This document shows, piece after piece, positions 1 to 64,000 of a DNA stretch of 64,000 bases (position 1 is the stretch's first letter; each line of letters opens with the position of its first letter). Below the pieces are notes generated by a model. It had not been told where the DNA came from, searched no databases, and saw only the letters and a list, made by a program, of their open reading frames with translations. This DNA is from Bradyrhizobium sp. CCBAU 51765. GTDB lineage: Bacteria; Pseudomonadota; Alphaproteobacteria; Rhizobiales; Xanthobacteraceae. The stretch spans positions 310,001-374,000 of the forward strand of contig NZ_CP030038.1 of assembly GCF_015291725.1 (NCBI RefSeq), in the 5' to 3' direction. Position numbers and translations under genes: made by a program.

Positions 1-1479
<1,479 letters not shown>

Positions 1480-1650
1480 GAGTGAGCTTCTTTGCGGTCG
1501 AACAATGGGTTAAGCGCGATCTCGCCGGTCGGACCGGGACCTCTTCTCGAAACAACGCTGGAAGACTGGAAACGGGGCGCTTTCCGCCCAAAAAGGAAGC
1601 CCGGCCATATCAGCCAGGCGCCCTGCGCGTTGCGGCGCAATATATGCAAA

Positions 1651-1683
1651 AACGGCCAAAAAACAATGTGTTCTTTGGCCGTT
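1651..1683 (-). terminator. Probable intrinsic terminator of the radical SAM operon
   Basis: A 10-bp perfect inverted repeat (AACGGCCAAA / TTTGGCCGTT) with a 13-nt loop is followed on the minus strand by a short T-run. It lies between the operon ending at 1736 and typA, so it probably ends the operon transcript. Confidence 0.55.
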
Positions 1684-1735
1684 GGTTGACTGAATTTTGT
1701 CCGGGAATCTCCGGGGCTTAGCGGAAAGACGGGGC

Positions 1736-2008
1736 CTAACCGCGCCGTCCCTTGATGGCCGCCCAGATCAGGGCGACCCCGCCGATGCCCACGAGCAGGC
1801 CCAGGAACACCAAAGGCGCGATGTCGGAGGCGATCCTGCCGTCCTCGAACACCGACACTCCGCCGAACAGCAGCGCACAGACACCCGGCAGCAGCAGGAT
1901 GATCCCGAAGATCGCCATGAGCGCGGTCAGGCAGCCGCTGCGTTTTTGCGTCGGTGGAGGCGGCGGCGGAACGGGAGGTGCGGGCGGCGGTGTGTCGCTG
2001 ATGCTCAT
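1736..2008 (-). CDS. Small proline-rich two-TM membrane protein
   Basis: A 90-residue protein of no family I recognise. The N-terminal 20 residues are almost entirely Pro with Thr/Ser. Two hydrophobic helices follow, at about residues 28-50 and 63-82, and a short basic tail (KGRRG). Its ATG overlaps the stop of the upstream radical SAM gene as ATGA (4 nt), which implies translational coupling and supports both the start and the reality of the gene. The longer frame upstream of this ATG lies inside the radical SAM gene. A membrane adaptor or anchor for the operon is a guess from position only. Confidence 0.75.
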   Translation of the reverse strand: MSISDTPPPAPPVPPPPPPTQKRSGCLTALMAIFGIILLLPGVCALLFGGVSVFEDGRIASDIAPLVFLGLLVGIGGVALIWAAIKGRRG

Positions 2009-3435
2009 GCCTGCAAGGCTCCTTCGGTCGCCTGAGCGGCCAACCCGGCGCGGATGCCGTCGATCTGTCCGTTCCGATAGAACAAGTTGTAGGTGTCGAA
2101 CGGAATGATCGCGCCCTGCTCCGTCACGAAATGGATACAGCTGCGCTTGACGTTGCCGACGCAGAAATTGAAGCGATCGAGGAATTGCACGATGGTGACG
2201 CGGAAGACGTTTTCGTAAGTGAGGCCCTGTGGCACCTCGAAGCTCGGCAGGCAGCACAAGAGTTCGCAGACGCGCTCGGAAGTGTTGAGCGGGCCCGACG
2301 ACAGCGAGAACAGATCGACGAATTTCTCCCGCAGGATCGGATATTTTTCCGGGCTGATGGTGTTGGGCATCACCGCAACCAGCTGCTCCTGCGGGATCAG
2401 TGAGGTCAGCGGCAGCACCTTCTCGCCGTTGCGCAGGCCGTAGCCGATCGAGATGCTTTCAGGGTTGCAGGGCAGCGGGATCATGTCCGTGTCGCCGAAC
2501 ACGCCGGTCTCGATCACGCGCTTGCGAATCTCCGACAGCATGATGCGGTCGGTGGTCTTGTCGAAATTCTCGTTGCGCCCGGCATCCTGCACCGGCTGCA
2601 GCGTGACGCCGCGCACGCACTTCCAGGTCAGGGCATGGCGAACGATGTCGCCGATCTCGGCGTCGTTGACGCCGCGCTTGATAGTCGCGACCAGCGTGGT
2701 CGACACGCCATAATGCTCGAGATTTTCCAGCGCCTGCTGGCGGATTTTTCGCAAATCCGCGCCGCGCAGATCGATCAGCGCATCGCGCTGAAGCGAATCG
2801 AACTGGAGATAGACCTCCAGCCCGCGCTTGTTCTCGGCGAGCCGCGCCACAAAATCCTTCTCGCGGGCGATGCGCAGGCCGTTGGTGTTGATCATGACGT
2901 GGCGGATCGGGCGGGCGCGCACCGCGTCCAGGATCTCGAAGAAATCCGGATGCAATGTCGGCTCGCCACCGGATATCTGCACCAGATCGGGCTCGCCTTC
3001 GCTCGCCACCAGCGCGTCGAGCATCCTCTCGACCGTCGCGAGCGGGGTGAATTTCGTTCGTGCCGGCGAGGATTCGGCAAAGCAGACCGGGCAGGTGAGG
3101 CTGCAGTGCTCGGTGATCTCGATCAGCGCCAGGCAGGAATGCTGCTCGTGGTCGGGACAGAGGCCGCAATCATAGGGACAGCCGAATTCCGTGCGGTGCT
3201 GGAATTGCAGCGGCCGGTCGCCCGGCTTGATGAAATCCTTGCACAGGCGCCAATAGGCCGCATCCGTCGACACCAGCGTCGACTGCACGCCATGCTCCCC
3301 GCAGCGCTTTTCGTACCAGACCTCGTTGTCCTGGATCTGGATCTTGGTCGGCACCAGCTTCAGGCAGGTCTCGCAGAGGGATTGGGTCTGGCCCCAAAAG
3401 ATGTAGGGACGCGACTTACGCAGCGGCGCGTTCAT
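2005..3435 (-). CDS. Radical SAM protein related to the tetraether lipid synthase (Tes/MJ0619) family
   Basis: A 476-residue radical SAM enzyme. The radical SAM cluster motif CSLTCPVC (C111, C115, C118) and the SAM-binding GGEP (156-159) are visible. Before them come a zinc-ribbon-like C21xxC24...C45xxH48 and a second Cx3CxxC at C86/C90/C93 (GCPYDCGLC). The C-terminal part has more cysteines (CELLCC, NFC, RSC) and the phrase IIPFDTYNLFYR. This arrangement is what I know from the archaeal MJ0619/Tes family, which joins lipid alkyl chains, and from its uncharacterised bacterial homologues. The start MNAPLRK is chosen because it overlaps the Lgt-like gene by only 20 nt; a longer frame runs to 3480. 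The substrate here is unknown. Sitting between two membrane-protein genes is consistent with a lipid-linked substrate. Confidence 0.85.
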   Translation of the reverse strand: MNAPLRKSRPYIFWGQTQSLCETCLKLVPTKIQIQDNEVWYEKRCGEHGVQSTLVSTDAAYWRLCKDFIKPGDRPLQFQHRTEFGCPYDCGLCPDHEQHSCLALIEITEHCSLTCPVCFAESSPARTKFTPLATVERMLDALVASEGEPDLVQISGGEPTLHPDFFEILDAVRARPIRHVMINTNGLRIAREKDFVARLAENKRGLEVYLQFDSLQRDALIDLRGADLRKIRQQALENLEHYGVSTTLVATIKRGVNDAEIGDIVRHALTWKCVRGVTLQPVQDAGRNENFDKTTDRIMLSEIRKRVIETGVFGDTDMIPLPCNPESISIGYGLRNGEKVLPLTSLIPQEQLVAVMPNTISPEKYPILREKFVDLFSLSSGPLNTSERVCELLCCLPSFEVPQGLTYENVFRVTIVQFLDRFNFCVGNVKRSCIHFVTEQGAIIPFDTYNLFYRNGQIDGIRAGLAAQATEGALQA

Positions 3436-4132
3436 GCAGGGATCTCGCTTTGGCCGCCGTCGCCAGCATGAAGGCGGCATAGAGCAGGATGGACAGCGAC
3501 AGCAGGTGAAACAGCGTGAACGGACCGATCAGCGTGCCGTAGGGCTTGAGAAATTCCCATAGGAAGCGCTGCGCTCCATAATAGGCGAGAACCAGGTAGA
3601 AACCATTGGTGATCGTGAAGGCGTTTCGGTTCAAGACCGCCAGCACATAGACAATCGCGAATACGGCCATGGCTGCGCTCTCGTAGAGCTGGACGGGATG
3701 GCGAAGGACGCCGTCGCCGAAATCATGGCCGAAAGGCAGCGCCGTCGGCGTGCCGTAGGTGAAGTCGTCGAGGCCCGCGAAGTAGCATCCGAGGCGGCCG
3801 ATCGCGATGCCGAGCGCCAGCGGCAGCGCAAACCGGGCGCCGGTTCGCACCGCGATTCCTGCGGACCATTTGTAGAGCTCGATCGCCACGATGCCGCCGG
3901 CCAGCGCGCCCTCCACCGAGCGCGCGATGCCGTTCTGCCCGGACAGCCACAGATTGGCCGACCCGAACAGATAGGCGCCAAGGCCGGCGCCGAACACCAG
4001 CGCGGCGATATAGGGCAGCTCGAAGGATTGCGCCGGAAACTGCAGGCCCTGTCGCGCCAGCCAGTAGACGGCCGCCGCGGCCGCCAGCCACGCCGCGATA
4101 TCGAACAGAGTGTGAAGGAAAGCCCCGCCCAT
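3416..4132 (-). CDS. Lgt-like (prolipoprotein diacylglyceryl transferase family) membrane protein
   Basis: A polytopic inner-membrane protein of 238 residues from this ATG, with about seven hydrophobic segments. Lgt hallmarks are RHPVQLYES, the GRLGCYFAG segment in place of the Lgt signature GRxGNFxNGE, and RFLWEFLKP near the C-terminus. Lgt transfers diacylglycerol from phosphatidylglycerol to lipoprotein cysteines. Here the signature Asn/Asn/Glu positions differ, so this is probably not the housekeeping Lgt. It overlaps the radical SAM gene by 20 nt, making one transcript. A GTG start at 4162 is possible; neither start has a clear ribosome binding site. Confidence 0.8.
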   Translation of the reverse strand: MGGAFLHTLFDIAAWLAAAAAVYWLARQGLQFPAQSFELPYIAALVFGAGLGAYLFGSANLWLSGQNGIARSVEGALAGGIVAIELYKWSAGIAVRTGARFALPLALGIAIGRLGCYFAGLDDFTYGTPTALPFGHDFGDGVLRHPVQLYESAAMAVFAIVYVLAVLNRNAFTITNGFYLVLAYYGAQRFLWEFLKPYGTLIGPFTLFHLLSLSILLYAAFMLATAAKARSLHERAAA

Positions 4133-4185
4133 GTGGGGGCAGTATAGCACGGTTACGTTCACACAGCGCGATGCGCATGACTGCG

Positions 4186-4388
4186 CCCTCTCCCCTTGTG
4201 GGAGAGGGCATCACCGCTCGCAGACACAGGCTCATCGGGGTGAGGGGTATCTCTCCGCATACTCCTTTGCGAATGTGCGCGCGGATAGAGACCCCTCACC
4301 GGCGCCATAGCCGAAGCTCCGCTTCGGCGTTTCCCAGGAACGGCGGCCGGAGGCCGCCTATGCCACCTTCTCCCACAAGGGGAGAAGG
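4186..4388. repeat. Palindromic intergenic repeat (CTCTCCC...GGGAGAAGG type)
   Basis: The block opens with a hairpin around CTCTCCCCTTGTGGGAGAG and closes with the near-inverse CCTTCTCCCACAAGGGGAGA. It fills the gap between the Lgt-like gene and the Crp-type gene. A related block lies at 57796-57945. Confidence 0.75.
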
Positions 4389-4404
4389 AAGAAAGCAAGT
4401 GGAG

Positions 4405-5169
4405 CTACCCCGCCTCCCGCTCCTCGGTCGGGTAGACCCCGCGCAGCACCTCCTCGAAATGCATCTTCACGGCATCGTTGCACAGGCAGGCGCGAAGCTT
4501 CAGGCCATCGCGATTGCGAACCAGGATCGAGCCGCGCCGTGTGTCGAGAATCCGTTCCGCCTTGAACGACTGGAGCACGCGGCTGGCATAGCTGCGCCCG
4601 ACCCCGAGCAGCGTCGCGAGTTGTTCGTGAGTCAGCGGCACACTGGTCTCGTCGCCGGTCCGCTCCATCGCCGCCAGGATCCATTTGGCGGTGCGCTGCT
4701 CTATCGAGTGGATCGCGTTGCAGGCGGTCGACTGGAAGATCTGGGCCAGCAAGCAATCGGCATAGCGGGCGAAGATGTTGCGCAGCGACGCCGAGCGCAG
4801 CTTGGCCGCTTCCAGCTTGGCAACGTGAATGCGCGCAAACGGCCCGCCGAACTTCACGCAGATCCGGGTATAGGCCGGCAGGAATCCCTCGCTGACGATG
4901 CCGCCCACCGCGCCTTCGCGGCCGACCAGAATGGTTTCGACGTCGCGGCCGTCCTCATTGGGGACGAGGAAGGTCGCGAGCGACGGCCCGCAGGGGAAGT
5001 GGACGACCTGCACGTCATCGCCAGGATTGTAGAGCAATTGGCCGGCTGCGGAGTCTTCGAAAGTCACGTGCGGTGCAAGGAGGGCGTAGTCGGCCTGGCT
5101 CAAACGCCGCAGCAGATTGTTGGCCGGCCGGCTTTCGACCTCGGTGACCTTGCCGATACGCGCATCCAT
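4405..5169 (-). CDS. Crp/Fnr family transcriptional regulator
   Basis: A 254-residue DNA-binding regulator with an N-terminal cyclic-nucleotide-binding-like beta barrel (about residues 20-140), a long dimerisation helix, and a C-terminal winged HTH containing LTHEQLATLLGVGRSYASRVL (about residues 180-200). No FNR-type cluster of four N-terminal cysteines is present, so oxygen sensing by an Fe-S cluster is unlikely. Many Bradyrhizobium genomes carry several such regulators of unknown effector. The gene is divergent from the receiver-domain gene at 5349 across a 179-bp gap. Confidence 0.9.
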   Translation of the reverse strand: MDARIGKVTEVESRPANNLLRRLSQADYALLAPHVTFEDSAAGQLLYNPGDDVQVVHFPCGPSLATFLVPNEDGRDVETILVGREGAVGGIVSEGFLPAYTRICVKFGGPFARIHVAKLEAAKLRSASLRNIFARYADCLLAQIFQSTACNAIHSIEQRTAKWILAAMERTGDETSVPLTHEQLATLLGVGRSYASRVLQSFKAERILDTRRGSILVRNRDGLKLRACLCNDAVKMHFEEVLRGVYPTEEREAG

Positions 5170-5348
5170 CGTGAAACTCCCGTCCTTCCTCCCACCTTAG
5201 CGAGTTCCGCGCCTCGCCTGTGTGCACAAGTGGACAGACTGAACAACGATGATGTGGTGAGTTTCGTTCCGGGAACCCTTCGATGCGCTACGCGCAGGCA
5301 TCGTGTCGCGGCAGTCCTGATCCTACAACCCCAACGCAAGATGCGATC

Positions 5349-5732
5349 ATGGCACCCGCACTTTCCAACGGCTCAGGCTGGCCGGCCGATGTTCTGATCG
5401 TCGAGGACGATCCGATCATCGCGATCGATTTCGAGGACCGTCTGCTCGGATTTGGTGTGACCGGCGTGCGGACCGTCGGCTCGGTGACGCAGGCGCTGAA
5501 CGCCATTGCGAAGCGTACGCCCGACTTCGCGCTGCTCGATGTCGAGCTGATCCGCGAGACCAGCTTTGCGGTCGCCGAGCGGTTGACCGCGCTGGAGGTT
5601 CCGTTCGTTTTCGTCACCGGCTATGGCGCCGAGGCGCGCATTCCGCCCGAATTGGCGGGCCGGCCGCGGTTGCAGAAACCGTGTTCGAGCGATGCGCTGG
5701 AAGCGGCGCTCAAGCTACGCGCCGCCAATTAG
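5349..5732 (+). CDS. Stand-alone response regulator receiver protein
   Basis: A 127-residue single-domain receiver. The acidic pair is in VLIVEDDP (about residues 14-21), the phospho-acceptor Asp in FALLDVEL (about residue 60), the Thr in FVTGYG and the Lys in LQKPC. There is no output domain, so it probably acts by protein interaction or in a phosphorelay. The ATG at 5349 is preferred because the longer frame reads back into the divergent promoter region. It converges on phoD with only 3 nt between them, leaving no room for a separate terminator. The partner kinase is not adjacent. Confidence 0.9.
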   Translation: MAPALSNGSGWPADVLIVEDDPIIAIDFEDRLLGFGVTGVRTVGSVTQALNAIAKRTPDFALLDVELIRETSFAVAERLTALEVPFVFVTGYGAEARIPPELAGRPRLQKPCSSDALEAALKLRAAN

Positions 5733-5735
5733 CGG

Positions 5736-7277
5736 TCAGCTTTGCTTCGGGTCGAGCGTGGTCGACCACAGCGCCACGTCGGCGCGGTCGCGCAGGGTCA
5801 CCGTCATTTGACCCGAGGCGCCGTCGATCTTGACGTGACCGAAGAACTGCATGCCCGCTGACGGCGGCAGGTTCTGGCTGTCCTTGCCCGGAGCCTTGAC
5901 GAAGCGGACCTCGGGGCCAAAGGTGTTGTCGAGCGCGTTCGGACCGAACGTGCCCGCGTGCAGCGGACCCGACACGAATTCCCAGAACGGCTCGAACTCC
6001 TGGAACTGCGCCTTGTTCGGATCGTAATAATGCGCGGCGGCGTAGTGCACATCAGCGGTCAGCCACACCGTGTTGGTGATCGGCGCCATCTTGATAAAGC
6101 GGAGGATGTCGGCGATCTCGAACTCGCGACCACGCACCGGACCGTCGCCCTGTGCAATGGCTTCCGAGCCACCCTTCGGCGTGTCCGAGACAATCAGGCT
6201 GATCGGCATGTCTGACGCGATCACCTTCCATGTCGCGCGCGAATTTAGGAGGCCGCGCTTGAGCCAGGCGATCTGGTCCGGGCCGAGGAAATAGCTGGCG
6301 GGGCCGTAGGCGGTGTCGAGATTGGCGCCGTTCGGGCCGCGATAGCTGCGCTCGTCGAGCACGAACACGTCGAGATGCGGGCCGTAGGCGATCTGGCGAT
6401 AGACCCGGCCGGGCTCCACGATGCTTTCCCGCATCGGGTACATCTCGTGGAAGGCGCGCCCTGCGCGGGCCGCGAGCAGCGAGATGTCCCGCACCTTGTA
6501 GGCGGCCGGCAGCTCCTTCGACAGCGACCAGTTGTTGGTCACCTCGTGGTCGTCCCACTGCACGAAGATCGGCACTTCTGCATTGAAGGCTCGAAGGTTC
6601 GCGTCGGTGAGATTGTACTTGTGCGCGGCGCGGTACTCGTCCAGCGTCTCCGCTACCTTGGCCTTCTCCGGGATCGTGACGTTCTTCCAGATCTTGCCGT
6701 CGGCAAGCTTCACTTCGGATTGGATAGGACCGTCGGCATAGATCGTGTCGCCGGAATGCAGGAAGAAATCCGGCCGGTGCTTGCGCATCGCCGAAAAGGT
6801 GAACATGCCACCGTCGTCAGGGTTGATGCCCCAGCCTTGGCCTGCGACGTCGCCGCCCCAGACGAAGCTGACGTCGCGGCGGTCGGCCGGCGCGGTGCGG
6901 AAGCGGCCGACCACCGGCTCGCCCTCGACCGCGCTGTGCGCGAGATCGCGGAAGCGAACGCGGTAAAAGATGTCCTGGCCGCCCGGCAGATTCTCCAGCA
7001 GCATTTTTGCTGTGAAGTCGCTCTCGGGCAGCGCCGCGATCGGCGGCAGCGCGCGGGCGTCCCTGAACGTATCAGTCGTCGCCACCTCGACCAGCATCTG
7101 TGCCGGCCGGTCGGTACGCGCCCACACCACACCGCCATCGACGGTGACGTCGCCAGACTGCACGCCATGAGTGACCGCCGGCCGATCGGCCGCACGCGAG
7201 AGATAGGGCATTGCGATCGTGCCGAGCGCACCGGCGCTGGTGGCGAGGAAGCGGCGGCGGGAGAATGTGATGTTCAT
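5736..7277 (-). CDS. phoD: Alkaline phosphatase D / phosphodiesterase (PhoD family), Tat-exported
   Basis: A 513-residue metallophosphoesterase of the PhoD family. The N-terminus MNITFSRRRFLATSAG carries a twin-arginine signal with a hydrophobic stretch, so folded export is expected. Family motifs are WGGDVAGQGWG, HSGDTIYADG, QWDDHEVTNNW and TADVHYAAAHYY, which give the metal-binding Asp/His set. It would release phosphate from periplasmic phosphomonoesters or diesters. The start is set by the Tat signal; the frame extends to 7313 without family similarity. A palindromic repeat lies just upstream. No clear Pho box was found. Confidence 0.92.
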   Translation of the reverse strand: MNITFSRRRFLATSAGALGTIAMPYLSRAADRPAVTHGVQSGDVTVDGGVVWARTDRPAQMLVEVATTDTFRDARALPPIAALPESDFTAKMLLENLPGGQDIFYRVRFRDLAHSAVEGEPVVGRFRTAPADRRDVSFVWGGDVAGQGWGINPDDGGMFTFSAMRKHRPDFFLHSGDTIYADGPIQSEVKLADGKIWKNVTIPEKAKVAETLDEYRAAHKYNLTDANLRAFNAEVPIFVQWDDHEVTNNWSLSKELPAAYKVRDISLLAARAGRAFHEMYPMRESIVEPGRVYRQIAYGPHLDVFVLDERSYRGPNGANLDTAYGPASYFLGPDQIAWLKRGLLNSRATWKVIASDMPISLIVSDTPKGGSEAIAQGDGPVRGREFEIADILRFIKMAPITNTVWLTADVHYAAAHYYDPNKAQFQEFEPFWEFVSGPLHAGTFGPNALDNTFGPEVRFVKAPGKDSQNLPPSAGMQFFGHVKIDGASGQMTVTLRDRADVALWSTTLDPKQS

Positions 7278-7312
7278 GAAGATGGCTCCGAAGTCGAGCT
7301 TGCAGCAAGGCA

Positions 7313-7437
7313 CGTCATTCCGGGGCGCGCAGTCAGGCGCGAACTATCGTGCGCAATTGCGCACCCGAGAATCCATTTCTCCTCGCGAATGCAGCTCGAT
7401 GGATTCCGGGTTCGCGCGTTGTGCGCCCCGGAATGAC
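7313..7437. repeat. Palindromic intergenic repeat (GTCATTCCGGGGCGC type)
   Basis: The ends GTCATTCCGGGGCGCGCAGT and GTGCGCCCCGGAATGAC are inverted, with the inner arms GCGCGAAC / GTTCGCGC also pairing. It fills most of the gap between phoD and the TAXI gene. Confidence 0.75.
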
Positions 7438-7488
7438 AGTGGGAGCTATATTGAGACAATGTGACGCAGCTATTACGCCGGCAAGCGC

Positions 7489-8934
7489 CTACGCGTTGCC
7501 GGCGGCCCTGAACTGCGCGCCGGCGCGCTGCAGGTTCTGCGGCAGGCTCATCAGCAACGCCTTGCGGTCGGCGACCGCAGAGTGGAACTGGTCGAGTGCG
7601 ATGTTGAAGGCGGTGAGTGCGCCTTCCTCGATCGCGCCGTGATCGTAGCAGCGCAGCGTATCGCGCAGGATGTCGTCAGCCTCGGTCTGCATCTGATCGA
7701 GCTCTTCGGCCGTCTCGCACTTGCGTGCAGCGGAGATCATGTCGAGCAGGCGTTCACGCTGATGATTGTTGCTGTCGCGCTCGTCCTTCTTCAGGTACCC
7801 GGCAAACCAGGCGCCGATCGAGCCCATGGCGGAAAGTGCCATCAGGCTCCACCAGATGTAGTCGCTGTATTTGTCGAGAAAGGTCTTTTCCTCGCCGTCG
7901 ACGAAGGCGGCCGCACCTGGGTGCACCGGGATCACCGCATCCTTGTCGGTATCAGGCGTTTCGATCTTCGCCGCGAGCGGAAATTCCGTGACCAGTTGCT
8001 GGCGAACGGCGAAGAGCTGGCGCGTGAACGCCGCAATGGTGGTTTCGGCCACGCCTTTGCGCGCCACGATGTGGTGCGAAAAGCTGATGGTCTTCACCTC
8101 GTCCTCCGGGCGAGCAGGCGAGCCACCATAGGTGCCGGCGGGAATCTCGGACGCTTCGTAGACTGGATGGTTTTGCGCGATCGCATCCGCCGAATCGATC
8201 GCGAGGAAGGTGGGCGCCCCGAAATCCTTGGTGGAGGCGGCGATCGCATCCGACGTGATTTTGCTGTTGACGGGGCCGGCCGCGAGATAGACGTCGGCCT
8301 TCTGCGCCTTGATCGCCTCGGCGGCTTCGTTCGCCGGGAATTGCACGATCTCGACCTTGGCGGGATCGATGCCGTACTGCTGGAGAATCACCTTAAGCAG
8401 ATTGACGTTGGCCTGGGTGCGGCCGACCACGCCGACGCGATGGCCGGCGAGCTGTGCGATCTTGGTGATCTTCGGGCCCCGTTTCTTGCCTTTGGCCGGC
8501 ACGGACCACAGCACCACGACGTTCTTGCGCAGGGTCGCGACCGCTTGCGCGTTCTTGGGCACATCGACGTCGCCGCGCACGATGGCGAGATCGACCTTGC
8601 CTTCCGCGAGCGCGTCGGCGCTGGCCGTGGCGCCGTCGGTCTGGAACGGCCGCAGCCTTACCTGACCCTTGGTCTGGGTGAAGGCCTGCGTCAGCGCCTG
8701 CACCACCTTGATGTCATCGCTGTTGGCAGGGCCGACCGCGATCTTGAGCGTCACCGGACGCATGGCGAAGTAATAGCCGCCGACGAGCGCGCCCACGATC
8801 GCAAGCACGAGTGCCAGAGACACAAGCGCCGTCTTCCGCGCCGCCGATCGCGGCGAAGGCGGAGGGGGCGCTTCGGCCAGGTCCAATCCCCCGGTCATCG
8901 ATCTCCCAAACAGGCGCTTCAGGCTCAGTTTCAT
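7489..8934 (-). CDS. TAXI-family TRAP transporter solute-binding protein, membrane anchored
   Basis: A 481-residue protein. A cytoplasmic proline-rich N-terminus is followed by a TM helix (about residues 36-58). The periplasmic TAXI-type binding domain starts at TLKIAVGPANSDDIKVVQAL. A second TM (about residues 362-382) leads to a C-terminal helical cytoplasmic tail of about 100 residues. Classical TAXI proteins are about 320 residues and soluble, so this double-anchored form with a tail is a distinct architecture. No TRAP permease (DctQM) lies nearby, so it may serve a distant permease or act as a sensor. The ligand is unknown. Confidence 0.85.
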   Translation of the reverse strand: MKLSLKRLFGRSMTGGLDLAEAPPPPSPRSAARKTALVSLALVLAIVGALVGGYYFAMRPVTLKIAVGPANSDDIKVVQALTQAFTQTKGQVRLRPFQTDGATASADALAEGKVDLAIVRGDVDVPKNAQAVATLRKNVVVLWSVPAKGKKRGPKITKIAQLAGHRVGVVGRTQANVNLLKVILQQYGIDPAKVEIVQFPANEAAEAIKAQKADVYLAAGPVNSKITSDAIAASTKDFGAPTFLAIDSADAIAQNHPVYEASEIPAGTYGGSPARPEDEVKTISFSHHIVARKGVAETTIAAFTRQLFAVRQQLVTEFPLAAKIETPDTDKDAVIPVHPGAAAFVDGEEKTFLDKYSDYIWWSLMALSAMGSIGAWFAGYLKKDERDSNNHQRERLLDMISAARKCETAEELDQMQTEADDILRDTLRCYDHGAIEEGALTAFNIALDQFHSAVADRKALLMSLPQNLQRAGAQFRAAGNA

Positions 8935-9089
8935 CTTGGCCGGCGATTTACCGTTGCAATTGTAGCAAATTTCCTTGTCCGGCGGGGTTACATCTCCGTC
9001 ATGGTTAGCGGACCCGGGAAATCCCGTATGAACCCGGGCGGCGGCGCGGTGTTAGAGTAAAGTTCCCCCCAAAGGGCAAGGAGACGATC

Positions 9090-9380
9090 ATGGCAGAACG
9101 GCTCTCGGCGGAGGAGCGCAGGCAGGCGCTGGGCGGACTACCAGGCTGGAGTGAGGTCCAAGGCCGCGACGCCATCGGGAAGATCTTCGTCTTCAGGGAT
9201 TTCAACGAGGCGTTCGGCTTCATGACCCGCGCCGCGCTGGTGGCCGAGAAGATGGATCACCACCCCGAATGGCGCAACGTCTACAAGACGGTGGAGGTGG
9301 TGCTGTCGACCCACGACGCCGGCGGCCTCACCACGCGCGACATCGCGCTGGCCAAGGCGATGAACGCGATCGCAGGCTGA
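9090..9380 (+). CDS. phhB: 4a-hydroxytetrahydrobiopterin dehydratase (pterin-4-alpha-carbinolamine dehydratase)
   Basis: A 96-residue PCD/DCoH-fold enzyme that dehydrates 4a-hydroxytetrahydropterin during aromatic amino acid hydroxylation. The hallmark EKMDHHPEW, with the two catalytic histidines, and [18 protein letters not shown] are present. An AAGGAGA ribosome binding site lies about 6 nt before the ATG. No phenylalanine hydroxylase is nearby, so a role in another pterin pathway cannot be excluded. Confidence 0.93.
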
Positions 9381-9480
9381 CACCGGGCTGACATCTTGCA
9401 GGGATCGGCCGCATCCCCATCTTGTGATCAGCCGGGACGGGACGACCCGCCGCCTCCGGCAGAACGGGGAGTTCTTGAGC

Positions 9481-9864
9481 ATGGCTGCCGAGCACAGCGT
9501 CGGCTTCGAGCCGGCCGATCGGCTCGCGGAAGATCGCGAGAGCGTGCGCCGCCGCTTCTGGCGCAAGCTGAAGCGTGTCGCCGCGCACCTGCCGTTCGCG
9601 GAAGACCTGCTTGCCGCCTATTACTGCGCGTTCGACCGGCAGACGCCACGCCACGTCCAGGCCTCGCTGCTCGGGGCGATCGCCTACTTCATCCTGCCGT
9701 TCGACTTCGTCACGGACGTGATGCCGATGCTCGGCTTCGCCGATGACGCTGCCGTGCTCGCCACTGCCATCCGCATGGTCGCCAGCCACATCACGAACGA
9801 GCATCGCGAGGCCGCCCGCGCCGCGCTGAAGCGCGGGGTTGAGGAGGCGGAAGAAGCGGCGTAG
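9481..9864 (+). CDS. YkvA-like DUF1232 membrane protein
   Basis: A 127-residue protein with the DUF1232 core in its C-terminal half: GAIAYFILPFDFVTDVMPML followed by GFADDAAVLATAIRMV. The function of the family is unknown; it is usually membrane associated. The ATG at 9481 has a GGGGAG ribosome binding site 8 nt upstream and is preferred to the frame opening at 9424. The gene follows phhB by 100 nt and may be co-transcribed with it. Confidence 0.85.
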   Translation: MAAEHSVGFEPADRLAEDRESVRRRFWRKLKRVAAHLPFAEDLLAAYYCAFDRQTPRHVQASLLGAIAYFILPFDFVTDVMPMLGFADDAAVLATAIRMVASHITNEHREAARAALKRGVEEAEEAA

Positions 9865-9891
9865 CAGACGCGGCCCCAGTCACACCCACCG

Positions 9892-9994
9892 CTGTCATTC
9901 CCCGCGAAAGCGGGGAATCCAGTACGCCGCGGCCTCTCGATTCAATCACGCCGTCACGGAGTACTGGATCGCCCGCCTTCGCGGGCGATGACAG
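9892..9994. repeat. Palindromic intergenic repeat (CTGTCATTCCCCGC type)
   Basis: An inverted pair of nested hairpins: CCCCGCGAAAGCGGGG at one end and CGCCCGCCTTCGCGGGCG at the other, joined by inverted CCAGTAC / GTACTGG. It sits between two convergent genes. A half copy (CCCCGCTTTCGCGGGG) is at 63867-63882 inside rimM. Confidence 0.8.
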
Positions 9995-10044
9995 TGAGTG
10001 TGTGGCGTGCAGGTCGCGACAAACGCGCTTCCGCCACAACATCC

Positions 10045-11019
10045 TCACGGATGCAGAATCACCTTCCCCATCGCCTGACGTCCCGCCAGCACCTTCAATG
10101 CGTCCGCCGTCTGCGCCAGCGGGAAAGTGCGGTCGACATGCGATGAAATCTTTCCTTCCGCTGTCCACTTCACGAGCTTTTCCAGATTGGCGCGGTTCTT
10201 GGCCGGGTTGAGCCGGGTCCATGCGCCCCAGAACACGCCGCGGATGTCGCAGCCCTTCAGCAAGGCGAGGTTCAGCGGCATCTTCGGAATGTCGCCGGCG
10301 GCAAAGCCGATGACGAGGAAGCGGCCCTCCCAGGCGATCGAGCGCAGCGCCTGCTCGGCGTAAGCGCCGCCAACGGGATCGAAGATGATGTCGACGCCCT
10401 TGCCGCCGGTGAGCTTGCGCAGCCCTTCCTTCAGATCTTCCTTGCCGTAGTTCAACGTCAGCTCGGCGCCATGCGCCTTCGCGAATTCCAGCTTCTCGTC
10501 CGATGAGGCGCAGGCGATCACCTTCAGGCCCATCAGCTTGCCGAGCTCGCAGGCGGCGAGGCCGGTGCCGCCGGCCGCGCCAAGCACCGCGAGCGTCTCG
10601 CCGGGCTTCGGGCTCGCGCGATCCTCCAGCGCATGCAGCGCGGTGCCGTAGATGATGATGATGCCGGCCGCGCGGTCGTAGTCGAGATTGTCGGCGATCT
10701 TCACGATCGATGCCGCCGGCAGCGCGATCTTCTCGCGCGCGCCGTTGTGGCCGCAGGATGCGACGACGCGGTCGCCGACCTTCAGATCGGTCACGCCGGG
10801 GCCGATGCTCTCGATCACGCCGGCAACTTCCGCAGCCGGCGAGAATGGGAACGGCGGCTTGATCTGGTACTTGCCCTGGATCATCAGGATGTCGAAGAAG
10901 TTCAGCGCCGCCGCCTTGATCGCAATCACGGCTTCGCCGGGACCGGCCACCGGGTCCGGCACCTCGGCCAGAACGAGATCGTCGGGCTGGCAATATTGCG
11001 AGCAGAGGATGGCTTTCAT
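10045..11019 (-). CDS. NADPH:quinone oxidoreductase-like zinc-independent medium-chain dehydrogenase
   Basis: A 324-residue MDR-superfamily protein. The N-terminal GroES-like fold starts MKAILCSQYCQPDDLVLAEV. The Rossmann nucleotide-binding motif is LAVLGAAGGTGLAACELGKL, and FDPVGG follows. No structural-zinc Cys quartet is present, matching the quinone-oxidoreductase/enoyl-reductase branch. It probably reduces a quinone or an alpha,beta-unsaturated acyl/carbonyl substrate with NADPH. The SDR at 11240 is divergent and looks like a dienoyl-CoA reductase, so a shared fatty-acid role is possible. The start at the MKAIL motif is typical; the frame upstream runs into a repeat. Confidence 0.88.
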   Translation of the reverse strand: MKAILCSQYCQPDDLVLAEVPDPVAGPGEAVIAIKAAALNFFDILMIQGKYQIKPPFPFSPAAEVAGVIESIGPGVTDLKVGDRVVASCGHNGAREKIALPAASIVKIADNLDYDRAAGIIIIYGTALHALEDRASPKPGETLAVLGAAGGTGLAACELGKLMGLKVIACASSDEKLEFAKAHGAELTLNYGKEDLKEGLRKLTGGKGVDIIFDPVGGAYAEQALRSIAWEGRFLVIGFAAGDIPKMPLNLALLKGCDIRGVFWGAWTRLNPAKNRANLEKLVKWTAEGKISSHVDRTFPLAQTADALKVLAGRQAMGKVILHP

Positions 11020-11132
11020 GGCGGCACCTGAGGCGTTTCGAGTGGAATTATAGTTTGGTCCGGTTTTGCCGGATTTAGCGCGACTGGACAATCCGGATTC
11101 TTTGTCTGAGGTCACGCGACGGCCTATCCTCC

Positions 11133-11213
11133 CGTCATTGCGAGCGCAGCGAAGCAATCCAGACTATTTCCGCGGCGCGGACTCTGGATTGCTTTGCTGC
11201 GCTCGCAATGACG
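11133..11213. repeat. Dispersed palindromic repeat, family A copy 1
   Basis: Inverted ends CGTCATTGCGAGCGCAGCGA and GCTGCGCTCGCAATGACG, with inner CAATCCAGA / TCTGGATTG. Other copies are at 14299-14385 and 37549-37635. It sits in the leader of the SDR gene and creates a false upstream reading-frame extension. Confidence 0.85.
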
Positions 11214-11239
11214 AAATCCGCGGAGAAAGGATTCAAACG

Positions 11240-12079
11240 ATGTTTGAAACGGGCCTGCTCAAGAACAAGCGCATCCTCGTCACCGGCGGCGGCTCGGGCC
11301 TTGGCGCCGCGATGGGCCGTCGCTTTCTCGCGCTCGGCGCCGATCTCGTGATCTGCGGCCGCAAGCGCGACCGGCTCGAGGCGACTGCGAGCGAGATGCG
11401 CGCGCAGATTGGCGGCAAGGTCACGACGATCGCCTGCGACATCCGCGATGGTGCCGCGGTCGACGACATGATGAACGCGATCTGGCGCGAGGCGCCGCTC
11501 GATATCCTCGTCAACAATGCCGCTGCGACCTTCATCGCCCAGAGCGAGCATCTCTCCTTCCGCGCCGCGGATGCGATCCTCGCGCCGACGCTGCATGGCG
11601 CGATGTATTGCACGCTCGCCGCCGGCAGGCGCTGGATCGCGGGCAAGCATGGCGGCGTCGTGCTGTCGATCCTCTCGACCTCCACCATCACCGGCCGCGC
11701 CTTCACGGTTCCGTCGGCGATGGCGAAGTCCGCCCTGCTGGCGATGACCAGGAGCCTTGCGGTGGAGTGGGGCCCGAAGGGCATCCGCACCGTCGCGATC
11801 GCGCCAGGCCCGTTTCCGACCGCCGGGGCGTCCGGACAGCTCCGCCCCGAGGGCCGCGATGAAGGCTGGGCCTCGCGCAATCCGCTCGGCCGCACGGGCG
11901 AGCATAGCGAGCTTGCCGATCTCGCCAGCTTCCTGGTCTCCGACCGCGCCGGCTACATCAATGGCGAAATGGTGGTGATCGACGGCGGCGCGCATCTGCG
12001 CAGTTCCGGCGCCGAGGATTTGCTCGGCTGGACCGAGGCGCAATGGGCCGAGCAGCGCGCTGCGCGATCCAGGGCCTAG
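11240..12079 (+). CDS. SDR-family reductase, 2,4-dienoyl-CoA reductase-like
   Basis: A 279-residue short-chain dehydrogenase. The NADP-binding motif TGGGSGLGAAMG and the NNAAA motif are clear. The usual YxxxK is SAMAK (Ser in place of Tyr), followed by MTRSLAVEWGPKGIR. Loss of the Tyr with retention of the Lys and the VEWGP segment is characteristic of the dienoyl-CoA reductase branch of SDRs, which act on polyunsaturated acyl-CoA in beta-oxidation. That assignment is inference. The ATG at 11240 follows a purine-rich GGAGAAAGG ribosome binding site. Upstream in-frame codons belong to a repeat element. Confidence 0.85.
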   Translation: MFETGLLKNKRILVTGGGSGLGAAMGRRFLALGADLVICGRKRDRLEATASEMRAQIGGKVTTIACDIRDGAAVDDMMNAIWREAPLDILVNNAAATFIAQSEHLSFRAADAILAPTLHGAMYCTLAAGRRWIAGKHGGVVLSILSTSTITGRAFTVPSAMAKSALLAMTRSLAVEWGPKGIRTVAIAPGPFPTAGASGQLRPEGRDEGWASRNPLGRTGEHSELADLASFLVSDRAGYINGEMVVIDGGAHLRSSGAEDLLGWTEAQWAEQRAARSRA

Positions 12080-12196
12080 CTGCAGCCGATACCGCTAACT
12101 GCCTTCCCAAATTGGACTTTCCCGGCTATCCCTGCCCGGGGACAAAGCGCAGTCGGGCCATCTTCCAGTCACAATATTGAGGGAACCACTCCGAGC

Positions 12197-12874
12197 ATGT
12201 GGCGGGTGCTGATTTTAGCTTTGATGACTGGCGTCATGGCCGGGGGAATCGCCGATTCCGCGCGGGCGCAGACGGCGCAACCGGCGGCCAAGTCCGTTCC
12301 AAAAGAGTCTGCTCCAAAAGAAGCGACGCCGAAGCCGGCTGCGCCGCCGGCCCATACGACCTCAAAAGGAGCTTCGAAGCCCGAGAGCAAACCGGTGGCC
12401 TCGCCCGCGGGAGTTGCGGGTGGCGCCGAGCCGACCTTGATCGGGCAGTTCGGCACCTGGGGGGCCTATGCGGCCGCGCCCAATGGCAAGAAGGTCTGCT
12501 TCGCGCTGGCCAAGCCTTCATCTTCGAAGACCAATCCGCCGAACCGGCCGCGTGATCCCGCCTATGCGTTCGTCTCGACCCGGCCGGCGGAGAAGGTCAA
12601 CAACGAAGTCTCGGTCATGATCGGCTACGCGCTGAAGCCGGGCTCGGAATCGACCGTCGAGGTCGGCGGCGCCTCCTTCGCGATGTACACGCAGGGAGAC
12701 GGCCTCTGGATCAAGAACGCGGCCGAGGAGGAGCGGATGGTCGAAGCCATGCGCAAATCCGCCGACCTCGTGGTCAAGGGCGTCTCGGCCAAGGGCACGG
12801 AGACGACCGACACCTTCTCGCTGAAGGGCCTCGCCCAGGCGCTCGACAAGATCGCCCAGGACTGCAGGCGGTAA
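12197..12874 (+). CDS. Invasion-associated locus B (IalB) family secreted protein
   Basis: A 225-residue protein with a Sec signal peptide ending near ADSARAQ (residue ~25). A Lys/Pro/Ala-rich linker of about 50 residues follows, then the IalB-type domain beginning FGTWGAYAAAPNGKKVCFAL and ending IAQDCRR. The two cysteines (CFAL, DCRR) probably form a disulphide. IalB was described in Bartonella, where it aids erythrocyte entry; homologues are widespread in free-living alphaproteobacteria with no known role. Expected location is periplasm or outer membrane. Confidence 0.85.
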   Translation: MWRVLILALMTGVMAGGIADSARAQTAQPAAKSVPKESAPKEATPKPAAPPAHTTSKGASKPESKPVASPAGVAGGAEPTLIGQFGTWGAYAAAPNGKKVCFALAKPSSSKTNPPNRPRDPAYAFVSTRPAEKVNNEVSVMIGYALKPGSESTVEVGGASFAMYTQGDGLWIKNAAEEERMVEAMRKSADLVVKGVSAKGTETTDTFSLKGLAQALDKIAQDCRR

Positions 12875-12942
12875 GGCTAGGCAACGGCCACGGTCGCAAT
12901 CGGCAGTTCCGGTTGCTATATAAGGCCGGTTCCAGATTCTTC

Positions 12943-13045
12943 CGTCATTCCGGGGCAATGCGCAGCATTGAACCCGGAATCTCGAGGTTCCGGGTCTGGT
13001 CCTCAGGGTCGCTTCGCGATCCCTTCGGACCATCCCGGAACGACG
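12943..13045. repeat. Dispersed repeat, family B copy 1
   Basis: Starts CGTCATTCCGGGGCAATGCG and ends CCATCCCGGAACGACG, with internal inverted GGTCCTCAGGGTCGCTTCGC / GGACC elements. A second, about 90 percent identical copy lies at 33386-33487 between sdhA and sdhB. It occupies the leader of rlmN. Confidence 0.85.
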
Positions 13046-13067
13046 ACAACAAATTCCAGGCCCAACG

Positions 13068-14270
13068 ATGCAACCGACGACCGAGCCGCACAACGCAACC
13101 CTGGTGGAGAAGACTGCGCTCGAAACCTATGTGCCGCCGGCAAAACCGTCGCTGATCGGCCTGTCGCGCACCGAGCTTGCCGATCGCCTCGGCGAGATCG
13201 GCGTCGCTCCGGCCCAGCGCAAGATGCGCGTGCAGCAGCTGTGGCACTGGCTCTATTTCCGGGGTGCCCAGAGTTTTGACGACATGACTTCGATCTCGAA
13301 GGGCATTCGCGCCGATCTCGCCCAACATTTCACGGTCGACCGGCCCGAAGTCGTGGCCGAGCAGATCTCCAACGACGGCACCCGCAAATGGCTGCTGCGG
13401 CTGCCGAGCGGCGATTCCGTTCAGAAGGCGCATGAGGTCGAGTGCGTCTACATCCCCGAGACCGACCGCGGCACGCTCTGCGTCTCCTCGCAGGTCGGCT
13501 GCACGCTGAACTGCGCCTTCTGCCACACCGGCACGCAGCGTCTGGTGCGCAATCTCACCGCCGGCGAGATCGTCGGACAGGTCATGGTCGCGCGCGATCG
13601 TCTGAACGACTGGGCCGATCGCGAGGACGGCACGCGCCGCGTCACCAACATCGTGATGATGGGCATGGGCGAGCCGCTCTACAATTTCGACGCCGTCCGC
13701 GATGCGCTCTTGATCGTCGGCGATAACGAAGGCATCGGCATCTCCCGCCGCCGCATCACGCTGTCCACCTCCGGCGTGGTGCCGAACATCGTGCGCGCCG
13801 GCGAGGAGATCGGCGTCATGCTCGCGATCTCGCTGCACGCGGTCCGCGACGAGTTGCGCAACGAGCTCGTGCCGCTCAACCGCAAATATCCGATCAAGGA
13901 GCTGCTGCAGGCCTGCCGCGACTATCCCGGCGCCTCGAACGCGCGCCGCATCACCTTCGAATATGTGATGCTCAAGGGCGTCAATGATTCGCTCGACGAT
14001 GCCAAGCTGCTGGTGAAGATGCTCAAGGGCATTCACGCCAAGATCAACCTGATCCCGTTCAATCCCTGGCCCGGCACCGCCTATGAATGTTCGGACTGGG
14101 ACCAGATCGAAAAATTCTCCGAATACATCTTCAACGCCGGCTATTCCTCGCCCGTGCGCACCCCGCGCGGTCGCGACATCCTCGCCGCCTGCGGCCAACT
14201 GAAGTCGGAGACCGAAAAGCTCAGCGCGCGCGAACGTCAGGCGCTGCGCGCCATGGCGATGACGGATTGA
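13068..14270 (+). CDS. rlmN: 23S rRNA (adenine2503-C2)-methyltransferase / tRNA m2A37 methyltransferase
   Basis: A 400-residue radical SAM methyltransferase. The radical SAM motif is C145x3C149x2C152 ([14 protein letters not shown]). An N-terminal RNA-binding domain precedes it ([15 protein letters not shown]). [10 protein letters not shown] and STSGVVP follow, and a C-terminal [11 protein letters not shown] holds the methyl-carrier cysteine. It methylates A2503 of 23S rRNA and A37 of some tRNAs. The length matches alphaproteobacterial RlmN. It is monocistronic, with repeats on both sides. Confidence 0.96.
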
Positions 14271-14298
14271 GCTGTTCATGTTTTGGCTCTCGCCACCG

Positions 14299-14385
14299 CG
14301 TCATTGCGAGCGAAGCGAAGCAATCCAGAATGTCACCTCGGAAGCAGTCTGGATTGCTTCGTCGCAAGAGCTCCTCGCAATGACG
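14299..14385. repeat. Dispersed palindromic repeat, family A copy 2
   Basis: Inverted ends CGTCATTGCGAGCGAAGCGA and CTCCTCGCAATGACG around CAATCCAGA / TCTGGATTG. It ends 17 nt before the ATG of the next gene. Confidence 0.85.
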
Positions 14386-14402
14386 GGTGAGTGTCGCTTC
14401 GC

Positions 14403-14897
14403 ATGTCCCTGATCGGCCGCCTCATCGTCATCTTCATCGGCTTCCTCGCCGCCTGCTTCGTCGGCGGCATGATTATCGTCGTCGCGCTGCTGTTTCCGGA
14501 GTTCGCCGATCTCGGCGCCGGTCCGGTCGATCAGGGCACGATCGACATCCTGCTCGGCTTCGGCTTCATCTTCGTCTCGGGCTTTGCCCTGGTGCCGGCA
14601 GCGGTGATCGTCGCGATCACCGAAGCGCTCTACATCCGCAGCGCGCTCGCCTACGCCGTCGGCGGCGGCGTCGTGGGGCTCGCCTGCTATCTCGGTCTCG
14701 TTCCCTTCCACGCTGAAACCTTCCAGTTCGAGGGCATCGTGCGCCGTCACCTCGAGATCATGACCGGCGCCGGCATCGTCGCCGGCGTGGTCTACTGGCT
14801 GATCGCCGGCCGCAATGCCGGCGCCTGGCGCAATCCGCCGCCCGCGCGCAAGCCGCCTCCGCCGTTGCCGTCGAACTCACGGCCGGATGCGCGGTAA
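14403..14897 (+). CDS. Four-TM integral membrane protein of unknown function
   Basis: A 164-residue protein with four hydrophobic helices, at about residues 5-30, 45-67, 75-95 and 112-130. The cytoplasmic C-terminal tail is rich in Pro and Arg. I do not recognise a named family. It starts at 14403 immediately after a family A repeat, so its promoter must lie within or before the repeat, or it reads through from rlmN. The PAP2 gene follows after 77 nt on the same strand and may share its transcript. Confidence 0.75.
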   Translation: MSLIGRLIVIFIGFLAACFVGGMIIVVALLFPEFADLGAGPVDQGTIDILLGFGFIFVSGFALVPAAVIVAITEALYIRSALAYAVGGGVVGLACYLGLVPFHAETFQFEGIVRRHLEIMTGAGIVAGVVYWLIAGRNAGAWRNPPPARKPPPPLPSNSRPDAR

Positions 14898-14974
14898 GTC
14901 TCTTACCCTCCAGGGGAGGATGGGCACCGCCGTTGGGGTTTTCATCTCCGCCTCACTCCGCTAAACCGCGCGCC

Positions 14975-15751
14975 ATGAACCGGACTGGACTCTTCATCGC
15001 CCTGGCGCTGTGGCTCGTGATCGGCGTCGTCTTCGGCCTCTATCCCGAGCTCGATCTCAAGCTCGCAGCGCTGTTCTTCGATCCCGAGACCAGGACGTTT
15101 CCGCTCAAGCTGAACGGCTGGGCCAGTTTCGCACGTGACGCCGCGATGTGGGTCGCCTGGGCATTCGTGCTGCCATCGCTGGTCGCACTCGTGGTCAAGA
15201 TGATCCGGCCGGACCGGCCGCTGATGGTGTCGGGCCGCGCGATGGTGTTCTTGCTGGTCACGATCATCCTGTCGGCCGGCATCCTCACCAACCTCACCTT
15301 CAAGACCTATTGGGGCCGGCCACGCCCGGTGGTGGTGACGGAGTTTGCCGGCGACCAGCAATTCGTGCCGTGGTGGGATCCGCGCGGCGGCTGCGCGCGC
15401 AACTGCTCGTTCTTCTCGGGAGAGGGTGCGACCGCGTTCTGGACGCTCGCGCCGGCCGCGCTGGCGCCGCCGCCGTGGCGCCCGCTCGCCTATGCCGCCG
15501 CCGTGGTGTTCGGCGCCTTGACCAGCGGGCTGCGCATGGCCTTCGGGGGCCACTTCTTCACCGACGTTTCCATCGCCGGCCTCGTCACCTTCGTCGTGAT
15601 CTGGTTCGCCTACGCGCTGATTTACCGCTGGCCGCGGACGCGGTTCTCGGACGAGGCGGTCGATGCCGCCCTGACCCGGCTGAGCATGCCCGGCTACCGG
15701 CTCCGCCAGCGCCTGTTCGGCCGCAAGACCGGTCCCGAGCCGTCGGTTTAG
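14975..15751 (+). CDS. PAP2-family phosphatase (lipid phosphatase-like)
   Basis: A 258-residue inner-membrane protein with about six TM segments. Of the three phosphatase motifs, KTYWGRPRP (Kx6RP) and RMAFGGHFFTD (Rx5Hx3D) are intact. The middle motif, normally PSGH, reads FSGE. Substrates of this superfamily include undecaprenyl diphosphate, phosphatidic acid and lipid A phosphates. The variant middle motif makes a specific assignment unsafe. The ATG at 14975 begins a typical short cytoplasmic N-terminus (MNRTGLFIALAL). It is preceded by a TM protein and followed by argG with no obvious link. Confidence 0.85.
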   Translation: MNRTGLFIALALWLVIGVVFGLYPELDLKLAALFFDPETRTFPLKLNGWASFARDAAMWVAWAFVLPSLVALVVKMIRPDRPLMVSGRAMVFLLVTIILSAGILTNLTFKTYWGRPRPVVVTEFAGDQQFVPWWDPRGGCARNCSFFSGEGATAFWTLAPAALAPPPWRPLAYAAAVVFGALTSGLRMAFGGHFFTDVSIAGLVTFVVIWFAYALIYRWPRTRFSDEAVDAALTRLSMPGYRLRQRLFGRKTGPEPSV

Positions 15752-15825
15752 GCCATTAAAGGGGTGCCGAGCCCTGCGAAATTTGATATTCGCGCGGTCA
15801 AGTTCGCACCTTCATCAGCCCTTGA

Positions 15826-17181
<1,356 letters not shown>

Positions 17182-17237
17182 GCCTCGTGTCGTAGCAGGG
17201 ACATCGCATATGGTGCGTTGCGCGAGCTGAGCGCGCG

Positions 17238-17371
17238 CCTCGTCCTTCGAGACGCCCGCCTCCGGCGGGCCCTCAGGATGAGGCTAAGCGGCATCGGTGC
17301 TGATTGAAACTAGCGCAACGCACTCGGTCCTCATCCTGAGGGCCCGCCAACGGCGGGCGTCTCGAAGGATG
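17238..17371. repeat. Palindromic repeat, family E copy 1
   Basis: Ends CCTCGTCCTTCGAGACGCCC and GGGCGTCTCGAAGGATG are inverted, with inner CCTCAGGATGAGG / CTCATCCTGAGG. The whole 17182-17484 gap holds this element plus a 113-bp leader for the next gene. A related element is at 62391-62492. Confidence 0.85.
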
Positions 17372-17484
17372 GCCACAGGCGATATCGCTCCCATATGCGT
17401 TGCCCTGCCACGCGCTTAATGACCTTGTCATTCTCGATCGCTACGCTCCTGTTTCTGTCGGAATGGGATTTCGGAGCGTCGCAA

Positions 17485-19242
17485 ATGATCAGGAGATCGG
17501 CACTCGCCTCTCTCATCGTCCTCTGTTGGACATCGTCACTGTCGGCGCAGACGATCTATCCGATCGATCGTGCCGAGATCCTGGCCGGAGCCAAATTCGA
17601 CTTCAAGGTCGAGCTGCCCGGGCCGGTCGATCCCGCCAAGTTGAAGGTGACGGTGAACGGGGCGGATCATGCGACCGCGTTCGGTCGTGACGGGACCTTC
17701 ATCGAGCGCGAGGACGGCAAGGATCAGTCGGCCCTGATCCTGCGCGACGTCACGCTGACCAGGCCGGGCAACGTCGTCGTCGACGTGAGCGACGGCATGG
17801 GCCAGCATAGCGTCACATGGACGGTCTACGACACGGGTCCGCGCAAGGCGAAGAACGTCATCCTTTTCATCGGTGACGGGATGTCGCCGGCGCATCGGGT
17901 CGCAGCCCGAATCCTGTCCAAGGGGATTTCGGAGGGCAAGAGCCGCGGAAAGCTCGCCATCGACGACATGCCTCACATGGCACTGGTGGCAACCGCAGGC
18001 TCGGATTCGATCGTCACCGATTCCGCGAACGCGGCCAGCGCCTATGCGACCGGGCACAAGAGCGCCGTCAACGCGCTCGGCGTCTATGCGGACCGCACCG
18101 CGAGCCCGTTCGACGATCCCCGCGTCGAGACCATCACGAGCCTCGCCAGGAGGCGGCTCGGCATGGCGATCGGTATCGTCACCAACACCGAGATCGAAGA
18201 CGCGACGCCGGCGGCGATGGTGGCGCACACGCGCCGCCGTGCCGCCTACGACGAGATCGTCGAGCAGTTCTTTGCGGCGAAGCCGGATGTCCTGATGGGC
18301 GGCGGCAGCGCGAATTTTCTGCCGAAGTCGGCCGCCGGCTCGAAACGCAAGGACGAGACCGACTACATCGCCAAGTTCCGCGATGCAGGCTATCAGGTGG
18401 CGACCACCGCGAGCGAGCTCGGCGCTCTCTCGGCAAAGCCCGAGACGGCCAGGCTGCTCGGCCTGTTCGCCACCGGCAACATGGACGGTGTGCTCGACCG
18501 CAAATTCCTGAAGGGTGGCGGCGTCAAGAAATTTCCTGAGCAGCCCGACCTGACCGAACAGGTGCAGGCGGCGCTGCAACTGCTGTCGCGGAACGAGGCC
18601 GGCTTCTTCCTGATGGTCGAATCCGGAATGATCGACAAATATGCACATCTGCTCGACATGGAGCGGGCCGTCTACGACACGATCATGCTCGACAATGCGG
18701 TGCGCCAGACGCGTGAATGGGCGCGGGCGCGCGGCGACGACACTCTCATCCTGGTGCTGGCGGACCACAATCATCCCAACAGCCTCGTCGGCACGGTGAA
18801 CGACGACATGGCCACCGTGCCCAACGTTCCCTTGCGCGAGCGCGTCGGCGTCTACGATCGGGCTGGATTTCCCAACTATCCGGCTCCCGACGCGGAAGGT
18901 TATCCGGCACGCATCGACGTGAGCCGCCGGCTGGCCATTTTCTCCGCCAGCCTGCCGGATCACTACGAGACGTTCCGTCCGAAGCTGGACAATCCCAACG
19001 AGCCGACCGTCAAGGCCGGCGCCGACGGGACCTTCAAGGCCAACGACAAATACAAGGACGTTCCGGGCGCGGTGCTGCGCCCCGGCAATCTTTCGGCGAT
19101 GATCGGCGCCAGCGTGCATTCGGGCGAGGACGTCATCCTGACCGCGACCGGACCGGGCAGCGAGCGCGTGCATGGCTCGATGGACAATACCGAGGTGTTT
19201 CGCGTCATGGCCGACGCGTTGGGATTGGCCGCGGGGCAATGA
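17485..19242 (+). CDS. Alkaline phosphatase (PhoA family)
   Basis: A 585-residue secreted phosphomonoesterase with a Sec signal peptide (MIRRSALASLIVLCWTSSLSAQ). An N-terminal beta-sandwich of about 110 residues precedes the alkaline phosphatase fold. Catalytic motifs are VILFIGDGMS (metal), TDSANAASAYATG (nucleophile Ser) and LADHNHP (metal His). PhoA itself is about 450 residues, so the N-terminal extra domain and a longer C-terminus make this a larger variant. The ATG at 17485 is set by the signal peptide. The leader has TTGTCAT at 17425-17431 and CTGTTTCTGTCG near 17449-17460, a weak suggestion of a PhoB site. Confidence 0.9.
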   Translation: MIRRSALASLIVLCWTSSLSAQTIYPIDRAEILAGAKFDFKVELPGPVDPAKLKVTVNGADHATAFGRDGTFIEREDGKDQSALILRDVTLTRPGNVVVDVSDGMGQHSVTWTVYDTGPRKAKNVILFIGDGMSPAHRVAARILSKGISEGKSRGKLAIDDMPHMALVATAGSDSIVTDSANAASAYATGHKSAVNALGVYADRTASPFDDPRVETITSLARRRLGMAIGIVTNTEIEDATPAAMVAHTRRRAAYDEIVEQFFAAKPDVLMGGGSANFLPKSAAGSKRKDETDYIAKFRDAGYQVATTASELGALSAKPETARLLGLFATGNMDGVLDRKFLKGGGVKKFPEQPDLTEQVQAALQLLSRNEAGFFLMVESGMIDKYAHLLDMERAVYDTIMLDNAVRQTREWARARGDDTLILVLADHNHPNSLVGTVNDDMATVPNVPLRERVGVYDRAGFPNYPAPDAEGYPARIDVSRRLAIFSASLPDHYETFRPKLDNPNEPTVKAGADGTFKANDKYKDVPGAVLRPGNLSAMIGASVHSGEDVILTATGPGSERVHGSMDNTEVFRVMADALGLAAGQ

Positions 19243-19340
19243 TGCAGCGGTTCGATTGCGAACTGCGACCCGGTTGCGCTCCTCCCGCGAACGGGCGCGG
19301 CAGTGCGGTCCGCACCCGGCTCGCTCAGGTCACATGCCTT

Positions 19341-19973
19341 TCATGATGAGGGAGGCGGCGCGAAGATCAGCTTCACGCAGCTGCGGAAGAGCAGGATCTG
19401 CCGCTCCAGCCGCTTCGGATCGTTGAGTGTCTTCGACATGATGATCGCGCCGTCGACCACGCACGAGATCATCTCTGCGAGATCGTCGAGGTCGATCGCC
19501 TCGCGCGGCGGATAGACCGCGGCGATGCCGTCGAGGATCGCGCGGAAGTGCGCATTCCAGCTCCGGACAGATTGCGCGGTCAGGTCGCGAACCTCGCGGT
19601 CGAACAGGCGCTCCTGATAGCAGATGCTGGCGATCAGGCAGCCGGGATGGCCGTTCGGTAGGTCGGCCATCACCTCGGCGAGCAGTTTCAGCGAGATCAG
19701 GAACGACTGCAGCGGATCGTCCGAGAGCTCGCGCCCCCGCCTGAAGATATCGTCGAACAGGCGATCGTTGGTCTCGACGTACCGGCGCAGCATCTCCCGT
19801 GCGAGGGCGTTCTTGTCCCTGAAGTGATAGAAGAATCCGCTCTTGGTCAGTCCGGCCTCGGCGATGACCTCGTCGATCGAGGTTGCTCCGAAGCCCTTTG
19901 CGAGCACCGCCGCTTCCGCGATCTCGAGAATGCGCTCGCGCGTCGCTTCGCCCTTTCCCATCGATGCCTCCAA
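19341..19973 (-). CDS. TetR/AcrR family transcriptional regulator
   Basis: A 210-residue repressor-type protein. The N-terminal HTH spans about residues 10-55 (ATRERILEIAEAAVLAKGFG, then AGLTKSGFFYHFRDKNALA). The C-terminal ligand and dimerisation domain resembles the TetR_C group that contains GCLIASICYQERLFD. It is divergent from the homocysteine methyltransferase-like gene, the usual layout for a TetR regulator and its target. An imperfect palindrome (ACCGTACCGGCGGT, 19976-19989) lies 2 nt upstream of its own ATG. Confidence 0.9.
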   Translation of the reverse strand: MEASMGKGEATRERILEIAEAAVLAKGFGATSIDEVIAEAGLTKSGFFYHFRDKNALAREMLRRYVETNDRLFDDIFRRGRELSDDPLQSFLISLKLLAEVMADLPNGHPGCLIASICYQERLFDREVRDLTAQSVRSWNAHFRAILDGIAAVYPPREAIDLDDLAEMISCVVDGAIIMSKTLNDPKRLERQILLFRSCVKLIFAPPPSS

Positions 19974-20189
19974 AACCGTACCGGCGGTGCGGAATTTGCC
20001 GCCTACCGGCCGACGACCACTCCGAATGGATCATGCAAGTCTTTGATCTGTCTCTGCTTGCGGGCGGAAGTTCAGCCGCACCACGGGGCTTCTAGAGCGA
20101 CGCGACATTATGCGGCACCAAATGCCGAGACCGAAGACGGGCATGGCGCGACCGAAGAGAGCGGGCCCGTCCAAATGATGGAGCGATCG

Positions 20190-21146
20190 ATGGCCAGATA
20201 CAGACATGGTCTGCCGCAGCATGGCGGCGGCATTTTCCTGACCGACGGCGGCATGGAGACCACCCTGATCTTCCACCAAGGGCTGGAGCTGCCGCACTTC
20301 GCGGCATTCGTGCTGCTGAACAGCGCCGATGGTCGCGCGCATCTGAAGCGGTACTACGAGGCCTATCTTCGCATCGCGCGGCAGCATGGACTCGGCTTCG
20401 TGCTCGACAGTCCGACCTGGCGCGCCAACCCGGACTGGGGCGCCAGGCTCGGCTACGATGCGGCCGGGCTCGAGGCCGTCAACATGGGCGCCATTCGCTT
20501 TCTCGACGAATTGCGCAGCACATGGGAATCGCCTCGCACCCCATGCGTGATCAACGGTGCGATCGGTCCGCGTGGCGACGGCTACAAGGCCGGCAACATG
20601 GACGCGGCGGAGGCGGAGGTCTACCACTCGGCCCAGATCGCAGCCTTCGCCGAGGCGGGCGCCGACATGGTGACTGCATTCACGCTGAACAGCATCAACG
20701 AAGCCGTCGGCGTGGTGCGTGCAGCCAAGACGCAGGACATACCGGTCGCGATCTCCTTCACGGTCGAGACCGATGGCCGCCTCGTCAGGGGCGAGTCGTT
20801 GCGCGAGGCGATCGAAGCGGTCGACGACGCAACGGACCGTGCTTGCGAATATTTCCTGATCAACTGCGCGCATCCGGCCCATTTTGACGGCGCGCTCGCG
20901 GCCGGCGAATCGTGGGTCCAGCGCATCCACGGCATCAGGGCCAACGCGTCGATCAAGAGCCATGCCGAGCTCGACGAATCGGAGACACTCGACAGCGGCG
21001 ATCCCGTCGATCTCGGCCGCCGTTACCTCTCGCTCAGGCGCGCGTTTCCGCAGATGCGGATTCTCGGCGGCTGCTGCGGCACCGATCACCGGCACGTTGC
21101 GGCCGTTTGCGAGGCCTGCCTGCCGCCAGAGGCGATGAGTGCGTAA
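20190..21146 (+). CDS. Homocysteine S-methyltransferase family protein
   Basis: A 318-residue TIM-barrel enzyme of the MHT/BHMT family. The zinc ligands are the Cys of NCAHP (about residue 226) and the pair in GGCCGT near the C-terminus. The N-terminal TDGGMETTLIF is also typical. Such enzymes move a methyl group from S-methylmethionine, betaine or a related donor to homocysteine; the donor cannot be read here. ATG at 20190 has GGAG 6 nt upstream; in-frame ATGs at 20175 and 20178 are alternatives. It is probably controlled by the divergent TetR protein. Confidence 0.88.
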   Translation: MARYRHGLPQHGGGIFLTDGGMETTLIFHQGLELPHFAAFVLLNSADGRAHLKRYYEAYLRIARQHGLGFVLDSPTWRANPDWGARLGYDAAGLEAVNMGAIRFLDELRSTWESPRTPCVINGAIGPRGDGYKAGNMDAAEAEVYHSAQIAAFAEAGADMVTAFTLNSINEAVGVVRAAKTQDIPVAISFTVETDGRLVRGESLREAIEAVDDATDRACEYFLINCAHPAHFDGALAAGESWVQRIHGIRANASIKSHAELDESETLDSGDPVDLGRRYLSLRRAFPQMRILGGCCGTDHRHVAAVCEACLPPEAMSA

Positions 21147-21159
21147 TACATGCAAAATG

Positions 21160-21187
21160 AAATGGCCGGGATCGCTCCCGGCCATTT
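21160..21187. terminator. Bidirectional hairpin terminator
   Basis: A perfect 12-bp stem (AAATGGCCGGGA / TCCCGGCCATTT) with a TCGC loop lies between the convergent methyltransferase and OmpA-family genes. It has short A/T flanks on both sides. Confidence 0.7.
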
Positions 21188-21205
21188 GCGTTTGTGGCTT
21201 GTGCC

Positions 21206-23353
21206 TCAGCGCGGCGGCGCGGTGCCGGGCGGGGGCGGCGGCAGCGAGGCCGTCCCGCCGTTGAGCAGCGGCGTGATGCGGCGGACCGTGACGCGCCGGT
21301 TGATCGCGCTCGGTCCTTGCGTCTGCTCCTTCAAGTACTGCTCGCCGTAGCCTTGCGACGTCAGGTTCTCCGCCGGGACACCGAACTGCTGCGTCAGCAG
21401 TTCGGCCGCGGCCTGCGCGCGACGGTCAGACAATGACAGATTGTCGACCTCGTTGCCGACCGCGTCGGTGTGCCCCTCGATCAGGAACACCTCGCGCGGG
21501 TTGCGCTGGATCGCACGGTTGAGGCCGTCGGCGATCGCTTGCAACCGGGCCGCCTGGTCCGGCGGGATGGTCCACGATCCCGTCTCGAAGTTGATCGTGT
21601 TGACGTCGATGCTCGGCATCTGCATGCGAACATTGGGGCTGTAGCGGATCTCGTCGAGCGAGTAACGCCGATCGATCCGCTGCACCGGCGGCGCCTCCAT
21701 GGTCTCGTAGATCAAGTCCGGCGACGCCTCCTGGGCATCGACGATGTAGCGATCATAGGGGATGTTCACGACCGGCGGCGGTACGTCGACATAGAAGCCG
21801 CCGACCGACCGCGGATCGCGGTAGGTGTTGTCGATGATGATGACCTCGCGCCCGGCGGGGTCCCTGCGGATGCGCCGCATCAGCCGGCCGTCGGTGCCGA
21901 CCACGGTGATGATCTCGCTGCCGTCGGGACGGATCACGACGGTGCGGGTTTCGCCGCCGACGGTGTCGGTGCGGATGTCGCGGGCCCCGTAGCGGAAGCG
22001 ATAGAGATCGTTGCCGCGGACATAGGCCTGCCCGCCCGGATCGCGGACGATGATGCGGTCCGGCTCGGTGTAGACAGTGCGGCCGCCTTCGATGGTCTCG
22101 CGGCGCTGGTTATGGAGATCGGCGATGGTGGCACCGATCACGGCGCCGGCCACGACGCCGGCGCCGATCGCGAGCGGCGTGAGGTCACGCTGCGGCGGAC
22201 GCGGCGGTGGCGGCAGCGGTGCAGCAACCGTCGGCGCGGCGCGGAAGGCCGGTGCCACCGTCGGCGGCCGATATTGTGCCCTGTCGGCGGGCGGCGCTGC
22301 GGCCGGCGTGCCAGGCACCACGGTCGGAGCCGCGGCGCCGGCCGGAGGCGCCGGCGGCCGGGCCGGGGCACCAGCCTGCGGGGGCGGAGCTCCGGCTGCC
22401 GGTGCTCCGGCGGGTGGCGTGGCACCCTGCTGACCCGGGGTTGGCGTCGCCGTCGGAGCTGGGGTTGCCGTCGGCGCTGGGGTCGCGCCAGGTGCCGGCG
22501 TCGCCGCCCCCGGGCGTCCAGGCGGCGGCGTCGGGGTGCTGCCGGGAGCTGGCGTCGCGGCCGGAGCGGGCGGCGGTGTACCGGGGCGGCCGGCTGGCGG
22601 TGCGCCAGGCGTGCTGCCCGGAGCCGGCGTTGCTGTCGGTGCGGGTGTTGCGGTCGGCGCAGGTGCGGCCGTCGGAGCAGGCGCACCCGGTCGTGCCGCC
22701 GGCGCTGCGGGCGCAGGCGTCGGTGTCGCGGTGGGAGCCGGCGTCGGGCGGCCTTGAGGAGCTGCTGCGGGAGGCGGCGCCGGCGGCGTCGGAGCCGGGC
22801 GTGCGCCGGACGGTGCCGGAGGCGGCGGCGTGTGCGGCTGTGCTGCGGGTGGCGGCGTGGTCGGCGCGCGTTGCTGCGGAGCCGCTGCAGGAGGCGGTGC
22901 TGGCGGCGTGGGAGCCGCGCGCGGAGCGGGCGGTGCCGGAGGCGGTGGTGTCGGGGCGCGCTGCTGCGGAGCCGCAGCCGGAGGCGGCGCAGGCTGCTTC
23001 GGAGCGGCCGGCGGCGGCGGTGGCGGCGGAGGCGCCGGACGGGCCGCAGGTGGAGGCGGAGGCGGTGGCGGCGCTGCCGGACGCGGCGGTGCGGCTGCCG
23101 GCGGGGGCGCGGCGGGCGGATGGGGCGGTGCAGCCGCGGGCGGTGGTGCCGCCGGGCGCGCGGGTGCTGCAGGCGGAGCCGCTGCCGGCGGTCCCTTCGG
23201 CGGCTGCTTCGGTTTTCCGTCAGGGCCCGTCTCTTGAGGCTGGGCCTGCGCGACCACGAGCGGCGAAGCGTCCTGCGCATGCGATGCGGTGTTTGCCAAT
23301 TGCATCGCGGTCAGAGCCGTCGTCGCAAGCAGCACGAAACGAAGGTTGGTCAT
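21206..23353 (-). CDS. OmpA-family protein with long Pro/Ala-rich segment
   Basis: A 715-residue envelope protein. The signal peptide ends near NTASHAQ (residue ~27). Residues about 40-385 are an extreme Pro/Ala/Thr low-complexity stretch. Then come a short hydrophobic segment (LAIGAGVVAGAVIGATIADL), a middle domain, and a C-terminal OmpA peptidoglycan-binding domain (INFETGSWTIPPDQAARLQ, then LIEGHTDAVGNEVDNLSLS). The OmpA domain anchors to peptidoglycan; the proline-rich arm could span the periplasm or reach out of the cell. Such arms vary in length between strains through repeat slippage, an inference from the repeated DNA at 22200-23235. Confidence 0.88.
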   Translation of the reverse strand: MTNLRFVLLATTALTAMQLANTASHAQDASPLVVAQAQPQETGPDGKPKQPPKGPPAAAPPAAPARPAAPPPAAAPPHPPAAPPPAAAPPRPAAPPPPPPPPAARPAPPPPPPPPAAPKQPAPPPAAAPQQRAPTPPPPAPPAPRAAPTPPAPPPAAAPQQRAPTTPPPAAQPHTPPPPAPSGARPAPTPPAPPPAAAPQGRPTPAPTATPTPAPAAPAARPGAPAPTAAPAPTATPAPTATPAPGSTPGAPPAGRPGTPPPAPAATPAPGSTPTPPPGRPGAATPAPGATPAPTATPAPTATPTPGQQGATPPAGAPAAGAPPPQAGAPARPPAPPAGAAAPTVVPGTPAAAPPADRAQYRPPTVAPAFRAAPTVAAPLPPPPRPPQRDLTPLAIGAGVVAGAVIGATIADLHNQRRETIEGGRTVYTEPDRIIVRDPGGQAYVRGNDLYRFRYGARDIRTDTVGGETRTVVIRPDGSEIITVVGTDGRLMRRIRRDPAGREVIIIDNTYRDPRSVGGFYVDVPPPVVNIPYDRYIVDAQEASPDLIYETMEAPPVQRIDRRYSLDEIRYSPNVRMQMPSIDVNTINFETGSWTIPPDQAARLQAIADGLNRAIQRNPREVFLIEGHTDAVGNEVDNLSLSDRRAQAAAELLTQQFGVPAENLTSQGYGEQYLKEQTQGPSAINRRVTVRRITPLLNGGTASLPPPPPGTAPPR

Positions 23354-23539
23354 GGTGTTGAACTTCCCCGGAAGGTTCTTTGACGAAGTGTCGGGATGAA
23401 CAGCTACGCGTTAGGCCGCATTGTGGCAGGCGATGCAGCCGCAGCCCGATTTATTTCTGCACGCAAATCATCTCACTATGGCGACGTTCATTGCGCATTC
23501 AGATGCTGGTTGCAATCGCCTTGCATGTGATTGGAGAGT

Positions 23540-23779
23540 TCATGCGTGATCCCGCGGCATTGCATCTGTCGCAGGATTCGGCGTGAGCGGCCCATTCGGT
23601 CCGCGCGATGGAATCTCTTCGGGCACGTTGCCAGGCAATTCGTCGGGCCGCGGTGATTCGCCTGGCTCGCGGACCGGTGGTGTGATCTCAGGCTGCGGAT
23701 TGCCAGGGGGGATTCCGGGCGGCGGCTCAGTTGGCGTGCCTGGTGTCGACGGCGGAATCTCGGGCGGTTCGATCGGCAT
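23540..23779 (-). CDS. Small proline-rich protein coupled to the upstream gene
   Basis: A 79-residue Pro/Glu/Gly-rich protein (MPIEPPEIPPSTPGTPTEPP...) with no signal peptide and no family I recognise. Its ATG shares one base with the TGA of the upstream split-barrel gene (TGATG), implying translational coupling. That is the best evidence that it is real. About a third of residues are proline, so it is probably disordered. Confidence 0.6.
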   Translation of the reverse strand: MPIEPPEIPPSTPGTPTEPPPGIPPGNPQPEITPPVREPGESPRPDELPGNVPEEIPSRGPNGPLTPNPATDAMPRDHA

Positions 23780-24264
23780 CACATCGAGACCTTGCGGTTC
23801 TCGCCGATGTCCGGGCGTGTGTTCGTGACGGCCGCGGCCGCCATCTTCACGTAGGAGATCACCGTTCCCGGCGAGTCCCAGAATTCGGCGTCGTCAGGCG
23901 TGACCTTGAGCACGCGGATGTTGGGATCTTCCGCAGAGTCCCACCAAGCCTTGGCCGGCGTCGAGAACAGCTCCTTGATCTTGGCACGATCGTTGGAGAC
24001 GACGGCAGTGCCGGTCAGCGACACATATTTCTGGCTGCCGGCATCCGCGAACGACAGGTTGACGGATGGATTGAGCGCGATTTCCTCATCCTTGTGACGC
24101 CGTGCATCGGTCAGGAAAAGAATCGTGTTCGCGTCGCGGTCGAGATAGGCGCTCATCGGCCGCGCGCGGAGCTTGTCGCCGTCGCGCGTGACCAGCATCG
24201 CGAACCCGATTTTCTTCATCAGGTCCCAGACGCGATCGACGTTGCCGGCATTGTCGTTGGCCAT
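23779..24264 (-). CDS. Pyridoxamine 5'-phosphate oxidase-like FMN-binding split-barrel (general stress protein 26 type)
   Basis: A 161-residue protein. The core GFAMLVTRDGDKLRARPMSAY, TILFLTDARRHKD and VSLTGTAVVSNDRAKI match the general stress protein 26 branch of the PNPOx-like split barrel, which binds FMN or another flavin. It lacks the full PNPO active site, so a pyridoxal biosynthetic role is unlikely. ATG at 24264 follows an AAGGAGC ribosome binding site. It precedes the small Pro-rich gene in a coupled pair and follows the VOC gene by 64 nt. Confidence 0.88.
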   Translation of the reverse strand: MANDNAGNVDRVWDLMKKIGFAMLVTRDGDKLRARPMSAYLDRDANTILFLTDARRHKDEEIALNPSVNLSFADAGSQKYVSLTGTAVVSNDRAKIKELFSTPAKAWWDSAEDPNIRVLKVTPDDAEFWDSPGTVISYVKMAAAAVTNTRPDIGENRKVSM

Positions 24265-24328
24265 GTCGTGCTCCTTTTTGCAAGGAACGATAACGGCCTG
24301 CCTGGAACGATGTTCCTGTCGAATCCTC

Positions 24329-24715
24329 CTATTCCGGCGCGTGGCAGACGGCCTCGATATTGTGGCCATCAGGGTCGAGCACGAACGCGCCGTAATAGTT
24401 CGGATGGTAATGGGGGCGGATGCCGGGCGAACCGTTGTCGCGGCCGCCAGCCGCGATTGCGGCCTTGTAGAAGGCATCGACCGTGGCACGGTCCTTGGCG
24501 CGAATGGCGACATGCACCGGCTTGTTCATGGCGCCTTCGCCGCCGATCCAGAAATCGGGCTTGCCCTCGGCGCCGAAGCCTGCGGCGGAAGCGTGGCCGG
24601 TCTGCTCTGCCGTGACCTCCATGACAAGGCTGTAGCCGAGCGGCGCCAGCGCCGTCGTGTAGAACGATTTCGCGCGTTCATAGTCGGAGACCGAGATACC
24701 CAGATGATCGATCAT
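24329..24715 (-). CDS. VOC (glyoxalase/bleomycin resistance-like) family protein
   Basis: A 128-residue single-subunit VOC fold. The first metal ligand lies in MIDHLGISVSDYERAKSFY. The second half has VHVAIRAKDRATVDAFYKAA and ends YGAFVLDPDGHNIEAVCH, with the typical terminal Glu ligand. The substrate is unknown. It lies upstream of the FMN-binding protein on the same strand and is probably co-transcribed with it. Confidence 0.88.
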   Translation of the reverse strand: MIDHLGISVSDYERAKSFYTTALAPLGYSLVMEVTAEQTGHASAAGFGAEGKPDFWIGGEGAMNKPVHVAIRAKDRATVDAFYKAAIAAGGRDNGSPGIRPHYHPNYYGAFVLDPDGHNIEAVCHAPE

Positions 24716-24893
24716 GGCAACCTCCCTTGTCCGCCCCTGTCGGCGTGACAGGAACGTATTGCGTCAGGTCTTGCGTGTCATCGCTGTTGAGCGAATGTGG
24801 CGCGAGATGCCCAGTCCAAGTCTTCGCCACATTGCTCCCTGTGGGTGGGCCCCGGATCGGCGCACGCTTGTTCGGGACGACGGAGAGAGAGTG

Positions 24894-26840
24894 CTACGCG
24901 GCCCTTTTGCGTTGCCTCAGGAAGCGGCCGAGCAGCTTGCGCTTGCCCTTGCGCGGAATCAGGTCGATGTCGCTGACGAGCTTGGCACCGCCCTTGCGCC
25001 GCTCCAGCACGATCTTGCGGCTGTGGAAGGCCTCCAGCTCGGCACGATGCGCGACGCTGACGATCGTCGCCTTCGGCAGCGCGTCGGTGATCATCTTCAT
25101 CATCTTGTCCTGGCTCTTCTCGTCGAGCGCCGAGGTCGCCTCATCGAGCACGACGATGTCGGGATTGTGCAGCAGCAGCCGCGCAAAGGCGAGGCGCTGC
25201 TTCTCGCCGCCGGACAACGTCTGGTCCCAGGGTCCTTCCTCTTCGATCTTCTCCTTGAGATGATCGAGGCCGACCTTGTGCAGGGCCTCGCCGATCTCCT
25301 CGACGGTCCAGTGGTCGGCAGCGCCCGGATAGGCGACCGTCCGCCGCAAGGAGCCGGAGGGGACGTAAGGCCGCTGCGGCAGCATGAACAGCCGGCGGTC
25401 GGCATGGAAATTGACGCTGCCGCCGCCCCAGGGCCATAGGCCTGCGATGGCGCGCACCAGCGTGCTCTTGCCGGTGCCGGATTCGCCGGCGACCAGCAGT
25501 CGTTCGCCGGGCTCGATCACGACCTCGGTCTCGCCGACCACGGCGGTGCCGTCGTCGAGCGTGACGGAGAGATCCTTCAGCTCCAGCATGGCGTCGTTGC
25601 GCGTCTCGCCGCGCTTGATGCGGCCAAGGCCATCGCCCCGCTCGGCGCGTTCGAGGCCGTCGAGCGACATCATCAGCGAGGCGATGCGACGCGCACAGGC
25701 GTTCCAATCTGCCAGCCGGGGGTAATTGTCGACCAGCCAGCCGAACGCGCTCTGCACGATGGTGAAGGCGGAAGCCGCCTGCATCACCTGCCCCAGCGTC
25801 ATGCTGCCATCGAGGAATTTTGGCGCGCACAGCAGCAGCGGCACCACCGGCGCAACCAGGCTCGATCCCTGCGACACCAGCGTGGTGCGCATGTGCTGGC
25901 CGGCGAGTCGCGCCCATTGCCGCAGCACGCGGGTGAAATTGCGGTCGATGCCGTCGCGCTCCTCCTCCTCGCCGCCGAGCAGCGCGATGCTCTCGCCGTT
26001 TTCGCGCACCCGCGTCAGCGTGTAGCGGAAATCGGCTTCGGCCTGGTTCTTGTCCTCGGAGACCTGGACGAAGCGCCGGCCGATCACCACGATCGAACTG
26101 GATGCGATCGCGGCGTAGAGGATCGCGGCGATCACGAGGAAGCCGGGGATGGTGATGGCCGAGCCGCCGAGGGTGACGGTGAGCGCGCCGCCGATGGTCC
26201 AGAGCACGACGATGAAGGTCACGGCCGACAGCAGTGCGGACGTCACGCCGGCGAGGAAATCGACCGGGGAGTCGGTCGCGATCCGCAGATCCTCCGCGAT
26301 GCGGTATTCGGGATTTTCGTGATCGCCGCCGACCAGGTTGAGCTGGTAGTAACGCCCGTTCTTGAGCCACCGGGTCAGCGCACTCGCCGTGAGCCAGGCC
26401 CGCCAGCGCCGCTGGATGCCCATGCGCGCGAACACCTGCGCCACTGCGAGCACGATGCTGCCGATCGCGAGTGGGACGAACACCGCCGTGAGATGGAAGA
26501 CACTCGCCGCGTCGCGCTTCTCGATGGCGTCGAAGATCGCGCGATTCCAGACATTGATGCCGTACTGGAAGCCAACCGTCAGCACGACCAGCAGGCCGAG
26601 ACCGATCGAGAACGGCCAGGCCAGGCGGTCGCCGTTGCGGCCCCAGAAGCCGCGGGCGCTGATCCAGAACCGGGTCAGCAGATAGTCCTTGCGGGCCTGC
26701 TCGGCTTCCTCGGGTGAGAGCTCGGGGTCGGGTTCGACCAGCTCCGGCGGGGGCGGTGCCACCTCATCGCCGTTCTCGCCTTTGATCTCCACAATGGGCG
26801 GTTTCCTGCCCGGTTCGCGCGTTGTGGCCGGCTTGTGCAT
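24894..26840 (-). CDS. BacA/SbmA-like ABC transporter with fused ATPase (BclA-type architecture)
   Basis: A 648-residue fusion of an ABC_membrane_2/SbmA_BacA-type TM domain (about residues 60-360, five or six TM) and an ATPase domain. Walker A is AGESGTGKST, the signature LSGGEKQR, Walker B IVVLDEATS. In Bradyrhizobium a protein of this layout, BclA, imports plant nodule peptides and is needed for bacteroid differentiation in Aeschynomene; other family members handle cobalamin or peptides. Whether this is BclA or a paralogue cannot be settled by eye. ATG at 26840 is preferred to the GTG at 26855. The N-terminal 55 residues are an acidic Pro/Glu cytoplasmic tail. Confidence 0.88.
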   Translation of the reverse strand: MHKPATTREPGRKPPIVEIKGENGDEVAPPPPELVEPDPELSPEEAEQARKDYLLTRFWISARGFWGRNGDRLAWPFSIGLGLLVVLTVGFQYGINVWNRAIFDAIEKRDAASVFHLTAVFVPLAIGSIVLAVAQVFARMGIQRRWRAWLTASALTRWLKNGRYYQLNLVGGDHENPEYRIAEDLRIATDSPVDFLAGVTSALLSAVTFIVVLWTIGGALTVTLGGSAITIPGFLVIAAILYAAIASSSIVVIGRRFVQVSEDKNQAEADFRYTLTRVRENGESIALLGGEEEERDGIDRNFTRVLRQWARLAGQHMRTTLVSQGSSLVAPVVPLLLCAPKFLDGSMTLGQVMQAASAFTIVQSAFGWLVDNYPRLADWNACARRIASLMMSLDGLERAERGDGLGRIKRGETRNDAMLELKDLSVTLDDGTAVVGETEVVIEPGERLLVAGESGTGKSTLVRAIAGLWPWGGGSVNFHADRRLFMLPQRPYVPSGSLRRTVAYPGAADHWTVEEIGEALHKVGLDHLKEKIEEEGPWDQTLSGGEKQRLAFARLLLHNPDIVVLDEATSALDEKSQDKMMKMITDALPKATIVSVAHRAELEAFHSRKIVLERRKGGAKLVSDIDLIPRKGKRKLLGRFLRQRKRAA

Positions 26841-26894
26841 GAGCGGACAACGCACGAGGAAATCAAACGGTTCCCTTCGGTTCCGGCCGCCGTA

Positions 26895-29048
26895 TCACTC
26901 GGCGGCGCCGTTGTTGACGTGCCGCAGCCGCGCGGCCCGGTGCAGAACGCGCGACAATTCCTCGATCGAATAGGGCTTTTGCACGAGATCGCAGCCGGCC
27001 GCGCCCTCCTGTGACAGGGCCTGGCTGTAGCCCGTGGTCAGCACGACCGGCACGGCGATGCCGCGCTCGCGGATCGCCCGTACCAAATCGAGCCCGGTCA
27101 TCCCGGGCATCACCACGTCCGAGAGCACGACGTCGAAGCGATCCGCGTTCACGACGAGCTCGGCAAGCGCATCGGCGGCATTGTCGACCAGCGTGATGCT
27201 GTAGCCGAGCTCGGTGAGGCCATCGGCGGCGAAATTGGCAAGCTCGATATTGTCCTCGACCACCAGCACCGACATGCCGGTACCGGCCATTGCCGGCGCA
27301 GTGTTGGGCGCCTGGCGCTGCGGCAGCAGCTCCGGCGGCACGCGCGGCAGATAGAGCGAGAAGGTGCTGCCATGCCCCACCTCGCTCGTGACGGTCACTT
27401 CACCGCCGGACTGCCGGGCGAAGCCGAACACCTGGGACAGGCCGAGACCGGTGCCGTGGCCGATCTGCTTGGTGGTGAAGAACGGCTCGAAGATGCGCCC
27501 GAGCCGTGCAGCGGGAATGCCGACACCGGTGTCGCTGACGTTGACGCGGACGAAGCCATGGTTTGCCAAGGTCTGGCTGGCCGAAAGCTTCGCCAGCGTG
27601 TCCGGAACGGTTGTTGCGGCCTCGACGCTGAAAACGATCGTGCCTTTGCCCCGCATGGCATCGCGCGCATTGGTGGCCATGTTGATCAGCGCCGTCTCGA
27701 ACTGGCTGGCATCGGCATTGACGAGGTACGGCTCCGCCGGCAGCCGCATGACGATCTCGATCGCGGAGCCCAGCAGCGTGGCGAGCATGTCGTGCAGCGA
27801 TTGCACCCGCGCACCGACGTCGAACACCTCCGGCTTCAGGGTCTGGCGCCGCGCAAAGGCGAGCAGCTGCGAGGTCAGCTTGGCCGCGCGCGCCACCGAA
27901 TCCGCGATGGCCGTGATATAGCGCTGTCGGCGCTCCTCCGTCAGTTGCGGCCGGTTCAGGAGGTCGACCGACGCGCGGATCACGGTCAGGAGGTTGTTGA
28001 AGTCGTGCGCGACGCCGCCGGTGAGCTGCCCGAGCGCCTCCAGGCGCTGGCTGTGCTTGAGCGCCTCCTCGGCCTCGCGCCGCTTCGCAGCTTCCGCCTG
28101 AAGGTTCTGCGTGCGCCGCAAGGCGAGCGCCAGCAACAGGAACAGCAGCGCTGTGGCGGGAATGCCGAACACCAGATGCTGACCGATGGTGGCGAGCCAG
28201 CGCGCGCGGATCGCAGAGGTCTCGAGCCCGGCGCTGACATAGATCGGATATTCGGCGACGCGCCGGTAGGCGATGCGCCGCTCGATGCCGTCCGAGGGCC
28301 AGTCGACGGTGATGAAGCCGTGCTCGGGTTGAGCTGCGATCTTCCGGCCCACCGGCCCGGCCGGATCGAGCCGAAACTCACGGTCAAGCCGGGGAAAATG
28401 CGTGAGGATCGCGCCGTCGGTGCGGCCCATCGCGAAGAAGCTGCCGGGATCCGATCCAATTCTGGCGTAAAAACTCTCGAAATATTCCGGCAGGACCGAG
28501 GCCTGGATCACGCCGATGAAGCTGCCGTCGTCGGAGTCGCGGCGGCGGCTGACCCCGAAGAAGCGCGCGCCCTGATAGGGTGGCCGTGGCGTCAGGGCCG
28601 TGCCGATGAAAGTGCCGATGCCATGGTCGACGTGGGCGTAGAAGTAATTGCGATCGGCAAAGCTGAGGTCCGGCGGCGGCGAGACAAGGCTGTTGACCAG
28701 CGCTTTTCCGTTCGCATCGAAGATCCAGGCCGATTTCAGCTGCGGCAGCGCATCGGTCAGCCGCTTGAGGCGGCGATGCAGCGCCGGTTCTCGCGCGCGG
28801 ATGATGTCGTCCGGCAAGCCGCGCACGACCTCGTTGAGCTCGGCGAGGCTGCGGTCGATGGTCTCGAACACCTTGAGCGCATGCTCATGAGCGACATCGA
28901 CCGTCCGCTCGATCTCCCGGTCGGCGATATCCCTGGTGGACGTGTAGGAGATCGTGGCGGCAACGGCGAAGAGCGCAACCGGCAGCGCCAGGGATGCCGC
29001 CATCATCCACTGCAACAGCCTCAGCGAGTTGCGTTGCGCCCTCTGCAC
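26895..29048 (-). CDS. Hybrid sensor histidine kinase with PDC-type periplasmic sensor
   Basis: A 717-residue protein. TM1 (about residues 12-35) is followed by a periplasmic PDC/Cache-like sensor (about 36-295) with NYFYAHVDHGIGTF, and by TM2 (about 300-322). The HisKA His lies in GGVAHDFNNLLTVIRASVDL. HATPase motifs are NMATNARDAM, DTGVGIP and GTGLGLSQVF. The C-terminal receiver has VLSDVVMPGMTG (phospho-Asp) and KPYS. The cognate regulator is not adjacent. A GTG at 29048 is chosen as start because GGAG lies 5 nt upstream and it precedes TM1 by 12 residues; the frame stays open to 29228. Confidence 0.9.
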   Translation of the reverse strand: MQRAQRNSLRLLQWMMAASLALPVALFAVAATISYTSTRDIADREIERTVDVAHEHALKVFETIDRSLAELNEVVRGLPDDIIRAREPALHRRLKRLTDALPQLKSAWIFDANGKALVNSLVSPPPDLSFADRNYFYAHVDHGIGTFIGTALTPRPPYQGARFFGVSRRRDSDDGSFIGVIQASVLPEYFESFYARIGSDPGSFFAMGRTDGAILTHFPRLDREFRLDPAGPVGRKIAAQPEHGFITVDWPSDGIERRIAYRRVAEYPIYVSAGLETSAIRARWLATIGQHLVFGIPATALLFLLLALALRRTQNLQAEAAKRREAEEALKHSQRLEALGQLTGGVAHDFNNLLTVIRASVDLLNRPQLTEERRQRYITAIADSVARAAKLTSQLLAFARRQTLKPEVFDVGARVQSLHDMLATLLGSAIEIVMRLPAEPYLVNADASQFETALINMATNARDAMRGKGTIVFSVEAATTVPDTLAKLSASQTLANHGFVRVNVSDTGVGIPAARLGRIFEPFFTTKQIGHGTGLGLSQVFGFARQSGGEVTVTSEVGHGSTFSLYLPRVPPELLPQRQAPNTAPAMAGTGMSVLVVEDNIELANFAADGLTELGYSITLVDNAADALAELVVNADRFDVVLSDVVMPGMTGLDLVRAIRERGIAVPVVLTTGYSQALSQEGAAGCDLVQKPYSIEELSRVLHRAARLRHVNNGAAE

Positions 29049-29252
29049 AGTCGCTCCGGTCCCTGATCGCCAGCTTAACTGAGTTTCGCGCAAGGAAGGA
29101 AGTCGATTATAGATATAATCTGTGGTTGTATTCCAATGAATCACGCGCGGGACATTCCCGCCGGACCGGCGCGATAGCCCCCCTCGCGGCTTTGTTCGAG
29201 GGGGGCACGTGAGGTGAGGCGGCAGCAAGCCGCCGTTCGGGGAGGCTGGCGG

Positions 29253-30866
29253 TCAGATATCGTGCTCGTCGCGCAGCGCGCGTGCCGCCTTCTCTCCGAT
29301 GATGACGCAGGGCGCCATCGTGTTCCCGGTGGTGATCCGCGGCATCACCGAACCGTCGGCGATGCGAAGCCGGTCGATGCCGTAGACCTTGAGCTTGCCA
29401 TCGACCACGGACATCGCATCACGTCCCATCTTCGCCGAGCATGTCTGATGCCAGTAGGTCACCGCGGAGTCGCGCACGAAGCGTTCCATCTCGGCGCCAC
29501 CGAGAGGGCCGGGCATCGACTCGCGCGCCACCAGCGGCTCGAAGGCGCGGGTATTGCCGAGCGTACGGCAAACATCGACGCAGGCGATCGCCGTCTTCAC
29601 ATCGTCAGGATGCGACAGCATGTTGGCTTCGATCCGCGGCGTCGCAAGCGGCTCGGCGTTTCGGAGCCTCACCCTGCCTCGGCTCTTCGGCAATGCAAGG
29701 CCGGCGAACATCGTCCAGCCATGGGCAGGCGCCCGGCCGGCCGTCTCGGGGCTCGGCACGGGAAACTCGACCTGGCAGAACAGCAGGTCGGGAGCCCTGA
29801 GTGCAGAATCGGATTTCCAATAGAGCGTCGCCCCGTTGCCGGTGTTGCGCGGCGCGATCGGCTCGCGATACTCCCAGATGCATCCGAACGATACGTGATC
29901 CTGCAGATTCTGACCGACACCGGGCAGGTGCTGGACCACGGGTATGCCAAGCGCTCGAAGCTCGTTCTCATCGCCGATGCCGGAGCGCATCAGCACGGAC
30001 GGTGTCTGTATTGCACCGAGCGCAAGCACGACCTCCCTGGACGCGTTGATCCGCAATGTCCTGCCGTCACGCACCGCCTCGACGCCGACGGCCCGCCCGC
30101 GCTCGAGCAGGACGCGGGAGACCTGCGTGCCGGTCAGCAGGGTGAGATTGGGCCGATCGAGATAGGGATAGGTATAGGCGCGGAAGATGGAATGGCGTCT
30201 GCCGTTCCGGACCAGGATATCTGTAACGGCGCAGCCGCCTTCGCCCTCCATCATCTCACCATTGGGGCTTTCGAAAGTCGGAATACCGATCTCCTCTGCT
30301 GCATCGAGCATGGCCAGGGCGGCGGGACCGGGATTCGGTGACGGCTGCACGAAGACGGGGCCCCCGGTGCCGCGATGGCGCGGATCGGGCTTGCCTTGCC
30401 AGTTCTCGATCTGCCGGAAGATCTTCGAGACTGCGTCGTAACCCCAGGATTGATCGCCGGTTTCCTCGGCGAAGAAATCCCAATCACTGCGATGACCCCG
30501 CGCCCACAGCATCACATTGATGCTGGAGCCGCCGCCGAGAACCTTGCCCATCGACATCGGAAGCGCACGGCCGTTCAAATGCGGATTGGGCTCTGCGACA
30601 AAGCCCCAATCGGTCGCGCTGCCGAGGTTGCCCGGCCATGCCGCCGGCTCCATGACGGTCGGCACCTCGTCGCTTCCCCCTGCTTCGATCAGCAGAACAG
30701 TGACGGAGGGATTTTCGGCGAGGCGGCGCGCAACGACCGACCCGGAGCTGCCAGCGCCGCAAACGACGAAGTCGTAACGGCCGCTGGAATTTTCGTGGAG
30801 GCGACGCTGATTGGCCGCAACGCGGTCAGCAAACTCCGGAAGATCGGAAGGCAGAAAGTCACTCAT
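29253..30866 (-). CDS. GMC-family FAD-dependent oxidoreductase (alcohol/choline dehydrogenase-like)
   Basis: A 537-residue flavoenzyme. FAD-binding CGAGSSGSVVARRLAENP is near residue 37. GMC signature 1 is GGGSSINVMLWARG and signature 2 GAIQTPSVLMRSGIG. The catalytic pair is the His of YWHQTCSAKMG and the Asn of TTGNTMAPC, which oxidise an alcohol. Substrates across this family include choline and long or branched alcohols, and cannot be read here. No signal peptide is seen. It is divergent from the HTH-GAF gene across a 413-bp gap holding a 9-bp repeat array, and is probably its target. Confidence 0.92.
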   Translation of the reverse strand: MSDFLPSDLPEFADRVAANQRRLHENSSGRYDFVVCGAGSSGSVVARRLAENPSVTVLLIEAGGSDEVPTVMEPAAWPGNLGSATDWGFVAEPNPHLNGRALPMSMGKVLGGGSSINVMLWARGHRSDWDFFAEETGDQSWGYDAVSKIFRQIENWQGKPDPRHRGTGGPVFVQPSPNPGPAALAMLDAAEEIGIPTFESPNGEMMEGEGGCAVTDILVRNGRRHSIFRAYTYPYLDRPNLTLLTGTQVSRVLLERGRAVGVEAVRDGRTLRINASREVVLALGAIQTPSVLMRSGIGDENELRALGIPVVQHLPGVGQNLQDHVSFGCIWEYREPIAPRNTGNGATLYWKSDSALRAPDLLFCQVEFPVPSPETAGRAPAHGWTMFAGLALPKSRGRVRLRNAEPLATPRIEANMLSHPDDVKTAIACVDVCRTLGNTRAFEPLVARESMPGPLGGAEMERFVRDSAVTYWHQTCSAKMGRDAMSVVDGKLKVYGIDRLRIADGSVMPRITTGNTMAPCVIIGEKAARALRDEHDI

Positions 30867-31146
30867 GAGGATGCTCCAGACAAATCGACGGTGCGGGGGA
30901 CGCAACGCGCCAGGAAGACGGCGGTAAGGGAGATGAAGAGGGGGCGTCGCCGGGACGAAGCTCGGTCGAGAGGCGTCACGGATCGCGACATTCCCGTGGT
31001 TGAGAGTGTGTGGAGTGGCCAGCCGCGCGCCGGTTCGGCTTGCGCGAGGACGACTCGCAGTGCGGCTCAGGGCCAGAGCCCGGCTTCTTCCAGAGGAAGA
31101 CGTGCCCCTCGGCAGCTCGCATCTGCCATGCAGTGCGGAGCAGTCC

Positions 31147-31191
31147 TATCAGATTTATCAAATCTATCGTTATCATCAAATTTATCAAAAT
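31147..31191. promoter_or_regulatory. Array of 9-bp direct repeats in the GMC / HTH-GAF intergenic region
   Basis: Five near-identical 9-bp units, TATCAGATT, TATCAAATC, TATCGTTAT, CATCAAATT and TATCAAAAT, run head to tail in a strikingly AT-rich patch. The rest of the 30867-31279 gap is GC-rich with no gene. The array lies about 89 bp before the HTH-GAF ATG and 281 bp from the GMC ATG, so it could be an operator array or an iteron-like protein binding site. This is inference. Confidence 0.55.
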
Positions 31192-31279
31192 AGCAGCAAC
31201 CGGCTCTTGTCAACACAGGTGGGAGCACGACATTGTGAGGTCTGGGACGAGGCCGGCCGGCGCGCGGTCGGGGGCAAAG

Positions 31280-32452
31280 ATGGATGGTATGGCCAAGGAC
31301 ATTCTGACGACGGCGGAGGCTGCCAGGATTCTGGGCGTCTCGGTCCGCACGGCGCAGCTGCTGATCGAAGGCGGCTCGATCCCGTCCTGGAAAACCCCTG
31401 GGGGTCATCGCCGCGTCTACCGCCGCGACGTTCTCGGGCTGATCGCCGGCTCCGGCGAGCCGCCGATGCTGGCTTCCGCCCGGGTGATCCTCATTGCGCG
31501 GCAAGAACGCATGGCCGATTACAAGGCGGCCTTGGCGAAGGTCGATTTCTGCGTCGTCGAAAGTTACTCGGACATCTACACCGCGCTGCTTGCGATCGGC
31601 ACGCGGTTGCCGGCTGCCGTTGTGATCGAAGCCGAAACATCGGACGTCAGCAGACTCGCCATGCTGGAGAGCCTGCATGCCGATCCATCACTCGGCAGTA
31701 CCGAGATCCTTGTCGTCGGGCGCTCGGCTGCGACCCCGCGATCAGGCGAGGGCGGGCCCGGCTCCAGAATGACGGTGTTCGTCGACGAATTGCCGGCGTT
31801 GCCTGCAGCCATCGAAACCGTTTTCAAAGCCGCCGTCGGACATCCCTTTCCGTTCGAGACGCCGCCTTCCTTTCCCTTCCCGGACAATGAGGGCCAGCGG
31901 CTTCTCGCACTCGAACGCTCTGGCCTCGTCGACACGCCGCCTGAAGATTCTTTCGATCGCCTGACCTGGCTGGCGGCGCACAGCCTTGATGCTCCCGTGG
32001 CACTGCTGACGATGCTGACCCCGACCCGACAATGGTTCAAGTCGCGCTATGGGCTCGATATGGTCGATACGCCGCGCGGCTGGGCGTTCTGCAACTACAC
32101 CATTCTGCAGAAGGGGATCATGGTCGCCGAGAACCTCGCGACCGACTCGCGGTTTGCGGAGAATCCGGCGGTGAAGGGTGAGCTGGGGTTTCGGTTCTAC
32201 GCTGGCTGCCCAGTGAGCGATCCCGACGGCTTTACCCTGGGGTCGCTCTGCGTGATCGACACTCGGCCACGCGCGCTGGACGAAACGCAGAAGCAGATCC
32301 TTGCCAATCTCGCGGCGCTCGCCTCGGACGAGATCAAGTTGCGCGCCACGGACCGCCAACTGCGCTGGGCAATCGAGCGCGGGAATTCAAAACCTGGCGC
32401 GGCGGCAGCGTCGCCTCTGCCTGGCACCAAGCGTGTCGTGGAGCATCAATAA
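31280..32452 (+). CDS. HTH (MerR/excisionase-type) and GAF domain regulator
   Basis: A 390-residue putative regulator. The N-terminal excisionase/MerR-like HTH (residues about 4-55) has LTTAEAARILGVSVRTAQLL and TPGGHRRVYRRDVLG. A receiver-like middle region of about 110 residues (VILIARQERMADYKAAL, VVIEAETSDV) lacks an obvious phospho-Asp pocket. The C-terminal GAF domain (about 215-365) has PRGWAFCNYTI and LGFRFYAGCPV. It probably senses a small molecule or redox state and controls the divergent GMC gene. ATG at 31280 follows GGGGGC; ATG 31289 is an alternative. Confidence 0.85.
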   Translation: MDGMAKDILTTAEAARILGVSVRTAQLLIEGGSIPSWKTPGGHRRVYRRDVLGLIAGSGEPPMLASARVILIARQERMADYKAALAKVDFCVVESYSDIYTALLAIGTRLPAAVVIEAETSDVSRLAMLESLHADPSLGSTEILVVGRSAATPRSGEGGPGSRMTVFVDELPALPAAIETVFKAAVGHPFPFETPPSFPFPDNEGQRLLALERSGLVDTPPEDSFDRLTWLAAHSLDAPVALLTMLTPTRQWFKSRYGLDMVDTPRGWAFCNYTILQKGIMVAENLATDSRFAENPAVKGELGFRFYAGCPVSDPDGFTLGSLCVIDTRPRALDETQKQILANLAALASDEIKLRATDRQLRWAIERGNSKPGAAAASPLPGTKRVVEHQ

Positions 32453-32515
32453 AGCGCGACGGGGATCGGGTGATCGACGTCGCGCTTGGATCATCGTTTG
32501 AGGATGATTTCAAGC

Positions 32516-32542
32516 GTCGGTTCTGATTCGATCAGAACCGAC
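32516..32542. repeat. Perfect 12-bp inverted repeat, family J copy 1 (possible terminator)
   Basis: GTCGGTTCTGAT and ATCAGAACCGAC pair perfectly around TCG, between the convergent HTH-GAF and sdhB genes. A related palindrome with the same core (GTTCCGATTCCATCGGAAC) is at 58445-58475. It has no T-run, so its function as terminator is uncertain. Confidence 0.7.
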
Positions 32543-32589
32543 AACGCTCCGGGCCGCAGTGAGACACGTCGTCGCTCACACAGGGCCAA

Positions 32590-33372
32590 TCAGATCTGGC
32601 GCTCGACCATCTTGAGCTTGAGCTCGGCGATGGCTTCCGCCGGGTTCAGTCCCTTCGGGCACGCCTTGGCGCAGTTCATGATGGTGTGGCAGCGGTAGAG
32701 GCGGAACGGGTCCTCGAGATTGTCGAGCCGCTCGCCGGTTGCCTCGTCGCGGGAATCGGAGACCCAGCGGTTGGCCTGGAGCAGCGCGGCGGGTCCGAGA
32801 TAGCGCTCGCTGTTCCACCAATAGCTCGGGCACGAGGTCGAGCAGCAGGCGCACAGGATGCACTCGTAGAGGCCGTCGAGCTTCTCGCGGTCCTCATGGC
32901 TCTGGCGCCATTCCTTCTGCGGCGTCGGCGAGGTCGTCTTCAGCCAGGGCTCGATCGACGCATACTGGGCGTAGAAGTTGGTGAGGTCGGGGACGAGGTC
33001 CTTCACCACCGGCTGGTGCGGCAGCGGATTGATCTTCACAGCGCCGTCCTTGACGTCGTGCATCGAGCGGGTGCAGGCCAGCGTGTTCTGGCCGTCGATG
33101 TTCATGGCGCAGGAGCCGCAGACGCCCTCGCGGCAGGAGCGGCGGAAGGTCAGCGACGGATCGATGTGATTCTTGATCCAGATCAGGCCGTCCAGCACCA
33201 TCGGACCGCAATCATTGGTGTCGACGTAATAGGTGTCGACGCTCGGATTCTTGCCGTCGTCCGGATTCCAGCGATAGACCTTGAACTCGCGAACCTCTGT
33301 GGCGCCCGCGGGCTTCGGCCAGGTCTTGCCGCCTGATATCTTGGAGTTCTTCGGAAGTGCGAATTCAACCAT
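32590..33372 (-). CDS. sdhB: Succinate dehydrogenase iron-sulfur subunit
   Basis: The 260-residue electron-transfer subunit of complex II. The N-terminal 2Fe-2S ligands are in [15 protein letters not shown] plus the later TLAC. The C-terminal 4Fe-4S and 3Fe-4S ligands are in [16 protein letters not shown] and [14 protein letters not shown]. It passes electrons from FAD in SdhA to quinone at SdhCD. It is the last gene of the sdhCDAB order, separated from sdhA by 127 nt that contain a family B repeat. The length matches the family. Confidence 0.97.
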
Positions 33373-33385
33373 TGCTCTAACCTTT

Positions 33386-33487
33386 CGTCATTCCGGCGCG
33401 ATGCGCAGCATCGAACCGGAATCTCGAGATTCCGGGTCTGGTCCTCAGGGTCGCTTCGCGATCCCTTCGGACCATCCCGGAATGACG
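33386..33487. repeat. Dispersed repeat, family B copy 2, between sdhA and sdhB
   Basis: Nearly the same as the element at 12943-13045, sharing TCTGGTCCTCAGGGTCGCTT and the closing CCATCCCGGAATGACG. It fills almost all of the sdhA-sdhB spacer. Confidence 0.85.
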
Positions 33488-33499
33488 GCTACTGTTCGA

Positions 33500-35335
33500 T
33501 CAATACACGCGCGCCTTCGGCGGGATGTACTGCACGTCGTTGGTCATGGTGTAGTCGTGAACCGGGCGGTACTCGATCCTGACCTTGCCGGCATCGTCCA
33601 GCCAAGCCAGCGTGTGCTTCATCCAGTTCTTGTCGTCGCGCTCGGAGAAGTCCTCGCGCGCATGGGCGCCGCGGCTCTCGGTGCGGTTGGCGGCCGAATT
33701 CATCGTCACCACCGCCTGCGAGATCAGGTTGTCGAACTCCAGCGTCTCGACGAGGTCCGAATTCCACACCAGCGAGCGGTCGGACACGGCGATGTCGCTG
33801 ATGCCGCTGTGGACCTTCGCGATCAGGTTCTGGCCCTCGCTCAAGACTTCGCCGGTGCGGAACACCGCGCAATTGCTCTGCATCACGTGCTGCATGCCCT
33901 CGCGAAGCTTCGCGGTCGGCGTGCCGCCGGAGGCGTAGCGGTAATGGTCGAGGCGGCCGAGCGCCATCTCGGCCGAGTTCGCCGGCAGCTCGGGCTGCTT
34001 GCCGTTCGGCGTCAGCTTCTCGGCGAGGCGGAGCGCTGCGGCGCGGCCGAACACGACGAGGTCGATCAGCGAGTTGGAGCCGAGGCGGTTGGCGCCGTGC
34101 ACGGAGACGCAGGCCGCTTCGCCGATCGCCATCAGGCCGGGGATCACCGCGTTGTCGTCGCCGTCCTTCTTGGTCAGGACTTCGCCGTGATAATTCGTGG
34201 GGATGCCGCCCATGTTGTAGTGCACGGTCGGCACGATCGGGATCGGCTCGCGCGTCACGTCGACATTGGCGAAGATCTTTGCCGATTCCGAGATGCCCGG
34301 CAGGCGCTCGGCCAGCACGGCGGGATCGAGATGGTCGAGATGCAGGAAGATGTGATCCTTCTTCTTGCCGACGCCGCGTCCCTCGCGGATCTCGATCGTC
34401 ATCGCGCGCGAGACCACGTCACGCGAGGCAAGGTCCTTCGCCGACGGCGCATAGCGCTCCATGAAGCGCTCGCCCTCGGAGTTGACGAGATAGCCGCCCT
34501 CGCCGCGCGCGCCTTCGGTGACGAGGCAGCCCGAGCCGTAGATGCCGGTCGGGTGGAACTGCACGAACTCCATGTCCTGCAGCGGCAGGCCGGCGCGCAG
34601 CACCATGCCGCCGCCGTCGCCGGTGCAGGTGTGCGCCGAGGTGCAGGAGGCGTAGGCGCGGCCATAGCCGCCGGTGGCGAGGATCACGGTCTGGGCGCGG
34701 AAGCGGTGCAGCGTGCCGTCGTCGAGCTTGAGCGCAATGACGCCGCGGCAGGTGCCCTGGTCGTCCATGATCAGGTCGATGGCGAAGAATTCGATGAAGA
34801 ACTCGGCCGCATGGCGCAGCGACTGGCCGTACATGGTGTGCAGCATCGCGTGGCCGGTGCGGTCGGCGGCGGCGCAGGTGCGCTGCGCCTGGCCTTTGCC
34901 GTAGTCCAGGGTCATGCCGCCGAACGGGCGCTGGTAGATCTTGCCGTCCTCGGTGCGCGAGAACGGCACGCCCCAATGCTCGAGCTCGTAGACCGCCTCG
35001 GGCGCGTTGCGCACCATGTATTCGATCGCGTCCTGGTCGCCCAGCCAGTCCGACCCCTTCACGGTGTCGTACATGTGCCAGCGCCAGTCGTCCTTGTGCA
35101 TGTTGCCGAGCGAGGCGGAGATGCCGCCCTGCGCCGCGACCGTGTGCGAGCGGGTCGGAAACACCTTCGTGATGCAGGCGGTGCGAAGTCCGGCCTCGCT
35201 GCAGCCGACTACCGCGCGCAGGCCGGCACCGCCGGCGCCGACCACGACGACGTCGTAGGTGTGGTCTTCGATCGGATAGGCTTTGCCGTTGGTGGCGGGA
35301 GCGCCGTTGCCCGTGCCATTCGTTGTGGCGGCCAT
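33500..35335 (-). CDS. sdhA: Succinate dehydrogenase flavoprotein subunit
   Basis: The 611-residue FAD-containing catalytic subunit. The FAD-binding [16 protein letters not shown] is near residue 30. [16 protein letters not shown] carries the covalent FAD histidine. [20 protein letters not shown] and the catalytic Arg region [13 protein letters not shown]-type segment ([16 protein letters not shown]) are present. It oxidises succinate to fumarate. The start at 35335 lies 3 nt after the sdhD stop, so the two are tightly coupled. A short low-complexity N-terminus ([13 protein letters not shown]) is slightly longer than in enterics. Confidence 0.97.
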
Positions 35336-35338
35336 GGG

Positions 35339-35755
35339 TTACACTCCGGAAGAAAGTTTCAGGATCGCATAGGTCGAGGCGAGTGCGACGGCGATCGAGA
35401 AGAAGTTGTTGAGCATGATCGCGGTGAGCTTCAGCTTCTCGTTATGGACGTAGTCCTCGATCACCACCTGCATCCCGATCTTCATGTGCCAGGCGCTGGC
35501 GAAGATGAAGAGCAGCAGGATCACCGCGATCGGCAGTGAGCCGAGGATCTGCGCAGCGCCGGCCTGGTTGCGGCCGAGCAGCATCATCACGATGACCACG
35601 ACCGGAATCATCAGTAGCGTCATGGCGACGCCGGTGATGCGCTGGCGCCAAAAGTCGGAGGTGCCGGAATGCGCCGCGCCGAGATTGCGGACGCGGCCGA
35701 GCGGGGTGCGCATGGACGGCGGCTTCGGAGCGCCGTGCGACTCGGTGTAGCTCAT
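35339..35755 (-). CDS. sdhD: Succinate dehydrogenase membrane anchor subunit D
   Basis: A 138-residue membrane anchor with three TM helices (about residues 40-62, 70-92, 108-130). The haem/quinone-site region ASAWHMKIGMQVVIEDYVH is typical of SdhD. The ATG overlaps the sdhC stop as ATGA. An extended polar N-terminus of about 35 residues precedes TM1, as in related alphaproteobacteria. Confidence 0.94.
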   Translation of the reverse strand: MSYTESHGAPKPPSMRTPLGRVRNLGAAHSGTSDFWRQRITGVAMTLLMIPVVVIVMMLLGRNQAGAAQILGSLPIAVILLLFIFASAWHMKIGMQVVIEDYVHNEKLKLTAIMLNNFFSIAVALASTYAILKLSSGV

Positions 35756-36150
35756 CGTCCGCCTCCGATTGCATAGGCGATGATCCAGATCAGCACCGTC
35801 AGCACGACGCCGCCGATCAGCGCGCCCCAGGTCAGGGCTTCGCGCTCGTTGGCCTTGAAGCCGTAGCCGAGGTCCCACACGAAATGCCGGATGCCGCTCA
35901 GCATATGGTGCATCAGCGCCCAGGTGTAGCCGAACACGATCAGGCGGCCGATGATGCTGCCGGTGAAGGCCTGGACGTGGGCGTAGGCGGTCGGGCCGGA
36001 GGCTGCCGCGATCAGCCACCAGGCCAGCAGCAGCGTTCCGACGTAAAGAGCGATGCCGGTGGCACGGTGAACGATGGACAGCGCCATCGTCAGGGTCCAG
36101 CGATAGGTTTGGATGTGCGGCGAAAGCGGTCGTTCGATCCGTGCGGTCAT
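35752..36150 (-). CDS. sdhC: Succinate dehydrogenase cytochrome b556 subunit
   Basis: A 132-residue anchor subunit with three TM helices. RPLSPHIQTYRWTLTMALSI and SIVHRATGIAL are the typical SdhC N-terminal quinone-site segments, and HHMLSGIRHFVWDLG carries the haem-ligand histidine. It is first in the sdhCDAB operon. The ATG at 36150 (MTARIERPLSP) matches homologues; another in-frame ATG is at 36183. Neither has a clear ribosome binding site. Confidence 0.93.
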   Translation of the reverse strand: MTARIERPLSPHIQTYRWTLTMALSIVHRATGIALYVGTLLLAWWLIAAASGPTAYAHVQAFTGSIIGRLIVFGYTWALMHHMLSGIRHFVWDLGYGFKANEREALTWGALIGGVVLTVLIWIIAYAIGGGR

Positions 36151-36217
36151 GGGCGGCTTTTGATGTTTGTTGCGGCCCAGCATGGGGCACGCGGGGATCG
36201 CGAAAGGTCGGCTCTAT

Positions 36218-36433
36218 TTACGGAGTCGATTTGGCCGGCGCAATCACCAAATCGCCATAAATCGAACTTGGGTTCAGCTCTATGGTCTTGATGAACCAAG
36301 GCCAATCCGGCTCTTGGTATACCAGGCCAGCGGTCCACCGGCCAAGAAAAGAATCTAGATTCACATTTTTGGTTGGTCGGGCAAGGCGCATTGAAATCGC
36401 TATTGGAACGCCTCTAATCCACCCATTTGCCAT
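36218..36433 (-). CDS. Orphan small ORF of unknown status upstream of sdhC
   Basis: A 71-codon frame (from ATG 36433; a second ATG is at 36391) with a composition unlike shadow frames here: Trp, Asp, Asn and Ile rich, and lower GC than its neighbours. Its end reads SIYGDLVIAPAKSTP. There is no ribosome binding site, and no family I recognise. It could be a remnant of a foreign gene, a real small protein, or chance. Two perfect palindromes fall inside it. Confidence 0.3.
   Translation of the reverse strand: MANGWIRGVPIAISMRLARPTKNVNLDSFLGRWTAGLVYQEPDWPWFIKTIELNPSSIYGDLVIAPAKSTP
36315..36324. promoter_or_regulatory. Palindrome TGGTATACCA, candidate GntR/FadR-type operator upstream of sdhC
   Basis: A perfect 10-bp palindrome about 165 bp upstream of the sdhC start. 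It matches the TGGTNNNACCA pattern known for FadR-type GntR regulators. A regulator gene is not adjacent. A second perfect palindrome, GAATCTAGATTC, lies at 36351-36362. Confidence 0.35.
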
Positions 36434-36674
36434 CGGCGGTTGGTGCCCGCCAGCGCACCGGCGCCGCCTGCCGCTCATTCCCTGCGGCGGAATCCCGGGA
36501 CGCAGCTCAACGGTGCAATGGCGCGCCGACCGCCGATATGCGCAGCCCGCATCCCACCCCAGCCGGGCTGTCCCGGCGTGTCGACCACATCAGGCAGATC
36601 GCCTACAGCTTTGCCCGCAGCCAGATCCGAGCCGATGATTCGGAGCAGCTGCGCCAGTCGACGGGGCAGTTCGG
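36434..36674. other. Gap upstream of the TauE/SafE gene
   Basis: No recognisable gene. It contains one small plus-strand frame (46 codons from ATG 36538) whose TGA overlaps the GTG start of the downstream transporter as GTGA. That frame has good G/C third positions but no similarity I can name. Confidence 0.5.
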
Positions 36675-37535
36675 GTGATCGCGGGTCTCGATATCAAGGA
36701 AATCGTCGAGCTCGCGCTGCTGCTGATCGCAACGGGCGCGCTCTCGGGATTTCTGGCCGGCGTGTTCGGCATCGGCGGCGGCGCGATCCTCGTGCCGGTG
36801 TTCTATGAGTGCTTCCGCATCGCCGGCGTGCCGCTCGAGGTGCGGATGCCGCTGTGCGTCGGCACCTCGCTCGCCGTGATCATCCCGACCTCGATCCGCT
36901 CGTTCCAGGCGCATTACAAGCGCGGCGCGGTCGACATGGCGATCCTGCGCGTCTGGTGGCTGCCGATCGTGATCGGCGTCCTCGCCGGCAGCGTCATCGC
37001 GCGCTACGCGCCGGAGCGGCTGTTCAAGATCGTATTCGTGGCCGTCGCCTGGTCAGCCGCGATCCGGCTGATCTTCGCGCGCGAGACCTGGAAGCTCGGC
37101 GACGATCTGCCGAAGGGCCCATTGATGCGCGTCTACGGCTTCTGCGTCGGCATCTTGTCGACCTTGATGGGCATCGGAGGCGGCCTGTTCTCGAACCTGC
37201 TGATGACCTTCTATAGCCGTCCGATCCATCAGGCCGTCGCGACCTCGTCGGCGCTCGCGGTGCTGATCTCGATTCCCGGCGCGCTCGGCTACATCTATGC
37301 CGGCTGGCCCGCGGCGGCGAACTATCCGGCCGTCGCGGCCCTGCAGGCTCCCTTCGCGCTCGGCTACGTCTCGCTGATCGGTGCCGTGCTGGTGATGCCG
37401 ATGAGTCTTGTGACGGCACCGCTCGGCGTGAGAGCCGCGCATGCGATGTCGAAGCGGACGCTGGAGGCCGCGTTCGGGTGCTATCTGTTCATCGTCGGCA
37501 GCAGGTTTGTGCTGAGTCTGGTGGGCGGGCTGTAG
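36675..37535 (+). CDS. TauE/SafE-family sulfite/anion exporter
   Basis: A 286-residue membrane protein with about eight TM helices in two homologous halves. Each half has the family glycine motif: FLAGVFGIGGGAILVPVF near residue 25 and GILSTLMGIGGGLFSNLLM near residue 160. TauE/SafE members export sulfite, sulfoacetate or other organic anions; the substrate is unknown. The start is a GTG at 36675. It may be coupled to a small upstream frame (GTGA overlap). No sulfonate catabolic gene is adjacent. Confidence 0.88.
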   Translation: MIAGLDIKEIVELALLLIATGALSGFLAGVFGIGGGAILVPVFYECFRIAGVPLEVRMPLCVGTSLAVIIPTSIRSFQAHYKRGAVDMAILRVWWLPIVIGVLAGSVIARYAPERLFKIVFVAVAWSAAIRLIFARETWKLGDDLPKGPLMRVYGFCVGILSTLMGIGGGLFSNLLMTFYSRPIHQAVATSSALAVLISIPGALGYIYAGWPAAANYPAVAALQAPFALGYVSLIGAVLVMPMSLVTAPLGVRAAHAMSKRTLEAAFGCYLFIVGSRFVLSLVGGL

Positions 37536-37548
37536 CCGTCACACCCTC

Positions 37549-37635
37549 CGTCATTGCGAGCGCAGCGAAGCAATCCAGAATCTTTCCGCGGAGGCACTCT
37601 GGATTGCTTCGTCGCAAGGGCTCCTCGCAATGACG
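37549..37635. repeat. Dispersed palindromic repeat, family A copy 3
   Basis: Inverted ends CGTCATTGCGAGCGCAGCGA and CTCCTCGCAATGACG around CAATCCAGA / TCTGGATTG. It lies between the convergent TauE/SafE gene and matB. Confidence 0.87.
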
Positions 37636-37655
37636 AAAGCGAGAGCGTGCGCGTC

Positions 37656-39185
37656 TCACTTCTTCGCGTAAATATCCTTGTACGTATCGCGCAGCACGTT
37701 CTTCTGCACCTTGCCCATGGTGTTGCGCGGCAGCTCGTCGACGACGAAGACGCGCTTGGGCATCTTGAACTTGGCGAGCCGGCCGTCGAGCGCCTTGAGC
37801 ACCGATGCTTCGCTGACATCGGCGCCCTTGTTGCAGACCAGCACCGCCGTGACGCCCTCGCCGAAATCGGCATGCGGCACCCCGATCACGGCGGACTCGA
37901 CCACACCGGGCATGGCGTCGATCTCGCTCTCGATCTCCTTCGGGTACACATTGAAGCCGCCGGAGATCACGAGATCCTTGCCGCGGCCGAGGATGTGGAC
38001 GTAGCCCTTGGCGTCGATCTTGCCGAGATCGCCGGTGATGAAGAAACCGTCGGGCCGGAATTCGGCCTTGGTCTTCTCCGGCATGCGCCAATAGCCCTTG
38101 AAGACGTTCGGGCCCTTCACCTCGATCATGCCGATCTCCTCGCGCGGCAATTCCCTGCCGGCCTCGGGATCGGTGACGCGCACCGAAACGCCGGGGAGGG
38201 GAAAACCGACCGCGCCGGGCACGCGCTCGCCATCGTAGGGGTTCGACGTGTTCATGTTGGTTTCGGTCATGCCGTAGCGCTCGAGCACCGCATGTCCCGT
38301 CCGCGCCGACCATTCGCGGTGGGTGTCGGCGAGCAGCGGCGCCGAGCCCGAGATGAACAGCCGCATGTGCTTTGTGGTCTCGTGCGACAGCGCGGGATTC
38401 TGCAGGAGCCGCGTGTAGAAGGTCGGCACGCCCATCAGCACCGTCGCGCGCGCCATCAGCTTGATGATCAGATCCGGGTCGAGCTTCGGCAGGAAGATCA
38501 TCGACGCCCGCGCAAACAGCGTCACGTTGGTCGCCACGAACAGGCCGTGCGTATGGTAGATCGGCAGCGCGTGGATCAGCACGTCCTTGTCGGTGAAGCG
38601 CCAATAGCCGACGAGGCTCAGCGAGTTCGACGCGAGATTGTCGTGCGTGAGCATCGCGCCCTTGGAGCGGCCGGTGGTGCCGGACGTGTAGAGGATCGCG
38701 GCGAGATCGTCGTTTTCGCGCGCCACTGTCGCGAATTCGCTGCTCGCCTTGTCGGCGGCCTCCGTCAGCGAGCCCATGCCGTCGGGCCCGAGCGTCTCGA
38801 CCTTGGCCTTCACCTTGGCGGCAATGGGAGCGAGGCCTTCCGCCTTTGAGGGATCGCAGACCACGAGCGACGGTTCGGCATCGCCGATGAAGTAGTCGAG
38901 CTCGTTCAGCGTATAGGCGGTGTTCAGCGGCAGATAGACCGCGCCGGCCCGCACCGTCCCGAGATACAGCACGATATTGGCGACCGATTTTTCCACCTGC
39001 ACCGCGACGCGGTCGCCGGGCTTCACGCCGCGGGCGACCAGCACGTTCGCCATCTGCCCCGCGCGCGCGATCAGATCGCCATAGCTGATATGGACGCCGT
39101 CATGCGTCTCGATCGCGAGCCGCTTCGGATCGTCCAGGCCATCGAACAGGCGGGAAAACAGGTTGGCGTTGGCAGCTCGGTTCAT
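37656..39185 (-). CDS. matB: Malonyl-CoA synthetase
   Basis: A 509-residue ANL-superfamily ligase that activates malonate (and methylmalonate) to the CoA ester. The P-loop is YTSGTTGRSKGAM and the acyl-binding region ERYGMTETNMNTSNP. The hinge lies near HILGRGKDLVISGGFNVYPKE, and the catalytic Lys is in RNTMGKVQKN. The sequence strongly resembles the Rhodopseudomonas palustris MatB as I remember it. The usual partner MatA (malonyl-CoA decarboxylase) is not next to it. The divergent SDR at 39272 starts 86 nt away. Confidence 0.9.
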   Translation of the reverse strand: MNRAANANLFSRLFDGLDDPKRLAIETHDGVHISYGDLIARAGQMANVLVARGVKPGDRVAVQVEKSVANIVLYLGTVRAGAVYLPLNTAYTLNELDYFIGDAEPSLVVCDPSKAEGLAPIAAKVKAKVETLGPDGMGSLTEAADKASSEFATVARENDDLAAILYTSGTTGRSKGAMLTHDNLASNSLSLVGYWRFTDKDVLIHALPIYHTHGLFVATNVTLFARASMIFLPKLDPDLIIKLMARATVLMGVPTFYTRLLQNPALSHETTKHMRLFISGSAPLLADTHREWSARTGHAVLERYGMTETNMNTSNPYDGERVPGAVGFPLPGVSVRVTDPEAGRELPREEIGMIEVKGPNVFKGYWRMPEKTKAEFRPDGFFITGDLGKIDAKGYVHILGRGKDLVISGGFNVYPKEIESEIDAMPGVVESAVIGVPHADFGEGVTAVLVCNKGADVSEASVLKALDGRLAKFKMPKRVFVVDELPRNTMGKVQKNVLRDTYKDIYAKK

Positions 39186-39271
39186 GCAACATTCCTCGCC
39201 GGCAGAGGCCGGTCAAAACCGAGGGCTGGATTAGCAAAAACCGCCCCGCAGAAGCAACGGAGACAGTTTGC

Positions 39272-40033
39272 ATGTCAAAAAACGGGAAACGCGTGGCCTG
39301 GGTCACGGGCGGCGGCAGCGGGATCGGGGAAGCCGGCGCCGAGGCGTTGGCTGCCGACGGCTGGACGGTGGTGGTCTCGGGCCGCCGCAAGGATGCCCTG
39401 GATGCCGTGGTGGCCAGGATCATCGGGGCAGGCGGAGCGGCCGAGGCCATTGCGCTCGACGTGTCCAATGCGGCCGAGGCCCAGAAGGCGGCCGATCAGA
39501 TCGTCGCAAAGCACGGCCGCATCGATCTGCTGGTCAACAATGCCGGCATCAATCTCCCCAAGCGCAGCTGGAAGGACATGGAACTGGAAGGCTGGGACAA
39601 GCTGGTCCAGGTCAATCTCAACGGCGTGCTCTATTGCATGCGCGCCGTGCTGCCGACGATGCGAAAGCAGCAGGACGGCGCGATCATCAACGTCTCGTCC
39701 TGGGCTGGCCGCCATGTCTCGAAGATGCCGGGGCCGGCCTACACCACGACCAAGCACGCGGTGCTGGCGCTGACCCATTCCTTCAACATGGACGAATGCG
39801 TCAACGGCCTGCGCGCCTGCTGCCTGATGCCGGGTGAGGTGGCGACCCCGATCCTGAAGCTGCGCCCGGTGGTGCCGAGCGAGGAGGAGCAGGCGAAGAT
39901 GCTGCAACCCGAAGACCTCGGCCGCACCATCGCGTTCATCGCGTCGATGCCGCCGCGCGTCTGCATCAACGAGCTCCTGATCAGCCCGACGCATAATCGC
40001 GGCTTCATCCAGACGCCGAACAACAGGGATTAG
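39272..40033 (+). CDS. SDR-family NAD(P)-dependent oxidoreductase
   Basis: A 253-residue classical short-chain dehydrogenase. TGGGSGIGEAGAEAL binds the cofactor, LLVNNAGIN follows, and the catalytic set is Ser in NVSSWAG with YTTTK (Tyr and Lys intact). The substrate is unknown. It is divergent from matB, with 86 nt between starts that must hold both promoters. Confidence 0.9.
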   Translation: MSKNGKRVAWVTGGGSGIGEAGAEALAADGWTVVVSGRRKDALDAVVARIIGAGGAAEAIALDVSNAAEAQKAADQIVAKHGRIDLLVNNAGINLPKRSWKDMELEGWDKLVQVNLNGVLYCMRAVLPTMRKQQDGAIINVSSWAGRHVSKMPGPAYTTTKHAVLALTHSFNMDECVNGLRACCLMPGEVATPILKLRPVVPSEEEQAKMLQPEDLGRTIAFIASMPPRVCINELLISPTHNRGFIQTPNNRD

Positions 40034-40083
40034 TGCGGGCACACCGCCTTAACGGGCACACTGCCGCAACGGGCACACTGCTG

Positions 40084-40170
40084 CAGGGTGGGCAAAGGCG
40101 CGAAGCGCCGTGCCTACCATCTCCCTCCGTACTTGCGTTTGGTGGGCACGCTGCGCTTTGCCTACCCTAC
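40084..40170. repeat. Dispersed repeat, family C copy 1
   Basis: Inverted ends GCAGGGTGGGCAAAGGCGCG and CTTTGCCTACCCTAC. The rest of the 40034-40375 gap is a 205-bp leader for the fasciclin gene with no further feature I can name. Other copies are at 42563, 45225 and 48566. Confidence 0.87.
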
Positions 40171-40375
40171 AGCACCGCGCGCGCTCACCGCACGAACATC
40201 CCCCCGCATGGTTTCACGCATCACAAAGAATTTTTCTCCGAAACCGCATCGCGAACCCTCCCGTAGTTCGGTCCAACGACGGCACTGCTGCATCACTTCT
40301 CAACTGTCGCAGTCGCCGTTGTTGCCCAACTCGAACGCCGGCCGTGCCGGTCACCATTCAATCGGGAGACTTTCC

Positions 40376-40930
40376 ATGTCGAAGCGCATTGCCTATCTCG
40401 CTGCAGCCGCCTTCAGCGCCCTCGCCATCACCGCGACCGTCGTCGCGCCGGCCAGCGCCGAGGAGAAGACCGTCATGGTCGGCGGCGCTGCGATGTTCCC
40501 GTCGAAGAACATCGTGCAGAACGCGGTCAACTCGAAGGACCACACCACGCTGGTGGCGGCCGTGAAGGCGGCGGGCCTGGTGCCGACGCTGGAAAGCAAG
40601 GGTCCGTTCACGGTGTTCGCGCCGACCAACGCCGCCTTCGGCAAGCTGCCGGCCGGCACCGTCGACAATCTGGTCAAGCCCGAGAACAAGGCGACGCTGA
40701 CCAAGATTCTCACCTACCATGTCGTGCCCGGCAAGCTCGCGGCTGCCGACCTCACCGACGGGAAGAAGATGAAGACCGCGGAGGGCGAGGAACTGACGGT
40801 GAAGAAGATGGACGGCAAGACCTGGATCGTCGATGCCAAGGGCGGCACCTCGATGGTGACGATCTCCAACGTCAACCAGTCGAACGGCGTGATCCATGTG
40901 GTCGACACCGTGCTGATGCCGGCGACGTAA
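40376..40930 (+). CDS. Secreted fasciclin-domain protein
   Basis: A 184-residue protein with a Sec signal peptide ending near APASAEE (residue ~26) and one fasciclin (FAS1) domain. H1/H2 box segments are FTVFAPTNAAFGKLP and LTYHVVPGKL, with NGVIHVVDTVLMP at the end. FAS1 domains act in adhesion; rhizobial homologues have been linked to nodulation and surface properties. An AATCGGGAGA ribosome binding site precedes the ATG at 40376. It is monocistronic, with a terminator behind it. Confidence 0.92.
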   Translation: MSKRIAYLAAAAFSALAITATVVAPASAEEKTVMVGGAAMFPSKNIVQNAVNSKDHTTLVAAVKAAGLVPTLESKGPFTVFAPTNAAFGKLPAGTVDNLVKPENKATLTKILTYHVVPGKLAAADLTDGKKMKTAEGEELTVKKMDGKTWIVDAKGGTSMVTISNVNQSNGVIHVVDTVLMPAT

Positions 40931-40973
40931 CACCGGGCGATCCTGTTTCATCCTCGACAGGATGCTTTCAGAT

Positions 40974-41004
40974 AGCGGGCCGGGGATACCCGGCTCGCTT
41001 TATT
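40974..41004 (+). terminator. Intrinsic terminator after the fasciclin gene
   Basis: An 11-bp stem (AGCGGGCCGGG / CCCGGCTCGCT, one mismatch) with a short loop, followed by a T-rich run (TTTATTG), 44 nt behind the stop codon. Confidence 0.65.
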
Positions 41005-41111
41005 GTGACCACGATAGCCGCTCTGCATCGATTCCATGGCCGACGCGGCGTAACGAAAGCCGAAACACCGGCGTATAATCGCCGATAGACGAACTTCAGG
41101 ACGGAACCAGC

Positions 41112-41741
41112 ATGGCGAGTCTCACAGTCACCGACGAGCGGGTCGGGGCCACCCCGGCCAAAGTGATCCAGCCGGCCTGGGTGCGGATCATGCACTGGGT
41201 CAACGCGCTTGCCATGATCCTGATGATCCTGTCGGGCTGGCAGATCTACAACGCCTCGCCGCTGTTCGGCTTCAGCTTCCCGCGCGAGTATACGCTCGGC
41301 GGCTGGCTCGGCGGCGGCCTGCTCTGGCACTTTGCGGCGATGTGGCTGCTGATGATCAACGGCCTCGCTTATCTCGTCACCGGCATCGCCACTGGCCGCT
41401 TCCGCAGGAAGCTGCTGCCGATCACGGCATCCGGCGTGCTGCACGATGTCAGGGCGGCGTTGACCTTCAAGCTCGGCCATGACGATCTCACCGTCTACAA
41501 TTACGTGCAGCGCCTGCTCTATGCCGGCATCATCGTGGTCGGCGTGCTGATCGTGCTCTCCGGCCTCGGCATGTGGAAGCCGGTGCAGCTCTATTATCTC
41601 GTGATGCTGTTCGGCGACTACCCGACCGCGCGCTACGTCCACTTCTTCTGCATGGCCGCGATCTGCGCGTTCCTCGTCATTCACGTTCTGCTCGCGCTGC
41701 TGGTGCCGAAGAGCCTGCGCGCCATGATCATCGGTCGCTGA
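41112..41741 (+). CDS. Cytochrome b561/Ni-Fe-hydrogenase-type membrane haem b protein
   Basis: A 209-residue four-TM cytochrome b. Haem-ligand candidates are in RIMHWVNALAM (TM1), LLWHFAAMWLL (TM2) and the last-helix LVIHVLLALLVP. It is followed after 10 nt by the sulfite-oxidase-like gene, so the pair probably moves electrons between the quinone pool and the periplasmic molybdoenzyme. MsrPQ/YedYZ is the nearest known analogue, but this membrane partner is of the hydrogenase cytochrome b type. Confidence 0.88.
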   Translation: MASLTVTDERVGATPAKVIQPAWVRIMHWVNALAMILMILSGWQIYNASPLFGFSFPREYTLGGWLGGGLLWHFAAMWLLMINGLAYLVTGIATGRFRRKLLPITASGVLHDVRAALTFKLGHDDLTVYNYVQRLLYAGIIVVGVLIVLSGLGMWKPVQLYYLVMLFGDYPTARYVHFFCMAAICAFLVIHVLLALLVPKSLRAMIIGR

Positions 41742-41751
41742 GGAGGAGACT

Positions 41752-42534
41752 ATGGCAAAGCGCTCATTCCTGATCCCCGGCGTCGACAAGCGGCTCCTGA
41801 TCAAGGACTCACTCAAGACGATGCCCGATGTCACCCGCCGCCGCTTCATCGCAGGCGGTGCCAGTCTCGGGGCGCTGACGCTGCTGACCGGCTGCGACGT
41901 CGTCGACTCGTCCTCGGCCGAAACCATGCTCGCCAAGGTCTCGAAGTTCAACGACGCCGTGCAGGCCTGGATGTTCAATCCGGATGCGCTGGCGCCAACC
42001 TTCCCCGAGAGCGCAATCACGAAGCCGTTCCCGTTCAACGCCTATTACGATCTCGACGACGCGCCCGATATCGACGGCGCCGACTGGAAGCTCGAGGTGC
42101 GCGGTCTCGTCGACAACAAGAAGTCATGGACGCTGGACGAACTCTACAAGCTGCCGCAGGTCACGCAGATCACGCGTCACATCTGCGTCGAGGGCTGGAG
42201 CGCGATCGGCAGCTGGACCGGCACGCCGCTGCGCGATTTCCTCAAGCTGATCGGCGCCGACACCCGCGCCAAATATGTCTGGTTCCAGTGCGCCGACAAG
42301 GACGGTTACAACTCGCCGCTCGACATGCGCAGCGCACTGCATCCGCAGACCCAGATGACGTTCAAATACGCGAGCGAGATCCTGCCGCGCGCCTATGGCT
42401 TTCCCATGAAGATCCGCGTGCCGACGAAGCTCGGCTTCAAGAACCCGAAATACGTGGTCTCCATGGAAGTCACCAACGACTACAAGGGCGGTTATTGGGA
42501 AGACCAGGGGTACAATTCGTTCAGCGGGAGTTGA
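41752..42534 (+). CDS. Sulfite oxidase-like molybdopterin-dependent oxidoreductase, Tat-exported
   Basis: A 260-residue protein of the sulfite oxidase/YedY fold. A Tat signal (TRRRFIAGGASLGALTLLTGC) lies unusually far in, at about residues 28-48, and ends in a lipobox-like LTGC. The Mo-ligand cysteine is in RHICVEGWSAIGSWTG (about residue 145). FQCADKDGYNSPLDM and GFPMKIRVPTKLGFK are typical. It has no C-terminal dimerisation domain, like MsrP. ATG 41752 follows GAGGAGGAG; an internal start near MPDVTRRRF (41821) would give a normal-length signal. It probably pairs with the cytochrome b upstream. Confidence 0.9.
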   Translation: MAKRSFLIPGVDKRLLIKDSLKTMPDVTRRRFIAGGASLGALTLLTGCDVVDSSSAETMLAKVSKFNDAVQAWMFNPDALAPTFPESAITKPFPFNAYYDLDDAPDIDGADWKLEVRGLVDNKKSWTLDELYKLPQVTQITRHICVEGWSAIGSWTGTPLRDFLKLIGADTRAKYVWFQCADKDGYNSPLDMRSALHPQTQMTFKYASEILPRAYGFPMKIRVPTKLGFKNPKYVVSMEVTNDYKGGYWEDQGYNSFSGS

Positions 42535-42562
42535 GAGGGCGAAGAGCGAATGGGGAGTAGCG

Positions 42563-42654
42563 GTAGGGTGGGCAAAGCGAAGCGTGCCCACCAATGCTGT
42601 TTCCGCGGTGACAATGATGATGGGCACGGCGCTTTGCGCCTTTGCCCACCCTAC
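42563..42654. repeat. Dispersed repeat, family C copy 2
   Basis: Ends GTAGGGTGGGCAAAGCGAAG and CCTTTGCCCACCCTAC are inverted. It lies between the convergent molybdoenzyme and MFS genes, ending 5 nt from the MFS stop. Confidence 0.87.
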
Positions 42655-42658
42655 AGCA

Positions 42659-43867
42659 CTATTCGCTATCTGCTATTCGCCCTTCTGGTCCCACCTTCCT
42701 TTGGCACAGCGCCGCGACCGCGCCCAGCGCCAGCAGCGCCGCCGACACGTTCAGCGCGTAGCTCAGGCTTCCCAGCGCATCCGTGATCGCGCCGACGACG
42801 ATCGGCCCCAGCGTCTGGCCGACGCCGAACGAGATCGTCATTGCGGCGATCGCGGTCGGCCACACCTCGGGTGCGTAGTTGAAGCGCACGAAGGCGGTGG
42901 TCGAGCCGGCCACTGCGAAAAAGCCGACGCCGAACACGACCGCCGAGACCGCGAGCCAGGCCGGCGAATGTCCGAGCATCGGCAAGGCGGCACCCAACGC
43001 GTTGGCGCCGAGGATGATGGCGGTGGCGAGCCCGCCACGGTCCAGCGCCAGCACCCCGCGCCAGGCCCAGGGCGTGACGAAGGCGCTGAGCCCGATCAGG
43101 CTCCAGAACGCGGCCTGCGCCGCGGCCCCGCCGCCGCCGTCGCGCACATAGGCGATCATGAAGGTCATGTAGGCAATGTAGCCGGCGCCGAACAGGAAAT
43201 AGCTGGCGAGGTAGATCAGCACGGGGAGGATCGCGAACGACGCGTGGCTGCCTTCCGAGAAGCGGACGCCGCTCTCGATGCGGATCAGGAACAGCGGGAT
43301 CGTCATCGCGACGGACAGCAGCGTCAGCGCCCACCAGACGATCCACCACGAGCCCGGTCCGAAATATTGCAGCGTGAATGGGGCGATCAGCCCCGAGGAC
43401 AGAATGCCGATGCCGGGCCCGGCATAGAACAGGCTCAGCAGGAAATTGGCCCGCGCGGGCTGCGACTGCGCGATGGTGGCGGCCAGCGCGCCGCCGGCGA
43501 CGAAGCCGACTGCCGCGCCCAGGCCCAGCACCAGACGGGCCAGGCTCAGCGCAACGAAATTGCCTGATAGCGCGCAGGTGGCGAGCGCGGCGATGCAGGC
43601 CAGGGTCCCGCCGCGGATCGCTGCGGACCAGCCGATGCGCCGGATCAGCCGGGAGGCCACCAGCGCGCCCACGAGATAGCCGACGGCGTTGATCGTGTTC
43701 ATGAAACCGGCGGCCGAGTAGGACCAGCCGAGGTCCTCCCGCATGTCGGGCAGCACCAGCGCGTAGGCAAACCGGCCGATGCCGAGCCCGACCGTCGCAG
43801 CCAGCGACAGGGTCAAGATCAGCCGCGCAGGATGCGGGTCGGGCGGGGGGCGGTCGGGGGCGTGCAA
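42659..43867 (-). CDS. YbfB/YjiJ-family MFS transporter
   Basis: A 402-residue, twelve-TM major facilitator. TVGLGIGRFAYALVLPDMRE and GFMNTINAVGYLVGAL are characteristic of the YbfB/YjiJ group, and RLVLGLGAAVGFVAGG marks TM4. The substrate is unknown. I place the start at a TTG (43867) that has GGAG 6 nt upstream and a short polar N-terminus before TM1; the frame remains open to 43966. Confidence 0.85.
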   Translation of the reverse strand: MHAPDRPPPDPHPARLILTLSLAATVGLGIGRFAYALVLPDMREDLGWSYSAAGFMNTINAVGYLVGALVASRLIRRIGWSAAIRGGTLACIAALATCALSGNFVALSLARLVLGLGAAVGFVAGGALAATIAQSQPARANFLLSLFYAGPGIGILSSGLIAPFTLQYFGPGSWWIVWWALTLLSVAMTIPLFLIRIESGVRFSEGSHASFAILPVLIYLASYFLFGAGYIAYMTFMIAYVRDGGGGAAAQAAFWSLIGLSAFVTPWAWRGVLALDRGGLATAIILGANALGAALPMLGHSPAWLAVSAVVFGVGFFAVAGSTTAFVRFNYAPEVWPTAIAAMTISFGVGQTLGPIVVGAITDALGSLSYALNVSAALLALGAVAALCQRKVGPEGRIADSE

Positions 43868-43990
43868 GGGGTACTCCGGCGGCCGCACTGTGGCAGGCCC
43901 TGCCTGTCTTGCACAGCGGCGAGGCGGCAATGGTGTCTTGCCAAGCGCGCAACGCCGCTCTAGCACTCCGGCCGAAATTCACGAGATGCC

Positions 43991-44075
43991 GTCATGTCCG
44001 GCCTTGTGCCGGGCATCCACGTTCTTCGCGCCGCAAGCCAGGACGTGGATGGCCGGGACAAGCCCGGCCATGACG
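43991..44075. repeat. Dispersed palindromic repeat, family D copy 1
   Basis: Inverted ends GTCATGTCCGGCCTTG and CAAGCCCGGCCATGAC. It is in the leuB leader, 19 nt before the ATG. Other copies are at 56046-56131 and 60305-60391. Confidence 0.85.
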
Positions 44076-44094
44076 AAACGGAGGAAGAACGACC

Positions 44095-45207
44095 ATGGCG
44101 ACCCACAAACTGCTGCTGCTCCCCGGCGACGGTATCGGCCCCGAGGTGATGGGCGAGGTGAAGCGGCTGATCGACTGGCTCAATGCGGCCGGGATCGCCA
44201 AGTTCGAGACCGACACCGGCCTCGTCGGCGGCTCCGCCTATGACGCGCACAAGGTCTCGATCTCCGAGGGCGACATGGCCAAGGCGAAGGACGCCGACGC
44301 CGTGATCTTCGGCGCGGTCGGCGGTCCGAAATGGGATGCGGTTCCGTACGAGGTGCGCCCCGAAGCCGGCCTGCTCCGCCTGCGCAAGGATCTCGCGCTG
44401 TTCGCCAACCTGCGTCCCGCAATGTGCTACCCGGCGCTGGCCGATGCCTCCAGCCTGAAGCGCGAGGCGGTCGAGGGCCTCGACATCATGATCGTGCGCG
44501 AGCTCACCGGCGGCGTCTATTTCGGCGAGCCCAAGACCATCACCGATCTCGGCAACGGCCAGAAGCGCGCCATCGATACCCAGGTCTACGACACCTATGA
44601 GATCGAGCGCATCGGCCGCGTCGCCTTCGAGCTTGCCAGGAAGCGCAAGAACAAGGTGACGTCGATGGAGAAGCGCAACGTCATGAAGTCGGGCGTGCTC
44701 TGGAACGAGGTCATGACCCAGGTCCACAAGCGCGAATACCCCGATGTCACGCTGGAGCATCAGCTCGCCGATTCCGGCGGCATGATGCTGGTGAAATGGC
44801 CGAAGCAGTTCGACGTCATCGTCACCGACAATTTGTTCGGCGACATGCTCTCCGACATCGCGGCGATGCTCACCGGTTCGCTCGGCATGCTGCCCTCGGC
44901 CTCGCTCGGCGAGGTCGACGTGAAGACCAAGAAGCGCAAGGCGCTGTACGAGCCCGTGCACGGCTCCGCGCCCGATATCGCCGGCAAGGGCCTCGCCAAT
45001 CCGATCGCGATGATCTCGTCCTTCGGCATGGCGCTGCGCTATTCCTTCGACATGGGCGATCTCGCCGACAAGGTCGATGCCGCGATCGCCGCGGTGCTCG
45101 CCAGCGGCCTGCGCACCGCCGACATCAAGTCGGAAGGCACCACGGCCGCCTCGACCACGCAGATGGGCGAAGCGATCCTGAAGGAATTGCAGAAGCTGCA
45201 CGCCTGA
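44095..45207 (+). CDS. leuB: 3-isopropylmalate dehydrogenase
   Basis: A 370-residue enzyme of leucine biosynthesis; it oxidatively decarboxylates 3-isopropylmalate with [18 protein letters not shown] opens the protein. Substrate-binding [21 protein letters not shown] and the Mg/NAD segment [20 protein letters not shown] are intact. The terminal [14 protein letters not shown] confirms the family. leuC and leuD are 12-18 kb away on the other strand. Confidence 0.97.
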
Positions 45208-45224
45208 CGGCAAGCACCGCAATC

Positions 45225-45314
45225 GCAGGGTGGGCACAGCATGGCGTGCCCACCACTTCCATAGCCATTGCCGGAAGATGGTGGGCTCGGCGCAAGCGCC
45301 TTTGCCAACCCTAC
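45225..45314. repeat. Dispersed repeat, family C copy 3
   Basis: Ends GCAGGGTGGGCACAGC and CTTTGCCAACCCTAC are inverted. It fills the leuB to acyltransferase spacer. Confidence 0.85.
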
Positions 45315-45339
45315 GACACCTGCTCTCGGAGCCCGCCTC

Positions 45340-45990
45340 ATGGATGCCTCGTCCCGACCTAAGATCGCGGAAACCATCGTCCATGAAACGGTGCGCCTGC
45401 GCGAGGCGCAGATCGGGCGCCGTTGCGAGGTGCTCGCGGGCACGCGCATCGAATATGCCTCGCTCGGCGACTACTCCTATCTGGGCGAGAATTGCGACGT
45501 CGCCGACGCGGTGATCGGCAAGTTCACGGCCATCGCCAACTCGGTGCGGATCGGCGCGCCCAATCATCCGATGGGCCGCCCATCCCAGCATCGCTTCACC
45601 TATTGCCCGGAATATTACGATGCGAGCGCGACGCGTGACCGCGACTTCTTCGCGGACCGCCGCGGCGACCGTGTCGTCGTCGGCAATGACGTCTGGATCG
45701 GGCACGCCGCCATCCTGCTGCCGGGCGTGAGCGTCGGCGACGGTGCGGTGATTGCCGCAGGCGCCGTCGTCAGCCGTGATGTCGAGCCCTACACCATCGT
45801 CGGCGGCGTTCCCGCGCGTGCCATCCGCAGACGCTTTGCCGAGTCCGTCGCGGCAAGCCTGCGCCGGATCGCCTGGTGGGATTGGCCGGATGCGCTCATC
45901 TTCGAGCGCCTCGGCGATTTCCGCTCCGAGGCGATCGAAGAATTCTGCGGGCGTTACGATCCGGCATTTGCTTCAGCCGCGGAATCGTAG
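45340..45990 (+). CDS. Hexapeptide-repeat acyltransferase of the phosphonate-associated type
   Basis: A 216-residue left-handed beta-helix acyltransferase. The coil carries hexapeptides such as IGKFTAIANSVRIGAPNHPM and VGNDVWIGHAAILLPGVSVG; YTIVGGVPARAIRRRF then IAWWDWP ends it. The NHPMGRPSQHRFTYCP segment and the C-terminal WWDWP match the transferase hexapeptide family usually found in phosphonate/C-P lyase clusters. No phn gene is in this window, so its substrate is uncertain. ATG 45340 is directly behind a family C repeat. Confidence 0.85.
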   Translation: MDASSRPKIAETIVHETVRLREAQIGRRCEVLAGTRIEYASLGDYSYLGENCDVADAVIGKFTAIANSVRIGAPNHPMGRPSQHRFTYCPEYYDASATRDRDFFADRRGDRVVVGNDVWIGHAAILLPGVSVGDGAVIAAGAVVSRDVEPYTIVGGVPARAIRRRFAESVAASLRRIAWWDWPDALIFERLGDFRSEAIEEFCGRYDPAFASAAES

Positions 45991-46016
45991 GGCGGCATCA
46001 CGAACCAAACAAAAAT

Positions 46017-46036
46017 GGCCGGGCGTGAGCCCGGCC
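46017..46036. terminator. Bidirectional intrinsic terminator
   Basis: A perfect 8-bp GC stem (GGCCGGGC / GCCCGGCC, loop GTGA) is preceded by AAAAAT and followed by TTTTTG. It serves the convergent acyltransferase and the small secreted-protein gene. Confidence 0.85.
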
Positions 46037-46064
46037 TTTTTGATTCGGGTCGCCTTGCGTCCGC

Positions 46065-46451
46065 TCAGTACAGCGGGAAGCTCTGCGGATAGCCGCCGAC
46101 ATCGCCGGGCGGAGAGAGCGGCTGCCGATCGATCGGGCGGTTCAGGTTCTCGCGGGCGAACGACGGATAGCCAACGGCCGGCGGAAAGGCGTAGTCGGTG
46201 AACTTGCGGTCGCCCGGATTGACCTCGGTGCCGCCGTCCAGCCAGGAACGCTTGCTCACATAGATGCGGGTGCGGCCCTGCTGATAGACCGCGTTGGGGC
46301 CGCTCGGGCCGTAGATGGGTCGACCGCGATCGTCATAGCGCTGCTTGGTCTTGGTGTCGGCCGAGGCCGGAGTCGCGAACGCGATGGCAATTGCGGCGCC
46401 CGCCGCAAGCCAGGTCGCCAATTTGTCCGCGGCAGAAAATTTCGAGCTCAT
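46065..46451 (-). CDS. Small secreted protein of unknown function
   Basis: A 128-residue protein with a Sec signal peptide (about residues 1-32, ending ATPASAD). The mature part is polar and Pro/Gly/Tyr-rich, with no cysteine and no domain I recognise. RYDDRGRPIYGPSGPNAVYQ and YVSKRSWLDGGTEV are the most distinctive segments. ATG 46451 is chosen because it directly precedes the signal peptide; the frame extends to 46490. Confidence 0.75.
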   Translation of the reverse strand: MSSKFSAADKLATWLAAGAAIAIAFATPASADTKTKQRYDDRGRPIYGPSGPNAVYQQGRTRIYVSKRSWLDGGTEVNPGDRKFTDYAFPPAVGYPSFARENLNRPIDRQPLSPPGDVGGYPQSFPLY

Positions 46452-46607
46452 CACGTCCCCTTCAGGCGGCACGCCGCCAGTCGATTTCATCGCATACTAG
46501 CCCGGCGGGGGTGACTGCAACTAGGTCAATTGGGTCACACCAGCGGGGAATAATCGTGCGCATCAGCAAAAGTTGCATGCAAACCAGCTACTTGAGCTTG
46601 ATGCCGA

Positions 46608-47402
46608 TCAAAGCGCTCCGCGCAATTGCGCGTTCGCGGCGCCCAGCAGCCAGTCCGCCGGGCCCGCGGGGTCACAGCGGCCGCGTTTCAGCTCGGCATG
46701 GGCGAACAATTCCGCCAGCCTGGGCTCGTTGCCCGAGGCCAGCAACGTCAGCCGGTTCAGCGTGCAGGCGATCGCCGCGCGCCGGATGGGCAGGCCGTCG
46801 CCCTGGCAGGTGAAGCCGGAGATCTGGAGCGCCGGCTCCTCGCTGCGCTTGAGGTAGCCGAGACAGGCCTGCGCGCCCTCCATTGTGCCGGTTGGCCGGA
46901 ACAGGGCAACGGGGCCGAATTTGGTGTCGATCAGGCCGGCCTGCTCGAGCGTGGCGGCCGCGCCCAAGCCCATCCGGGCGGCGAGATCCGCGGTCGCCGG
47001 ACGTGTCACGTCGAATTCGGCGCCCTGGCGGTAGATTTCGAGCTCGGCCGCGGGCCTGCCTGCGTCATCGCTCCAGCGCAGCACGTCCCTGCGGCCGCCT
47101 TCCGGGTGCCTCAGGATGGTGTAAGACGCTGTTTTGTCGGAGAAATCGCGTCGGCTGACGGCGAAGGCCGGGTGCGAACGGTCAGCCACGCTCCAGCCCG
47201 GTTTCCCGGCTGGCGCGTCGCCGCGCAGATCGGGCAGTTGGCCCAGCGCTGCGAGGGCGAGGATGGCAAACAGCGCGAGCGTCCCCACATAGGCGAACAG
47301 GCGCGCCAGCGTGCCGACGACCTCGTCGGCGAAGGCGAGCAGCGCCAGCTGGATGGCGGTCCGGGTAGGGCTAACGGCCATGCTGGCCTCAGGCGACTGC
47401 AT
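46608..47402 (-). CDS. Single-TM anchored protein of unknown function
   Basis: A 264-residue protein with one TM helix at about residues 30-55 (LFAYVGTLALFAILALAALG) and a mostly extracytoplasmic C-terminal domain. It contains three cysteines (ACLGY, FTCQG, ACTLN) and a fourth near the end (GRCDP). I recognise no family. ATG 47402 has AAGG 6 nt upstream; ATG 47381 is an alternative. It is divergent from asd, with 116 nt between starts. Confidence 0.75.
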   Translation of the reverse strand: MQSPEASMAVSPTRTAIQLALLAFADEVVGTLARLFAYVGTLALFAILALAALGQLPDLRGDAPAGKPGWSVADRSHPAFAVSRRDFSDKTASYTILRHPEGGRRDVLRWSDDAGRPAAELEIYRQGAEFDVTRPATADLAARMGLGAAATLEQAGLIDTKFGPVALFRPTGTMEGAQACLGYLKRSEEPALQISGFTCQGDGLPIRRAAIACTLNRLTLLASGNEPRLAELFAHAELKRGRCDPAGPADWLLGAANAQLRGAL

Positions 47403-47518
47403 CCACGGCCTTCAGGCATGGTCCAACGTTGTCTTGAGGCCGGTTCTCGCATAGAAGCGCTGCTCTTCCTGTTTAAGCGTCAGCTTCAGGAACGGGCTTT
47501 TTCATCGGAGAGTGAACG

Positions 47519-48553
47519 ATGGGTTACAAAGTCGCAGTGGTCGGCGCGACCGGCAATGTCGGACGGGAAATGCTCAACATCCTGGATGAGCGCAAATTTC
47601 CCGCGGACGAGGTCGTGGCCCTGGCCTCGCGCCGCAGCGTCGGCGTCGAGGTGTCCTATGGCGACCGTACCCTGAAGGTCAAAGCGCTCGAGCATTACGA
47701 TTTCTCCGACGTCGACATCTGCCTGATGTCGGCGGGCGGCGCGGTGTCGAAGGAATGGTCGCCGAAGATCGGCGCGGCCGGCACCGTGGTGATCGACAAC
47801 TCCTCGGCCTGGCGCATGGATCCGGACGTGCCGCTGATCGTGCCGGAGGTGAACGCGGCCGCGACGGAAGGCTTCAAGAAGAAGAACATCATCGCCAACC
47901 CGAACTGCTCGACCGCGCAGCTCGTGGTCGCGCTCAAGCCGCTGCACGACAAGGCGACGATCAAGCGCGTCGTGGTCTCGACCTATCAATCGGTGTCGGG
48001 CGCCGGCAAGGACGCGATGGACGAGCTGTTCTCGCAGACCAAGGCCGTCTACACCAATGACGAGCTGGTCGCGAAGAAATTCCCCAAGCGCATCGCCTTC
48101 AACGTCATCCCCCACATCGACGTCTTCATGGAGGACGGCTACACCAAGGAAGAGTGGAAGATGATGGCGGAGACCAAGAAGATTCTTGATCCCAAGATCA
48201 AGCTCTCCGCGACCTGCGTGCGCGTGCCTGTGTTCGTCGGCCACTCCGAGGCCGTCAACATCGAGTTCGAGAACCCGATCAGCGCGGACGAAGCCCGCGA
48301 GATCCTGCGCAAGGCGCCGGGCTGCCTCGTCATCGACAAGCAGGAACCCGGCGGCTACGCCACGCCCTATGAAGCGGCCGGCGAGGACGCGACCTACATC
48401 AGCCGCATCCGCGAGGACGCGACGGTAGAGAACGGCCTCGTGCTCTGGTGCGTGTCCGATAACCTACGCAAGGGCGCAGCGCTCAACGCGATCCAGATCG
48501 CCGAAGTGCTGATCAACCGCAAGCTGATCAGCGCGAAGAAGAAGGCGGCGTAA
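47519..48553 (+). CDS. asd: Aspartate-semialdehyde dehydrogenase
   Basis: A 344-residue enzyme that reduces aspartyl phosphate to the semialdehyde, on the way to lysine, methionine, threonine and diaminopimelate. The NADP motif VVGATGNVGREML opens it. The catalytic cysteine lies in NPNCSTAQLVVALKPL (about residue 130). CVRVPVFVGHSEAVNIEF carries substrate ligands. It is essential for peptidoglycan precursors. It is monocistronic, with a repeat behind it. Confidence 0.97.
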   Translation: MGYKVAVVGATGNVGREMLNILDERKFPADEVVALASRRSVGVEVSYGDRTLKVKALEHYDFSDVDICLMSAGGAVSKEWSPKIGAAGTVVIDNSSAWRMDPDVPLIVPEVNAAATEGFKKKNIIANPNCSTAQLVVALKPLHDKATIKRVVVSTYQSVSGAGKDAMDELFSQTKAVYTNDELVAKKFPKRIAFNVIPHIDVFMEDGYTKEEWKMMAETKKILDPKIKLSATCVRVPVFVGHSEAVNIEFENPISADEAREILRKAPGCLVIDKQEPGGYATPYEAAGEDATYISRIREDATVENGLVLWCVSDNLRKGAALNAIQIAEVLINRKLISAKKKAA

Positions 48554-48565
48554 ATTCGAGCTGCC

Positions 48566-48688
48566 GCAGGGTGGGCAAAGGCGCAAAGCGCCGTGCCCAC
48601 CATTCTTTCCGATTGCAACAGGTGGTGGGCACGCGGAGCCCGTCATCGGGCGCGCATTCGCGCGACCCGGTGGCTTTGCCCACCCTGC
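48566..48688. repeat. Dispersed repeat, family C copy 4 (long form)
   Basis: Ends GCAGGGTGGGCAAAGGCGCA and GCTTTGCCCACCCTGC are inverted. A middle insert of about 30 bp makes it longer than the other three copies. It fills the asd to carbonic anhydrase spacer. Confidence 0.85.
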
Positions 48689-48700
48689 GAGAGCGGTGGC

Positions 48701-49345
48701 CTACGCCGCGCTGCGCGCGTTCTTGAATTCCTTCGTCGCCTTGTCCAGCACGAACAGCGAGCCCTCCGAGACGCCGAAATAGGCGCCGTGCGTCTGCATC
48801 TGGCCGCTCTCCACCGCCTTGCGCACGAATGGGAAGGTCATCAGGTTTTCCAGGCTGCGGAACACGGCGGCCTTCTCGATGCGCTCGACGAACTGCGCCA
48901 TGCTCTCGTGCTCGCGCTGCTCGACCACTTCGCCCGGCTTGATGAACATCTGCATCCATTTGCCGATGAAGTCGCCGGGCGTGAGCGGCTCGATCTTGTC
49001 GACGAAGGCGCGGATGCCGCCGCATTGCGCGTGGCCGAGCACCACGATGTGTTTCACCTTCAGCACCGTCACGGCATATTCCAGCGCCGCCGAGACGCCG
49101 TGGGCGGTGCCGTCGGGCTGATACACCGGCACGAGGTTGGCGATGTTGCGGACGACGAACAATTCGCCGGGGCCGACGTCGAAGATCACCTCCGGCGAGA
49201 CGCGGCTGTCGCAGCAGCCGATCACCATCACTTCCGGCGACTGCCCCTTCACCGACAGCTCGCGATAGCGGGTCTGCTCGGTTGGCAGCCGCTGGGTGGC
49301 GAAGGCCTTGTAGCCTTCCAGCAAATGCTTCGGGAATGTCATCAT
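48701..49345 (-). CDS. Beta-class carbonic anhydrase
   Basis: A 214-residue zinc enzyme interconverting CO2 and bicarbonate. Zinc ligands are in CCDSRVSP (about residue 44) and GHAQCGG (about residues 103-107), with NIANLVP between them. Cytoplasmic, no signal peptide. Cellular bicarbonate supply for carboxylases such as those in fatty acid and arginine synthesis is the usual role. It is divergent from the CoA-ester lyase with 103 nt between starts. Confidence 0.93.
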   Translation of the reverse strand: MMTFPKHLLEGYKAFATQRLPTEQTRYRELSVKGQSPEVMVIGCCDSRVSPEVIFDVGPGELFVVRNIANLVPVYQPDGTAHGVSAALEYAVTVLKVKHIVVLGHAQCGGIRAFVDKIEPLTPGDFIGKWMQMFIKPGEVVEQREHESMAQFVERIEKAAVFRSLENLMTFPFVRKAVESGQMQTHGAYFGVSEGSLFVLDKATKEFKNARSAA

Positions 49346-49448
49346 ACCTATGCCTAATCATAGACCGCTGGGGTGAACAAGCCTTTCGAATGGGCAGGCC
49401 AAGTGCTATCGGCTGATGTCAGACGACAGACGAGGAAGGAACGCTTGC

Positions 49449-50330
49449 ATGACCCGCCCGCGCCGCAGCCATCTGTTCATGCCCGGCTCCAACCCCCGCG
49501 CGCTGGAAAAGGCGCGCAATCTCGCCGCCGACGGCCTGATCCTCGATCTGGAAGACTCGGTCGCTCCCGAGGCCAAGGCGGCGGCGCGTGACGGGATCGC
49601 CGCCGCGATCGCGGCCAAGGGTTTTGGCAAGCGCGAGATTTTGATCCGGACCAACGGCCTCGACACGCCGTGGTGGGCCGATGACGTCGCGATGGCCGCC
49701 AAGGCATCGCCCGACGGCATCCTGGTTCCAAAAGTTTCAAGCATCGAAGATCTCGACGCCATCGCCCGCCGCCTCGCCGAGCTCGGCGCCGCGCCGAGCG
49801 TGAAGGTCTGGGCCATGATCGAGACCGCGCGCGCGGTGCTGCACGCCGAGGAACTGGCCGCCGCCGGGCGCGATCCGTCGCGGCGCCTCTCCGGCTTCGT
49901 GTTCGGCCCGAACGATATCTCGCGCGAAACCCGCATCAGGATGCTGCCGGGCCGCGCCGCGATGATCCCGATGATCACCCACTGCATCCTGGCGACGCGC
50001 GCCCATGGCCTCGAGATTCTCGACGGCCCCTACAGCGACATCGCCAATTCCGACGGTTTCGCCACCGAATGCGCGCAAGCCCGCGATCTCGGCTTCGACG
50101 GCAAGACGCTGATCCACCCCTCGCAGATCGACGCCTGCAACGCGATCTTCACGCCGCCCGAAGAGGAAGTCGCGCGTGCCCGAAAGATCATCGCCGCGTT
50201 CGAGCTGCCCGAGAACGCCTCGCGCGGCGCGATCCGGCTGGACGGCGCCATGGTGGAACGCCTGCACGCCGACATGGCTCGCCGCACGATCGAGATCGCA
50301 GACGCGATCGCGGCGATGGGGAAGGGCTGA
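49449..50330 (+). CDS. HpcH/HpaI-type CoA-ester lyase (citrate lyase beta-like)
   Basis: A 293-residue TIM-barrel lyase of the CitE/malyl-CoA lyase family. FMPGSNPRALEKARNLAADG and LILDLEDSVAPEAK carry the Mg ligands; VWAMIETARAVLHAEEL and FGPNDIS follow; FDGKTLIHPSQIDACNAIF closes it. It probably cleaves a (S)-malyl-, citramalyl- or related CoA ester; the substrate is not readable. ATG 49449 begins a typical MTRPRRSHLFMPG. The next gene starts 4 nt after its stop, so they form a two-gene operon. Confidence 0.9.
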   Translation: MTRPRRSHLFMPGSNPRALEKARNLAADGLILDLEDSVAPEAKAAARDGIAAAIAAKGFGKREILIRTNGLDTPWWADDVAMAAKASPDGILVPKVSSIEDLDAIARRLAELGAAPSVKVWAMIETARAVLHAEELAAAGRDPSRRLSGFVFGPNDISRETRIRMLPGRAAMIPMITHCILATRAHGLEILDGPYSDIANSDGFATECAQARDLGFDGKTLIHPSQIDACNAIFTPPEEEVARARKIIAAFELPENASRGAIRLDGAMVERLHADMARRTIEIADAIAAMGKG

Positions 50331-50333
50331 GGT

Positions 50334-50993
50334 GTGAACCCGGTTCGTTCCGTTCTCCTCGATCTCGACGGAACGCTGGTCGATTCCCGCCCGGGCATCA
50401 TCGCGAGCTGCTCAGCCGCATTGCGCGTGCTCGGACACGATCCCGGCAAGGCAAACGACATAGTGATCGGGCCGCCGCTCGAAGACATCTTGCAGGCATT
50501 GCTGGCGGCGTACGGCGACGACCGGATCGATGAAGCCGTCGTCGCGTATCGCGAGCACTACGGCGCAACCGGTCTGCTCGGAAGCGAACCGTATCCCGGA
50601 ATCAGTATTGCGCTTGACGAGATGAGACGCGCCGGAATGCGGATCTATCTCGCCACCTCAAAGCGGGAGGTTTTCGCGCGGCGAATTCTGGAGAATCTTG
50701 ACCTCGCGGCGTACTTCGATGGAATCTATGGTTCGGTGCCTGGTGGCGAGCGGGATCATAAGCCACAGCTGCTCGCACACGTCTTGCTCGATCAGGATAT
50801 CTCTCCATCGCACAGCCTCATGATCGGCGATCGCCGTCACGACATCGTCGGAGCTCGCGCCGTCAAGATGCGCGGCGTCGGCGTGCTCTGGGGCTATGGC
50901 AGTCGGGAGGAACTGGAGAGTGCGCGCGCGGATCAACTTGTGCGGCGGCCCTCCGATCTCGCGCGCACGGTTCTGTTGATGCTGAATGGATAG
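50334..50993 (+). CDS. HAD-superfamily phosphatase (phosphoglycolate phosphatase-like)
   Basis: A 219-residue HAD hydrolase. Motif I is LLDLDGTLVDSRPG (nucleophile Asp near residue 10). Motif II is the Thr/Ser of LATSKREVF. The motif III Lys is in RDHKPQLL and motif IV is MIGDRRHDIVGA. An alpha-helical cap lies between I and II. This matches the Gph/PhnX-like group, phosphoglycolate phosphatase or a pyrophosphatase. The start is a GTG 4 nt behind the lyase stop. Third-position GC bias is weaker than in neighbours by eye. Confidence 0.87.
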   Translation: MNPVRSVLLDLDGTLVDSRPGIIASCSAALRVLGHDPGKANDIVIGPPLEDILQALLAAYGDDRIDEAVVAYREHYGATGLLGSEPYPGISIALDEMRRAGMRIYLATSKREVFARRILENLDLAAYFDGIYGSVPGGERDHKPQLLAHVLLDQDISPSHSLMIGDRRHDIVGARAVKMRGVGVLWGYGSREELESARADQLVRRPSDLARTVLLMLNG

Positions 50994-51153
50994 CTCCGGC
51001 GCAAACCGCGGGGCGTTGACGCAATCTACAGGACGAGCCAGCCGCCAACGTGCCAGGCGCCAAAGCCGCATAGTTTACGATTCTCTGCTTTTCTCGTTGC
51101 GGTAGTGCAAGGGGGTGGTACCCTGATGAACGATATTCGTCGGATAATTATCT

Positions 51154-52827
51154 ATGCGCATATTTGCAGCGATCCTTTTCATCCCATTGCTTTGGTCCGT
51201 CTCGCCGCCGGCGCTTGCACAGCAGGTCCGGGTTGCGCTTGTTGTAGGCAACGGCGCCTATGAGAAAGTGCCCGAGTTGCCGAACCCAATGCGCGATGCG
51301 ACCGACGTCGGTCGCGCGCTTGAACGACTCGACTTCAAAGTCACACAGGTCAAGAACGCGACCGCGCAAGAGATGAGGAAGGCTGTCATCGAGTTCGGCC
51401 GGTCTGCCGAAGGGGCCGATCTCGCTGTTGTGTTCTACGCCGGACACGGCATGGAGGTCGGCGGCGAGAATTGGCTGATTCCAATCAACGCAGAGCTACG
51501 AAGCGATGCCGACATCGAAAGCGAGGCCATCAGCCTGCGCTCGGTGAGCCTTCAGGTTTCGAAGGCGCGGAAGTTGGGTTTGATCATACTCGATGCGTGC
51601 CGCAATAATCCATTTGCAGCGAAGATGAAGCGTTCAATCAGCACCCGAGCCGTCGCCCGCGGACTCGCGCCAACCGAACCATCCGACAACGTTCTGATCG
51701 CGTACGCCGCGCGAGACGGAACCACGGCAAGCGACGGCGATGGCCGGAACAGTCCTTTTACGGCGTCGCTTCTTCGCCACATCGAAACGCCGGGCCTCGA
51801 GATATCATTTCTGTTTCGTCGGGTCCGCGACGACGTGATGTCAGCGACCCGACGTGAACAGCAGCCTTTCGTGTACGGCTCCCTGTCGAAGGAGGAGATT
51901 TACCTGAAAGCGCCGGTCACAAGCGCCCAGCCGCCAGCCGCATCGACCCCTGCCCCTGCAGCTCCTGCGGAAGACGAGAAGTTTTGGCTCGCGATTCAAA
52001 CTTCGACCGTGGCGGGCCTGTATGAGGAGTTTCTAGCCAGATATCCTCGCAGCGGCCGTGCTGCGGAAGCTCGAAAGCGGATCGAGGATATCAAGGCTGC
52101 CGAAGTGGCCGCAGCATCGTCGCCAGCTGCTTCTTCCTCGTCCAATGCGAGCGAGCGTCAAGGACTTGAGGAGAAGGCCGTCGTCCGAAATTTGTTTGCA
52201 CCCGAGGATAGCCAGAAGGTTGCTGCCATCGCGGCCGCTCAACACCTCAAGCTGCCAAGCTTCAAGATCTCGTCCACCCAGGATGTCTCATCCAAACCTG
52301 GTTCCAAGCTCGTTGGTGTATGGTCCAACAAGAGCGGGTGGGCGAATGGCAAGGGACGCCATGCCATGCTGATCGTTACCGAGGTTTCTGCAACGGGATT
52401 GGTCAGAGGGTACTATCTCTGGGGTCCGCCGACGAAGGCATCTTGGGCCAAAGACGAGGCCGGCTATCGATCGTTCGCAGAGTACATCACGGACAACAAA
52501 TTCTCGGTTACCGGGACGCCAGTTACGGTCAGGATGGGGAAGAACGTTCTTGCCCTCTCTTCCTTCAAACAGGACTCTCCCTCCGAGAAGGTGAGTATAG
52601 AGCTTCGGGCGGTCTGGCGGCTTGTGCCGGATTCGGAAGATGTCGAGCCTGTAGCCAAGCGCGAGAAAACCTCACGACCTCACGCAGAAAAAAATGAAAC
52701 CGCAATTAAGCCGCGCGCTTCGGCTGGTGTTGCTGGAGCGAGCATGGAAGAGCGTTACCGCACCTGCAAAAAGCTCGTGAAGGGATTCGCCAGACGCGAG
52801 GCTTGCGCCCGGACCGGTGTATTTTAG
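51154..52827 (+). CDS. Secreted caspase-family (C14, metacaspase-like) protein
   Basis: A 557-residue protein. The signal peptide ends near PPALAQQ (residue ~23). A caspase p20-like domain runs over about 24-245. The dyad is His in FYAGHGMEVGG (about residue 93) and Cys in ILDACRNNPF (about residue 149). A Pro/Ala linker, a helical region (TVAGLYEEFLARYPRSGRAA), and a C-terminal domain of about 200 residues with no known family follow. Bacterial caspase-like proteins of this type are poorly understood; a periplasmic or extracellular protease is likely. Base use is less GC-biased than in flanking core genes. Confidence 0.88.
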   Translation: MRIFAAILFIPLLWSVSPPALAQQVRVALVVGNGAYEKVPELPNPMRDATDVGRALERLDFKVTQVKNATAQEMRKAVIEFGRSAEGADLAVVFYAGHGMEVGGENWLIPINAELRSDADIESEAISLRSVSLQVSKARKLGLIILDACRNNPFAAKMKRSISTRAVARGLAPTEPSDNVLIAYAARDGTTASDGDGRNSPFTASLLRHIETPGLEISFLFRRVRDDVMSATRREQQPFVYGSLSKEEIYLKAPVTSAQPPAASTPAPAAPAEDEKFWLAIQTSTVAGLYEEFLARYPRSGRAAEARKRIEDIKAAEVAAASSPAASSSSNASERQGLEEKAVVRNLFAPEDSQKVAAIAAAQHLKLPSFKISSTQDVSSKPGSKLVGVWSNKSGWANGKGRHAMLIVTEVSATGLVRGYYLWGPPTKASWAKDEAGYRSFAEYITDNKFSVTGTPVTVRMGKNVLALSSFKQDSPSEKVSIELRAVWRLVPDSEDVEPVAKREKTSRPHAEKNETAIKPRASAGVAGASMEERYRTCKKLVKGFARREACARTGVF

Positions 52828-52943
52828 CGTGCGACGCCGGTAGATCGCTGTGATTTGGATCACACGGCCCGGCCGATTGCTTCGATAGATTTGCGTCGCT
52901 TAAAATTCTGCCTCCAGTCCCGATATGGCGAGTGGGCGTCCTC

Positions 52944-54425
52944 ATGCTTCGCAAATTATTCTATTGCTTTGCACTTCTTGTCTTCGCTGGCCCGGTGATT
53001 GCCAACGACCGCGTCAAAGCCGAGTCTAGCGTAGCCATTGCCACCGCATCGGAGGCCATACGGCGAGATCCCAAGGACGCGAATGCGTACTACAACCGAG
53101 GGAATGCTTACGCCGCCAGGGGCGATACGGACCGCGCCATCGCCGACTACACGGCGACGATCCGGCTCGATCCGGCGCATGCGAATGCGTATTACAACCG
53201 GGGCAACGGTTACAGTAGCAAGGGCGACACGGACCGGGCCATCGCTGACTACACGGCGACGATCCGGCTCGATCCGGCCTATGCCAATGCGTACTACAAC
53301 CGAGGCAACGCCTACAGCAACAAGGGCAACACCGATCGCGCCATTGCCGATTATACCGAAGCGGTCCGCCTGCAGCCGGCGAATGCGAACGCGTATTTCA
53401 ATCGCGGCAACGCCTATGGCAACAAAGGCGACACCGAACGGGCCATCGCTGACTACGCTGAAACGATACGCGTGGACCCCACCTATGCGAACGCCTATGT
53501 CAATCGCGGATTGGCCTATGAGAAGCGCGGCGATGTCGCCAAGGCGAGGGCCGACTTCAATGCGACGCTCGGACTGAGTCACAGCGCCACCAAGTGGGCA
53601 CAGGACAAGGCACGGGAGCGGCTTGCCGCGTTGCCTTCGCCGCGACCAGCAACAATATTGGTCGAGAAGCCCAGCGCTGCCGCGGCCGTCGTGGCGTCCG
53701 GGGTACCGAGCAGTGATCGCCGTATCGCCCTCGTCATCGGCAATTCGGCTTATGAAAACGTCGCCGCACTGCCGAACCCCGTCCGCGATGCGAGCCTCGT
53801 CGCCGATGTGCTGAGGCTCACCGGGTTCGAAGCGGTCACTCTGCTGACCGATCTTCGCAAGGATGCGTTGGTGAATGCCTTGCGCGAGTTCGCTGCACGT
53901 GCGGAAACGGCGGATTGGGCGGTCGTGTATTATGCCGGACACGGCATGGAGGTCGGCGGCGTCAATTATCTCATCCCGACCGATGCGAGGATCGCGGCGG
54001 ATCGCGAGATCGGATTCGAAGCCGTGCCGGTCGATCAGGTTCTCAATGCGGCGGAGCGCGCCAGGAAGCTGCGCCTCGTCATTCTTGATGCGTGCCGCGA
54101 CAACCCGTTTGCCGTCCAGATGAAACGCACGATGACGGTGGCGTCACGTTCCGTATCGCGAGGCCTCGCCCCGGTCGAGCCGGAGGCTGGAACGCTGGTG
54201 GTCTATGCCGCCAAGGACGGCGAGACCGCGCTCGACGGTGACGGGATCAACAGTCCGTTCGCGACCGCCTTCGTCAAGAATCTTCCGACGCCGGGCCTCG
54301 AAGTCCGCAGGCTGTTCGATTTCGTTCGCGACGATGTCATGGAAGCGACCGGCCGCAGGCAAAAACCGTTCAGCTACGGCTCGATCTCCGGACGGCAGGA
54401 TTTTTATTTCGTGGCCGGCAAGTGA
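52944..54425 (+). CDS. Secreted TPR-caspase fusion protein
   Basis: A 493-residue protein. The signal peptide ends near GPVIAND (residue ~21). Five TPR units of 34 residues span about 35-215, the first three almost identical (NAYYNRGNAYxxxGDTDRAI). The caspase domain (about 255-485) has the dyad His in YYAGHGMEVGG and Cys in ILDACRDNPF. It lies 116 nt behind the other caspase gene, which has the same domain without TPRs, so the two probably arose by duplication and domain exchange. A GTG at 52932 is an alternative start. Confidence 0.88.
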   Translation: MLRKLFYCFALLVFAGPVIANDRVKAESSVAIATASEAIRRDPKDANAYYNRGNAYAARGDTDRAIADYTATIRLDPAHANAYYNRGNGYSSKGDTDRAIADYTATIRLDPAYANAYYNRGNAYSNKGNTDRAIADYTEAVRLQPANANAYFNRGNAYGNKGDTERAIADYAETIRVDPTYANAYVNRGLAYEKRGDVAKARADFNATLGLSHSATKWAQDKARERLAALPSPRPATILVEKPSAAAAVVASGVPSSDRRIALVIGNSAYENVAALPNPVRDASLVADVLRLTGFEAVTLLTDLRKDALVNALREFAARAETADWAVVYYAGHGMEVGGVNYLIPTDARIAADREIGFEAVPVDQVLNAAERARKLRLVILDACRDNPFAVQMKRTMTVASRSVSRGLAPVEPEAGTLVVYAAKDGETALDGDGINSPFATAFVKNLPTPGLEVRRLFDFVRDDVMEATGRRQKPFSYGSISGRQDFYFVAGK

Positions 54426-54486
54426 CGCCGGCCTTGGTAGAATTAAGCCGGAGCTTTACCGAAGTGCCTGCAGGAATGAGCAAGGG

Positions 54487-55308
54487 CTAGGGCGCCGTTT
54501 CGGCTTGGCGAGCGATGCCGTGCCATATGGCATCCTTGAGAGCGATGAATGAGGGCGGTGGAATGGTCTGCGGATCGGCAGGTCCGCTCGCCCCTCCCGG
54601 CACCAGGACGGCGACGTGGATCTCGCCATCCGTATAGTAGGGGTCGCCGCCACCGTTTCGGCCGAACAGAGTGGGGCCTATGCCGGAGATCTGAAAGAAA
54701 CTGCTGACGACGCGGGCCGCTCGCAGGTCGGCCATCAGGAGATCCCGCTCGGCATCGATGTTGGCCGCGATGTGATGGGTGACCTGTCCCGTATCGTGGC
54801 TCAGCCCGACGCCTCGGTCGAAAGTTGCCGAACCGAGCCAGACTGGTCGACCGTCATCACCCTTTTCGAGGGCCTTCCAGAACCGAACGTGATTCCGCCG
54901 GTCTGCACTTTTCCCTGCAGGCTTCTCGAACGCGTATTGCTCCTTCTTTCCCAGATAGTAGAGCGGGCTGACCGGCGCGTCGCGATACGGTCGATCCAGT
55001 ACCACACTCCCGACGATCTCGATGCTTGATCGCAGCGTCACGGCGTCGGCCGCAGACCATCCCGCCGCGTTCATGGCGCGGACGACATCTCCGCCCTCGC
55101 CAACAAGTCCAACGTTCAGAGGGTCACCAGGGATATCGTCCGATGTCCTGGTGAGCATCGGCAACGAAGCGAGCCCCGCTTCGTGTTCGTGGTGAATCCA
55201 CAGGGTGGGCACCAGAACATATGCGAGGGCTAGATAGACGAGCACAACAAAGGCCAGCACGAAAGGCCACCGTCGCTTCCTCGTCCCGGTCTTCGCGGAA
55301 TTGGTCAT
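54487..55308 (-). CDS. LssY C-terminal-domain protein, single-TM anchored
   Basis: A 273-residue protein with one N-terminal TM helix (about residues 14-38). The extracytoplasmic domain contains GDPLNVGLVGEGGDVVRAMN and PVSPLYYLGKKEQYAFEKP, matching the LssY C-terminal domain. In Legionella LssY this domain is fused to a PAP2-like protein; its own role is unknown. It converges with the TPR-caspase gene with a 61-nt gap. Confidence 0.82.
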   Translation of the reverse strand: MTNSAKTGTRKRRWPFVLAFVVLVYLALAYVLVPTLWIHHEHEAGLASLPMLTRTSDDIPGDPLNVGLVGEGGDVVRAMNAAGWSAADAVTLRSSIEIVGSVVLDRPYRDAPVSPLYYLGKKEQYAFEKPAGKSADRRNHVRFWKALEKGDDGRPVWLGSATFDRGVGLSHDTGQVTHHIAANIDAERDLLMADLRAARVVSSFFQISGIGPTLFGRNGGGDPYYTDGEIHVAVLVPGGASGPADPQTIPPPSFIALKDAIWHGIARQAETAP

Positions 55309-55460
55309 GCGGTATCGTTCGAGCCAGTATACGCGACAGCATACCTATCCAGCATAGTCCGTGACAACGTCCGGTGCGAGGTTTGCGCCCGCAAGGGTGT
55401 GCGTCAGGCCGATGGCCCGTTCTCGCCGAAAATCTCATTCGTCGGTCCAGCCCCCGCGAC

Positions 55461-55880
55461 TCAGCGCGGCGCGAGGTCGGCGCGATCGAGCGACTCCAGC
55501 GTCGAGGCGTTGGCGCAATAGCCGTGATAGTTCTCCGCGGCGGTGCCCTCGGCGAGATCGCGGTCGCACTGTCCCTTGTGACCGCAGAGCGAGCAGGTCC
55601 GCTCCATGTCGCGCAGCAGCAGGGGCTGCGCCTGCCCGAGCCGTTCCGCGCTGATGCCGAGCTGCTCCAGCATCTTCGGAAGTTCGTCGGCGGCGTGCCG
55701 GCCGTGACGGACCAGCTCTTCGAGATCGTCGGGCGCGATCCTGAGATCATTCGCGATCCGGTCGAAATCGGCGCGATCGAGCTGCCGCATCTCGTTCATC
55801 TCGCGGCGATGCTTCAGCCAGCTCGCAAAGGACTCGATGAGGTCCTGAACGATGGGATAAGGCTTGCTTGCGGTGCTCAT
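55461..55880 (-). CDS. Small Cys-rich cytoplasmic protein (DUF6455-like)
   Basis: A 139-residue, mostly helical protein. The C-terminal third has CSLCGHKGQCDRDL followed by NYHGYCANA: four cysteines that look like a zinc or Fe-S site. MRQLDRADFDRIANDLRIAP and DDLEELVRHGRHAADELPKM are typical of a rhizobial family of unknown function, DUF6455 as I recall it. ATG at 55880 is chosen; the frame stays open to 55925. Confidence 0.78.
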   Translation of the reverse strand: MSTASKPYPIVQDLIESFASWLKHRREMNEMRQLDRADFDRIANDLRIAPDDLEELVRHGRHAADELPKMLEQLGISAERLGQAQPLLLRDMERTCSLCGHKGQCDRDLAEGTAAENYHGYCANASTLESLDRADLAPR

Positions 55881-56045
55881 GGAACGCTCCATTCGGACGT
55901 CGGAATTGGAGCGAATTAAGCACAATGGTGCAGGAGCGCGTTGCGCTGGATCAAACAGGATTCAGCGTCTCGTGTCCCGGACGCGCTGCAGCGCGTTTGG
56001 GATGGGCACGATGTGGTCGTCGAAAGAGCGTAAGTCCCTCCACAT

Positions 56046-56131
56046 CGTCATGGCCGGGCTTGACCCGGCCATCCACGCCTTGCTGCGCAGTGCAAAGAAC
56101 GTGGATGCCCGGGACAAGCCCGGGCATGACG
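56046..56131. repeat. Dispersed palindromic repeat, family D copy 2
   Basis: Inverted ends CGTCATGGCCGGGCTTG and CAAGCCCGGGCATGACG with GGCCATCCACG / CGTGGATGCC inside. It accounts for most of the 55881-56172 gap. Confidence 0.87.
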
Positions 56132-56172
56132 ACCACTTATGCTGCTATGCGATCGTTCAAGGTAGCGGAGAG

Positions 56173-56958
56173 CTACCTAAACCGCTCCGCCGCCCAGGCA
56201 TACAGGCTGCCCGGAATCGGCTTTTCGCCGCCGCGACCCTTGGGCGAGATGTGCAGGCCAATGATCTCGGGGCTGGTGACGAGACCGAGATAGCTCGAAG
56301 GGTCGAAGAAACGTTTCGGCTCGGCATGGACGGCATAGAACGACTGCTTCGGAAGTGCGTTGTGCAACTCACCGGTGCGGCGCGCGAGCGCGGTCAGCGC
56401 GGCAGGGCCGTAGATCGCGACGCGAATATCCGAAAGGCGGTTCGAGCCGCCGCGCAGGCGGCGCATCATGAAGGTGACGCGGTGGCGCAGCGACAGCCAG
56501 TCCGGCGTCAGCTCATCCTGCTCCATTAGCTCCTCGAACGCGCGCACGATGCCGTGCCCGGGCGGAAGATAGATCACGGAGTTGCCGAGCTGGCGCGGCC
56601 GCTCCCAGGCGAAGTACGGTTTTGCCGGATCGATCTCGATGGGCTTCAAGAGCAGCACGTCGGCATCGAGCCAGAGGCCGAGGCCCTTCGCCATCAGCTT
56701 CATGCGGAAGAAGTCGCTGAACTGCAGCGTGGTCCAGTCGCGCCAGCTGCCGTCCGGCTGCGGCGGCCGCAGCCGTTCGGAGAACGCGTGCGGCAGGATC
56801 GCCTCGGCATCCGCATTCGCGATTCCTGCGGGCAGGCCGGGAATGGTGTCGAAGCTGTAGACCGTGATCTTGTGGCCGGCAGCGAGCTGCGAGCGCAGAC
56901 AGGTCCGGCGCAGCGCATCCATCGGGCCATGCCAGAAGGTGACGATCTCGGGCAGCAT
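56173..56958 (-). CDS. DXD-motif glycosyltransferase
   Basis: A 261-residue glycosyltransferase with the DXD sugar-binding region LGLWLDADVLLLKP (about residues 95-108) preceded by LQFSDFFRMKLM. It resembles the alpha-1,4-galactosyltransferase/OCH1-like family that adds a sugar to surface glycans or glycolipids. The acceptor is unknown, as no polysaccharide cluster is nearby. It has no signal peptide. It follows leuD on the same strand, but a terminator lies between them. Confidence 0.83.
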   Translation of the reverse strand: MLPEIVTFWHGPMDALRRTCLRSQLAAGHKITVYSFDTIPGLPAGIANADAEAILPHAFSERLRPPQPDGSWRDWTTLQFSDFFRMKLMAKGLGLWLDADVLLLKPIEIDPAKPYFAWERPRQLGNSVIYLPPGHGIVRAFEELMEQDELTPDWLSLRHRVTFMMRRLRGGSNRLSDIRVAIYGPAALTALARRTGELHNALPKQSFYAVHAEPKRFFDPSSYLGLVTSPEIIGLHISPKGRGGEKPIPGSLYAWAAERFR

Positions 56959-56990
56959 GAGGAAAAGCTATACGGGATATCCGGAGCAAA

Positions 56991-57024
56991 GAAAAAGCCC
57001 CGGCGCGATTGGCGCACCGGGGCT
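56991..57024 (-). terminator. Intrinsic terminator of leuD
   Basis: Stem AGCCCCGG / CCGGGGCT, with inner GCGC pairing, is followed on the minus strand by TTTTTCTTTG, 76 nt behind the leuD stop. Confidence 0.8.
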
Positions 57025-57037
57025 CGAACGAGAATCA

Positions 57038-57086
57038 GAGCATGATCCGGAAAAGTGTGCAGCGGTTTTCCGGAAAGATCATGCTC
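57038..57086. repeat. Inverted repeat GAGCATGATC...GATCATGCTC
   Basis: The 10-bp ends pair perfectly, with inner CCGGAAAA / TTTTCCGG. It sits 14 nt behind the leuD stop, in front of the terminator. Confidence 0.8.
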
Positions 57087-57099
57087 AAAAAATACGAGA

Positions 57100-57705
57100 T
57101 CAGGCCCAGGCGCGTTCGCGCTTGAGCTTCTCCTCGTAGCTGTCGATCGAGGCCTTTTTCTCCATGGTGAGACCGATGTCGTCGAGGCCGTTGATCAGGC
57201 AGTGCTTGCGGAACGGATCGATCTCGAACTTGACCTTGCCGCCGTCGGGGCCGCGGATCTCCTGGTTCGGCAGGTCGATCGTCAGCGTCGCGTTGGCGCC
57301 GCGCTCGGCATCGTCGAACAGCTTGTCGAGGTCTTCCTGCGAGACGCGGATCGGCAGAATGCCGTTCTTGAAGCAGTTGTTGTAGAAGATGTCGCCGAAC
57401 GAGGTCGAGATCACGCAGCGGATGCCGAAATCGAGCAGCGCCCAGGGCGCGTGCTCGCGGCTCGAGCCGCAGCCGAAATTGTCGCCGGCCACCAGCACCT
57501 TCGCATTGCGATAGGCGGGCTGGTTGAGAACGAAGTCCGGGTTCTCGCTGCCGTCGTCCTTGTAGCGCTGCTCGGAGAAGAGCCCCTTGCCAAGGCCGGT
57601 GCGCTTGATGGTCTTCAGGTACTGCTTCGGAATGATCATGTCGGTGTCGACATTGATGATCTTCAGCGGCGCCGCGACGCCTTCCAGCGTGGTGAACTTG
57701 TCCAT
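57100..57705 (-). CDS. leuD: 3-isopropylmalate dehydratase small subunit
   Basis: The 201-residue swivelling-domain subunit that pairs with LeuC to isomerise isopropylmalate. [20 protein letters not shown] and [20 protein letters not shown], the catalytic swivel loop, are intact; [18 protein letters not shown] follows. Its partner gene leuC lies 3 kb upstream on the same strand, with unrelated small genes between, so the two subunits are not on one compact operon. Confidence 0.97.
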
Positions 57706-57795
57706 GGTTGCGCTTTCCCGGGTGGGTCTGGAGGAACGGGTATTTATCGCGATCGGGGCGGGAATCCTAGGCCGAAATGGGCAGGGCTGCCCTTA

Positions 57796-57945
57796 CCTCT
57801 CCCGCTTGCGGGAGAGGTCGCGCCGAAGGCGCGGGTGAGGGCTCTTTCCTCTAGGGGATTGTCCCGTTGCGGAGACACCCTCTCCCCAACCCTCCCCCGC
57901 ATCCGCCTTCGCCAAGGCTTCGGCGGACGAGAGCGGGGGAGGGAG
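57796..57945. repeat. Palindromic intergenic repeat, related to 4186-4388
   Basis: Begins CCTCTCCCGCTTGCGGGAGAGG and continues with GCGCCGAAGGCGC hairpins, a CCCTCCCCCGC / GCGGGGGAGGG inverted pair and an inner GCCTTCG palindrome. It fills most of the leuD to metalloprotease gap. Confidence 0.75.
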
Positions 57946-57971
57946 CGCACCTTCAGTGCGGCAACCACCCT

Positions 57972-58370
57972 TCACTCCGCCCGTGCCTCGATCGCGGCCA
58001 TATCGTCGTCGGAGAGGCCGAAATGGTGGCCGATCTCGTGGATCAGGACGTGGCGGACGATATGGCCGAGGCTTTCGTCGTGCTCGGCCCAGTAATCCAG
58101 GATCGGCCGGCGGTAGAGCCAGACCATGTTCGGCAGCCGCGCCACGTCGCCAAAACTCTGCTGGGGCAGGCCGACGCCCTGGAACAGGCCGAGCAGGTCG
58201 AACTCGCTCTCGCACCCCATCTCGTCCAGGACCTCCTCGGTCGGGAAGTCGTCGACGCGGACAATCACGCCTTCGCAGAGCTTGCGAAATTCCGCCGGCA
58301 GGCGCTCGAACACCTCGTGAGCCATCGCTTCCATCTCGGCCAGCGAGGGCGCTTTCAATTCCGTCCACAT
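57972..58370 (-). CDS. Zincin-like metallopeptidase family protein
   Basis: A 132-residue protein with the zinc motif HEIGHHFGLSD (HExxH plus a third ligand, about residues 111-121) preceded by a helix VRHVLIHEIG. MAHEVFERLPAEFRKLCEGV is the typical N-terminus of this small family of predicted cytoplasmic zincins. The substrate is unknown. It has no signal peptide. Confidence 0.88.
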   Translation of the reverse strand: MWTELKAPSLAEMEAMAHEVFERLPAEFRKLCEGVIVRVDDFPTEEVLDEMGCESEFDLLGLFQGVGLPQQSFGDVARLPNMVWLYRRPILDYWAEHDESLGHIVRHVLIHEIGHHFGLSDDDMAAIEARAE

Positions 58371-58383
58371 GGGCTTCTTCTAA

Positions 58384-58475
58384 AGCGTTTTCGAGCGAAG
58401 TGGATACCGGTTTCGCGTGAAGAGGACGCGTCAAATAGAATCCGGAGCCTGTTCCGATTCCATCGGAACGGGCTC
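58384..58475. repeat. Two repeats: GCGTTTTC element and family J copy 2
   Basis: 58384-58431 holds an imperfect inverted pair, GCGTTTTC / GAGGACGC. 58445-58475 is a 14-bp palindrome (GAGCCTGTTCCGAT / ATCGGAACGGGCTC, one wobble) sharing its core with 32516-32542. Confidence 0.65.
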
Positions 58476-58588
58476 TGTCGCGGGTTCCGCGGCGATGCAT
58501 CTGGCTTTATAAGTGCGGCGAGGTTGACGGGCGCCGTCAAAACGGGGAGCGTGGGGCCGTCGATGGGACGTTTCAGGTGGGCGGAAAA

Positions 58589-58903
58589 ATGCGAGCGAAA
58601 ACAGCGCTGACTCTACTGTGCATGGGGTTGTTTTCGCAGTTTTGCGTCGGCGCGGAAGCCCAGACCGCCAGCCCCGGGATTCGCCTCGCCCAGGCGGCTC
58701 CGCCTGACGAAGTTCCCCCGCCGCGCAAGCGGCCCCCGGCGCGCTTGCGCGTCACCCCCTATTACAGCCCGGATGGTGTCTATCCCCGCTACAATCCGGG
58801 TCCCGACGCACTCCGCGTGTGCAACGCCACCTATGTGCAGGAGTACCGGCCAAGCGGCACCGTGATCGTGCCGCGCGTGAGCTGCTATTGGCGCCGGGGC
58901 TGA
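58589..58903 (+). CDS. Small secreted Pro/Arg/Tyr-rich protein
   Basis: A 104-residue protein with a signal peptide ending near GAEAQTA (residue ~25). The mature part is a PPRKRPPARLRVTPYY linker and a C-terminal YNPGPDALRVCNATYVQEYR segment with two cysteines (VCNA, SCYW) that may be disulphide bonded. Family unknown. ATG 58589 is preferred to GTG 58577 because it directly precedes the basic signal sequence. Confidence 0.75.
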   Translation: MRAKTALTLLCMGLFSQFCVGAEAQTASPGIRLAQAAPPDEVPPPRKRPPARLRVTPYYSPDGVYPRYNPGPDALRVCNATYVQEYRPSGTVIVPRVSCYWRRG

Positions 58904-58955
58904 TCGGTTCAATGCGCGCGCCAGCGGACAGCGCGGTGGCCTCGTGAGGGTCGTG

Positions 58956-59219
58956 ATGGCGAGATGGATCGCACTGGCCGTTGCCGTCGCGCTTGCCGCC
59001 GGCCTGCCTCGCGCGGCTTCCGCTGCGCAAAGGGTGACGATACCGGAGGCCTCGGCGGGGATCGCGGTTTTCGATGCACGACGACACGCGCGAACCCGTG
59101 ACATCGTGCGGCCTGCTGCGCGCCCTGATCCACGCTATTACGCGCGGCCCGTCTACTACCGTCCTTATCCTTACGGCGTGCCCGCACCTTTCGTGTTCAG
59201 CTACGGGCCCTTCTGGTGA
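58956..59219 (+). CDS. Small secreted Arg/Tyr-rich protein
   Basis: An 87-residue protein. The signal peptide is residues 1-25 (ending RAASAAQ). The tail is strongly Tyr/Pro/Arg-rich (YYARPVYYRPYPYGVP). No family recognised. ATG 58956 has AGGG 5 nt upstream; GTG 58944 is an alternative. It lies 52 nt behind another small secreted protein on the same strand and may be co-transcribed. Confidence 0.7.
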   Translation: MARWIALAVAVALAAGLPRAASAAQRVTIPEASAGIAVFDARRHARTRDIVRPAARPDPRYYARPVYYRPYPYGVPAPFVFSYGPFW

Positions 59220-59228
59220 GGCGCCGCT

Positions 59229-59525
59229 CTAGCCGGGCGCAAATCCCCTGACCAGCAGCACGGTGGCTTGCGCGCCGGCTTTGCGATCACGTGAGATGTC
59301 CTCGTACTCGGGCGAGTTCGAGAAGGCGAGGAACGCGGCCTCGTTGGGAAACGACATCATGACAAGCTTGTCATGCGGCCATGCGCCTTCGAGCACGCGC
59401 GGATGTTCGTCGGCGGCGAGCAGCCGTCCGTTGTACTTCCTGAACACGTCGAAGAACCGCGCCTGATAGCGGTCATAGGCCGCGCGGTCCGTCATCTTCA
59501 ATTGTGCAATGGCGTAGACAGTCAT
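59229..59525 (-). CDS. DUF1330-family ferredoxin-like protein
   Basis: A 98-residue dimeric alpha-beta barrel protein. MTVYAIAQLKMTDRAAYDRY, then GAWPHDKLVMMSFPNEAAFLAF and SPEYEDISRDRKAGA match DUF1330. The function of the family is unknown. ATG 59525 starts directly at the first strand; the longer frame to 59561 has no similarity. It converges with the gene at 58956 with 9 nt between. Confidence 0.87.
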   Translation of the reverse strand: MTVYAIAQLKMTDRAAYDRYQARFFDVFRKYNGRLLAADEHPRVLEGAWPHDKLVMMSFPNEAAFLAFSNSPEYEDISRDRKAGAQATVLLVRGFAPG

Positions 59526-59702
59526 CCGCAAAACTCCTCCCGTCGCGGCACTGCGTCGCATCGCGGGACCCAGCGTCGTTCATTCATGGCGCGTTCACCT
59601 CGCTCTCCTCAGTTTACCCGAGGGTGCGACCGTTATTGAACAGCAATGGCGCGGCCAAGACGTCGCGCCGCAGCTCTGCTGTCCAGATTCAGGGAGGATT
59701 CC

Positions 59703-60272
59703 ATGCTGAGAATGTTCGGCCTCGGGACGAGCCCGATGCGCTTGCTCGGACTTGCGGCCGCCGCGACGCTGATGCTGTCGGCCGGCACCGCGCGTCGCGC
59801 TGAAGCGCTCACCTTGATCAATCCGGCGACGTCACCGGCAACGAAGGCCGCGGCCGACGATCTCGTCACGCAGGTTCGCCACGGCGGCGGGCATGGTGGG
59901 CATGGCTTTCACGGCGGAGGTTTCCGCGGAGGCGGCTTCCATGGCGGCGGGCGACATATCGGCGGTTTCCATGGTGGCGGTTTCCGCGGCGGCCATGTCG
60001 GCGGCTTCCGCGCCGGACCGGCCTTTCATCACCGTCATGTCGGCGGCTTTCGGCATGGCGGCTTTCGGCACGGCGGATATGGCGGCTATCACCGTCACTG
60101 GGGTCATCATCGCCCGCACTACGGCTATCGTCACTTCCACCGGCGCTATTATGTTGGCGGATATTATCCCTACTACAACTATCCGCGCCGCTGCCGGATC
60201 ATCTGGACCTATTACGGCCCGCGCCGCGTCTGCCACTGGCCGCGCTGGCAGTATCCGTACCGCTATTGGTGA
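59703..60272 (+). CDS. Secreted Gly/His-rich protein
   Basis: A 189-residue protein with an N-terminal signal region (about residues 10-35, TARRAEA). The central part from about residue 58 is dominated by Gly, His and Phe in HGGGFRGG/FHGGG-type repeats, then a Tyr/Arg/Trp-rich tail (YYPYYNYPRRCRIIWTYYGP) with two cysteines. Such His/Gly-rich proteins are common in Bradyrhizobium; metal binding is a guess from composition. ATG 59703 has GGGAGG upstream (AGGGAGGATTCC). Confidence 0.75.
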   Translation: MLRMFGLGTSPMRLLGLAAAATLMLSAGTARRAEALTLINPATSPATKAAADDLVTQVRHGGGHGGHGFHGGGFRGGGFHGGGRHIGGFHGGGFRGGHVGGFRAGPAFHHRHVGGFRHGGFRHGGYGGYHRHWGHHRPHYGYRHFHRRYYVGGYYPYYNYPRRCRIIWTYYGPRRVCHWPRWQYPYRYW

Positions 60273-60304
60273 CGTGAGCTAGAGCAAGCGAACCGATCAG
60301 GAAG

Positions 60305-60391
60305 CGTCATGGCCGGGCTTGTCCCGGCCATCCACGTTCTGAGGTGCGCGCGGCAAGTACGTGGATGCCCGGGACAAGCCCGGGCATGACG
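60305..60391. repeat. Dispersed palindromic repeat, family D copy 3
   Basis: Inverted ends CGTCATGGCCGGGCTTG and CAAGCCCGGGCATGACG. It lies between two convergent small genes. Confidence 0.87.
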
Positions 60392-60401
60392 GAGAACCTG
60401 G

Positions 60402-60611
60402 TTACAGCCAATCCTTCAGCTTCCACGATGCAGACTTCCACCGCATCAGATTGTCCAGCTTCCACTGCTTGAACATCGCCGGCGGCCAGCGGCTGAGCCT
60501 GGAGGTCTCCTCGACCTCGGGCTTGGCGACGATGCGCAGGGGCGCCGTGCGCCGGCGGTGCTGGCGCGTGGCCTCGCCGATCAGGTCGACATATTCGGGC
60601 TTGTTGGCCAT
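60402..60611 (-). CDS. Small basic protein of unknown function
   Basis: A 69-residue basic protein (MANKPEYVDLIGEATRQHRR..., ending WKSASWKLKDWL). No family recognised. It has a GAGGA ribosome binding site 9 nt upstream of its ATG, lies 94 nt behind leuC on the same strand, and ends just before a repeat, which supports it being real. Confidence 0.55.
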   Translation of the reverse strand: MANKPEYVDLIGEATRQHRRRTAPLRIVAKPEVEETSRLSRWPPAMFKQWKLDNLMRWKSASWKLKDWL

Positions 60612-60705
60612 GTGCTGCGTCCTCGCGAAACCGTCGCGAGGACGAGAATGTGGCGCCGCCGCTTAACGGCGGTTTGCTGCGATCGCTACAATTGCAGGAA
60701 CCGGC

Positions 60706-62112
<1,407 letters not shown>

Positions 62113-62530
62113 GAGCTTAAGCTCCGGAGAATGTGTGTCGGCGATGAGCGCGGATGGCGCGCGGGCAACAAATCGTCAGCGCAGCTTTTGGGCTGCGCGC
62201 GTAAGCTCTGACGTTGCCGAGGTCGCGAAGCGTCCGAAGAACCGGCCAGGCAGCCGCGAGCGATCGTCGATGACGATGCGCTGGGGGCTTACGAAGCTGG
62301 TCGGATCTGGAAACATTCCAAGAATATATAGCAGGCCGAATTGGAAGCGCGAGAGGTTTCAAATGCATGGCACGCGCACCGTGTATGACCCTCATCCTGA
62401 GGAGCGCGCCCTTGCGCACGTCTCGAAGGATGCAGGCCCGGCCGGTGGCCTCGCCCTTCGAGACGCGCGTTCCGCGCTCCTCAGGGCGAGGGACCGCCAC
62501 CGTGCGCGCCACACCGGCCAAAACAAAAAA
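62113..62530. other. leuC leader region and repeat, no gene recognised
   Basis: The part next to leuC (62113-62390) has no frame I trust; an AT-rich TATATATT patch on the minus strand near 62321-62328 could be a promoter element. A family E-like palindromic repeat fills 62391-62492, and the rplS terminator follows. Confidence 0.5.
62391..62492. repeat. Palindromic repeat, family E-related copy 2
   Basis: CTCATCCTGAGGAGCGCGC near one end and GCGCTCCTCAGGGCGAG at the other are inverted, with inner GTCTCGAAGG / CCTTCGAGAC. It shares these blocks with 17238-17371. Confidence 0.8.
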
Positions 62531-62553
62531 GCGCGGAGCCGAGCCCCGCGCTT
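62521..62553 (-). terminator. Intrinsic terminator of rplS
   Basis: Stem AGCGCGG / CCGCGCT, with inner GAGC/GCTC-like pairing, is followed on the minus strand by TTTTTGTTTT, 27 nt behind the rplS stop. Confidence 0.85.
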
Positions 62554-62579
62554 TGGAAACTTGCCTGGTGGGGCGAAGC

Positions 62580-62960
62580 TTACTCGCCGACGGCGGCCTG
62601 GCGGTCTTGCTTCTCGACGATGCGGGCCGACTTGCCGCGGAGATTGCGGAGGTAATAGAGCTTGGCGCGACGCACCTTGCCGCGGCGCACCACCTTGATC
62701 GAGTCGATCATCGGCGACATCACCGGGAACACGCGCTCGACGCCCTCGCCATAGGAGATCTTGCGAACGGTGAAGCTCTCGTTGAGGCCACCGCCGGAAC
62801 GGCCGATGCAGACGCCTTCATAGGCCTGCACGCGGGTGCGGTCGCCTTCGACGACCTTCACGTTGACGATCACGGTGTCGCCGGGGCCGAATTCCGGAAT
62901 GTCCTTGCCGGCGGACAGCTTGTCGAATTGCTCTTGCTCGAGCTGCTTGATCAGGTTCAT
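62580..62960 (-). CDS. rplS: 50S ribosomal protein L19
   Basis: A 126-residue ribosomal protein at the 30S-50S interface. [40 protein letters not shown] and [20 protein letters not shown] are characteristic. The family is usually about 115-120, so a slightly long C-terminus ([10 protein letters not shown]) is present. It is downstream of trmD in the conserved rimM-trmD-rplS order, but 109 nt separates them. Confidence 0.97.
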
Positions 62961-63069
62961 GGGTAAATCTCCATCGGCGCGCCCAGCCTTTCAAACGGGG
63001 GCTGCGCGAAATTCGTCTATCCAGCCATTGCGGATGTGGCCGCTGCTATAAGGCAAGCCGGAGCGTTTG

Positions 63070-63825
63070 TCACCCGTCTGTCTTGCTTTTTGGCGTTTTT
63101 TGGCGCCCGGCCCGATTCGGGACGGGGGTCGGCACTTGCGCCCACAAATCCGGCCGCCGGGCCGCCGTCAGGGCCTCCGATTGCGCCCGCCGCCAGCCTG
63201 CAACCTTGGCATGGTCGCCCGAGGTCAGGATTTCCGGGATCGGGACCCCCTCGAACAGCTGCGGGCGGGTGTATTGGGGGTATTCGAGCAGCCCGTCCGA
63301 AAAGCTTTCTTCGGTTCCCGAGGCCTCCTTGCCCATCACCCCCGGCAGGAGCCGGACACAGGCGTCGATCAGGGCCAGGGCCGCGATCTCACCCCCGGAC
63401 AGGACGTAGTCGCCGATCGAGATCTCCTCGAGGCCCCGTCCGTCGATCACCCGCTGGTCCACCCCCTCGAATCGCCCGCAGACGATCAGGGGGCCGGGGC
63501 CCTTGGCGAGTTCGACGACACGGGCCTGAGTCAGTGGCCGACCCCGCGGGCTCATGAGCAGGCGGGGTCGCTCAGGGCCGCTCGCGGCCGCGTCGATTGC
63601 GGCAGCCAGAACGTCCGCGCGCAGCACCATGCCCGGGCCGCCGCCGGCCGGGGTGTCGTCGACGCTGCGGTGGCGGTCGGTGGCGGAGGCGCGGATGTCG
63701 CGCGCCTCGAGCTGCCAGAGCCCGGAGGCCAGCGCCCGGCCGGCCAGGCTCACGCCGAGCGGCCCCGGAAACATCTCCGGAAACAGCGTCAGCACGGTCG
63801 TGCGCCAGGGTGAGGGGTTGGTCAT
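63070..63825 (-). CDS. trmD: tRNA (guanine37-N1)-methyltransferase
   Basis: A 251-residue SPOUT methyltransferase. [20 protein letters not shown] opens it. The knot and SAM loop are in [13 protein letters not shown] and [32 protein letters not shown] carries the catalytic region, and the C-terminal [17 protein letters not shown] binds tRNA. It makes m1G37, preventing frameshifting. The start MTNPSPW is chosen; an in-frame ATG at 63843 is less likely. It follows rimM by 34 nt. Confidence 0.97.
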
Positions 63826-63859
63826 TGCAGTCAGCTTAACCAAAAACCACAGCCTGTGG

Positions 63860-64000
63860 TTATGGATCCCCGCTTTCGCGGGGACGACCTGGCGAGAGAG
63901 CCTCGTCGTCGCTCTCCTCGCCCTCGATTTCCTGCGGCAGTGCGATCACCACGCGCCCGCCGGCGAGATCGACTTCCGGCACCACCGCATTGGAAAACGG
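63860..64000 (-). CDS. rimM: Ribosome maturation factor RimM, C-terminal fragment
   Basis: The visible 46 codons before TAA read [20 protein letters not shown] at the window edge, which is the conserved end of the RimM PRC-barrel domain. An acidic tail ([11 protein letters not shown]) and a final GRPRESGDP follow. That last stretch is encoded by the half repeat CCCCGCTTTCGCGGGG, so the end of the gene has been supplied by a repeat. The rest lies beyond the right edge. Position next to trmD supports the assignment. Confidence 0.88.

Follow-up and report, generated by a model that had tools for sequence, protein, structure and literature searches.

A widespread bacterial cassette encoding a divergent Lgt-like protein, a Tes-like radical SAM protein and small cysteine-bearing membrane proteins

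The locus and its two larger proteins

The window, a stretch of 64,000 nucleotides from Bradyrhizobium sp. CCBAU 51765, carries three overlapping genes on the minus strand, encoding an Lgt-like membrane protein (P0001), a radical SAM protein (P0002) and a small membrane protein (P0003). The overlaps of 20 and 4 nt between them, described in an earlier note on this DNA, were confirmed at 3416-3435 and 2005-2008. The features considered here are as follows.

1480..4404, minus strand: cassette-holding stretch between typA and a Crp-like gene, ∼280-370 nt long in six cassette-free genomes
3416..4132, minus strand: Lgt-like integral membrane protein P0001, 238 aa, seven long helices (Pfam LGT, AlphaFold model, VIA-align)
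3785..3796, minus strand: R113 and C116 of P0001, at the positions of E. coli Lgt R143 and N146
3416..3435, minus strand: 20-nt overlap of the Lgt-like and radical SAM genes
2005..3435, minus strand: Tes/TrsS-like radical SAM protein P0002, 476 aa (Pfam/NCBIfam, model against 7tom)
3292..3375, minus strand: rubredoxin-like metal site C21-x2-C24-x20-C45-x2-H48 of P0002, spacing identical to that of MJ0619 as given in the available text of PMC9433317
3148..3180, minus strand: N-terminal auxiliary cluster site C86-x3-C90-x2-C93 and H96 of P0002
3082..3105, minus strand: radical SAM cluster motif C111-x3-C115-x2-C118 of P0002
2005..2008, minus strand: 4-nt overlap (ATGA) of the radical SAM and small protein genes
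1736..2008, minus strand: small two-helix membrane protein P0003 with a conserved Cys, 90 aa
1877..1879, minus strand: Cys44 codon of P0003, the conserved transmembrane Cys (LLPGVC)

Pfam matches in the cassette are LGT (61.7 bits, gathering cut-off 24.9), passed by P0001, together with Radical_SAM (74 bits, cut-off 29.5) and Zn_ribbon_HMPTM (58.9 bits, cut-off 27). Against the NCBIfam Lgt equivalog P0001 scores at best 38.9 bits, far under the 334-bit cut-off. Its AlphaFold model (pLDDT 94) aligns with E. coli Lgt (5azb) at a VIA-align Z of 12.8 over 211 residues, the next match reaching 5.5, while a plain Foldseek search with the same model gave no Lgt among the matches listed and no match at E <= 0.001. 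The earlier proposal of an Lgt-like partner for the radical SAM gene is upheld.

R143 and R239 of E. coli Lgt set the position of the phosphatidylglycerol phosphate, and the corresponding residues, R113 and R189 of P0001, are kept in all 78 Lgt-like sequences. Other residues described as essential in the E. coli enzyme, Y26, H103 and N146 (PMC13251419, available text), are replaced: the N146 position is Cys in 78/78 sequences (C116 of P0001), the Y26 position is His in 75 of the 78 with gaps in the other three, and no His occurs at the 103 position among the Lgt-like alignment rows listed. Canonical Lgt rows in these alignments were picked by a pattern containing the signature Asn, so that conservation of their Asn is by construction. 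Because P0001 lacks His103 and carries Cys in place of the essential Asn146 and His in place of Tyr26, it cannot be taken for granted that it performs the canonical Lgt reaction. A canonical Lgt was separately present in 20/20 genomes tested. P0001 is a second, divergent Lgt beside the canonical one, with both catalytic arginines kept.

P0002 is homologous to Tes over almost its full length (profile E 1.8e-90). It scores 258.4 bits against the Tes profile NF045702, under the curated 450-bit cut-off that was passed in none of 398 Pseudomonadota genomes, and 296.9 bits against the TrsS profile NF045646, its best NCBIfam match, which is again under the cut-off of 490 bits. The tree places Tes beside TrsS, with the P0002 clade apart as a sister clade. 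Membership in Tes or TrsS proper is ruled out by these curated cut-offs and the tree, and P0002 belongs to the sister clade. The Tes fold is kept, the P0002 model matching the lipid-binding MJ0619 structure 7tom at TM 0.80 and 0.76; matches after 7tom and 7tol include the peptide maturases SkfB and SuiB over the core region only. Model residues 355-403, including C394 and C395, are unreliable.

In the solved tetraether synthase, the ligands of the rubredoxin-like, N-terminal auxiliary and SAM sites match the cysteine layout of P0002 (PMC9433317, available text). Among 98 aligned sequences, C21, C24, C45 and H48 of the rubredoxin motif are kept in 97, with one gap, and the N-auxiliary ligands C86, C90, C93 and H96 and the radical SAM motif C-x3-C-x2-C are kept in all. 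P0002 retains the ligands of three of the four metal sites of Tes. Tes Cys438, Met439 and Tyr459 are not kept, being Ile415, Val416 and Phe436 in P0002 as read by hand from alignments. The description of P0002 as Tes-like in the earlier note holds for homology, cysteine layout and fold, and the profile search did not place the protein in an unrelated radical SAM family; as an assignment to Tes itself it does not hold, given the score of 258 against a cut-off of 450 and the grouping of Tes with TrsS.

Linkage of the genes and the small membrane proteins

When loci were fetched with the radical SAM protein alone, an Lgt-like gene on the same strand was present in 77 of 80; these were the best 80 of 567 related stretches and are mostly close relatives. 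In the remaining three the contig starts at the radical SAM gene. Gene order is conserved, and neither of the outcomes that the earlier note named as contradicting its reading, an unrelated radical SAM family or a lack of conserved order, was seen. Across 60 relatives, strong Lgt-like matches were found in exactly the 14 genomes that have the radical SAM gene. In Bradyrhizobium the cassette occurs as an all-or-nothing block: in 6/6 genomes that do not carry it, typA directly adjoins the Crp-like gene. The Lgt-like and radical SAM pair recurs in differing neighbourhoods in Alpha-, Beta- and Gammaproteobacteria, Bacillota and Cyanobacteria/Melainabacteria. The comparison also covered 25 TrsS-type loci, and an Lgt-like gene within 1.5 kb was absent from all of them.

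Could the neighbourhood reflect chance or inheritance with no functional link? The typA neighbourhood is common to the Bradyrhizobium loci, so those rows alone prove little. Against this explanation stand the recurrence of the pair across distant taxa in different surroundings and its one-block presence or absence. Chance adjacency is judged refuted by the 77/80 linkage (best 80 of 567) to a gene that was not used in the search, the 0/25 TrsS loci, the 14-genome co-occurrence and the 6/6 empty sites, and the explanation as a whole retains a negligible probability. These patterns, read from gene content, show a consistent association of the Lgt-like gene with the radical SAM gene, joined by genes for small membrane proteins, and the three form a widespread cassette carried by many unrelated bacteria.

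A larger gene cluster was considered and rejected: among 43 of the 80 loci, other shared neighbour families either occurred in at most eight loci at scattered positions or belonged to a single lineage. The ABC transporter ATPase is an example of a scattered family; typA-type GTPase and Rhodocyclales genes are single-lineage ones. A defence system was likewise rejected, as PADLOC gave P0002 only viperin-type radical SAM matches (42 and 39 bits) and gave no match for P0001 or P0003.

In 82 of 97 loci an ORF with at least two helices is found where the radical SAM gene ends, and such a small protein is found elsewhere in the cluster in 13 of the other 15. Tandem copies occur in 30 of the 82 loci, and 81 of the 82 small ORFs have a Cys in a hydrophobic stretch. 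After dereplication, 89 of 96 small proteins have Gly or Ala at -1 or -2 of such a Cys, which in 71 of those 89 lies 16-22 residues from the last K/R. More than one Cys is present in 61/96, and a Cys in a hydrophobic stretch was also found in 13 of 24 control two-helix ORFs, a small and weak control set. The lipobox consensus is [LVI][ASTVI][GAS]C; this motif occurs anywhere in the protein in 4/96, and P0003 does not have one. Nearly all small proteins carry a Cys at the end of a hydrophobic helix, mostly 16-22 residues past the last basic residue. The earlier note had described a small Pro-rich membrane protein, of which the two-helix gene is real; at least five Pro in the first 35 residues were found in 35/96, which makes the Pro-rich N-terminus a feature of a lineage. 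The common feature is the Cys near the outer end of a transmembrane helix, not proline.

Beyond the conserved Cys more membrane segment follows, and the motif is rarely a canonical lipobox. Assignment to a known family was not obtained, P0003 and three others matching only below curated Pfam/NCBIfam cut-offs, and a search of its own genome gave no convincing P0003 paralogue (next best E 0.07). A related radical SAM type in Bradyrhizobium adjoins another kind of small membrane protein, which has paired cysteines and is presumably VKOR-like.

A candidate lipid modification and its alternatives

We infer a lipid or lipoprotein substrate, for which the small-protein Cys is a concrete candidate. 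In our preferred reading, held tentatively and with somewhat less than even confidence, the Lgt-like enzyme would lipidate this Cys and the radical SAM enzyme would couple or otherwise alter alkyl chains, both on putative substrates. The cassette would be self-contained: a small membrane protein would receive a lipid, which would afterwards be altered. The divergent Lgt may move a diacylglyceryl or similar lipid onto the Cys, which is placed where a lipoprotein Cys would sit; the Tes-like enzyme may then act on that lipid, or on its donor, by removing hydrogen from alkyl chains and coupling chain ends to give a macrocyclic or membrane-spanning lipid anchor. In favour of this reading are the gene linkage and block-wise occurrence, the Tes ligands and fold of P0002, the kept arginines and Lgt fold of P0001 and the Cys of the small proteins, whose tandem copies (30/82 loci) are consistent with their being substrates. 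The rare canonical lipobox (4/96), the multi-Cys proteins (61/96) and the Cys of control ORFs (13/24) count against it, as do the altered Lgt residues of P0001, the missing Tes Cys438/Met439 in P0002, the unreliable model residues 355-403 and the predominance of close relatives among the loci. In its most far-reaching form, a new protein lipidation in which the divergent Lgt lipidates an intramembrane Cys and the Tes-like enzyme links the chain ends, either with one another or with a lipid nearby, into a covalently closed or membrane-spanning anchor, the proposal is doubtful though conceivable. To our knowledge, sp3-sp3 alkyl coupling on a lipid-modified protein has no earlier case.

Three other readings have to be weighed. 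The cassette may make a free chain-coupled lipid, such as a membrane-spanning or macrocyclic phospholipid, with the Lgt-like protein shifting diacylglyceryl between lipids and the small protein serving as scaffold or regulator. Tes and bacterial Mss do act on lipids (PMC9433317 and PMC13274423, available text) and the radical SAM fold matches Tes; however, the Lgt fold of the partner is left unexplained, Lgt acting on protein cysteines, as are the kept Cys and the tandem copies, and we regard this reading as rather unlikely. That the radical SAM enzyme instead acts directly on the small protein, maturing it as a peptide through a C-S or C-C bond, with the Lgt-like protein lipidating it before or afterwards, is quite unlikely. 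Small, variable, tandem proteins beside a maturase resemble precursor peptides, and SkfB and SuiB come next after 7tom and 7tol, over the core region only, but the full-length match is to a lipid enzyme and the conserved Cys is located within a membrane helix, at a distance from the cytosol in which a radical SAM enzyme acts.

A structural or redox role for the conserved Cys, pairing with Cys116 of the Lgt-like protein or binding metal with no lipid attached, seems to us likewise quite unlikely. The Cys116 position is invariant (78/78) and the related Bradyrhizobium radical SAM type stands beside a paired-Cys small membrane protein, but a Cys placed at the helix end and preceded by a basic residue looks like a lipoprotein signal, and N146C also occurs in Lgt homologues for which the available text of PMC13251419 reports no such context.

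Significance and relation to known systems

Earlier work tallied bacterial Tes homologues across many genomes and suggested that they produce brGDGT lipids, an activity then unconfirmed (PMC8941075 and PMC11868695, available text). One broad bacterial clade of Tes-like proteins is here linked with an Lgt-like enzyme and with small Cys-bearing membrane proteins. This points to something other than free tetraether lipids as the substrate and calls for caution in using genes of the Tes-like clade as lipid biomarkers. Part of the "second Lgt" paralogues gains a partner and a candidate substrate, and the cassette is small enough for testing in ordinary soil bacteria. Were the novel lipidation proposal true, alkyl coupling on a lipid-modified protein would take place in common soil bacteria.

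Among the open-access papers listed, one passing mention of the gene pair was found, in the available text of PMC12010503; PMC7641849 contains "prolipoprotein diacylglyceryl transferase" and "radical SAM" only in unrelated places. The former concerns single-cell genomes of Pseudarthrobacter, in which a region of ∼3,500 bp contains a radical SAM protein and a prolipoprotein diacylglyceryl transferase. The pair of annotations is identical to ours and one of the four cells lacks the whole region, but the likeness is one of annotation, the mention comes with no interpretation, and that text names no small protein (PMC12010503).

Among known enzymes, P0001 resembles the prolipoprotein diacylglyceryl transferase Lgt in the Pfam LGT match, the fold (Z 12.8) and the R143/R239 positions, and differs in Y26H, N146C and the lack of His103, in scoring far under the equivalog cut-offs and in being encoded by a second gene beside canonical lgt. 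Divergent homologues such as MSMEG_5408, likened by description, have the identical Y26H and N146C, and the available text of PMC13251419 mentions no radical SAM partner for them. Mss, the bacterial membrane-spanning lipid synthase, is said to have Tes architecture and to couple alkyl chains; likened again by description, it is discussed together with Ger and with no mention of an Lgt partner in the available text (PMC13274423, PMC11868695). The TrsS (seleno)protein family (NF045646) is the top NCBIfam match of P0002, yet P0002 falls under its cut-off, no Lgt-like gene lies within 1.5 kb at any of the 25 TrsS-type loci and TrsS lies apart in the tree. Tes itself (GDGT-MAS; MJ0619; PDB 7TOL, 7TOM; NF045702) shares homology, fold and the rubredoxin, N-auxiliary and SAM ligands with P0002; in contrast, the P0002 clade is bacterial, is tied to the Lgt-like gene, and in it Cys438/Met439 are missing while other cysteines, C323, C394, C395 and C433, are conserved.

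Cassette genes and their occurrence in Bradyrhizobium

The window comes from an 8.4-Mb genome consisting of a single contig, in which the cassette and its neighbours are arranged as follows.

4132..3416, minus strand, Lgt-like gene (P0001)
3435..2005, minus strand, radical SAM gene (P0002)
2008..1736, minus strand, gene for a 90-aa membrane protein (P0003)
1479..1, typA, downstream of the cassette, named by eye from the sequence
5169..4405, gene with a Crp-type DNA-binding domain, upstream of the cassette

The overlaps of 20 and 4 nt claimed for the three genes in the earlier note are exactly those given by the coordinates. A radical SAM match is present in 63 of 146 Bradyrhizobium genomes, two of the 63 having only a distant type of 37-38% identity. 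In six cassette-free genomes, complete ones picked from a survey of 60 relatives, typA and the Crp-like gene are invariably adjacent, separated by ∼280-370 nt vs 2,925 nt with the cassette, and beyond this pair the order of the response regulator, PhoD-like and NMT1-like genes is kept. P0001, P0002 and P0003 had no match within the corresponding stretches of these six genomes. Thus, the three cassette genes come or go as a single block in Bradyrhizobium. In one Bradyrhizobium genome the radical SAM gene is broken into two overlapping open frames (G1254:C52:41426-42834).

Linkage of the Lgt-like and radical SAM genes

Gene order was surveyed at loci fetched with the radical SAM protein alone in a genome-contig scan, the best 80 of at least 567 related stretches being taken. 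The order, which the earlier note would have counted as refuting if not conserved, did prove conserved: an Lgt-like gene is found in 77 of these best 80 loci, always on the radical SAM strand (77/77), upstream in 76 and within 300 nt in 72 of the 76; the sole exception is L077, with the gene downstream. The three loci without it (L059, L081 and L090) lie on contigs which begin ≤107, 6 and 333 nt before the match, respectively, so that an upstream gene would not be visible. Bradyrhizobium provides the closest named loci among the best 80 and is over-represented; labels extend to Alpha-, Beta- and Gammaproteobacteria, Bacillota (Paenibacillus, Brevibacillus, Aeribacillus and others), Melainabacteria, one cyanobacterial MAG and two planctomycete MAGs, some perhaps reflecting binning errors. 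Labels look doubtful for L042, L076, L077 and L096; these comprise a MAG contig labelled 'Tepidamorphus' with 91% identity to Bradyrhizobium, planctomycete MAG contigs with 62%, and 'Bacillus subtilis' DE0224. Five Rhodocyclales loci (L084, L087, L095, L097, L100) share genes 4-7 kb upstream, LplT/Aas-like (lysophospholipid transporter/acyltransferase) by eye.

Linkage was also observed in broader draws. A radical SAM match occurs in 6 of 385 genomes drawn from the class, the window's own and one other Bradyrhizobium among them, with an Lgt-like gene in all six; in L025 and L026 this gene is downstream and only weakly similar (27-32%). These two loci (family f115), from alphaproteobacterial genomes of 1.2-1.5 Mb with distant radical SAM relatives (28-30%), carry two small membrane ORFs and the divergent Lgt-like gene, a reduced version of the cassette. 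Tes-profile matches in 12 of 398 Pseudomonadota genomes, three of which (the window itself, G021 and G057) were already known from the 60-relative survey, have an Lgt-like gene at 12 of 12 loci. Among the 60 relatives, the radical SAM gene is present in 14, own genome counted, and strong Lgt-like matches (E ≤ 5.4e-69) occur in exactly these 14, three weak ones (E 4e-4 to 3e-8) lying in other genomes. Compared pairwise over 77 loci, the identities of the two proteins correlate with r = 0.96, a value reached in 0 of 999 permutations; common descent alone also predicts a high r.

TrsS-profile matches were detected in 34 of 398 Bacillota genomes; of 40 matches, 30 were examined as loci (L149-L178) and 10 left out. 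No Lgt-like gene was found within 1.5 kb at the 25 TrsS-type loci (L149-L173), L172 and L173 scoring slightly under the curated TrsS cut-off and L172 being without most of one flank. L174, L177 and L178 score higher against the window's family and do have an Lgt-like gene in the same ≤1.5 kb survey, L178 being the Paenibacillus genome at the centre of the draw and known beforehand; at L175 and L176 none was found within 1.5 kb. In L174, the radical SAM gene is separated from a distant Lgt-like gene by ORFs (2742-4340) that resemble by eye isoprenylcysteine-methyltransferase-type and DUF4395-type membrane proteins. In an unrooted tree of 40 radical SAM proteins, with several long branches, 22 window-family members form one clade (100/100). 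A supported branch (95/84) places L174, L177, L025 and L026, each of which has an Lgt-like gene, on the side of this clade; L177 groups weakly with L025/L026 (86/64). Tes, TrsS, L175, L176 and the second Bradyrhizobium type (L184-L186) lie on the opposite side. An Lgt-like gene was not found at L184-L186 (G1300, G1270, G1222), where this 37-38% identical Tes-like type adjoins a paired-cysteine small membrane protein, VKOR-like by eye.

Properties of the three proteins

Radical SAM protein. Among solved structures, MJ0619 (7TOL) comes closest, with E 1e-60 from sequence and 1.8e-90 with a profile. The Tes-family cysteine layout claimed previously holds as regards the metal-ligand spacing of MJ0619. 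The model (mean pLDDT 85; residues 355-357 and 359-403 below 50) matches 7TOM with TM 0.80. The cut-offs for both Tes (258.4 bits vs 450) and TrsS (296.9 bits vs 490) are missed. Rubredoxin ligands C21, C24, C45 and H48 are kept in 97 of 98 sequences, with one gap, and N-auxiliary ligands C86, C90, C93 and H96 and SAM-cluster ligands C111, C115 and C118 in all 98, with spacing equal to that in Tes (PMC9433317). Aligned by hand, Tes Phe106, Arg210 and Gln268, which bind 5'-deoxyadenosine (PMC9433317), correspond to F119, R224 and Q280, and Ser271 to Gln283. The protein should accommodate SAM and several metal centres. Coordination of the C-terminal cluster probably differs from that in Tes: Cys438 and Met439 are replaced by Ile415 and Val416, and family cysteines include C323 (98/98), C394 and C395 (95/98 each) and C433 (97, one gap). 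Tyr459 corresponds to Phe436; Tes variants Y459F and M439A are still active (PMC9433317).

Lgt-like protein. The model has seven long helices (pLDDT 94). Its best structural match is E. coli Lgt (Z 12.8, 211 residues aligned), followed by one at 5.5. As aligned, this predicted Lgt-fold protein retains the phosphate-positioning arginines, R113 and R189 (E. coli R143 and R239) being invariant in 78 Lgt-like sequences, together with E85, K88, T97, D123, T125 and D140. The signature Asn position is Cys in 78/78 and the Tyr26 position His in 75, with three gaps. These sequences were aligned with 8 canonical rows; a second alignment comprised 20 canonical and 12 Lgt-like rows. Identity with housekeeping Lgt was rejected, as a separate LGT gene (E ≤ 1e-67) exists in 20 of 20 cassette genomes tested.

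Small membrane protein. Sequence downstream of the radical SAM gene was available in 97 of 98 loci, the window's own included. In 82, an ORF encoding two or more predicted helices begins -60 to +120 nt from the radical SAM stop, and 81 of these have a cysteine inside a hydrophobic stretch; the remaining one, L025, has such a cysteine in its next ORF. Tandem copies, two to four in a row, occur at 30 of the 82. In 13 of the other 15 loci the ORF lies elsewhere in the cluster by eye (upstream of the Lgt-like gene, between genes or further down); among the 97, none was found in the cluster of L048 or truncated L090. After dereplication to 96 proteins, a hydrophobic 12-mer precedes a cysteine in 92, and Gly/Ala occupies -1 or -2 of such a cysteine in 89; among the remaining seven, PGVLC or PGLLC is found in four. 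Taking the best-placed cysteine of each protein, it lies 16-22 residues past the last Lys/Arg in 71 of the 89, six proteins having no preceding basic residue. Further cysteines are present in 61, exactly one in 34 and none in one; a canonical lipobox is found in four of the 96. Two architectures are observed, one with two helices and the cysteine closing helix 1 (LLPGLC, SGLC, AGGC), the other, seen in Bacilli and some others, longer and with the cysteine in its final helix (FLLNAACFG). By the positive-inside rule, the cysteine of both would lie at the outer end of a helix that runs from inside to outside. This end is where Lgt meets its substrates.

Possible function and comparison with known systems

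The unit combines a Tes-like enzyme, an Lgt-fold protein and small membrane proteins in which a cysteine is conserved. The Lgt-like protein would lipidate this cysteine, and the radical SAM enzyme would alter or couple alkyl chains. The presence of a cysteine says little in itself: among 24 other two-helix ORFs at these loci, 13 likewise carry one within a hydrophobic stretch. The argument lies in its fixed position. Rival readings assign the small protein other roles: it may be a helper in making a free chain-coupled lipid, the cassette's product; it may be matured directly by the radical SAM enzyme; or its cysteine may have a structural or redox use.

The three-gene system finds no description in the titles, abstracts and passages of the open-access literature surveyed. 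N146C and Y26H are reported in distant Lgt homologues, e.g. MSMEG_5408, in a 2026 study whose text does not contain the word 'radical' (PMC13251419). Bacterial Tes homologues, proteobacterial ones included, number 456 in the count of Zeng et al., who proposed a role in brGDGT synthesis (PMC8941075). The window's family may belong to this set; the words lipoprotein, gene cluster and Bradyrhizobium are absent from the main text of that study. Membrane-spanning lipids of bacteria are discussed in connection with the enzymes Mss and Ger (PMC13274423, PMC11868695). A possibly related ∼3,500 bp region annotated with radical SAM and prolipoprotein diacylglyceryl transferase genes, reported without interpretation in Pseudarthrobacter single-cell genomes and lacking as a block from one of four cells (PMC12010503), fits with a cassette gained or lost as a block in another phylum.
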